Program-made: the position numbers and the translations under genes
Part shown: piece after piece, positions 1-34,081 of the stretch
Layout of the letters: the number at the start of each line of letters is the position of its first letter
Position numbering within the stretch: the stretch's first letter is position 1
Assembly: GCA_011525035.1 (NCBI GenBank)
Contig: WTIZ01000055.1
Span: 1-34,081 of the forward strand
Direction: 5' to 3'
DNA length: 34,081 nt
Origin: Cryomorphaceae bacterium
GTDB lineage: Bacteria > Bacteroidota > Bacteroidia > Flavobacteriales > Schleiferiaceae
Notes under the pieces: generated by a model
Database searches by the model: none
Told to the model about the DNA's origin: nothing
What the model saw: the letters and a program-made list of their open reading frames with translations, nothing else

Positions 1-34
1 ACAAGGCGTAAAAAAAAATGGGGAGGACACCGCC

Positions 35-83
35 GCGGAGAGAGAGGGTTTTGAACCTAACGCCGCAATATGCTCGTTTTCAA
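35..83 (-). pseudogene. decayed 3' half of a tRNA-Ser(UGA)
   Basis: Read on the minus strand, this stretch aligns with the intact tRNA-Ser(UGA) at 2262-2349 from the anticodon loop to the acceptor end. It keeps the TTGAAAAC block around the anticodon, an AGC-TA pattern after it, and a terminal block identical over 14 bases (35-48 against 2264-2277). The T-stem no longer pairs and the variable arm is shortened. Nothing upstream of the anticodon loop resembles a tRNA 5' half. It has the same orientation as the intact gene, as expected for the displaced copy left by tRNA-targeted integration. The alignment was made by eye. Confidence 0.6.
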
Positions 84-309
84 TTAATTAAGAGAACGCT
101 TTTGTCTAAGTCAACCCGCTAAGCAACCCAATCGGCCGCGGAGGGCATTTCGCCCAATAGCGCTGACATAGCTAGTCAAATATAGGCTTTTTTAACCGAA
201 GGTTCAATTCCCACCTCAGGACTATATCGTGATGTTCATTGGCACTGTTGATATACATCTATGAAGCGCATTTTGATCTGATTTACGCCTCCAGTGATCG
301 CGTTAGTAT

Positions 310-686
310 TGTTCGGAATATTCCGAACGCACGTTTGGAACCACGAATAATTCTAAAACCTCAATGTTTTTAGTATTTTCGTTATAGAATCAAAATAGAA
401 ATTCGATCTCAAAGTAAAGAAAGGTAATGGATTCGGCCGCCAGACTCTGCGGCGGAGAGGAAGGGAATCGAACCCTCGGAGATTTTGTATTTTACCGTTG
501 TCATGAGTTTTTAGTCCTTCTCTCAAAGCCTTATAAACATAGGGCTTAACGATTTTATGTGCAATTTTTTGGTTGGTTAATAATTTACCGAACACTTGGT
601 TTTCACCGATTATTAGGTATTGAATGAACCTCATATGTGTTGGAATTACACGTGATTCCAAACGTGTGTTCGGTAAATACCGAACA
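310..686. mobile_element. 377-base MITE-like element with 36-base palindromic terminal inverted repeats
   Basis: The left end (310-345) and the reverse complement of the right end (651-686) match at 31 of 36 positions, with weaker similarity for about a dozen more bases inward. Both ends start TGTTCGG. Each end contains its own palindrome: GTTCGGAATATTCCGAAC (311-328, perfect) and TGTTCGGTAAATACCGAACA (667-686, two central mismatches). A third copy of the motif, ATTTACCGAACAC, lies inside at 583-595 as an exact 13-base inverted copy of 666-678. The interior holds a tRNA-Ser 3' fragment. No clear target-site duplication was found. It could instead be a cluster of operator sites, or two facing-away ends of insertion sequences. 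Confidence 0.5.
452..477 (-). pseudogene. tRNA-Ser 3' fragment (T-arm and acceptor strand)
   Basis: On the minus strand this reads as a well-paired T-arm with a TTCGATT loop, followed by the acceptor 3' strand CCTCTCC, a G discriminator and CCG. It resembles the 3' ends of both tRNA-Ser genes in the window. The matching 5' acceptor strand and the rest of the tRNA are missing, so it cannot be a working tRNA. The good T-arm pairing suggests it is younger, or better preserved, than the copy at 35-83. A GC-rich hairpin-like stretch (434-455) lies directly beyond its 3' end. Confidence 0.6.
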
Positions 687-742
687 TTTTGCCTTACAGT
701 AGCAGGCCTTCATGTTTGAATTTGAACTTTTAAATTCTAAAT

Positions 743-2053
743 ATGATGCATGGTAATTCAAAGTATCCATTAGAGCTCAAATTTGCCGTTTGTTGCGGTG
801 AGGAGCTGACGCACTTTTCAAAAAGTGACATTCGCAAAATTCCAAGAGCAACGCTTTCTGAATGGCGAAAGACACCCATTTCAAAATTTGTTAACCAATT
901 CGAAAATGGAGCAGAGCATCCAACGGTGATTAAATATCTATCTCGACGCAATGACGAATTGGAGCGTAGTAAGCAAGCTATAGACTCCTATATGACGTTC
1001 GTAAGTTTCATAAAGGATGCTATGGGAGTCAAGCCATTTACTCGAATGTTAAGTGAGAATAAGGAAAGATTCGTGGAAGTGGTTGAGGGGCTTGAAGGGT
1101 TGGTCACACAACAGTATTTTCTTGAGCATGCTGGTATTTCCAGAAATAGATATTGGGGATGGAAGAGTATTCTGGAGATGAATTGTTCCTTAACGGCTGA
1201 TAAAATCTGCGCTCGACGAACCCCAAATAAAATAAGGGATGCTGAACGACAGTTGTGTCGGCAGCTAGTGATAGCCGGTGGTGAGAATAAGAATGTTATT
1301 TATGCGCATGCCATTCGAAAGGGCCAAATAGCTATGGGGCGAGGTTCATTCTATAACATCGTGCAAGATTTAACCACCACGAAGCAAATGAAAACCTACA
1401 AGCCACGAGCCATTAAAATCAGAGCTAAAAATGTTCATGATATCTGGCATGCTGATGTTTCAATTATAAAAACCGTCTATGGTGAAAAGTGGTATTTGTA
1501 TTGCATAGTAGATAATAAGTCTAGAGGTATTGTGAATTGGCGATTAACCAATACTCTTAGGAAGTCTATATCAGCCGATGTGTTGAGAGAAGCGTTTTTA
1601 AAACATAATGCAGATAAGCTCATTTACATGACAGATGGCGGTAGTGAGAACAAGAAAATTATGGAGACTGATCTGCTTTATATGTATTTTAAAGTGACTC
1701 ATTGGATCGCAGGGAAGAGTGTAATGGCCTCAAATTCTATGATAGAGCGAGTGTTTCACACTTTGAAGAATGAATTTGGTTCTGTTCACATTGCTAAAGA
1801 CGGACTACAGTTAAAGCAGATTCTCAGTTCGACGATCGAAGCTTACATGAATCGGCCACATTCCGCCCATGGAATTTACACTCCTTTAGAGGTTCTTGAA
1901 GGTAGAGATAACTGGCTTGATGTGAAGAAAGTCATTGCTGATGCCAAAAAGGAGAGGGTAGCAGCGAATAAGGTTGCTCGCTGCGAAAACTGTTCGTGCT
2001 CGGTAGAAGAACGCTGTAGTGAGGACGTTGGTGTTATGGAGCAGAGCTATTAA
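743..2053 (+). CDS. DDE (rve-type) transposase/integrase
   Basis: This 436-residue protein is a retroviral-integrase-fold transposase in the broad IS3/IS481-like group; I do not recognise the exact family. The N-terminal part (about 1-60) looks like a helix-turn-helix with a conserved Trp. The catalytic domain starts near residue 230 with WHADVS (first Asp), continues with TDGGSEN (second Asp), and ends with IERVFHTLKNEF (Glu), so all three acidic residues are present. The C-terminus is unusual: a Cys-rich C-x2-C-x-C-x6-C cluster that could bind zinc. The start is the first of two adjacent ATGs. No second transposase frame and no matching terminal inverted repeats immediately around the gene were found, so the element's borders are unclear. 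The frame is intact and could be active. Confidence 0.85.
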   Translation: MMHGNSKYPLELKFAVCCGEELTHFSKSDIRKIPRATLSEWRKTPISKFVNQFENGAEHPTVIKYLSRRNDELERSKQAIDSYMTFVSFIKDAMGVKPFTRMLSENKERFVEVVEGLEGLVTQQYFLEHAGISRNRYWGWKSILEMNCSLTADKICARRTPNKIRDAERQLCRQLVIAGGENKNVIYAHAIRKGQIAMGRGSFYNIVQDLTTTKQMKTYKPRAIKIRAKNVHDIWHADVSIIKTVYGEKWYLYCIVDNKSRGIVNWRLTNTLRKSISADVLREAFLKHNADKLIYMTDGGSENKKIMETDLLYMYFKVTHWIAGKSVMASNSMIERVFHTLKNEFGSVHIAKDGLQLKQILSSTIEAYMNRPHSAHGIYTPLEVLEGRDNWLDVKKVIADAKKERVAANKVARCENCSCSVEERCSEDVGVMEQSY

Positions 2054-2062
2054 CTAGCGAGG

Positions 2063-2093
2063 TCCCAGTCGCCACGGTGGCTGGGATTTTTTT
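2063..2093 (+). terminator. terminator after the transposase gene
   Basis: TCCCAG (2063-2068) pairs with CTGGGA (2081-2086), extended inward by wobble pairs, and is followed by a run of T. It starts ten bases after the transposase stop codon. A further set of weaker hairpins with T-runs fills 2100-2220, including a GCCCAT/ATGGGC pair (2178-2183 and 2215-2220). Confidence 0.65.
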
Positions 2094-2226
2094 CGCTTCG
2101 CTCAAAAGATCCCTAGAGGAGAGAACCGTTCCAAAAACACATGAAAACCAGTCCGCCTTCGGCGTCCTGTGTTTTTTTGCCCATTTCGCTCACTGAAGCA
2201 AGCTTCGTTCGCGTATGGGCATAAAA

Positions 2227-2251
2227 AAAACCAGCGTTTCACGCTGGTTTT
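2227..2251 (-). terminator. terminator of tRNA-Ser(UGA)
   Basis: AAAACCAGCGT (2227-2237) pairs perfectly with ACGCTGGTTTT (2241-2251) around a three-base loop. On the minus strand the hairpin is followed by a long T-run (the A-run at 2223-2230). It lies 11 bases beyond the tRNA 3' end. Thirteen bases of its right arm (2241-2253) are identical to a stretch of the tRNA gene at 2303-2315. Confidence 0.75.
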
Positions 2252-2261
2252 CAGGTGTTTT

Positions 2262-2349
2262 TGGCGGAGAGAGAGGGATTCGAACCCCCGGTACCTCTCG
2301 GTACGCTGGTTTTCAAGACCAGTGCATTCGACCACTCTGCCATCTCTCC
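2262..2349 (-). tRNA. tRNA-Ser(UGA)
   Basis: A full cloverleaf can be folded on the minus strand. The acceptor strands are GGAGAGA and TCTCTCC with discriminator G and an encoded CCA. The anticodon stem CTGGT/ACCAG encloses loop CTTGAAA, giving anticodon UGA. There is a long variable arm, as expected for serine, and a T-arm with loop TTCGAAT. Length is 85 bases plus CCA. It reads UCN serine codons. Two damaged copies of its 3' part lie to the left (35-83 and 452-477), which suggests this gene has served as an integration target. Confidence 0.95.
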
Positions 2350-2382
2350 GATAGAGAGTTCGAGAACTCCCTGAGTGGGCGG

Positions 2383-2412
2383 CAAATTTAAACAGGAATT
2401 CGTGTTTTGCAA
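2383..2412 (-). promoter_or_regulatory. promoter of tRNA-Ser(UGA)
   Basis: On the minus strand a TTG (2412-2410) is followed after 19 bases by TAAATTTG (2390-2383), an exact match to the Bacteroidota TAnnTTTG element. Transcription would start near 2376 and give a leader of about 26 bases before the tRNA. That leader holds a small hairpin (GAGTTC/GAACTC). The promoter overlaps the divergent one for the gene at 2439. Confidence 0.65.
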
Positions 2413-2435
2413 GGGCAATTTTGCAATTATCTTTG
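2407..2435 (+). promoter_or_regulatory. promoter of the GWxTD/glycosyltransferase operon
   Basis: A TTG at 2407-2409 and TATCTTTG at 2428-2435 are separated by 18 bases and match the Bacteroidota consensus. The -7 element ends only three bases before the first of two adjacent ATGs (2439 and 2442). If it is used, the mRNA would have almost no leader. It interleaves with the divergent tRNA promoter. Confidence 0.55.
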
Positions 2436-2438
2436 AGG

Positions 2439-3914
2439 ATGATGAAATCTTTCCTGAAAGTCATATTTCTACTTGCACTAACTACTTCAGTTAAAGCGCA
2501 GGAGTTGCGCTTTGGATTGCAGCCTATCCAATATGTGAGTGAGACTCAAGGTCCTTATGTGGACTTTTACAGTACGCTTGACGCAAGCACCATTGCTTTT
2601 GAAATGGATGCTGATTCGATTTGGCATGCACGTTTTAAGGTGGCTTTGTCCTTCGAAGGCAAAGTAGACGTAGTTAGATTTGAATATACCAGTGAAGATT
2701 CTGCCTCTAGTGCGCCGTTAATGTTGCAGAAGAGTACGTTCACTTTTGATGAAACAAAAGGGACAGCGAAGCGACCGTTGGAGATCTTTCTATACGACGA
2801 GGTATCCAATAGTGATTGGAGTTTTAGCGATACTCTCGAATATGTTGCCAGTGATTTTTGGTTGGCTCAGCCCGTCTTGCTAGATGATGTGGACGAGGTA
2901 CCTGCGAATTATGTAAAGAGAGGGGTATCCGTTGTTCCAGTGGCTTCATTAGGATTGCCGGTATTTGAAAATGAATCGAGCCTAAGCATGTATACGGAAG
3001 CCTATGTGGGTGAGGGTAAGTACATCCTCCAGTACAAATTGACGGATGCTTACGGGAATATTATTCCAGGGACTTCCGGATTTGCACGTTGTAAGAATGG
3101 GAGTACTCCGGTCTACAATAAAATTGACTTTTCTTCCCAGAAAAGCGGTCAATATGAATATTCTATTGTGATGTTAGACAGCACTGGTCAGACGGTTGCG
3201 GAGCGCAGTAGTCCGTTTTACTGGTACAACGACAAGGCTGATGAAGCAGCGTGGAACGGCCCCGAGGTGAGTATTACACGTGCCGTATTTGAAAACGGTT
3301 GGGGACAGTGGTCTCAGGTCAATGAGTACTTACGCATGATTGCGCCTGTAGCTACAATGTCGCAACGTCGGATAATGACCAACTTAAAAGACTCTAAGGA
3401 TACGGCTAGAATTGCATCGTTCATAGTGAATTTTTGGACGGAGAAAAATGCGATGGATCCTTTAGGAGAGTGGAAAGGGTATTTGGTAGTGGTCGATAAA
3501 GTTGATCAAGAGTTCGGCAGTAGAACCGTTCCAGGTTACAGGTCTCAGATGGGCCGAGTGTTCCTCCAATATGGTGCGCCATCGCTCGTTGAAGAACGTT
3601 CGTTTGACGGTCGTAACTATCCGTACCAAGTGTGGCAATACGATCAATTGAAGAGTTCTAGTACTCCGGTGCAACAGAATCAGGTGTTCATCTTTGTGGA
3701 TCAAGAGCTCATAGGTCGTCAATACACACTCATACACAGTTCTGCCTTGGGTGAGGTGAAGGATCATAAGTGGCAGTATCATTTGACACGCCACACCAAT
3801 GCAGGCCCTGATATTGATGCGACCTCTACCCAATACAGCAGGGATAACTTTGGAGAGCGAATTTCTAATTCCATCATTATTGGTAACCAAGGAACGTGGT
3901 TCGATAGATTTTAA
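2439..3914 (+). CDS. secreted GWxTD domain-containing protein
   Basis: The 491-residue product begins with a signal peptide (MMKSFLKV then a hydrophobic run ending VKAQ), so it is exported. The body is beta-rich. The C-terminal quarter carries the GWxTD-type domain: an FW pair, then a degenerate core GYRSQMGRVFLQYGAP in place of the usual GW-TDRGRVYI-YG-P, then YPYQVWQY. The family is widespread in Bacteroidota and related phyla, and its biochemical role is not established. A TTG 18 bases upstream could extend the frame, but the ATG pair directly precedes the signal peptide, so 2439 (or 2442) is preferred. It sits six bases before a glycosyltransferase and is probably cotranscribed with it. 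Confidence 0.85.
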   Translation: MMKSFLKVIFLLALTTSVKAQELRFGLQPIQYVSETQGPYVDFYSTLDASTIAFEMDADSIWHARFKVALSFEGKVDVVRFEYTSEDSASSAPLMLQKSTFTFDETKGTAKRPLEIFLYDEVSNSDWSFSDTLEYVASDFWLAQPVLLDDVDEVPANYVKRGVSVVPVASLGLPVFENESSLSMYTEAYVGEGKYILQYKLTDAYGNIIPGTSGFARCKNGSTPVYNKIDFSSQKSGQYEYSIVMLDSTGQTVAERSSPFYWYNDKADEAAWNGPEVSITRAVFENGWGQWSQVNEYLRMIAPVATMSQRRIMTNLKDSKDTARIASFIVNFWTEKNAMDPLGEWKGYLVVVDKVDQEFGSRTVPGYRSQMGRVFLQYGAPSLVEERSFDGRNYPYQVWQYDQLKSSSTPVQQNQVFIFVDQELIGRQYTLIHSSALGEVKDHKWQYHLTRHTNAGPDIDATSTQYSRDNFGERISNSIIIGNQGTWFDRF

Positions 3915-3920
3915 GCTCGG

Positions 3921-4946
3921 ATGAAAGAAAAGATTGCGGTTGCCATCCTGAATTGGAACGGGAAAGCCTTATTAGAAAAATACTTACCAGGCGTTGTTGA
4001 AGACAGCAAGCCACATCCGGTATATGTCATTGATAACGACAGCAGTGACGACAGCGTTGCCTATGTTGAAACGCATTTTCCAGAGGTTCAGATTATTCAG
4101 ACCGGTGATAATTTAGGCTATGCAGGCGGCTACAACGAAGGTTTGAAGCCTTTGAAGGAGAAGTATGCAGTGCTTTTAAATAGCGATGTAAGAACGACTC
4201 CTGGATGGTTGAAGCCTATCATGGGACATTTTGAGAAGTATCCTAATTGTGGGGCGGTTCAGCCGAAAATTCGTTGGGATCGTGAGCCCGAAAAGTTTGA
4301 ATACGCTGGGGCTTCTGGAGGATTTATTGATGCTTTAGGCTATCCATTTTGCCGGGGACGTGTCCTTCATGAGCTTGAAGTGGATGGTGGTCAGTACAAC
4401 GATGCACGTCCTGTATTTTGGGCGACAGGCGCTTGTTTAGCCGTGAATATGGATGCGTTTGAACGAGCAGGTAAGCTAGATCCTATGCTGTTCGCGCACA
4501 TGGAGGAGATTGACCTTTGCTGGCGCATGCAACGTGCTGGTTATGAGGTTTGGGTGGAGCCTAAATCTGAGGTTTATCATCTTGGCGGGGCAACATTGAA
4601 TGCCGATTCTCCACGAAAAACCTATTTGAACTTCCGCAACAACCTGATTATACTCGTGAAAAACCTTCCGCAGCTTCGTGCCATGGGGGTTGTGTTTGCA
4701 CGACTGATTTTAGATGGAGTAGCAGGAGTGAAGTTCGTTCTCGAAGGAAAACCTAAACATACTTTAGCCATACTGCAAGCGCACTTTGCCTTTTACGGAA
4801 GGTTCACTAAAATTCAGCGCACACGCATGTCGTATAAAGGATTGCCCTTGTTGCCTTTGAAGAAGTTAAAGGGGACCTATGCGGGCAGCATGGTATGGCA
4901 ATTTTACGCACGTGGTCACAAGCATTTTTCTGCGTTTTTCAAGTGA
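3921..4946 (+). CDS. family 2 glycosyltransferase (rhamnosyltransferase-like)
   Basis: This 341-residue GT-A fold enzyme likely adds a sugar to a surface polysaccharide or glycolipid at the inner face of the membrane. The motifs come in the usual order: AILNWNG at residues 8-14, VIDNDSSDDS (36-45) for nucleotide-sugar binding, NLGYAGGYN, LLNSDV (85-90) with the metal-binding Asp, WATGACLAV, and the HMEEIDLCWR catalytic/acceptor motif typical of WbbL-like enzymes. The length is normal. There is no long membrane segment, only a moderately hydrophobic C-terminal region. It starts six bases after the GWxTD gene, which implies translational linkage. Donor and acceptor cannot be told from sequence. 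Confidence 0.9.
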   Translation: MKEKIAVAILNWNGKALLEKYLPGVVEDSKPHPVYVIDNDSSDDSVAYVETHFPEVQIIQTGDNLGYAGGYNEGLKPLKEKYAVLLNSDVRTTPGWLKPIMGHFEKYPNCGAVQPKIRWDREPEKFEYAGASGGFIDALGYPFCRGRVLHELEVDGGQYNDARPVFWATGACLAVNMDAFERAGKLDPMLFAHMEEIDLCWRMQRAGYEVWVEPKSEVYHLGGATLNADSPRKTYLNFRNNLIILVKNLPQLRAMGVVFARLILDGVAGVKFVLEGKPKHTLAILQAHFAFYGRFTKIQRTRMSYKGLPLLPLKKLKGTYAGSMVWQFYARGHKHFSAFFK

Positions 4947-4984
4947 TTTGATTCATTTATGAATCAAAGTGGCTCAATTTGAGC
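4947..4984. repeat. two adjacent perfect inverted repeats
   Basis: TTTGATTCAT and ATGAATCAAA (4947-4956 and 4959-4968) form a perfect 10-bp pair with a two-base spacer, directly after the glycosyltransferase stop codon. Four bases later GCTCAA and TTGAGC (4972-4977 and 4979-4984) form a second pair around one base. No T-run follows, so a simple terminator is doubtful. Both lie in the upstream region of the receptor gene at 5087 and could be operators or mRNA-processing hairpins. Confidence 0.6.
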
Positions 4985-5086
4985 TATGATTTACACAGTT
5001 GTTAGTGAAAATCTCAGAATTCAGGATTTATTAAAGTCGCTGAGCGGCGCAATTCCTTTAACTTGTCGCTATACAAAATCAAAACT

Positions 5087-7579
5087 ATGAGACGCTTAGT
5101 TCTTCTTGCTCTGTTGGTAGTTAGTTCAACCTTAGGAGCGCAAACACTCACTCAAACCATTCGAGGTACAGTGGTCGATTCTGAAAGTAAATCGCCACTT
5201 CCAGATGCCATGCTCATCTGTGATAATGTCCAGGCATTCTCTGACGAGTACGGACAGTTCGAAATGGATGTAGAGATTGGCCGCAAGATTGTGGCTGTAC
5301 AACTGTTCGGCTATGAGCCTACTTCTGCTGTTGTAGAATTAAACTCTGCGAAGCAAGCCGTAATTCGCATCGCCATGACAGAAAGCACTGTAAAGCTTGA
5401 CGAGGTGGATGTCGTTGCAACACCCCGCGGCGATGTAAAGAACGAGATGGCCGTAGTGAGTGCCCGTAAGTTCTCTGTAGAAGAAACGAACCTCTATGCT
5501 GGTTCTCGTGGGGAACCTGCTCGTATGGCAACCAACTTTGCCGGTGTTCAGGGTTCTGACGATACTCGAAATGATATTGTTGTTCGTGGTAACACCCCAG
5601 CAGGTATCCTGTACCGTTTTGAAGGCATCAACATTCCCAACCCCAACCACTTTGCCATTCCAGGTACTGGTGGTGGTCCGGTGACTATCCTGAACAATAA
5701 ATACATTCAGAGTGGTGATTTCTATACAGGCGCTTGGCCGGGCGAGTACGGAAATGCTATTGCCGGTGTCTTCGATCTAGAGATGCGCGACGGTAACAAT
5801 GCAACGCCATTTGAAGGAAGCTTCCAGTTCGGTCTATTAGGGGTAGAATTGATGGCTGAGGGTCGATTAGGTAAAGAGAAGCCAAATGCACCGTCTTACC
5901 TTGTACTAGGACGTTATTCAACATTGGGTATGGCATCAACCTTGGGCATTCCATTGGGTACTACAGCCATTCCAAACTATGCAGATGGGGCCTTTAGAGT
6001 GACGTTCCCGCAGAAGGACGGTTCGAAATTTAGCTTGTGGGGTATGGGCGGTACGTCCAACTTGGTTATTGATATTTCAGGCACTGATGGCGACCCTGTC
6101 ACAGGTGATTTTGAAGGCATTGGTACTGTTGATCGTGACCAATTCTTCGACACACACATGGGCGTAGTAGGTGCAACACACTTAAAGCGCCTTGATAAAA
6201 CGAGCTACATCAAAAGTGGTGCGGCGGTATCAAGATCTGCTATTCACGCCCTAAACACCAAGGTGTTCCGCGGTATTGATACGGTAGCAGCGGACGAGTT
6301 TTACTACCGCGTAGATTCTGCACCGAAAATCTTGAACTATTGGTACTACGAAACCAAGATTCACGGATACAGCCATTACACGAAGAAGATCGACGCACGT
6401 CAAAGCTTTAAGGCGGGTGTGAATGTCGATTACGTGATGGTGGATTATTTGGATTCGACGAGAATCGTTAATGGATTGACCGGTGAAATTTCGCCATGGG
6501 AATTCCCTTGGGGTACAGACGATGGCGGTTTTTCCTCAGACGGTTACGCAGTCGTCCAACCGTTCGTGAGCTACAAGAACAGATTGACTGATAAGCTCAC
6601 GATGACAGCAGGTTTAACTGCGCTATACTCGAACATTAATGACAATACATTAAGTCCAGTTGAGCCGCGTCTAGGTTTTAATTATGATGTAGACAAGCAC
6701 AATAAATTCTTTACGGGTGCTGGTTACCACAGTCAAATGCAGAGTTCTTACCTCTACTACTACAGAGGTTCTCAAGCGACTCCTCAAGCCATTGCCGATG
6801 GTGTGTATGGAACTGAATACAACAAAGGCATGGGACTCACTAAGAGTGCGCACCTTGTTGCCGGTTGGGAGCACAACTTTGATTACCCAGTACGTATTAA
6901 ACTTGAAACTTATTACCAGTACTTGTGGGATGTACCTGTTGAGATGGTGCCTTCTTACTTCTCGTTGGTAAATGGTGGTACTGGGTTTGGCCGTCTTTGG
7001 GCAGAGCCGCTTGAAAACGAAGGTGTGGGTCGCAACTACGGTTTAGAATTTACTGCCGAGCACTACTACCGCAACGGGTTCTACAGCTTATTTACAGGAT
7101 CTGTATTTGATGCCAAGTACAAAGGCTCTAAAAACATCGCCGCTGCCGGCACAGGGTCCTCAGACGATATTTGGGTGAATACTACATTCAACGGCCGTTA
7201 TGCATTCAACTTCATCATGGCAAAGAATTACCAAGTGGGTAAGTACGGTGTATTCAACCTAGGAACAAAAGTGAGTTCTATTGGTGGACGTTGGTTCGGT
7301 GATATTGATCAGGATGCTTCAGCGCAGGCGTCAGAAATTGAGTTTGTGGACGATTTTACGTTCAATTCGAACCAGTACCGTCCTTACTTCCGTCTAGACT
7401 TCAAGGTGGGCTACAAGTGGAATTTCATGAACCTCGCTCACGAGTTTGCTTTGGATATTTCGAACATTACCAACAACAAGAACATCTTGACATTGACTTA
7501 CCTGCCAGAGACTGGCGAGGTAGCGGAAAATTACCAGTTAGGATTGTTCCCGGTATTCTACTACAAGATTGATTTCTAA
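5087..7579 (+). CDS. TonB-dependent outer-membrane receptor with N-terminal carboxypeptidase-like domain
   Basis: The 830-residue protein starts with a signal peptide (MRRLVLLALLVVSSTLGAQ). A carboxypeptidase-regulatory-like beta sandwich follows at about residues 22-105 (TIRGTVVDSESKSPLPDA onward). The plug domain comes next, with DEVDVVATPR, RNDIVVRGNTPAGILYRFEGI and GEYGNAIAGVFDLEMRDG, and then a 22-strand-type barrel ending in F, as expected for BAM-dependent insertion. The substrate is unknown: there is no SusD-like lipoprotein next to it. It is the same subfamily as the receptor at 31621-34023 (shared RG-P, NHF-I-G and GG-V--N motifs). An upstream TTG start would lengthen the n-region, but the ATG at 5087 gives a normal signal peptide. 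A strong terminator follows. Confidence 0.92.
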   Translation: MRRLVLLALLVVSSTLGAQTLTQTIRGTVVDSESKSPLPDAMLICDNVQAFSDEYGQFEMDVEIGRKIVAVQLFGYEPTSAVVELNSAKQAVIRIAMTESTVKLDEVDVVATPRGDVKNEMAVVSARKFSVEETNLYAGSRGEPARMATNFAGVQGSDDTRNDIVVRGNTPAGILYRFEGINIPNPNHFAIPGTGGGPVTILNNKYIQSGDFYTGAWPGEYGNAIAGVFDLEMRDGNNATPFEGSFQFGLLGVELMAEGRLGKEKPNAPSYLVLGRYSTLGMASTLGIPLGTTAIPNYADGAFRVTFPQKDGSKFSLWGMGGTSNLVIDISGTDGDPVTGDFEGIGTVDRDQFFDTHMGVVGATHLKRLDKTSYIKSGAAVSRSAIHALNTKVFRGIDTVAADEFYYRVDSAPKILNYWYYETKIHGYSHYTKKIDARQSFKAGVNVDYVMVDYLDSTRIVNGLTGEISPWEFPWGTDDGGFSSDGYAVVQPFVSYKNRLTDKLTMTAGLTALYSNINDNTLSPVEPRLGFNYDVDKHNKFFTGAGYHSQMQSSYLYYYRGSQATPQAIADGVYGTEYNKGMGLTKSAHLVAGWEHNFDYPVRIKLETYYQYLWDVPVEMVPSYFSLVNGGTGFGRLWAEPLENEGVGRNYGLEFTAEHYYRNGFYSLFTGSVFDAKYKGSKNIAAAGTGSSDDIWVNTTFNGRYAFNFIMAKNYQVGKYGVFNLGTKVSSIGGRWFGDIDQDASAQASEIEFVDDFTFNSNQYRPYFRLDFKVGYKWNFMNLAHEFALDISNITNNKNILTLTYLPETGEVAENYQLGLFPVFYYKIDF

Positions 7580-7603
7580 CCGTGGGATAGTAAGTAAAGA
7601 AAA

Positions 7604-7632
7604 AGCCCGGCGCTCTGCGCCGGGCTTTTTTT
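7604..7632. terminator. bidirectional terminator between convergent genes
   Basis: AGCCCGGCGC (7604-7613) pairs perfectly with GCGCCGGGCT (7617-7626) around a three-base loop, flanked by an A-run on the left and a T-run on the right. It lies between a plus-strand stop at 7579 and a minus-strand stop at 7635, so it can serve both. Confidence 0.92.
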
Positions 7633-7634
7633 AT

Positions 7635-8642
7635 CTATTTGCGGTAAAATCTATGAATCACACCGTCAATCTCAATGGAGTAGAAGCCGTAATGTGAAGC
7701 ATATGTCGCTTCAGGATTTTCGGGCAGCTCGATGTCTTCATTGCTGTAGGTGCCTTCATATTCTACAACACCTGTTTTATCGTATTTGATGCCTTCAAAG
7801 CTGTGCGGGCCAATCTTATTGATATGGAACCATGCACCTTCTCCTAGTCCGCCGAGCCATTTTGCCGATTGCGGTAAAGATGAAGGACGCGCGGGTTCTT
7901 CAATCTCGCCGTGTATCGAATCATCAGGGCGCGACTCTGTATACTTTGTAAAGGAGCTTTCGAGCAATCCTGAAGTAATATCTGCGATACTGTGTCTTCG
8001 CGATTTCTTCATGAACTGCAATGTACCTCCTTCAAAACTATAAATGCTGTCCTCAGTGCTTGCAGCAACTACGTTGTACAGCGGCGTAGGTCGAACCGTT
8101 AATGGATATTTTAGCTTACTGCCCACGGTACCGTCTTCATTGGCTGCCTTCATAGCCTCGGTAACATAACGGGCACAGTTCGAGGCACTTTTATCAAGGC
8201 CGTTGTATGGGAAATAACCACGCATCACCATCTCATCTGCATAAGCCTTGGCTTTTGCGAAGTTGATCGTCTTGCTTACCGAAAATACCATAGGGCCTGC
8301 GCCGTGGGTGTATTTGGATTTGGCATCTAATTCCTGGGCGATATCTTCAACATTCGTTAAGTTTTTATCCTCGTCAAATGTGGCTCTTGTCTCTAAAACC
8401 AAAGTAGGGTCGGTGTACTTGCTTCTCGCTCTGCCGTATCCACGCGGGGTAATGTATCGACCGAAATCGTAGTACAACACTTCTGCAGTCTGTGGATTGA
8501 TCAGACAGATAGCTGCGTGACCAACGCGCATGTTCAGGTTTTTGACGATACCTGCCTTACGCAAGAGAATAAGAATGCTTTCGTCTCCTCGTGCCGTACA
8601 TTCCGGCCAAGCGATGACTATTGCTGTGTCTAGGTATGACAT
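7635..8642 (-). CDS. DUF6695 family protein, possible permuted papain-like enzyme
   Basis: A 335-residue protein with no signal peptide. The N-terminal 200 residues match what I recall of the uncharacterised Bacteroidota family DUF6695: AIVIAWPE near the start, VGHAAICLIN (His42), VLYYDFGRY (Asp59), a GYGRARS motif, and SNCARYV (Cys156). A His in a GHA context followed much later by an NC-R-V Cys is the order seen in circularly permuted NlpC/P60 or LRAT-like proteins, so a thiol hydrolase or acyltransferase is possible; that part is inference. The C-terminal third (from about residue 250) has a WLGGLGEGAWF stretch and a short beta-rich domain ending FYRK. It has its own promoter and a shared terminator. 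The family name rests on memory of its motifs. Confidence 0.75.
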   Translation of the reverse strand: MSYLDTAIVIAWPECTARGDESILILLRKAGIVKNLNMRVGHAAICLINPQTAEVLYYDFGRYITPRGYGRARSKYTDPTLVLETRATFDEDKNLTNVEDIAQELDAKSKYTHGAGPMVFSVSKTINFAKAKAYADEMVMRGYFPYNGLDKSASNCARYVTEAMKAANEDGTVGSKLKYPLTVRPTPLYNVVAASTEDSIYSFEGGTLQFMKKSRRHSIADITSGLLESSFTKYTESRPDDSIHGEIEEPARPSSLPQSAKWLGGLGEGAWFHINKIGPHSFEGIKYDKTGVVEYEGTYSNEDIELPENPEATYASHYGFYSIEIDGVIHRFYRK

Positions 8643-8664
8643 AGTTGTGTGTGCGATAGCATGT

Positions 8665-8692
8665 CAAAAATACGTATAAAGCACAAAGTCAA
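8665..8692 (-). promoter_or_regulatory. promoter of the DUF6695 gene
   Basis: On the minus strand TTG (8692-8690) and TATTTTTG (8672-8665) are separated by 17 bases, close to the Bacteroidota consensus. The predicted start of transcription, near 8658, gives a leader of about 15 bases. It implies that the gene can be expressed apart from the HAD/T9SS operon that ends at 8700. Confidence 0.6.
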
Positions 8693-8699
8693 GTAAATG

Positions 8700-9362
8700 T
8701 TAAGAGACCAATTTGAGTATCTCGTCATAGTTTTTTGCACAATGTGTTGCACCACAAGCACTTAAGTCTTTCTCGCTTTTACTGGTAAGAATACCAAAAG
8801 CCGTTCCTCCTGCGTTGATTGCAGCGGTTATACCACTGGAGGTATCCTCAAATACCCAAAGTTCTTGGGTTTGTAACGACTCGTGGGTTATGCTTTTGAG
8901 GCAGGTGAGAAAAATTTCAGGGTCTGGCTTCCCTTTATTTACTTCCTCTGCGGTATGTACGGCCTTAAAGAAGTGACGAATTCCTAGAGTGTCAAGCGTA
9001 AAGTCTGCATTGGCCTTGTTGCCCATAGTGCCCACTGCCATAGGAATACCACTGTTATGGAAAAACTGTAGAAGAGTAATCAAGCCTTCAACAGGTGCTA
9101 TGTGCGGACGGTAAATTTCCCGGTACAAGGCCTCTTTTTCATCACCAATACGCTCACTTTCTTCAAATGTGATGTCCTTACCAAAGAAGTTTTGGCAGAC
9201 TTCAAAATTGGTCCCGTGTAAATCTTTAATGATTTCGTCAATAGAGCGAGGCGCACCGTACTTTTCACAAATGATTTGCCAGGCCTTGAGATGGAACGGA
9301 TAGTTGTTAATCAATGTTCCGTCCATGTCGAAAATGACCGCCTTTGGAAGTTGAAGCGGCAT
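8700..9362 (-). CDS. HAD-superfamily phosphatase/phosphomutase (beta-phosphoglucomutase-like)
   Basis: This 220-residue cytosolic enzyme has all four HAD motifs: DMDGT with nucleophile Asp12 and acid/base Asp14, VGTMGN with the motif II Thr near residue 113, Lys in GKPDPEIF, and the metal-binding VFEDTSSG. A helical cap lies between motifs I and II, as in the beta-phosphoglucomutase and phosphoglycolate phosphatase subgroup. The natural substrate cannot be named; small sugar phosphates are usual in this group. Its ATG shares one base with the stop codon of the preceding T9SS gene (TAATG), so translation is likely coupled. A cytosolic phosphatase after two large secreted proteins is odd, and a joint function is not established. 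Confidence 0.88.
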   Translation of the reverse strand: MPLQLPKAVIFDMDGTLINNYPFHLKAWQIICEKYGAPRSIDEIIKDLHGTNFEVCQNFFGKDITFEESERIGDEKEALYREIYRPHIAPVEGLITLLQFFHNSGIPMAVGTMGNKANADFTLDTLGIRHFFKAVHTAEEVNKGKPDPEIFLTCLKSITHESLQTQELWVFEDTSSGITAAINAGGTAFGILTSKSEKDLSACGATHCAKNYDEILKLVS

Positions 9363-11938
9363 TATGGAAGGATGAATATGGTGAATTCGTCGATGTGTAG
9401 TTGATCAGATGGCAGCTTGGTAAAAGTCCGCATGGAGTACGCACCTTGCTGAACCTCTTGTCCCAATGCTATGGGATCCCAACACTCCGTTGAAGGCCCG
9501 CGGAACAGTTCGTTCCCCCAGCGGTCATAAATGGCATACTCAGTTCGCGTTGGAAGTGAGCTGCTCAAACAGTAGGCATCATTCACACCGTCACCGTTAG
9601 GCGAGAATGCTGTAGGAACATACATCAGAAGGTTGTCCAAACAATCTACTTCAAGTACGCGCTGAATGGTGTCTAGATTTCCACAACTATCAATGGCCAC
9701 AAGCGTTAGCTCGTGCGAGCCGGCGAAAGGAAAAAGGGTATCTAAAACAGGTTCTGTGTAGGTCTGTTCTCCGAGGGACAAGGATATGAATTGGGTATAT
9801 CCAGTAGCGGTGAGGGTGTAATTAGGACAACCAAACCCTTCATCGATATACGGCTCTGCGATCACTCTGAAGCGGAAGGTATCCTCATTTTCACAGCCGT
9901 TAATGTCTGTACTTAGGTAAGGGTAGATTGCAGTGGAATCGAACTGGAGTTCTGTCGCGAAGGTGTCCAAAGTGATCCAATACATGGAGGTTAGGTTGGG
10001 ATTGTCAAAATCGATGGTAAGTGAATCACAATATGCGGTATCGTTAGTGATTGGTGTATACAGTGAACCGTTCACCAAATAGATACTATCGTGGAATTGA
10101 CAATTACCTAAATCCACAGTTACCCAGGCCCATCCTGGATCATAAGCAGTAGTACTTGCGGTGGTATCTCCTGTAGACCACAGGTATGAGAAATCAGGAT
10201 TCGCGCCATCCACCTCGAGAACAACGGGCTGACCGGCACATACGCTCGCTGAATCTGCTTGAATAGGCTCATAGGTGGTGCCGAAGTAGTTAAAATCGAA
10301 GTAGATGGAGTCTCGGTAGCCTCGACCATCCTCAACGATTACTTTGATCTCCACAGGACCGTTGTATGCCGGATCAATGAGTGCATGCATTACCGTATCG
10401 GCAGCATTTGAATCGACCACAGTGCCTACTCCTTGAAGTAGCGTTGTACTAACTACGTTGATGCTATCGACACAACTTAGATATCGGAAGAATAGTGGTA
10501 TAGGGGTTTCACAAAGTGCTCCAAGAGGAACATCTTCTACAGGTAGTGCTGAGAATGGATCAAGCAGTTTGAAATCATCGTCAAAGCCACTGATGTAACC
10601 GTACAGGCCAGTACTCGATCCTGAACCTGCTAGGACACCTACATGAAAAGGAGTAAGGCAATCTAAGGTGAAGCTGTTTGTTAGAATATTGTCTCCAATA
10701 TACACCCCCGTCCAGCTAGGGTCATATGTACTTTGCTGGAAAGTGATCCCGGTGTACGATTGAATGGCTGAACCATTGTAATTAAGATTAGGAAGTGCCG
10801 AAGTAGGTATGGTAATTAATGCCGAAGTCGATAACCCCGATGCTCTGTTGTATACCACACGAGTTGAGCCTGTACAATCCACGTGAGGTAGCTGTGCCAT
10901 TCCTTGTTCTGGATTACTATTATTGGCTCCCGTAGTCACTTGAAATATATAGATAGGTCGATCTGCCTCCACGATGAAGGGTTTGCCAGGCGTTGAAGCA
11001 TTCCCCGCCATGGAATAGGTGCCAACATCACCTGCCGCACCGTTGGTCATAATGGCATTGCCATCGACAGTGATGTTCGTGCTGTCTTCAGTGGCGATGT
11101 ACATGAAGTAATCTTGCGGGGTGTTTCCGCGTCCTCTCAGAACCACATGTTCTAGACCTAGATGTTCTACAGGTGTAACCTGGTCGATACCAGCATCTGC
11201 ATTGTTAGCGTTGGTAGCCTTCAAGTGATTACCACCGGCTGTTACAGCAATGGGTTTATTGGAGGTTACTCGAGTTCCTAGCAACTGATCGTTATCAAGC
11301 ATACTGCTCACCCAACTTTGTCCCGCATTCAAAGTAAAGATGACACTGTCTCTACCGTTGTCGAAGAGATTGCCACTACGCGCTTTGATGCGCACGTCCG
11401 TACTGTCCTCGAGCGCTACTACACTTACATAGTGGAGTCCATAGTAGTTCGTGTAGCTTCCTGTTACTGTTGTCTGAATGAGCGTTTGAGAGGCGAGGTA
11501 AAAGTCTTGACCTATGCCGTTGGTTCCCTTTCCGGTGATAATCTCTTGATTGTATTGATGGCGGATACGTTCCGTGACTGTTACGGGTTGAGTCGCTTCC
11601 ACAAACAAAGCATCCTTGTAGCGTTTTTGGTTGGTCCAGGTCAAATTTCGAGCCCCATAGGTACTCTGCATGGCATTGTTGATCCCGCTAAAGGTCACCG
11701 TTGTCAGGTTTCCTTGGGTAACAGTAAGGGTGTTGGAATAGCTGGTATCACTGTTGTAGATCCATACACTTGAAGACGGCGCACTGGTGCTGATTTGTAA
11801 GTCGATGATGTGCTGGCCTCCTTGCCATTCCAAAAGGGGAGGAAAGGCAAAGTAAGTATCACTCTGAGCGAAGCCGAAAGGGCCGCAAAGCATTGCGAAT
11901 CCCAAAAGAAGATGCCTGTATGTTCGTGATACTTGCAT
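9362..11938 (-). CDS. large secreted protein with IgGFc-binding-like domain and T9SS type B C-terminal domain
   Basis: The 858-residue product has a signal peptide (to about GFAQ24). Its first 450 residues are closely related to the preceding gene and resemble the IgGFc-binding N-terminal domain (KDALFVEATQPVTVTE, YLASQTLI, HYVSVVALEDSTDV, PIAVTAGGNHLKA). A middle beta-rich section (about 480-770), absent from the paralogue, contains Cys pairs and a PKD/Ig-like YLWSTGD motif. The end (774-858) is a CHU_C gliding-motility-type C-terminal domain (VPTAFSPNGDGVND, YDRWGNELF), the signal for T9SS type B export. The start is set at ATG 11938-11936, which overlaps the upstream stop as TAATG; a longer frame begins at 11983 but lacks a proper signal-peptide start. 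It is probably a surface adhesin or matrix protein. Confidence 0.85.
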   Translation of the reverse strand: MQVSRTYRHLLLGFAMLCGPFGFAQSDTYFAFPPLLEWQGGQHIIDLQISTSAPSSSVWIYNSDTSYSNTLTVTQGNLTTVTFSGINNAMQSTYGARNLTWTNQKRYKDALFVEATQPVTVTERIRHQYNQEIITGKGTNGIGQDFYLASQTLIQTTVTGSYTNYYGLHYVSVVALEDSTDVRIKARSGNLFDNGRDSVIFTLNAGQSWVSSMLDNDQLLGTRVTSNKPIAVTAGGNHLKATNANNADAGIDQVTPVEHLGLEHVVLRGRGNTPQDYFMYIATEDSTNITVDGNAIMTNGAAGDVGTYSMAGNASTPGKPFIVEADRPIYIFQVTTGANNSNPEQGMAQLPHVDCTGSTRVVYNRASGLSTSALITIPTSALPNLNYNGSAIQSYTGITFQQSTYDPSWTGVYIGDNILTNSFTLDCLTPFHVGVLAGSGSSTGLYGYISGFDDDFKLLDPFSALPVEDVPLGALCETPIPLFFRYLSCVDSINVVSTTLLQGVGTVVDSNAADTVMHALIDPAYNGPVEIKVIVEDGRGYRDSIYFDFNYFGTTYEPIQADSASVCAGQPVVLEVDGANPDFSYLWSTGDTTASTTAYDPGWAWVTVDLGNCQFHDSIYLVNGSLYTPITNDTAYCDSLTIDFDNPNLTSMYWITLDTFATELQFDSTAIYPYLSTDINGCENEDTFRFRVIAEPYIDEGFGCPNYTLTATGYTQFISLSLGEQTYTEPVLDTLFPFAGSHELTLVAIDSCGNLDTIQRVLEVDCLDNLLMYVPTAFSPNGDGVNDAYCLSSSLPTRTEYAIYDRWGNELFRGPSTECWDPIALGQEVQQGAYSMRTFTKLPSDQLHIDEFTIFILP

Positions 11939-13860
11939 TAATGTATGACGTGTATTGCGCCCGCTTTCGTGTACGGACCGCATATTGTTTCTGTTTTGAT
12001 GGTGTAATAGTACACCCCTGGGGCTACATCGGTATTGTTCAATCGACCGTCCCAGGCCTGGCTCATAGTATTGGCTTGGTACACTTTAGTTCCCCATCTG
12101 CTGTAAATGGTGATGTCAAAGAGGTCAAGGTAGTCGTCACTTCGAATCGTGAGCCTATCGTTGATTTGGTCGTTGTTGGGTGTGATAAAGTTAGGCACTG
12201 TAATAGGGTCGTAGTTCTTGCCCAAATGTTCAAACCTAAACTCAATACTTTCTTGACCTCCGGAGCCATCACGTACTGTAATAGCAACGATTACATCGCC
12301 ACTGAATCCTTCCTCAGGAACCACTCGAAGTATGGTGTCTTGCTGGTTCTCGTCTAATAAGACTCCTTGACCTTGGAGCAGCGCTGCTGAGATCACTGTG
12401 ATACTGTCGGAGCAAGAATTGAACCCGAAAATAAGTGGAATCGTATCAGCACACTGCTTGGGAAGCTCTATGATATCCGTCGAAGAAGGATCTGTAGGGT
12501 CATAAAGTTCAAATTTATCATCAAAACCACTGATGTACCCATACAATCCTGTTGAGGTGCCTTGCCCGGCAATAATACCCACATGAAATGGGGTAGGACA
12601 CTCCAAAGTGAAGTTGTTGGTTAATGTATTGGAATTTATAAATACGCCCGACCAACTCGCGTCATAAGCGCTCTGTTGCACCGTAACACTTGGATTTGAG
12701 CTTACCGATAGTCCATTGTATTCTAAAGAGGCGACGGCATTACTTGGTATGGTAACCATCGCAGCAGTGGCGAGACCAGGTGCTCTGTTGTAACGGATAA
12801 AATTAGACCCGGTACAATTCACCTGGGGAATCTGTGCCATTCCCATTTCTGGTTCGTTGCCTACAGTACCTGTAGTAGCTTGAAATACGTAGATAGGATT
12901 GTTGCTTTCGACGACATACGGTCGTCCCGGCTGTGTAGCTAAACCTACCATGCTGTGGGTAACGGATTCGCCAGCATTGGCATTGGTCAAAATAGGAGTT
13001 CCGTCAACACTTATGTCAGTGCCATCTTCTGTGGCGATACACATGATGTAATCGTTTGGATGGTAGGCCAATCCGCGCAGTACTACATGTTTATTTCCGA
13101 GAAGTTCTACAGGAGTAACTTGATCTAATCCCGCATCCCCATGGTTGGCCGAAGCATTTTTTAAGTGATTGCCGCCTGCTGTTACTGCGATAGGTTTTGA
13201 CGCTGTAATTCGTGTGCCGAGCAATTGCTGGTCGTCTTCCATCGTACTTACCCAACTTTGGCCTTGGTTCAAAGTGAATACAACACTATCAGCCCCTGTT
13301 GTGAAAACATTGCCGTCTGCTGCCTTGAATTTAACTTCTGTGTTATCCTCCATGGCCACGACACTGATGTAATGCATACCATGGTACCCGAAGAATGTAC
13401 CGCTAACGGTTGTCGTAATGAGAGTTTGGCTGGCCACATAAAACTCTTTACCTAGCGCATTCCGACCTTTCGCGGTGATGATTTCTTGGTTGAAAGGTTC
13501 CACAATTTGTTCGGTCACCGTAACCGGTGCAGTGGATTCAATGAATAAAGCGTCTTTGTACCTTTTTGAGTTGGGCCAATTCAATTCTCGTGCCCCATAG
13601 GTACTTAAAAGTCCTGCTACAGGTGTGGTAAAACTCAGCGTAGCTACGTTTCCGGAGGTCACGGTAAGGTTCTGAGAAAGAGACATGTCACTATTGTATA
13701 TCCACACCTGAGCGCTAGGTTCGGTGGTAGAAAAATTCAGATTGATGTCGTGATCGCCGCCTTCCCACTCGAGAAGTGGAGGGAGAACAAAGAACGTATC
13801 GCTCTGACCTTGAGCGAACAAGGTGCAAAATAGTAGTATTGAAATGGCGGTAATTCTCAT
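11938..13860 (-). CDS. secreted protein with IgGFc-binding-like domain and T9SS type B C-terminal domain (first paralogue)
   Basis: A 640-residue exported protein that opens the operon. The signal peptide is MRITAISILLFCTLFAQGQ. Residues about 100-435 match the IgGFc-binding N-terminal pattern (KDALFIESTAPVTVTE, FYVASQTLI, HYISVVAMEDNTEV, PIAVTAGGNHLKN, DQVTPVELLG). Residues 555-640 form a CHU_C domain (VPNFITPNNDQINDRL, IYSRWGTKVY, WDGRLNN, GVYYYTI) that directs T9SS type B export. The frame stays open through the tRNA-Ser(GGA) on the other strand, but the ATG at 13860 gives the signal peptide and avoids the tRNA. It shares the TAATG junction with its downstream paralogue, so the pair likely arose by tandem duplication. 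The function of these domains in bacteria is unknown; adhesion is inferred. Confidence 0.86.
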   Translation of the reverse strand: MRITAISILLFCTLFAQGQSDTFFVLPPLLEWEGGDHDINLNFSTTEPSAQVWIYNSDMSLSQNLTVTSGNVATLSFTTPVAGLLSTYGARELNWPNSKRYKDALFIESTAPVTVTEQIVEPFNQEIITAKGRNALGKEFYVASQTLITTTVSGTFFGYHGMHYISVVAMEDNTEVKFKAADGNVFTTGADSVVFTLNQGQSWVSTMEDDQQLLGTRITASKPIAVTAGGNHLKNASANHGDAGLDQVTPVELLGNKHVVLRGLAYHPNDYIMCIATEDGTDISVDGTPILTNANAGESVTHSMVGLATQPGRPYVVESNNPIYVFQATTGTVGNEPEMGMAQIPQVNCTGSNFIRYNRAPGLATAAMVTIPSNAVASLEYNGLSVSSNPSVTVQQSAYDASWSGVFINSNTLTNNFTLECPTPFHVGIIAGQGTSTGLYGYISGFDDKFELYDPTDPSSTDIIELPKQCADTIPLIFGFNSCSDSITVISAALLQGQGVLLDENQQDTILRVVPEEGFSGDVIVAITVRDGSGGQESIEFRFEHLGKNYDPITVPNFITPNNDQINDRLTIRSDDYLDLFDITIYSRWGTKVYQANTMSQAWDGRLNNTDVAPGVYYYTIKTETICGPYTKAGAIHVIH

Positions 13861-13908
13861 TGGGTTAAATATAGTGTAAGATGTACACTTAATAAGGGTT
13901 TGCGCGCG

Positions 13909-13940
13909 TTTGTCTAGTAATTGTCCGATGCCTATTTTCG
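13909..13940 (+). promoter_or_regulatory. promoter of tRNA-Ser(GGA)
   Basis: TTTG at 13909-13912 and TATTTTCG at 13933-13940 are 20 bases apart; the second differs from TAnnTTTG at one position. The predicted transcription start falls close to the tRNA 5' end at 13949. Confidence 0.5.
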
Positions 13941-13948
13941 CAGTCCCT

Positions 13949-14035
13949 AGAGAGGTGCCTGAGTGGTTGAAAGGGCCCGCCTGGAAAGCTGGTATAGGTG
14001 CAAGCCTATCGAGGGTTCGAATCCCTTCCTCTCTG
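13949..14035 (+). tRNA. tRNA-Ser(GGA)
   Basis: Acceptor strands AGAGAGG (13949-13955) and CCTCTCT (14028-14034) pair perfectly with discriminator G. The anticodon loop CTGGAAA gives anticodon GGA, reading UCU and UCC. A long variable arm and a T-arm with loop TTCGAAT are present. Unlike the UGA gene, CCA is not encoded: the next bases are CAA. A hairpin terminator follows. Confidence 0.95.
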
Positions 14036-14049
14036 CAAAATTCATTAGG

Positions 14050-14078
14050 AAACCAGCCCACAACGGGTTGGTTTTTTT
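14050..14078 (+). terminator. terminator of tRNA-Ser(GGA)
   Basis: AAACCAGCCC (14050-14059) pairs with GGGTTGGTTT (14065-14074), with one G-T wobble, around a five-base loop, followed by a T-run. It starts 15 bases after the tRNA. Confidence 0.82.
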
Positions 14079-14170
14079 ATTTCATGTCATCATGATTAAA
14101 CCTTTTTGAACGAGAATGCTCTATTAGTTACAAAAGCAACGTAACATTGCCTCCAACTAAATCCGCCAAC

Positions 14171-16465
14171 ATGCGTAAACACCTCTATTTCCTAGCCCTT
14201 TTCATTGGGTCGTTCTCTACTGTAAATGCCCAAGGACTTTACGACTCTACCCACATAACGAACATTCAAATCACCTTTGCTCAAAGCAACTGGGATTATA
14301 TGTTAGATACTGCCAAAGCGGGTAGTGAGGGCTATATTATGGCTCAGTCTGTCAGTATCAACGGGACCCTCTATGATAGTGTAGGGGTGAAGTACAAAGG
14401 GAATTCTACGTATCAGCCTAACCAAACAAAGAATCCTTGGCACATAGAATTGGATACCTATAAAACCCAAGATTATCAGGGCTTCACGGACATCAAATTG
14501 AGTAATGTTTCCAAGGATCCGTCTTTTTTAAGGGAAGTGCTTTCTTATGACATTGCCCGCCGTTATATGTTTGCTCCAAAAGCGAATTATGCTGTAGTCT
14601 ACGTGAATGGGTCACAAATGGGGCTATATACAAGTGCGGAGGCAATCACGAAAAGATTTGTTGATACTTACTTGGGCTCCAAAAAGCGCACTTTCGTGAA
14701 GTGTAATCCCCCGGCAGGTGCGGGTCCAGGAACTACTACCTACCCTGATTTGGTTTACGACGGTAACGACAGCACCGATTACTACGATTCTTATGAACTG
14801 AAGTCCGATGCCGGTTGGGCAGAGTTGATTCACCTTATGGATACGCTTAAGAACAATGTTTCAGCCATTGAGGAAATTCTTCAAGTGGATCAGGCGCTTT
14901 GGATGCATGCGTTTAATAATGCCCTGGTCAATTTGGACAGCTACTCCGGGGGGTTCAAACAGAATTACTATCTGTACCGCACTAAGAGCCGTCAGTTCTA
15001 TCCCATTATCTGGGATTTGAATGAAAGCTTTGGAAAGTTCAGCATGACAGGTACGATAAATTTGAGTAATACTACTTCAAAAGCTCAAATGACGCATTTG
15101 TTGCATGCAAACGACGCGGGTTGGCCGCTGATACAGAAACTACTCAATGTGCCTATGTATAAACGCATGTATTTGGCACACCTAAAGACCATCATGGAGG
15201 AGAATTTCAGTGATGGTAGCTATTACACCAAAGCCCAGTACTATCATAACTTTATTGATAGTGCAGTGAATGCTGATCCAAATAAACTAACTACTTACGC
15301 CCAATTTCAATCCAACATTACCACGGATGTTAGCAGTGGACCGGGTGGAGGTGGACCAGGAGGTGGAGGTCCTGGGGGCGGAAATTCTGCTCCAGGAATC
15401 TCTGCGCTAATGAATGCACGAAGCACCTATATTCTTGGACTTTCCGATTTTACGGCGACCCAACCAGAAATCACCAACGTAACGGCGGCACTTTCATCAA
15501 GTAACACCGGTACAATAACAGCTACAGTCTTGAACGCTAACGCAGTGTATGTAAGCACAAGGAATGATGTTGAAGAAAGATTCAATCGTCAACAGATGTA
15601 TGACGATGGACTGCATGGAGATGGAGCGGCCAACGACGGAGTTTATGGTGCTTTTACTTCAGTTTCAAGTGTTCAACAACACTATTATATCTATGCTGAC
15701 GGTACCACCATTGGTAAGTTTTCGCCTGAACGCGCCGGGCATGAGTACCACGTCTTGGGATTCCAAAATCCGACAAGCGGATTAGTCATCAACGAAATCA
15801 TGGCGAGCAACAACGGTACAATAGCTGCGACAGACGGTGAATATTATGACTGGGTTGAATTGTACAATGCATCATCTGATCCAATTTATCTTGGCGATTA
15901 TGGCCTTACGGACGATTTAGGCAATCCTTCTAAATTCAGTTTGCCAGCAGTATCCTTACCTGCTGGCGATTTTGCCTTATTCTGGGCATCTGATGAGGCC
16001 GTCGTCGATCCTTATCATATGCCTTTCAAGCTTGCTAAATCTGGGGAAGAAGTGGCACTGTTCTATGATCCAAGCGGAACAGCAGATACTGTGGATTATA
16101 TCAGCTACGGCGCACAGACTACTGATGTGAGCTACGGACGCAGTTACGATGCCTCACCGAACTGGGTGTTCTTTTCGATGCCGACGCCAGATGCTAGTAA
16201 TGGAACTTTAGAATTGGAAGAATTGGAGCCGATTCAACTTTCAGTCTATCCAAACCCACATCGCGGCAGCTTCGAAGTGAAAAACACCTCTACGGAGAGC
16301 CTCATTTTAACAGGGTACGACTTACGCGGCGCAGTTCTGTTTACGGAAAGAATAGAAGCGGGGGCGACGCATAGATTTAAGCAAATACAACACCGCCAAC
16401 AAATCATCCTTCATTACTCAGGACAATCCACTGGCGGTGCAGTAAGAGTGCTCTCTGCGCGGTAA
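14171..16465 (+). CDS. secreted CotH-kinase-family protein with lamin-tail domain and T9SS C-terminal domain
   Basis: The 764-residue protein has a signal peptide ending VNA/Q at about residue 20. A CotH-like domain fills about 30-385, with VGVKYKGNSTYQ, LREVLSYDIARRY and PIIWDLNESFG (Asp282, Asn284), the kind of Asp/Asn pair used by CotH spore-coat kinases. A Gly/Pro-rich linker (coded around 15337-15385) follows, then a beta sandwich. A lamin-tail domain (about 535-655, VINEIMASNNG, DWVELYNAS) comes next. The last 75 residues (LSVYPNPHRGSFEV to AVRVLSAR) look like a T9SS type A sorting domain. It is probably displayed on the surface; kinase activity outside the cell is uncertain. The ATG at 14171 gives the signal peptide; a TTG at 14147 does not. 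Its stop abuts the convergent gene without a gap. Confidence 0.9.
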   Translation: MRKHLYFLALFIGSFSTVNAQGLYDSTHITNIQITFAQSNWDYMLDTAKAGSEGYIMAQSVSINGTLYDSVGVKYKGNSTYQPNQTKNPWHIELDTYKTQDYQGFTDIKLSNVSKDPSFLREVLSYDIARRYMFAPKANYAVVYVNGSQMGLYTSAEAITKRFVDTYLGSKKRTFVKCNPPAGAGPGTTTYPDLVYDGNDSTDYYDSYELKSDAGWAELIHLMDTLKNNVSAIEEILQVDQALWMHAFNNALVNLDSYSGGFKQNYYLYRTKSRQFYPIIWDLNESFGKFSMTGTINLSNTTSKAQMTHLLHANDAGWPLIQKLLNVPMYKRMYLAHLKTIMEENFSDGSYYTKAQYYHNFIDSAVNADPNKLTTYAQFQSNITTDVSSGPGGGGPGGGGPGGGNSAPGISALMNARSTYILGLSDFTATQPEITNVTAALSSSNTGTITATVLNANAVYVSTRNDVEERFNRQQMYDDGLHGDGAANDGVYGAFTSVSSVQQHYYIYADGTTIGKFSPERAGHEYHVLGFQNPTSGLVINEIMASNNGTIAATDGEYYDWVELYNASSDPIYLGDYGLTDDLGNPSKFSLPAVSLPAGDFALFWASDEAVVDPYHMPFKLAKSGEEVALFYDPSGTADTVDYISYGAQTTDVSYGRSYDASPNWVFFSMPTPDASNGTLELEELEPIQLSVYPNPHRGSFEVKNTSTESLILTGYDLRGAVLFTERIEAGATHRFKQIQHRQQIILHYSGQSTGGAVRVLSAR

Positions 16466-18610
16466 TTAAAAATCTAATGCCAAGCCTACGGTCCACATTC
16501 TAGGGGTAAAGGTGCGGTATCCTGCTGGCCTTGCAGCCACAATGTGACGGGTGTTCGAAATGTTTTGGATACCGGCTTGCAGCGTGCACACCTTGCTGTA
16601 CTTATAGTTGATCGAGTAATTCGCGACCAATGCCGCTGGAAGGTCATATTCATCGAGCTCAGAAGCTGATTTACGTGAGCTTAGTGCTTGTAGTTGAAGA
16701 CCTGTATTCCACTTACCACTTTCGTAAAGTACTTGTGCATTGGCCTGTAGCGCGGGTAGGTAGGGAAGGATGTCTCCTTCTTTTACGTTGCCCCATCCGT
16801 CAAAATCACTGCTGAAACTTTCGGTAAACACCGCTCTAGTATAGGTTGCAGAGGTTTGTAAGTTCCACTTGCCTAATTGGCCAGCCCATTGCCCTTCGAT
16901 GCCGCTGATCTGCGCGGCTCCACCGTTAAATAGCTCTCCAGTACCTGAGCCACCCGAAGATGCTGCATCAGAGCCCAATAGCCTTGCGTATTCACTGTGG
17001 AAGACGGTAAGTGCAATAGGTTGCTTTCTATTCTGGATACCAAATTCGGTATTCACACTTAGCTCGGGTAAAACTCCTTCTTTACTTCCAGCAGGTGTCA
17101 TGCCTTGGTGCACTCCCGTAAAGAGGCTCCAGTTGCCAACTTCCTTGCTGAGACTTATTCCTGGAAGTAAGGTTTGTGTAATGTTCGAGCGCTCACTAAG
17201 GTCCAAGCCCTGGCGCTCTGGATCTGCGCTGCCCCAATCTGTGCGGTAGCTTTCAATGTGTTCGCCGCGAAGCCCTAACTGCACACTCCAAGTGTTCCAA
17301 GAAGCCGTAGTCCTCGCATAGGCACTTGCTGCACGCGCTGCGTCCAATCTGTTTCCGGCTGCTCCTGCTTCACCGGCTTGAAGGAATATGGGAGCCTCAT
17401 CTGTTAGGGAATAGGTATCTCTATGTTGAAATCTATCGGCGTGGTCGTAGTGGAACCTTGCTCCAGCTTCGTGTTTGAAGAGTACATCACCGGCGCGCTG
17501 GCTGTATTGCCCTCTGAACTGTAATCCTTGGCTCAGGTAATAGCGGTTATTCGCTTTAAGGGTGGCGGTGTATGTGTCTGTATTTGTGCCTCTTAATGCT
17601 CCATAGAAACCTAAATAATCATTAGGGTTAGCAAGGATGGAAGATACACCTACGCTTGTTGATCCGTCAGAGACTTTATCTAGTTTATACCAGTTTCTAT
17701 GTACGAATTGACGGTATAGGTCAGCACGTACCCAACCCTTTTTCAGATTCAACGTATAACCTATTCTTGTCATGAGGCGCTCCATGGCCATATTGTCTAA
17801 TGCACTGGCGACATAACGGCCGTTAGGGTTCTCAAGGGCATCTTCAAGGCTCTGGCCTAAATAGGTTTGATTAGAACGCTCAGTGGTTCCTGCAAAGAAC
17901 ACCTCTAGATGATGCATATCCTTATCGTCTAGGTGCTGTATCCATTTGAAGTAACCGTCATTGAGTCCGAATCCGCCATACTGTTGGCCGTCTATGTCGT
18001 TGAACCCTTGGGCACCGTTTCTACCTAACCCATAAAAGAATTGGCTTCTATCGTTTAAAGTAACTTGGCCACGTGCGTTCGCCATGAGTCGTCCAAAGGC
18101 ACCAGCAGTTGTTCGAATCTGATGGTAGTCCATTTCTTGCGGTGTAGCCGTGACAAAATTAATAGCGCCCCCAGTACTCTGAGGACCCGTAATAAGTGCA
18201 GCGCCACCCTTGAGAATTTCTATCTGTTCATACTTCCAAAGTACTGGTGAATAGTACGCTGCAGGCGCGGAATAGGCCGCGGGAGCAGTAAGAATTCCGT
18301 CTTCCATCAACGTGATGCGTGAGGAGCGCTCAACACCCGTACCGCGGATGCCAATATTCAATCTCAAGCCCCAGCCGTCCTCTTGTTGGGTATATACACC
18401 AGGCTGAGATTGCAAAAGAGTATTGCCATCAACCACATTGAATCGAGCCAATTCGATCATGGGTAAGACCAATTCTGAAGAGGAACGGTGGTTGGTTTTC
18501 GAATGCGTTGAAGTGATGGTGATGCTCTCTAACTCTACCGGAGCAGGTAAGGTAGTGTCAATAGGTTCCGCTGTTGAGAAACTGATTGCAAATAGGAGTG
18601 GGGTAATCAT
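16466..18610 (-). CDS. TonB-dependent receptor, FecA-like (iron-chelate uptake)
   Basis: A 714-residue outer-membrane receptor. The plug domain begins near residue 30 (ESITITSTHSK) and contains NIGIRGTGVERSSRITLMEDGI, YEQIEILKGGAALITGPQSTGGAINFVTATP, the classical FecA/siderophore-receptor pattern. The barrel ends TVGLALDF, with a terminal Phe. No carboxypeptidase-like domain is present, unlike the other two receptors here. The signal peptide is short and lacks the usual positive charge (MITPLLFAISFSTAEP), but an in-frame TAA four codons upstream rules out a longer ATG-started form. It has its own promoter with an operator-like palindrome, as expected for an iron-regulated gene. The exact ligand is unknown. 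Confidence 0.9.
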   Translation of the reverse strand: MITPLLFAISFSTAEPIDTTLPAPVELESITITSTHSKTNHRSSSELVLPMIELARFNVVDGNTLLQSQPGVYTQQEDGWGLRLNIGIRGTGVERSSRITLMEDGILTAPAAYSAPAAYYSPVLWKYEQIEILKGGAALITGPQSTGGAINFVTATPQEMDYHQIRTTAGAFGRLMANARGQVTLNDRSQFFYGLGRNGAQGFNDIDGQQYGGFGLNDGYFKWIQHLDDKDMHHLEVFFAGTTERSNQTYLGQSLEDALENPNGRYVASALDNMAMERLMTRIGYTLNLKKGWVRADLYRQFVHRNWYKLDKVSDGSTSVGVSSILANPNDYLGFYGALRGTNTDTYTATLKANNRYYLSQGLQFRGQYSQRAGDVLFKHEAGARFHYDHADRFQHRDTYSLTDEAPIFLQAGEAGAAGNRLDAARAASAYARTTASWNTWSVQLGLRGEHIESYRTDWGSADPERQGLDLSERSNITQTLLPGISLSKEVGNWSLFTGVHQGMTPAGSKEGVLPELSVNTEFGIQNRKQPIALTVFHSEYARLLGSDAASSGGSGTGELFNGGAAQISGIEGQWAGQLGKWNLQTSATYTRAVFTESFSSDFDGWGNVKEGDILPYLPALQANAQVLYESGKWNTGLQLQALSSRKSASELDEYDLPAALVANYSINYKYSKVCTLQAGIQNISNTRHIVAARPAGYRTFTPRMWTVGLALDF

Positions 18611-18615
18611 CCGAA

Positions 18616-18638
18616 TTATTTAGATTGATTTTAAATAA
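18616..18638. repeat. inverted repeat in the leader of the FecA-like gene
   Basis: TTATTTA (18616-18622) and TAAATAA (18632-18638) are perfect inverted arms separated by nine bases. They fall in the predicted 5' untranslated leader of the receptor gene, from about the transcription start to just before the ATG. This may be a second regulator-binding site. Confidence 0.5.
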
Positions 18639-18643
18639 CACGG

Positions 18644-18674
18644 CAAACGTACTATCTAGAATCGTTCTAAACAA
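18644..18674 (-). promoter_or_regulatory. promoter with embedded palindromic operator for the FecA-like receptor
   Basis: On the minus strand TTG (18674-18672) and TACGTTTG (18651-18644) are separated by 20 bases, a good Bacteroidota promoter. The spacer contains the perfect palindrome TAGAATCGTTCTA (18657-18669). A regulator bound there would cover the polymerase site, so repression is likely, perhaps by an iron-responsive factor. The regulator is not in this window. Confidence 0.6.
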
Positions 18675-18703
18675 CCTTTTGATGAAGGATTTTAGTAAAG
18701 ATT

Positions 18704-19474
18704 TTAAAACTTCAAATGGCGTATGGTATTGCCGTTATTTATGAGTTGTTCAAGGCTCTTAATGCCAAGCTGTACATGGCTTTCATCGAACTTTCTCGAA
18801 TTCACTTTATCCTTTTCCATGGTTTTTACGCCTTCAGGAACCATCGGTGAATCCGTTACCAGTAAGAGTGCCCCAGTCGGGATGTGATTGTGAAATCCTA
18901 CCGTAAACAGGGTAGCGGTTTCCATATCAATGGCGTAGGCACGAATGGCCAACAGGTATTCTTTAAACTCGTCGTCAAACTCCCACACTCTGCGGTTTGT
19001 GGTGTAGACAGTACCTGTCCAATAGTTGATGTTGTTATCACGCACAGTAGTCGATACGGCCTTTTGCAAAGCAAATGAAGGCATAGCCGGTACTTCCGGT
19101 GGGAAATAATCGTCGGATGTACCCTCGCCGCGTATGGCGCCAATAGGTAAAATGAAATCACCGATAGAATTTCGTTTTTTCAGTCCGCCGCACTTTCCCA
19201 AAAACAGCACAGCTTTCGGTTCTATGGCCGACAGTAGGTCCATAATAGTTGCTGCATTGGGAGAACCCATTCCAAAGTTGATCATCGTAATGCCGTTGTG
19301 CGTGGCACTGCTCATACTTTTATCTCTGCCCTGTACCTCTGCACCTGTTAACTGGGCAAAGAGGTCTACATAATGCTGAAAATTGGTCAAGAGTATGTAA
19401 TTCCCAAAATCTTCAAGGGCTACTCCTGTATAGCGTACAAGCCAGTTGTCGACGATTTCTTTTTTTGTTTTCAT
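18704..19474 (-). CDS. amn: AMP nucleosidase
   Basis: This 256-residue cytosolic enzyme is expected to hydrolyse AMP to adenine and ribose 5-phosphate, balancing the adenylate pool. It is the short form common in Bacteroidota, without the extra N-terminal domain of the enterobacterial enzyme. Family motifs include GITMINFGMGSPNAATIMDL, VLFLGKCGGLK, FILPIGAIRGEGTSDDYFPPEVPA, and AIDMETATLF with the nucleoside-phosphorylase-fold Glu. Its ATG overlaps the stop of the cytidine deaminase gene by four bases (ATGA), so the two salvage genes are coupled. The receptor gene downstream has its own promoter. Confidence 0.92.
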   Translation of the reverse strand: MKTKKEIVDNWLVRYTGVALEDFGNYILLTNFQHYVDLFAQLTGAEVQGRDKSMSSATHNGITMINFGMGSPNAATIMDLLSAIEPKAVLFLGKCGGLKKRNSIGDFILPIGAIRGEGTSDDYFPPEVPAMPSFALQKAVSTTVRDNNINYWTGTVYTTNRRVWEFDDEFKEYLLAIRAYAIDMETATLFTVGFHNHIPTGALLLVTDSPMVPEGVKTMEKDKVNSRKFDESHVQLGIKSLEQLINNGNTIRHLKF

Positions 19475-19944
19475 AGGTTCTTAGGTAAAGTAAAACTGAA
19501 GGGTAGCAAATCCTGTACCCCCGTGAATTCAAGGGCATCTGCAGTCCTATTCATCAAGAACAATTGGTAGGGCACTTCTTGCCTTAACTCAGTTTCATGC
19601 AGTACTTGTCTGCACGATCCGCAGGGCGCAGCTGGAGACCGCTCTTGCTCACCGGTCATGATATAAATGGCTTTGATACGTTCATGAGGGAACGCGGCCT
19701 TAGCAGCGAGCACTGCAACGCGCTCTCCACACAATCCGTCTGGAAATGCCGCATTCTCTTGATTGGTACCAACCACAGTGTGCCCGTTATCTAATAGGAC
19801 AACACTTGAAACGGGATAATTTGAATAGGGGGCATATGCCGATTCTAACAGTTCTTCGAGTTTCTCCTCAATAGCTTTTGGAACAATCGCCTTCGTCCTC
19901 CAATCTTCATGAAGCGTGTAGCGAATGGTTTTCTCTTGTTGCAT
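19471..19944 (-). CDS. cdd: cytidine deaminase
   Basis: The enzyme converts cytidine and deoxycytidine to uridine and deoxyuridine in pyrimidine salvage. In the 157-residue form chosen here, the zinc site is complete: Cys72 and catalytic Glu74 in LCGERVA, and Cys108 and Cys111 in PCGSCRQ. NQENAAFPDG provides the usual nucleoside-binding Asn and Glu. The common CAE reads CGE. Three ATGs are possible (20001, 19965, 19944); the last fits the family N-terminus best, and the upstream residues look unrelated. The gene is divergent from the hydroxylase at 20099 and overlaps amn by four bases downstream. Confidence 0.9.
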   Translation of the reverse strand: MQQEKTIRYTLHEDWRTKAIVPKAIEEKLEELLESAYAPYSNYPVSSVVLLDNGHTVVGTNQENAAFPDGLCGERVAVLAAKAAFPHERIKAIYIMTGEQERSPAAPCGSCRQVLHETELRQEVPYQLFLMNRTADALEFTGVQDLLPFSFTLPKNL

Positions 19945-20098
19945 GCGCTGGGTCTTGGTGCCCATTAAGATACCTCTTTTAATCCAACTAAAACGATTCA
20001 TAAATGAAACAGCTTTAATTGTTTTGGGCACTATATGGGCCAAGTTAACCCCCAATTACACGGAACTTGATGAATATGCCGTACTCCCGCTGTATTGC

Positions 20099-21133
20099 AT
20101 GGTACTACTTTTCAGTATGTCATTGGGTTTCCTTTTTATCATAGTTCCAGTCGCGATGTCCATATTTGGTTTGGAGGTTTATTTCTTGCGCAAGACAGGG
20201 TATAAATTCACTTGGGATCAAACATTACTCAATCTATCTCTGGGATTTTTTGACCGCCTCATGGGATTATATCTCACCGAACGCAGCCTCATACTCATAG
20301 AGCAGGTGGTGAGTTGGAGGTTATTCCCTGGAATTGAAAAATCCATTTTTGCATTCGTATTGACCTTTATAGGTGTCGATTTTATCTGGTACCTATTTCA
20401 TCGAATGGGACATCGAGTTTCCCTTATGTGGGGCATTCACTTAGTGCACCATCAAAGCGACGAGTATAATCTCAGTGTAAACTTCGCTTTAAGCCCACTC
20501 GGGTTCATGATACGCAGCATAATGTATTCCTCATTGGTGTTCTTGGGCCTTCCCGTAGAATATGTCATCATGAGTGGCTATCTCAATGCGTTCTACCAAT
20601 ACTATTTACACACGGAATTTATTTCGACCATACCTTGGCTAGAGCATGTATTGGTAATGCCTGATCACCATAAGGTGCATCATGCTTCCAACGAGGTATA
20701 CCTCGATAAGAATTATGGCGGTGTATTCATCTTTTGGGACAAGCTTTTTGGTTCGTTTATAGCGTACGAGGAAAAGCCCGATTATGGTCTGACCACCGAG
20801 CTGCCACAAAGAGACTTTATCAATATACAGTTGTTCTTTTTTAAAAAGCTGTATTCAAATTTCCGTCGATATGGCCTAAAAAAGGGGCTTCAACTGCTTT
20901 GGTTGGGTCCGGAACATCAAGATTCTCATGTGCCCGACGTACTTCCATTAGCTGCCAAACCAACTGTTAGTAAGGCAGTAATTGGTATTGCCATCTATTT
21001 AATCACCTATCGTTTTTTAACGACCACTGACGATTGGCTTTCTATGTGTATTGCCGTGATGCTCAATTTAACAGCCATTGTTCTCGTCAACGGTATTACT
21101 TATACGAAAACACACATCAAGCAGCTTAGTTAA
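20099..21133 (+). CDS. sterol desaturase / fatty acid hydroxylase family membrane protein
   Basis: A membrane-embedded di-iron oxygenase, probably hydroxylating or desaturating a lipid. The His clusters are all present in the 344-residue form: H101-x3-H105 (HRMGH), H114-x2-HH (HLVHH), H171 in LHTEF, and HHKVHH at 190-195. Several hydrophobic segments precede and follow them (about 1-25, 85-100, 140-160, and a C-terminal pair). The frame extends upstream to 19925 but overlaps the divergent cdd start; ATG 20099 gives the usual family N-terminus, while non-ATG starts between 20029 and 20099 remain possible. The substrate is unknown. A strong terminator follows. Confidence 0.85.
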   Translation: MVLLFSMSLGFLFIIVPVAMSIFGLEVYFLRKTGYKFTWDQTLLNLSLGFFDRLMGLYLTERSLILIEQVVSWRLFPGIEKSIFAFVLTFIGVDFIWYLFHRMGHRVSLMWGIHLVHHQSDEYNLSVNFALSPLGFMIRSIMYSSLVFLGLPVEYVIMSGYLNAFYQYYLHTEFISTIPWLEHVLVMPDHHKVHHASNEVYLDKNYGGVFIFWDKLFGSFIAYEEKPDYGLTTELPQRDFINIQLFFFKKLYSNFRRYGLKKGLQLLWLGPEHQDSHVPDVLPLAAKPTVSKAVIGIAIYLITYRFLTTTDDWLSMCIAVMLNLTAIVLVNGITYTKTHIKQLS

Positions 21134-21142
21134 GCGATAAAA

Positions 21143-21170
21143 AAAGGGCGCCCCATCCGGGGCGCCCTTT
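21143..21170. terminator. bidirectional terminator
   Basis: AAAGGGCGCCCC (21143-21154) and GGGGCGCCCTTT (21159-21170) form a perfect 12-bp stem with a four-base loop. It lies between a plus-strand stop at 21133 and a minus-strand stop at 21192. The A-run on the left supports leftward termination as well; the rightward T-run is short. Confidence 0.88.
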
Positions 21171-21191
21171 ACTCAAATACTCAAAGGAGTG

Positions 21192-23201
21192 TTATTCGAA
21201 GCTATAGGTGCTGCCGTAGCGCAACATCTGTCCCAGGAAGTCCATAGGGTAGGTGACCTTTACATCGATGATGCTATCACCTTCCATAACAGGCTCCATT
21301 TCAGGGTTTACAAAACCGCTATACGGTGCAAGATTCAAAGGCTCAGAACGACGCAATACTTCTGCATGGAGTTCCGCATCTACCTTCACTCCGTAGGTCT
21401 CTACGAGATTTCTTCCGGCTTCAAAATCACCCTCGCTCTTAATACGTTGGATCTCACGAAGCAATTCTCCAAAGTACCCGCGCAGTTTGTCGTAATCATT
21501 TACTACAAAGTAGGTCTTGCCGTCGATGACTTTACGCTCTATGACATTCTCTTCTTGTCCACGTTCGAAAGCCCACGAGGCCACCAACTGGCGGTTGCGC
21601 ATGTGGTCTTCTTCGATATCGTCTCCAGGCAAAATGCGGCGCAATTGCAGCATCATACCGTTTGAGATGTAGTTGTCAAACTCGGCATAGCCAGCCTCTT
21701 TGTTTTCCATCAAGCCAATTTCCTGCATCTTATCGTCCAAGATGAAGTACAATGCCACTAGGTCGGCACGAGCTTCTTCCAGCGTTGAGCTGTAGTTCTT
21801 TAAAGTTTCTTTTGGTGTACCCACTCCAGGGTTGATTTTACCCGATGCATGACCCACCACTTCGTGAAGGGCAGTGTGCATCTTAGAACCGAGTTCACCG
21901 TATTTCTCGGCACGCTCGTTGTGCATGGTAGAGAAGCCAAATTCTTCGGCCATACCCTTACCGGCACTTGCGTGGTAGGCATCTTCAATGTTTCCAAGCG
22001 ATACAGATTTAGATCCGTGCTCTACGCGAATCCAGTTTGCGTTTGGAAGGTTTACACCAATAGGCGTAGAAGGAGAGGCATCCCCAGCTTCACCTGCTAC
22101 GGTAACAATCTTGTAGCTAACGCCGACAACGCTTTCCTTTTTGTGCTCGTCCATGATAGGGCTGTTGTCCTCAAACCATTGAACGTTATCTGCGACTACG
22201 GCCATGCGCGCGCTGGCATCGAAGTCTTTCACCTGAACTACGGTCTCGTAAGAACCTCTGTAGCCCATAGGATCGTTGTATACTTCCACAAAACCATTGA
22301 TGTAATCTACATCGCCGCCGGTAGTACTTACCCACGCAATGTTGTAATCGTCCCATTTGGTGAGATCGCCACTTTCGTAATATTCGATCAACAGACCAAG
22401 TGCCTTAGCCTGGTCCTCGTTTTCTGCTACTGCTTGGGCTTTCGCGAGGTGGCCCATGATTTCTTTAATGCTACTTGCATAACGTCCACGTGCGCTGAAC
22501 ACTTCCTCGTAGATCTCACCGTTTTCATCGCGAGACAGGCGGCTGTTTAGACCGTGGCTTACGGGACGTGCAGGATCTGCATCTTCCTTCGCGGCATAGA
22601 ATGCCTCAGCTTCGGCTTGTGTGATATCTGGCGCGTAGAAGTTTACTGCAGAGGCGAGTAGTAGGTCTACACCGTCCGCACGGTTTACTTTTTTCGCATC
22701 AAAACTTGGGTCGAAGATGGCGCGCTGCGCTTCTTCAGACAGCTCGATACCAAGGTCAGAAAGGGTTTGAAGGAACCAGTCTTGGTCAAAGTCAGCCGCA
22801 AACTTCATGTTGCTGTAGTGGTGGTGAATACCGTTTGCAAAGAATACGCGCTTGGCGTACACTTCGAAATCTGCATATTCAGCAGATGCCTTATCCACAT
22901 TTTCGCTAGAAATAATCGCTTCTAGTGCACGACGGATTTCTAGGTTGTGACGGTAATTACAATCCCACATAATATCGCGCCCTGCCAATCCGGCCTGAGT
23001 GAGGTGGTAGGCATAGATGCGTTGCTGTGGAGTGAGGTCGTCCCACGATGGGATTTGGTAGCGGAGTACTTTGATGTCTGCAAAGCGGTCTACCTGCCAC
23101 TGAAAGTCGCTGTGATCTGTTTCGGTGTGCATTTCTTCTTGAGGGTTGCAGGAGCTCAGGGCAATAGCTGCCATTGCTCCCATGAACAATACTCTTTTCA
23201 T
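21192..23201 (-). CDS. dipeptidyl peptidase III-like lipoprotein (peptidase family M49)
   Basis: A 669-residue zinc metallopeptidase expected to remove dipeptides from peptide N-termini. The M49 signature is clear: HEVVGH at 446-451 (two His ligands and catalytic Glu447) followed by ASGK, and EEARAD at 475-480 with the third zinc-ligand Glu. Homologues in Bacteroidota are sometimes mislabelled dihydrofolate reductase. The N-terminus is a lipoprotein signal (MKRVLFMGAMAAIALSSC) with Cys18 in the lipobox and Asn after it, so it should be anchored in the envelope, unlike the cytosolic eukaryotic enzyme. It follows the VF530 gene by 38 bases on the same strand and may be cotranscribed. Confidence 0.9.
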   Translation of the reverse strand: MKRVLFMGAMAAIALSSCNPQEEMHTETDHSDFQWQVDRFADIKVLRYQIPSWDDLTPQQRIYAYHLTQAGLAGRDIMWDCNYRHNLEIRRALEAIISSENVDKASAEYADFEVYAKRVFFANGIHHHYSNMKFAADFDQDWFLQTLSDLGIELSEEAQRAIFDPSFDAKKVNRADGVDLLLASAVNFYAPDITQAEAEAFYAAKEDADPARPVSHGLNSRLSRDENGEIYEEVFSARGRYASSIKEIMGHLAKAQAVAENEDQAKALGLLIEYYESGDLTKWDDYNIAWVSTTGGDVDYINGFVEVYNDPMGYRGSYETVVQVKDFDASARMAVVADNVQWFEDNSPIMDEHKKESVVGVSYKIVTVAGEAGDASPSTPIGVNLPNANWIRVEHGSKSVSLGNIEDAYHASAGKGMAEEFGFSTMHNERAEKYGELGSKMHTALHEVVGHASGKINPGVGTPKETLKNYSSTLEEARADLVALYFILDDKMQEIGLMENKEAGYAEFDNYISNGMMLQLRRILPGDDIEEDHMRNRQLVASWAFERGQEENVIERKVIDGKTYFVVNDYDKLRGYFGELLREIQRIKSEGDFEAGRNLVETYGVKVDAELHAEVLRRSEPLNLAPYSGFVNPEMEPVMEGDSIIDVKVTYPMDFLGQMLRYGSTYSFE

Positions 23202-23239
23202 GTTTTACTGGGTAATTAGACCGGTAAGATAAGGCAGAA

Positions 23240-23482
23240 TTACAGCTTTTCTTCAACGCCGTTAGGAAAGGTATCTAGGTAAAGCTGTTCCACCTTTGTA
23301 CGCGCCCATGGCGTTTTCCTCAGGAACTTCAGCGTCGATTTTACCGAAGGGTCATACATGAAGCATCGCACGGGAATGCGAAGGGCTAATTGGTCCCAAC
23401 CCCAATACTCGACCAGCGCTTCTACCATGTGGGCCAGTTTAACGCCATGAAGGGGATTATTCGCCTGACTCATCGTGCTCAT
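23240..23482 (-). CDS. VF530 family protein (DUF2132)
   Basis: An 80-residue protein of the small VF530/DUF2132 family, which has a DNA-binding-like helical fold. Family hallmarks are NNPLHGVKLAHMVEALVEYWGW, IPVRCFMYDPSVKSTLKFLRKTPWAR and VEQLYL. The cellular role is unknown. Two ATGs are possible, 23482 and 23473; either overlaps the end of rlmF (stop at 23457). A longer frame from 23503 adds residues not seen in the family. It probably forms one operon with rlmF and the peptidase gene. Confidence 0.85.
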   Translation of the reverse strand: MSTMSQANNPLHGVKLAHMVEALVEYWGWDQLALRIPVRCFMYDPSVKSTLKFLRKTPWARTKVEQLYLDTFPNGVEEKL

Positions 23483-24332
23483 TTTGAAAGGTCCACGCCA
23501 CAAATCGGCTCACCTTATTGCCCTGTTCCATTTCCACCACTTTGATCTCGGTGGGGTTGCCTTTACGGATGAATCTCTTGAAGGTTCGCAGGTGGTCTTT
23601 TTTCGAGACTAAACAAGTAAACCATTGGATTTGCTGCCCGTATTCGGCACTTTCTAGGGCCAATTTTTTTAAGAAGGCCTCTTCACCGCCTTTGTACCAC
23701 AACTCATTGGCGCTACCACCAAAGTTGTGGTTGGCCTCTTCTTTCCCGTGTAAATTCTTGTTCTTGCGTGTGTTTGCCGCCAGGGCTTCACTTTTAGTTT
23801 TATAGAACGGCGGGTTGCAGACCAGAATGTCAAAAGTCTCCTTTTTCTCGATGATGCCTTGGAGCAATTGGCTCTTGAACTCCTGTCTTCGGATGCGCGT
23901 ACCCATCATATTGGCATTCATACGCACCAGTCCTTTGGCGTAGCTAATGGCTTCTTTATCGACTTCTGAACCCACACACTCCCAGTTAAAAGCTGCGGTT
24001 GCGAGCAGGGGATAAATCAATGAAGCACCCGCACCTACATCGAGCATTCGCACGCGTCTTCCTTCAATTTTCGGCAATAGATCCCGAGCGTGTAACAAGT
24101 AATCGAACCGGCCAGGAACGGCAGGGCAGAGGTGGCCTTTTTTAAGAGACCAATTCACATTAAAACGCCACTTCAATAGCGCCTTATTCAGCAAATAAAC
24201 GGCCTCAGGATTGCTAAAGTCAATGCTCTTTCTCGCAAACTTCCCCGGAACTACAAAGGCTTCCAACTCCGGAACGGCATTCACCAGTTGATTGAAGTTG
24301 TAGTTGTTTTGGAAGGGATTCTGTGGATGCAC
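23457..24332 (-). CDS. rlmF: 23S rRNA (adenine(1618)-N6)-methyltransferase
   Basis: The product methylates A1618 of 23S rRNA using S-adenosylmethionine. The 291-residue sequence shows SIDFSNPEAVYLLNKALL, WSLKKGHLCPAVPGRFDYLLH, the SAM-binding MLDVGAGASLIYPLL, and the N6-adenine methyltransferase motif NPPF. HNFGGSANELWYKGGEEAF is a further family block. The start is a GTG (minus-strand 24332-24330), beginning directly at the HP-N-F---Y-F--L motif; the family often has a few extra basic residues before it, so the N-terminus is short. It overlaps the VF530 gene at its 3' end. Confidence 0.9.
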   Translation of the reverse strand: MHPQNPFQNNYNFNQLVNAVPELEAFVVPGKFARKSIDFSNPEAVYLLNKALLKWRFNVNWSLKKGHLCPAVPGRFDYLLHARDLLPKIEGRRVRMLDVGAGASLIYPLLATAAFNWECVGSEVDKEAISYAKGLVRMNANMMGTRIRRQEFKSQLLQGIIEKKETFDILVCNPPFYKTKSEALAANTRKNKNLHGKEEANHNFGGSANELWYKGGEEAFLKKLALESAEYGQQIQWFTCLVSKKDHLRTFKRFIRKGNPTEIKVVEMEQGNKVSRFVAWTFQNEHDESGE

Positions 24333-24416
24333 GAGCGCTACGTTTTATGTTGCGCAAGATACCAAAGCTTAGGTAGAACATTCTTCGTACATTTTAAGCT
24401 GCTAACAATTTATATC

Positions 24417-24803
24417 ATGAAGAAATACATCTTTCTAATCGCCCTACTATTCACAGGCTACAATGGATTCGCCCAAGAGACAACAGTGCCCTCAGGTACG
24501 ATCATTCATCAAGTTTTCTTTTGGCTCGAACATCCTGATTCCATGGAAGATAAAGCGGCATTGAAGGAGGGCCTTGAAACTCTAGGTGGTATTCGTGAAG
24601 TACAGATGCTTGCCACCGGGGAGCCGGCCTCCACCATGAAGCGTGAGGTCGTTGTGAGCGATTGGGACGTCTCGGAGACTATGTATTTTAAAAGTACCGA
24701 GGATCAAGATGTTTATCAAAATCATCCGTTGCACCAAGCCTTTATTAAGGAATACGGACACCTTTGGAAAAAGGTGGTGGTTTATGATATTCGAATAGAC
24801 TAG
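24417..24803 (+). CDS. exported Dabb-domain (stress-responsive A/B barrel) protein
   Basis: The 128-residue product starts with a clear signal peptide (MKKYIFLIALLFTGYNGFAQ), so it is exported. The remainder is a Dabb-like ferredoxin fold: IIHQVFFWLEHPDS, then ALKEGLETLGGIREV, and YQNHPLHQAFIKEYGHLWKKVVVYDI, the typical C-terminal HP-H--F---- pattern. Dabb proteins are small dimers; some are enzymes and many are of unknown role, and most are cytosolic, so the signal peptide is notable. A longer frame from 24288 overlaps rlmF and is unlikely. Its TAG overlaps the stop of the convergent ATP-grasp gene in the four bases CTAG. Confidence 0.83.
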   Translation: MKKYIFLIALLFTGYNGFAQETTVPSGTIIHQVFFWLEHPDSMEDKAALKEGLETLGGIREVQMLATGEPASTMKREVVVSDWDVSETMYFKSTEDQDVYQNHPLHQAFIKEYGHLWKKVVVYDIRID

Positions 24804-25822
24804 GACGAGAATTCCTTCACGGCTGTATCAACTTTATCGGCAATAACATGAAACCGTTTTCGCTGGCGGTAAAACTCTACAATTCCCTCAAAAAACGCCA
24901 CTGGTTCATGCCCTAACGCCCGCTGCTGCTGGGATATACGACGCATTGTTCTAAAGTGATGTTTGTAGTACTTGTAGCGAACAGCAATAGGCAATTCCTT
25001 TATGAAAATCTGAAGTGGTTCCGATTTGACGCCATTGTGTTCTATTAAGATGAAATCCCCTGCAAGTAGTGCATCGAGACTTGTAGCCTTTACATCCATC
25101 CGAGTAAAGCATATTCCAGCTTGAACGTAGAGTTCTTCAACTAGAAAGGCACGGAGTTTTTCCGTGTTTCCGACCATGGGTACTTCATGAAAAGTGGAGC
25201 CGTTAGTCCCGTTTCCAACATAATCTAGTACGATTTCTTCTCCTTCAACAGGCACCTCATTTAAACGACTTCTCAAGCGACGGTGGATTTCTTCAACTCT
25301 CAGTTTGCGATTGCATCTAGCCGCTTGTGCAATAAGGCTTTCTAATGTTGATTCACCGTCACCGATAACCCTGGGGTATCGTTTTTCGACGATTGAGATT
25401 TCTGATTCCTTTGTTTTGGGATGGTAATAAAACATTACCCCAAACTCTAGAGGTAGATCTACAAACGATTCTATACGAACCCGCATGGCACCGGCAGCGG
25501 TCAAATAGGTATTGAGCTGGTCTAAACTGCGACATTTCTTTATACCGATGCCAGTGACCCCTTTATCGGGCTTAGCAATTACTGGAAATTCAATGCCCTT
25601 TGGAAGTTGGTCGAGTGTTCCTGTGTGAGAGAATCCTTTTGGAATCCAGCCCTCCCTTAATTGCCGCAAAAGCGTTGTTTTTCGATCGAGAAAGGCACCT
25701 CCGTAGTGCATGGAAGGATTGTTAACCGTGTAGAAGAAGAACTTACCAGAAGCAACAGAATTCCACAGGTGTAGAAAGGTGAAGCAACTGTGCCAGAACC
25801 AATTTTCGAACTGAGCTTTCAT
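24800..25822 (-). CDS. ATP-grasp domain protein of unknown substrate
   Basis: A 340-residue probable carboxylate-amine or related ligase. It has the ATP-grasp elements in order: FPVIAKPDKGVTGIGI (Lys84 for ATP), a segment EISIVEKRYPRVIGDGESTL (141-160) resembling cyanophycin synthetase and related ligases, RMDVKA (Asp243), and LIEHNGVKSEP (Glu261 and Asn263 as metal ligands). Residues 1-45 (MKAQFENWFWHSCF onward) form an aromatic-rich N-terminus that may touch the membrane. The ATG at 25822 is preferred over a frame starting at 25936, which would run across the divergent upstream region. No partner enzyme is adjacent, so the substrate cannot be guessed. Confidence 0.83.
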   Translation of the reverse strand: MKAQFENWFWHSCFTFLHLWNSVASGKFFFYTVNNPSMHYGGAFLDRKTTLLRQLREGWIPKGFSHTGTLDQLPKGIEFPVIAKPDKGVTGIGIKKCRSLDQLNTYLTAAGAMRVRIESFVDLPLEFGVMFYYHPKTKESEISIVEKRYPRVIGDGESTLESLIAQAARCNRKLRVEEIHRRLRSRLNEVPVEGEEIVLDYVGNGTNGSTFHEVPMVGNTEKLRAFLVEELYVQAGICFTRMDVKATSLDALLAGDFILIEHNGVKSEPLQIFIKELPIAVRYKYYKHHFRTMRRISQQQRALGHEPVAFFEGIVEFYRQRKRFHVIADKVDTAVKEFSS

Positions 25823-26006
25823 AGCAATTGCACCGATGTGTACGGGGGTGGCTTTGTTGTTTGGTTTGTATTTCACAATTAAGTTACTAATCCTCAGTGA
25901 AATAAAAAAACGTCCGCGAGAGGTTGGGCCGGTCACAAAAAATGAACAAGGGCGGGGGAAAGGCTGTTTTTATTGTTTTATATTTCCGTGCTTAAAACAA
26001 TTGAAC

Positions 26007-26531
26007 ATGTTTAAATATCTAAGAACGATTGGAATTGTTGCAATTTCAGTCTTCATGGTAGCTAGTTGCTCTGGCCCTGGCGAGATCCATGAATATTCGG
26101 TAAACGACCTAGAGTTTAGTCTTGAAGGTCCATTATTCGCTGGCCCAAACAGTGGCCAAGCTGAAATCTCTGTTGACTTAGCGGAAGCTTTAGGTGAGGC
26201 TTATGTTGATGGTATGAGAATTAGTGATGCACGTTTGACATCTGCTACAGTTACTCCAAACGATTCGTTGGGATTTGCCAATATCAATGCATTCATTGTT
26301 TCTTTCGCTAGCGACAATGAGGACGTTAGCATGCAGGAAGCTGCTGTTAAGAATCCATTGGACGAAGGCGCTACAGAAGCGTCGCTAAATGTAGCTCCTG
26401 AGGCTGAATTAGGAGAAATCATGGAAGAAGGCAAGGTATATGTTGTACTTGATGCTGACCTCGCAGAAGATTACTGGGACGGTAACCGTGACTTTAAATT
26501 GAATTTTACACTTGAATTAACCATAAAATAG
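26007..26531 (+). CDS. putative lipoprotein of unknown function
   Basis: I do not recognise this 174-residue protein. It has a lipoprotein signal (MFKYLRTIGIVAISVFMVASC, Cys21 in the lipobox, followed by Ser). The mature part is acidic and beta-rich, with a hydrophobic-alternating end (FKLNFTLELTIK), like a small immunoglobulin-type fold. It starts a three-gene operon with a DUF2147 protein (six bases downstream) and a DUF6268 barrel. The long 184-base divergent region before it probably holds its promoter, but no good match to TAnnTTTG was found; the nearest is TATATTTC at 25980-25987. A longer frame from 25836 has no signal peptide. Confidence 0.75.
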   Translation: MFKYLRTIGIVAISVFMVASCSGPGEIHEYSVNDLEFSLEGPLFAGPNSGQAEISVDLAEALGEAYVDGMRISDARLTSATVTPNDSLGFANINAFIVSFASDNEDVSMQEAAVKNPLDEGATEASLNVAPEAELGEIMEEGKVYVVLDADLAEDYWDGNRDFKLNFTLELTIK

Positions 26532-26537
26532 AAGACC

Positions 26538-27020
26538 ATGCTTCGCAAACTAACATTCTTGGCAGTTTCAGCTGTCATAGCATTTGGAACATTAAGTTTC
26601 GACCTACCACAAAAATCAGAAGATCCAGGAGATCGTCTAGTAGGTATTTGGGAACCGTCAAACGGACGTTCACGTATCAAAATTGACCGTATTGGTAATA
26701 AGTACTACGGTCGTGTAGTATGGCTTATTGAGCCGAACGATGCGGATGGAAATCCAAGAACAGATATCAACAACCCTAACCCAGACTTGCGTAACGTGCC
26801 ATTGAGAGGCTTCCGTATGTGTAAGGATTTCGTTTACCAAGGCGACGACCAGTGGTCTGAGGGTACGTTGTACGATCCAAACAACGGATCAACCTACCAA
26901 GGAACGATCACGATGCGTGATATCAATACGCTAGATATGCGTGGGTACATTGGTGTAGAGGCTATCGGCCGTACAGATGTATGGAAGCGCTTGAAAATGC
27001 CTTCTAGAAAGAAGAAGTAA
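26538..27020 (+). CDS. exported DUF2147 family protein
   Basis: The 160-residue protein carries a signal peptide (MLRKLTFLAVSAVIAFGTLS) and a DUF2147 domain. The family pattern is visible in LVGIWEPSNGRSRIKIDRIGNKYYGRVVWL, then DLRNVPLRGFRMCKDFVY and WSEGTLYDPNNGSTYQGTI, ending GRTDVWKRL. DUF2147 proteins are small periplasmic or envelope beta-barrels (lipocalin-like in fold), and their ligand is unknown. A basic tail (SRKKK) ends the protein. The gene lies between the lipoprotein (six bases) and the DUF6268 barrel (three bases), so the three are surely cotranscribed. Confidence 0.87.
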   Translation: MLRKLTFLAVSAVIAFGTLSFDLPQKSEDPGDRLVGIWEPSNGRSRIKIDRIGNKYYGRVVWLIEPNDADGNPRTDINNPNPDLRNVPLRGFRMCKDFVYQGDDQWSEGTLYDPNNGSTYQGTITMRDINTLDMRGYIGVEAIGRTDVWKRLKMPSRKKK

Positions 27021-27023
27021 TCC

Positions 27024-28136
27024 ATGATGCGCAACTTTTTGAAGTTAACGACGGCGGCAATCGTCCTTGCTTCAACGCCAGTCTTCGCCCAAACAGACGG
27101 GACTGCAGATGATGATATAGATTGGAGCTTGTACGAAGACCTCGGTTTCGAGGACGAGAGTATGAAGCGCTACGCCAATGCTAAGATTGAGGGTTTGTCC
27201 CCAGCGAAATTGATTTCTATTGGCTACGACTTCCAAGGTCCGTATTCGATTGCTGCAGGTGATCTTACCATGGCAGACGGAACTACTCTTGAGGGTGGTG
27301 ATGCGATGCAGGTAAACTCTACTGCGGGTATCCGTGCAGGGTTCAACCTTCCTGTTATTAGCCAAACCAATCTGGTTTGGCAGATGGGCGCCAATTATTG
27401 GAACACATCTTACAACTACGCTGAAGATCCAACTTCATCTGATAACCCGTTGCACCAATCGCTTTCAGAGCACGGACTGCGTACCTCTGGTATCAGTACA
27501 ACAATCTACAAGCCTTTGGACGACACACAGTTCATCTTGTTCCAGGGTTCAGCAGATATGAGTGGTACATACGGTGCGTCAGCGATGCCAGCGCAGTACT
27601 TGAAGTATTCGGCTGCGGCATTGTGGGGTAAACGTCCTACTGAAAAGAAGCAATGGGGTGTTGGTTTAGCACGTACCTACCGCGTAGGTGAGTTGAACTA
27701 TATCCCAGTCATTCTTTACAACAAGACGAGCGCGAACAACAAGTGGGGAACTGAAGCATTGTTCCCAGCGCGTGTGCACGTAAGAAGAACGATCAATCCA
27801 CGTAACATGGTGTTCTTAGGATACGAGCTGCAAGGACAGTCGTTCCGTATGTACGAGAACTTGCCAGGTTTTGATATACGTGACGAGGATTTGGAAATCC
27901 GTCGTGGTGAAATCCGCGTACGTGCGGTTTACGAGTTTTCATTGAAGGACTTCATTTGGATGTCTATTCAAGCGGGGTACCGCATCAACTACCGTTACGA
28001 TGTTGATCGCTTGGTATCTGGACCAGATATCTACCGTGCTTTTGGTCTAATCGACGGCACTCCAGCCTATGCACAGATGAATGGCCTTACAAATCCATTC
28101 TACGTGAATATCAGCGTGAATCTAGTAAGTCCTTAA
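27024..28136 (+). CDS. DUF6268 family outer-membrane beta-barrel protein
   Basis: A 370-residue protein with a signal peptide (MMRNFLKLTTAAIVLASTPVFAQ) and a long run of amphipathic strands rich in aromatic residues, ending in strands typical of an outer-membrane barrel (FYVNISVNLVSP). I assign it to DUF6268 from the general pattern LSPAKLISIGYDFQG, FNLPVI, RVHVRRTINPRNMVFLGYELQG, and RGEIRVRAVYEFSLKDFIWMSIQAGYR. The function of the family is unknown. An acidic stretch at about 25-45 precedes the barrel. It ends the lipoprotein-DUF2147-DUF6268 operon, which closes with a strong terminator. Confidence 0.8.
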   Translation: MMRNFLKLTTAAIVLASTPVFAQTDGTADDDIDWSLYEDLGFEDESMKRYANAKIEGLSPAKLISIGYDFQGPYSIAAGDLTMADGTTLEGGDAMQVNSTAGIRAGFNLPVISQTNLVWQMGANYWNTSYNYAEDPTSSDNPLHQSLSEHGLRTSGISTTIYKPLDDTQFILFQGSADMSGTYGASAMPAQYLKYSAAALWGKRPTEKKQWGVGLARTYRVGELNYIPVILYNKTSANNKWGTEALFPARVHVRRTINPRNMVFLGYELQGQSFRMYENLPGFDIRDEDLEIRRGEIRVRAVYEFSLKDFIWMSIQAGYRINYRYDVDRLVSGPDIYRAFGLIDGTPAYAQMNGLTNPFYVNISVNLVSP

Positions 28137-28156
28137 TTGCGACCTATTTTCAATAC

Positions 28157-28186
28157 AAAGCCCCGCTATTACAGCGGGGCTTTTTT
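28157..28186. terminator. bidirectional terminator
   Basis: AAAGCCCCGCT (28157-28167) and AGCGGGGCTTT (28173-28183) form a perfect 11-bp stem with a five-base loop, followed by T residues. It separates the plus-strand operon ending at 28136 from the minus-strand helicase ending at 28194. Confidence 0.9.
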
Positions 28187-28193
28187 ATGCTAA

Positions 28194-29492
28194 CTAGTTT
28201 CTTCTTGGGCGCTTTGGGCGTCTTTTTTTGCTGCGCTGTCCGCCGTTAGAAGAGGGGCGCGGGTCATTCCCTGTAGCCTGAGGTCTCTGTTTTTTATTGC
28301 GCGGGGGGCGTTGTCCTGGTTTCTTGGGTTTTCTATTCTCAGGATCTGACCATTCTTCCGCAGCACCGGCTGTGAACGGATGTTCTTCTACGAGTGGAAT
28401 AGACGCTTTAATGAGCTTTTCAATTCCTTTAAGGTACTCGCGCTCATCAGCAGCACATAGCGAAACGGAGGCGCCCGAGGCATCGGCACGTCCTGTCCTT
28501 CCAATCCGGTGCACATATGTTTCTGCGATGTTAGGCAGTTCGTAATTCACCACATGTTCAAGCCCAGAGATATCAATACCACGTGCTGCAATATCCGTAG
28601 CTACAAGTACTTTCAGTTCACCGGCTTTAAACGACTTCAATGCTTTCTGACGGGCATTTTGACTCTTGTTGCCGTGTATGGCTGCAGCTTTCACCCCTTT
28701 CTTATTGAGAATACGTACCACTTTGTCACAGCCGTGTTTGGTACGACCGAAAACCAATACGGAACCTTCCATGTCTTGAAGCAAGTGAAGAAGCATCGAC
28801 GGCTTTTCCTTTTTGGCCACATAGTACACGGCTTGGGAAACACGTTCGGCTGTTGGTTTTTCCACAGCGATGCGCACCTGCTTGTAGTTCGGCTTTAAAA
28901 TCTGGCTACTCAGTTCAAGAATTGCCTTCGGCATAGTTGCAGAGAAGAATAGACTCTGACGGCGCTGCGGTATAATCCTTAACAGCTTTCGGATGTCATG
29001 AATGAAGCCCATATCTAGCATCTGATCGGCTTCGTCAAGCACAAAGTGCGAGAGGGAATCAAGATTAATAAACCCTTGGTTGTGCAAATCGAGCAAGCGC
29101 CCAGGGGTTGCTACCAGATAATCTACGCCTTTTCGCAGCTGATCAATCTGTGGATTTTGTCCTACACCTCCGAAGATTACAGCAGTTCTAATAGGAGTTC
29201 CGTGGCTGTAACGCTTAGCATTCTCGGCTACTTGAAGGGCCAATTCTCGCGTCGGTGTGACCACCAACGCTCGTATGCGACGCTTCTTGCTTTTACGTTC
29301 GAGCAAATGCTGAATAATAGGAATGGTGAACGCTGCAGTTTTTCCCGTTCCGGTCTGTGCTGTCCCCAGCAAGTCATAATTATCCAATAGGAGCGGAATG
29401 CTCTGGGCTTGGATGGGAGTAGGGTGGGTATAGCCTTGTTTTTCCAAGGCGGCTAGGATTCGAGTGTCGAGTCCTAAAGAGTCAAATGTCAT
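28194..29492 (-). CDS. DEAD-box ATP-dependent RNA helicase (RhlE type)
   Basis: The 432-residue protein unwinds RNA duplexes using ATP, for ribosome assembly or RNA decay. All canonical motifs are present: the Q motif (HPTPIQAQSIPLLL), AQTGTGKT (45-52), PTRELALQV, TPGRLLDL, DEAD in VLDEADQMLDMGF, SAT, VATDIAARGIDI and HRIGRTGR. The C-terminal 60 residues are basic and Pro-rich (ending KKRRPKRPRRN), a typical unstructured RNA-binding tail. This layout is most like RhlE, although related DEAD-box genes in Bacteroidota cannot be separated by eye. A short inverted repeat (29509-29523) sits in its leader region. Confidence 0.92.
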   Translation of the reverse strand: MTFDSLGLDTRILAALEKQGYTHPTPIQAQSIPLLLDNYDLLGTAQTGTGKTAAFTIPIIQHLLERKSKKRRIRALVVTPTRELALQVAENAKRYSHGTPIRTAVIFGGVGQNPQIDQLRKGVDYLVATPGRLLDLHNQGFINLDSLSHFVLDEADQMLDMGFIHDIRKLLRIIPQRRQSLFFSATMPKAILELSSQILKPNYKQVRIAVEKPTAERVSQAVYYVAKKEKPSMLLHLLQDMEGSVLVFGRTKHGCDKVVRILNKKGVKAAAIHGNKSQNARQKALKSFKAGELKVLVATDIAARGIDISGLEHVVNYELPNIAETYVHRIGRTGRADASGASVSLCAADEREYLKGIEKLIKASIPLVEEHPFTAGAAEEWSDPENRKPKKPGQRPPRNKKQRPQATGNDPRPSSNGGQRSKKRRPKRPRRN

Positions 29493-29508
29493 AAAGGTTG
29501 TTTAGGCT

Positions 29509-29523
29509 GCACAAGTGTTGTGC
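29509..29523. repeat. short inverted repeat upstream of the helicase gene
   Basis: GCACAA and TTGTGC (29509-29514 and 29518-29523) pair perfectly around three bases, 17 bases before the helicase ATG. It could be a leader hairpin or an operator. A weak -7-like element (TACCTTTA on the minus strand, 29538-29531) lies just upstream of it. Confidence 0.4.
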
Positions 29524-29557
29524 TGCGTGGTAAAGGTAGTCTATTCCTAATTGGACC

Positions 29558-30277
29558 TTAGTGGATCTTGATAACCTCTTCTTTTGGAACCCTTCTACGA
29601 GGTCCCCAGAATCCGTCATCCTGACCCTTACCGCATCCGATGACCATGTTGATTTCAGCGCGTCGCGGCAACCCTAGGATTCGCTTCACACGAACGCCAT
29701 CAAAACCTTCCATAGGGCAGGTGTGGAATTCCTCGGAAGCCATACTCAGCATAAAGTTCTCTGCGGCTAGTGCAGCGCTCTTGTGTACTGTGATGCGTTG
29801 TTGCGCATGTCCTTCAGCACGGTAAATGGGTCTGAATAATCCGATGGCGAAAGAAAGGAATCGGCGGTATAAACCCAAGATACCCAATCCATCGTTCATG
29901 TAGGAGAAAGGCATGAGCTTTGTGTAATAGGTCAATCGCAATTTTATGGACTTTGCATCGCGACCCACGCGCTCGGCATCCTTTAAGATCAAGTTTTTGT
30001 GCCACTGCACACGGTGACGCCATTTATCTCTACGAGTCACAATGACCACTAACTCTTGCGCTGTGCGCGCAGCACTTTGGTTCAAGCAGGCGTGGACCAA
30101 TTTCTTTTTCTTCTCTTCATCACGTACCCAATGGAACTCCCACAGTTGCATATTACTGCTGTTTGGAGCCAATGAGGCGTGTTCTAAGGCCTTTTCTACG
30201 ATTTCCGATGGAACGGGCTCGTCGGCCTTGAATTTTCTGTTAGAACGGCGGAATTGAATGATATCGTCAAAGGTCAT
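29558..30277 (-). CDS. nitroreductase family protein
   Basis: A 239-residue FMN-dependent oxidoreductase of the nitroreductase fold. The N-terminal RRSNRKFK (10-17) is the phosphate-binding Arg/Ser patch for FMN, APNSSNMQLWEFHWV is the second flavin-contact block, and SAALAAENFMLSMASEEFHTCPMEGFD is the dimer/flavin segment with the conserved ENF and GFD. A central insertion of about 60 residues (100-160), rich in Arg, Tyr and Phe, is longer than in the smallest family members. The substrate is unknown; these enzymes reduce quinones, nitroaromatics or enones. It lies ten bases after the arylsulfotransferase-like gene and is likely in the same operon. Confidence 0.87.
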   Translation of the reverse strand: MTFDDIIQFRRSNRKFKADEPVPSEIVEKALEHASLAPNSSNMQLWEFHWVRDEEKKKKLVHACLNQSAARTAQELVVIVTRRDKWRHRVQWHKNLILKDAERVGRDAKSIKLRLTYYTKLMPFSYMNDGLGILGLYRRFLSFAIGLFRPIYRAEGHAQQRITVHKSAALAAENFMLSMASEEFHTCPMEGFDGVRVKRILGLPRRAEINMVIGCGKGQDDGFWGPRRRVPKEEVIKIH

Positions 30278-30287
30278 GTCGCAGGTA

Positions 30288-31568
30288 TTAAGGCATTACT
30301 CGGCCCCAGTTGGCCAAATGGTGGTGTCCTTCGTGCTGTGAAGCAAGAATGTTTTTGTATTTCACCTCTCCATCTTTCAACACCCAAAGCACGCTAGAGT
30401 TTTGCTCTTCGATGTAATACCCTCCGCCTGGTAGTTCTTCAACTAAACTTTCCGTAAAGGAGAATATTTCGTTCTCTGCAAAGAGTTCAGGATAGATGCG
30501 TTCGAACTTTCCACTGCCAAGATGGTAACGAACTACTCCAGAAAATTGAGGGGCTACTTCGATCAAGTTTTCGGCAAGTCGGTGTTGGCTTGGGCGGTCT
30601 CCTTTTAGTGTTTGTCCTCCATTATTGAAGAAAATGATGGTAGAATCGGATTCAATATCTACATCGTGTTGAGACATAAAAGGCCCTTCAATGAGCGCTA
30701 CAACCTTTCCTGTTGCTGGGCGGAACTGCATGACCCAAGAACTGGTGCGTGAGGAAAGGAATACATCGCCTTTCTGCATATGTGGCCCGTCCTTTAGAAC
30801 CGGTTGAACATCATTGATATGTAATGGATCTCCTGGTGAATCTGATTTGATTAGAAGATGCGTGAGGTCATTTTCGATGAGAATTTCCGTAACACTCTTG
30901 TGGTAAAGGATACGCCCAGTTTCTGCATCGAACTGGGTAATAGTATTGTCGATAAACGGAAATTCTCGTCCATCAATACTAAAGCGAGCTCCGTAGTAGA
31001 TGTGCTCTCCTTTGTCTTTGCTGTAGGTGTTGGCCCAAAAGGTGTTATCTACGCCCATGTTGATGGCATGGTGGTGCGCAATGGTATCTTGCTTCCACAG
31101 GCGTTCACTGTTCTTGTCAATCTTAATCAGACCAGTTACACCATTCAAAGAATAAATGAGACTGCTGTCTGGAAGCATCAAGGAATGCATGATGCGGTTG
31201 TGAGGGTTGGCTAGGCGATCTACATTCCACGTTTTAAGCTCTTCACCAGTCCTAAGGTTTTTGATGGCGATTGTGCGTTTCCAATTGGCATTGGCATAAC
31301 TGACCAAGACCTTCACGTCTTCTTCAAGCTCATTTACAGGCTCGAAATTTTCTGGAGAAGGAACATATACCAGCGGTAGGCGCTCGACGGCTGCTTTAGC
31401 AATCATCAATCGGTCCGGAAGCGTAGTGAAAAAGGTAATGGAACGACTCACTCGATGAGGCACCCATTGCTTGCCCTTGGTAGTTTCTCGAACCACCCAT
31501 CCAAAGGCACACAAAACGGTCAATACAACAACGGTATTCGCAATAAAAATGGGGACCTTACGTAGCAT
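30288..31568 (-). CDS. arylsulfotransferase (ASST)-like protein with N-terminal membrane anchor
   Basis: The 426-residue protein has an N-terminal hydrophobic segment (about 6-25) followed by a domain that faces the periplasm. The body looks like the six-bladed propeller of the ASST family: repeated short beta units and three conserved His regions, HHHAIN (165-170), DPLHINDV (His250, Asn252) and SQHDVDI (His301). In true arylsulfate sulfotransferases a His carries the sulfuryl group from one phenol to another. Whether this divergent member transfers sulfate is unknown; many relatives are uncharacterised. It is flanked by a receptor gene upstream and a nitroreductase downstream on the same strand. 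Confidence 0.75.
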   Translation of the reverse strand: MLRKVPIFIANTVVVLTVLCAFGWVVRETTKGKQWVPHRVSRSITFFTTLPDRLMIAKAAVERLPLVYVPSPENFEPVNELEEDVKVLVSYANANWKRTIAIKNLRTGEELKTWNVDRLANPHNRIMHSLMLPDSSLIYSLNGVTGLIKIDKNSERLWKQDTIAHHHAINMGVDNTFWANTYSKDKGEHIYYGARFSIDGREFPFIDNTITQFDAETGRILYHKSVTEILIENDLTHLLIKSDSPGDPLHINDVQPVLKDGPHMQKGDVFLSSRTSSWVMQFRPATGKVVALIEGPFMSQHDVDIESDSTIIFFNNGGQTLKGDRPSQHRLAENLIEVAPQFSGVVRYHLGSGKFERIYPELFAENEIFSFTESLVEELPGGGYYIEEQNSSVLWVLKDGEVKYKNILASQHEGHHHLANWGRVMP

Positions 31569-31600
31569 AGGTTAAAGTATGTTATCCTTCATTCAAGGCC

Positions 31601-31608
31601 CAAAGGTA
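31601..31608 (-). promoter_or_regulatory. possible -7 element for the ASST-like/nitroreductase operon
   Basis: TACCTTTG on the minus strand matches TAnnTTTG exactly and would give a leader of about 26 bases before the ATG at 31568. No TTG is found at the right distance upstream, so it may be weak or need an activator. The gene could also be read through from the receptor gene, whose stop is 52 bases upstream. Confidence 0.35.
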
Positions 31609-31620
31609 GTGGAATCCCGA

Positions 31621-34023
31621 TTATATCTCGAGTATTAAACCAATGGTCGGTAACAATCGACCTGTATCGCTCGCAATGGTCTTCACCAAGTACGAACCAG
31701 GAGTGGAAGGATCCATCAATGGTGCCCTCGTTTCTTCGTCTCTTTCTACCGTCAAATAGGGCATTAACGGAATATCAGACGACGTGAAATTTTGTAAATC
31801 TAAGAACCAAGTCAGGCTGTAGTTTTTCTTGTTGTAGGTCTTGTCTAAACGTACGTCAATCACACTATAACTTGCCAATCGTTCACCCATCACATTGTTC
31901 ACATCGAAAACCCCGCGTTGCAGTACGTCCCAGTTCGTAGCGATAGCGCTAATTTCCGGGTTAAACGGCGTGTAAGGCGTACCTGTTGCCCAACGGTATT
32001 TCGCCCCAATCTGCCAGCCTTTGCCCCAAACTTTACCCAATACGAGATTGATGTTGTGTCGGTTGTCCCAAACCGTTGGGGTCCAATCCTGGCTGCTGTT
32101 CAAACGCGTGTCGCTAAACCCAAAATTATAGCTCATGGTCCACCAGTAGGTTCCTTTTAGCTTTTGTTGCAAGAACAACTCAAGTCCATAAGCACGACCT
32201 TCGGCCACTGAGGAGCTAACCTGATCGCCTACAGCAACATAAGCGCCAATGGCTTGAGAGAAGGACATCTGATCGTCCCACAGATACGGCATATTGCTGT
32301 AGTATTTGTAATAGCCTTCGAGAGAGAAACGGTACGTCTCACCGTTCTGAAATTCGATACCTGTTGCCGCTTGGTTCACAATACCTGCATAGCTGTACCT
32401 CGACCAATTGTTGGCTGCATTTGCCAATACCGTGATGGCTGGCGGCAGTTGCGAATAGCGCCCCAAATTCCCTTGAACGGCCCAGTCCGAATTAATATGG
32501 TATTGCGCGCTCACACGAGGGGAGAGCTGTGCCAATGGATTGATGGTAGTCAAATTCAAGTTGTGCATGTCCAAACGCAGCCCCGCACTGGTACTCAATC
32601 TATTGTCGAGGTAGTTTTTGGTCAAATGTGTAAACGCACCAAGGCTCTGGAAACTTACCTGCTGCTCGTAATCCGCTGTATCAATGCGCGCAACGCCCAG
32701 GGCATTGTTGTAGCGTACGTTCCACATGTCAAGATGGTAATCTCTGTGAACGACATTTAAACCGTATTTCCACTGCCAGCTATCACTCACAACATGATGT
32801 GAAAGATTGAAACGCGTATTAGTTTCTCCACTTTGATAATCCAGTTGACGGTCCGATTCAGTACCCGTATTCCCCACAAACTTCTCTGCCTGATTGCCTA
32901 CGTGGTCTCTACTGAGCACATATTCCCATCGTCCGTTGTCTTTAAACACTCGGTAACGCGCACCAAGCACTTCCGTTTGCTGCTCGCCTTCAGGGATGTA
33001 TCCAACGTTGTAGAGCAACGCGTCGCTCCCTCTTCCTTCTGTATACAAGCGGTATTTATCCCAACCACCAACACCAATTATAGTGAGGTCCTTGTTCTCA
33101 CTGATACGGTGACGTATTCGAAGCTGCGCGTCCTGATAGGCCGGCAATACTGGAATGTTAAACAACCTGAAATAATGTTGTGAGAAGCTGTTACGACCGC
33201 TTAATGTCACAGCGGTATTCTCGCCGATAGGACCTTCAAAAGTGATCCCGTAATCTGTTCCTCCTTGTGTTGCACGGATGCCCCAACGGTCTGTTCGGGC
33301 ATTACGTCCTTCCAACTGCAAGACCCCAGATAAGGCGTCATCAACTTCGGCCGGAAATCCACCCGTGATGAGGTCCATACCTTGAATATGATCCAAATTG
33401 ATCAAGCTCACAGCGCCGCCTGAAGCACCTTGAATGCTAAAGTGATTCACGGTTGGTAGAGATATACCGTCCAACAAGTACCTGTTCTCGTTAGGGGCGC
33501 CACCGCGCATAGCAATGGCGTAGCCAAACGACGGCTTAGGAAGAACTCCCGGGAAACTTTGAATCACACGGCTGAGGTCAAGTACAGCGCCAGGCATACG
33601 CATCATCTCAGAACGATTGATGTTCTTAATGCTCAGGGGCGTCTCGGGTGTTCTGTGAAAAGCATCGGCACGCACGGCAACTTCATCCAACGAGGTTACG
33701 CGTTCTACGAGCAGTTCAACATAGGTCGGTTTCGTGGAACGAACCAAGACTTCGTGAAGGGTTTGAATTTGACCTTGTGGACTAAGTGCACGCACATTGT
33801 ACAAGCCTGTAGGCAGCTCAGTAAATTCAAAGTAGCCTTCTTCATCAACGGTCGTTACTCGTTTAAATTGTCCTTGAATTACATCCACTTCCCATCCCGT
33901 TAAAGGACTGAGGTTCAAAGCGTCAAGAGCTTCTCCTTGAACGGTTCCTACACCTTGAGCCAAGGAGGATAGAGATATAGAAAAAAGTAAGGTGGCGGTT
34001 AGGAAAGCACGCTGTACTCTCAT
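31621..34023 (-). CDS. TonB-dependent outer-membrane receptor with N-terminal carboxypeptidase-like domain
   Basis: An 800-residue receptor starting with a signal peptide (MRVQRAFLTATLLFSISLSSLAQG). The carboxypeptidase-regulatory-like domain is at about 25-105 (VQGEALDALNLSPLTGWEV, EEGYFEFTELPTGLYNV). The plug follows with DEVAVRADAFHRTPETPLS, GYAIAMRGGAPNENRYLLDGISL, NHFSIQGASGGAVSLIN and GGFPAEVDDALSGVLQLEGRN. The barrel ends TIGLILEI. It shares the plug pattern with the receptor at 5087-7579, so the two are distant paralogues. The ligand is unknown. Its promoter region carries two copies of a short inverted-repeat motif, and the gene leads a possible operon with the ASST-like and nitroreductase genes. 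Confidence 0.92.
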   Translation of the reverse strand: MRVQRAFLTATLLFSISLSSLAQGVGTVQGEALDALNLSPLTGWEVDVIQGQFKRVTTVDEEGYFEFTELPTGLYNVRALSPQGQIQTLHEVLVRSTKPTYVELLVERVTSLDEVAVRADAFHRTPETPLSIKNINRSEMMRMPGAVLDLSRVIQSFPGVLPKPSFGYAIAMRGGAPNENRYLLDGISLPTVNHFSIQGASGGAVSLINLDHIQGMDLITGGFPAEVDDALSGVLQLEGRNARTDRWGIRATQGGTDYGITFEGPIGENTAVTLSGRNSFSQHYFRLFNIPVLPAYQDAQLRIRHRISENKDLTIIGVGGWDKYRLYTEGRGSDALLYNVGYIPEGEQQTEVLGARYRVFKDNGRWEYVLSRDHVGNQAEKFVGNTGTESDRQLDYQSGETNTRFNLSHHVVSDSWQWKYGLNVVHRDYHLDMWNVRYNNALGVARIDTADYEQQVSFQSLGAFTHLTKNYLDNRLSTSAGLRLDMHNLNLTTINPLAQLSPRVSAQYHINSDWAVQGNLGRYSQLPPAITVLANAANNWSRYSYAGIVNQAATGIEFQNGETYRFSLEGYYKYYSNMPYLWDDQMSFSQAIGAYVAVGDQVSSSVAEGRAYGLELFLQQKLKGTYWWTMSYNFGFSDTRLNSSQDWTPTVWDNRHNINLVLGKVWGKGWQIGAKYRWATGTPYTPFNPEISAIATNWDVLQRGVFDVNNVMGERLASYSVIDVRLDKTYNKKNYSLTWFLDLQNFTSSDIPLMPYLTVERDEETRAPLMDPSTPGSYLVKTIASDTGRLLPTIGLILEI

Positions 34024-34029
34024 TGCAAA

Positions 34030-34072
34030 GTCTTATTTGAGACAAAAGTACAACCCACCGTCTTATTTAGAC
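34030..34072 (-). promoter_or_regulatory. promoter with paired operator-like repeats for the receptor gene
   Basis: TACTTTTG on the minus strand (34050-34043) matches the Bacteroidota -7 element exactly. GTCTTATTTGAGAC (34030-34043) and GTCTTATTTAGAC (34060-34072) are two related sites with GTCT/AGAC arms whose starts are 30 bases apart. One covers the predicted transcription start and the other the -33 area. This arrangement suggests a dimeric regulator bound on one face of the DNA. The window ends just beyond. Confidence 0.5.
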
Positions 34073-34081
34073 TCATTTTAA

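Follow-up and report, generated by a model that had tools for sequence, protein, structure and literature searches.

An apparent junction of two mobile modules, with a palindrome as candidate recombination site, beside tRNA-Ser in a Flavobacteriales genome

Is the 377-bp sequence with inverted ends that precedes a transposase-like gene in a Cryomorphaceae draft genome a mobile element in its own right? The window analyzed here is the whole of contig C61 (34,081 bp) from a 2.0-Mb draft genome, and the sequence in question occupies positions 310 to 686. A preliminary description had presented it as one element with terminal inverted repeats, and the features that it reported in the letters themselves were all recovered. 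Positions 310-345 match 651-686 in inverted orientation at 31 of 36 bases (41 of 50 when extended to 310-359 and 637-686), whereas dinucleotide shuffling of the 377 bp, repeated 300 times, gave best inverted matches over 36 bases of 22.8 on average and of 28 at most. Each arm opens with a near-perfect 20-bp palindrome of the GTTCGG...CCGAAC type, TGTTCGGAATATTCCGAACG at 310-329 and TGTTCGGTAAATACCGAACA at 667-686, and these are the only two exact occurrences of GTTCGG-N6-CCGAAC in the 2.0-Mb genome. We call the 20-bp palindrome TGTTCGG-N6-CCGAACA, with its 7-6-7 layout, pal1; the spacers of the two window copies are unlike (AATATT and TAAATA). A weaker second dyad lies 6 bp past each pal1 (TGGAATCACGTGTAATTCCA at 641-660 on the right, a degenerate form at 336-355 on the left), the third copy of the motif at 583-595 is a half-site matching 666-678 at 13 of 13 bases in inverted orientation, and the tRNA fragment noticed in the interior is a tRNA-Ser 3' fragment on the minus strand (452-478), related to the complete tRNA-Ser(GGA) gene at 13949-14036.

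The unity of the element did not survive a search for copies. Neither its own genome nor any of 60 relatives yielded a second full-length copy of the 377 bp, let alone several dispersed ones with clean ends, and the two halves were found apart. In congeners among the 60 relatives, 310-451 or parts of it align at about 25 places (73-100% identity); the copies align within 310-451 and most go no further, many of the alignments ending near base 142 of the 377 bp. The DNA beyond ACTCTGCG, where many copies end, varies from one to the next. The right-hand part (465-686) occurs at five places in the 60 relatives with 94-98% identity, adjoining a homolog of the transposase gene in G007, G018, and G020 and lying just 3' of mnmE in G009 and G018. 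The copy number in the genome itself is perhaps understated because its mnmE contig ends 7 bp past the mnmE stop, where relatives carry a second right-hand unit. No target-site duplication was found in the flanks, which read ...GTTAGTAT before 310 and TTTTGCC... after 686. A MITE with terminal inverted repeats is thus rejected, since the halves occur separately and the full 377 bp only once, and the ends formerly taken as the termini of one element belong to different units, found apart and with other partners. Judged by these alignments, the 377 bp is the junction of two separate mobile modules that meet at 451/452, and the tRNA fragment is the boundary mark between two unrelated units.

On the left (plus strand), pal1 at 310-329 (TGTTCGG-AATATT-CCGAACG) forms a base-exact flank edge across copies, separating the upstream flank module U1 (36-309), which has 81-99% identity in contigs of G007, G002, and G009, from the downstream module D1 (330-451). 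In our map of T-arms, the start of U1 resembles a tRNA 3' end read on the minus strand (GGTTCAAAACC plus CTCTCTCTCCG, from 57 to about 36), and a second sequence resembling a T-arm lies inside it on the plus strand at 201-211; as seen from its copies in relatives, D1 terminates in a degenerate tRNA-3'-end-like sequence, the ACTCTGCG of 444-451 (plus strand). The T-arm-like sequence inside U1 (window 201-222) carries a rather fixed tail, GGTTCAATTCCCACCTCAGGA, in several copies, the nearest tRNA tail being that of Leu(CAA), with 10 of 13 positions alike. On the right, the fragment at 452-478, with its T-arm GGTTCGATTCC ("T-arm B") and tail CTTCCTCTCCGC, is 93% identical to the 3' end of the tRNA-Ser(GGA) of the window and ends the right-hand unit. 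Its downstream module, DR, reads on the minus strand from 666 down to 465 and includes the second dyad and the extra half-site; the right-hand pal1 (667-686, minus strand, TGTTCGG-TATTTA-CCGAACA) joins it to the transposase-side flank (687-742, plus strand), of which the first 25-31 bp or so are common to the copies 3' of mnmE. Beyond this flank lie a gene for a DDE (rve) transposase-like protein of 436 amino acids, IS3/IS481-like (743-2053, plus strand), and an intact tRNA-Ser(UGA) (2262-2349, minus strand, by ARAGORN and Rfam), the anchor of the array, which adjoins the DDE gene also in G001, G009, G018, G020, G023, and G024. An open reading frame at 353-661 on the minus strand is not favored as a gene: its frame crosses the module junction, and its internal ATG past the palindrome is lost in several relatives.

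How, then, do modules come to be joined at pal1? We grouped the flanks of 29 pal1 copies by similarity into upstream and downstream classes. In 225 pairs with a common downstream class and different upstream classes, identity is 0.27-0.34 up to the base preceding pal1, and it passes from 0.31 over the last 5 bases before pal1 to 0.98 over its first 5. Both U2 and U4, two of the upstream classes, are found with D1 and with D2 downstream, giving all four combinations. Through pal1, the flank aaaaattcaagccag... is connected to D1 (L052 and L119), to the transposase-side flank that in the window leads into DR (L102), and to the U2 flank (L116), with homology beginning each time at the first base beyond pal1. 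The joints in L102 and L116 are upstream-to-upstream, a product that orientation-free recombination would be expected to yield because pal1 is nearly symmetric. L102 and L103, the same locus in related genomes, are 98.6% identical over 1,490 bp, and their alignment stops at the last base of pal1 (12155), beyond which L103 has the usual downstream module and L102 the aaaaattcaagccag... flank. Assembly chimeras are possible but unlikely here, because the DNA shared at the upstream-to-upstream joints is 20 bp only, less than the 55-bp overlap of contig ends in G009. Mixed flanks also surround a second variant, TGTACGG-N6-CCGTACA. Taken at the level of sequence, the joints look like products of an orientation-free recombination site, at which a candidate enzyme would cut and rejoin. 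All the data are draft contigs, mostly metagenome derived and many ending inside arrays, and they revealed neither circles nor excision products nor an empty pal1 site; viral contigs and phages gave no match to the palindrome or to the window. The TGTACGG...CCGTACA form was also noted at position 1670 of L190, 162 of L191, and 3485 of L195 (loci of G009, G017, and G011), where the flanks are partly re-sorted; G011 has no DDE homolog.

Palindromes of this kind might instead be operators or terminator-like signals that regulate the DDE gene and the module genes, in which case the mosaic flanks would have nothing to do with recombination. Such a role would suit the position of pal1, which lies 57 bp ahead of the DDE start codon and also precedes several module genes, but no fittingly placed gene is found at the copies 3' of mnmE or at the upstream-to-upstream joints, and base-exact re-assortment would be left unexplained. 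Operators conserved in place had been foreseen as the alternative to a mobile element, and the sites proved to be dispersed, with neighbors that differ between species; we regard regulation as very improbable.

The suggestion that the palindromes are recognized by a DNA-moving enzyme fared better, although not as the ends of a single element: besides the base-exact joints of recurring flanks, it gains from the DDE gene lying so close by and from palindrome variants that are specific to DDE lineages. Three diverged lineages of the protein (40-47% amino acid identity) each have their own pal1 variant upstream, with an outward T-arm 153-192 bp beyond (192 bp in the window lineage; for the other two, 183 bp at about 40% identity and 153 bp at 47%); in a truncated copy in G103 the distance is 129 bp. 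Among the congeners searched, the protein was found only in those that also carry arm-like sequences of the pal1 kind. D238, D298, and E335 are invariant in six homologs (alignment A1), and the residue seven places past the catalytic E335 is K342. The rve DDE core and the match to the NCBIfam IS3 model (E values of 7e-24 to 6e-35 in four lineages) liken the protein to IS3/IS481 transposases; it differs from them in scores below the curated Pfam and NCBIfam cut-offs for the IS3 and IS481 models (84.8 bits for the IS3 family against a cut-off of 160) and in having no paired ends and no duplication. To our knowledge, IS3-like DDE enzymes do not normally carry out conservative exchange of flanks. 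Tyrosine recombinases are encoded in array units (L045, L061, L112, and L117) and at tRNA-Ser in L144, and none lies beside pal1 in the units examined. Most tyrosine recombinases do not tolerate a spacer mismatch between sites, and one acting at pal1 would be awkward because the two window spacers differ. We infer an enzyme behind the joints, with two candidates at pal1: the DDE protein, which is adjacent and IS3-like and the main suspect, or a tyrosine recombinase from the array.

Homologs of the DDE protein (E value of 1e-50 or lower) were found in 20 of 395 Bacteroidia genomes. An outward T-arm with a full stem lies within 500 bp at 2 of the 20 distant-homolog loci (0.05 expected), in L211 some 90 bp separate a perfect 20-bp palindrome, TGGTCCCAATATTGGGACCA, from a tRNA-Ser 3' end, and in L218/L219 the homology between two species stops at a tRNA-like tail. 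Rfam detected no tRNA fragments at these loci. Palindromes and T-arms are no more than partly borne out there, and as wider support they are suggestive only. Plasmids carry only relatives of the protein with less than 60% identity. A 92% identical DDE copy sits on a contig labeled Candidatus Rokubacteria (L037, OMJU01000129.1), which is probably a misbinned Flavobacteriales contig.

These loci also bear on whether the DDE gene belongs to an IS-like element, with pal1 and the tRNA-like end as terminal recognition sequences, 310-451 as a nonautonomous relative, and a transposase that inserts at, or carries, tRNA 3' ends. The association of a pal1 variant and a T-arm end with the DDE gene in all close lineages agrees with such an element, as do the two distant T-arms, the palindrome of L211, and a D1 end that interrupts a gene in G013 whose homolog is longer in G007. 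Nevertheless, no pal1-like sequence lies between 2053 and 2262, so that the transposase gene is not flanked by inverted ends, and around that interval neither a second inverted end nor a target duplication was found. In addition, most distant homologs have no clean T-arm or palindrome, and the tails past the T-loop vary with the neighboring DNA, as at a crossover and not as at the end of a transposon. On balance, we think an IS-like element quite unlikely.

The tRNA-like ends appear to form a second type of joint. The fragment in the interior had been put down to capture or to insertion next to a tRNA; it is not incidental, for a tRNA 3' end is found time and again at the terminus of such units. 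Only 14 of 36 palindromes, however, have a good T-arm within 300 bp on the expected side (6.9% at random positions), and the count is inflated by the many related copies among them. The module end in L055 is the 3' half of tRNA-Ala(GGC) with one difference over about 43 nucleotides. Identity among six copies of the right-hand end is 87-100% up to GGTTCGATTCC, beyond which they continue into different tRNA-like tails and different DNA. Past T-arm B, G009 has the 3' end of tRNA-Phe together with the DNA downstream of the intact tRNA-Phe gene (it is 55 bp of this tRNA-Phe type that three G009 contig ends have in common), and G007 has the tail of tRNA-Ser(UGA) followed by a tyrosine-recombinase element that in G002 directly follows tRNA-Ser(UGA) itself. 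The tail in the window closely resembles that of tRNA-Ser(GGA), with the D1 end abutting it directly. The simplest reading of these alignments would be that crossing over took place within the universal T-loop and that the module end stood in for an attachment site.

Much of this could also be expected from genomic islands stacked in tandem at a tRNA gene, the palindromes being arm-type sites of a tyrosine integrase near attR, the tRNA pieces displaced attR copies, and the flank combinations due to ordinary events, deletions and homologous exchange among the repeated ends of islands. Tandem islands are favored by tRNA 3' pieces that resemble displaced attR blocks, such as the tRNA-Ala half of L055, and by the tyrosine recombinases found in the array units and, with an arm-binding domain, at tRNA-Ser in G002. 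The Islander study reports tRNA fragments of this kind to be island endpoints (PMC4383910), which we count on the same side. As in such islands (tycheposons included), tRNA 3' fragments bound the units, some of which have integrase genes, cargo accumulates beside tRNA-Ser, and the intact tRNA-Ser at 2262-2349 and the fragment at 452-478 have the same orientation, both on the minus strand. However, arm sites would not give base-exact joints, and the 20-bp palindrome that is all the upstream-to-upstream joints share is short for homologous exchange. The modules of the window end tail to tail, whereas stacking gives a direct order, and the DDE unit does not begin at the tRNA 3' end itself but about 215 bp away; the approximately 215 bp after tRNA-Ser(UGA) are common to genomes without the DDE gene. 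Both the offset and the tail-to-tail ends weaken a plain tandem stack at tRNA-Ser. The array differs further from known islands in its second, palindromic joint site and in a tRNA-mimicking module end that is targeted by elements of several tRNA specificities. Tandem islands thus account for the tRNA ends and not for the pal1 joints, and we hold them to be unlikely, though the most serious of the alternatives.

The reading that we cautiously favor is a module junction in which pal1 would be a recombination site and the tRNA-like end a landing site. Each module would consist of pal1, usually with the second dyad, and of a tRNA 3' end some 75-190 bp further on, and two types of joint would assemble the array beside tRNA-Ser(UGA). 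In the first, a recombinase would cut and rejoin at pal1 as a site-specific recombination site, whose near symmetry would allow flanks to be exchanged in either orientation and modules to be shuffled. In the second, the tRNA-like end would receive integrative elements that normally enter tRNA genes, some of them encoding tyrosine integrases; with a crossover in the universal T-loop GGTTCGANTCC, they would attach to the module end and bring their own tRNA tail and cargo. In the window, the tRNA-like ends of the D1 module and of the transposase module would abut, so that the palindromes come to be inverted and give the look of an element with inverted repeats. The aligned copies show both joint types, their precision, and the re-assortment of modules. 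More tentatively, the arrays may represent a previously undescribed chromosomal module-shuffling system of a Flavobacteriales genus, combining palindromes recombined both ways, possibly by the covarying IS3-like DDE protein, with a shared docking end that mimics a tRNA. If this is true, a DDE-type protein could serve palindrome-based module shuffling outside the Xer and integron worlds, a decoy with the universal T-loop alone would collect elements of different tRNA specificity at one spot, and the breaks that such arrays cause in draft assemblies would be explained.

With moderate confidence, we compare the pal1 system of these Flavobacteriales to dif-module shuffling rather than to a MITE. 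The sites of dif modules have inverted arms and a spacer of 6 bp, and the 7-6-7 pal1 likewise has both and bounds flanks that are shuffled at it. A dif site has XerC and XerD arms of 11 bp; the pal1 arms, TGTTCGG/CCGAACA, are presumably unlike those of E. coli dif, and on this point the kinship is doubtful. The closest behavior described is in Acinetobacter plasmids, whose dif (pdif) modules are discrete stretches of DNA shuffled through short recombination sites (PMC13141974, PMC6449649). In contrast to them, pal1 sites occupy chromosomal arrays of Flavobacteriales, close to tRNA-Ser and mnmE. A parallel among transposases is the IS1202 family, of which ISAjo2 inserts 5 bp from sites resembling dif (PMC10132070); here, too, a DDE transposase gene, similar in size, stands next to a palindrome that looks like a recombination site. 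However, seven residues past the catalytic E, IS1202 transposases have Q (PMC10132070) and the window protein has K (K342 after E335), and inverted ends of 24-26 bp were not found here. Integron cassettes with ACTCTGCG as the crossover (arrays L041-L049) were considered and kept as an analogy only. Small genes do lie between repeats of the same orientation (L042, L045, L046, and L049), some starting just past the site, but there is no attC core, GTTRRRY is absent from the site, the gene adjacent to the array codes for the DDE protein and not for IntI, and the palindromic joint serves in either orientation. A search of a limited set of papers for comparable arrays in Flavobacteriales found nothing relevant.

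The region 3' of mnmE differs in sequence between most congeners, as if it were a second insertion hot spot (end of G000:C8; G009:C13 1-320, L108; G018:C6 1-170, L109). An array running from tRNA-Ser to mnmE was considered and set aside, the 141-amino-acid neighbor gene having only 41-48% matches outside G005/G016. The DNA attached at the tRNA-Phe/T-arm B joint (L118, G009:C34) contains a small HTH gene, a 691-amino-acid primase-like protein, and virus-like genes, and, judged by eye from the translations, has a prophage- or plasmid-like look. In G082:C2 (848000-887000, L100/L101), an island of about 18 kb adjoins tRNA-Ala(GGC); its metal-efflux genes match a block of a G002 array with 88-96% identity, and its inner ends carry palindrome pairs and tRNA-Ser 3' ends that face the cargo.
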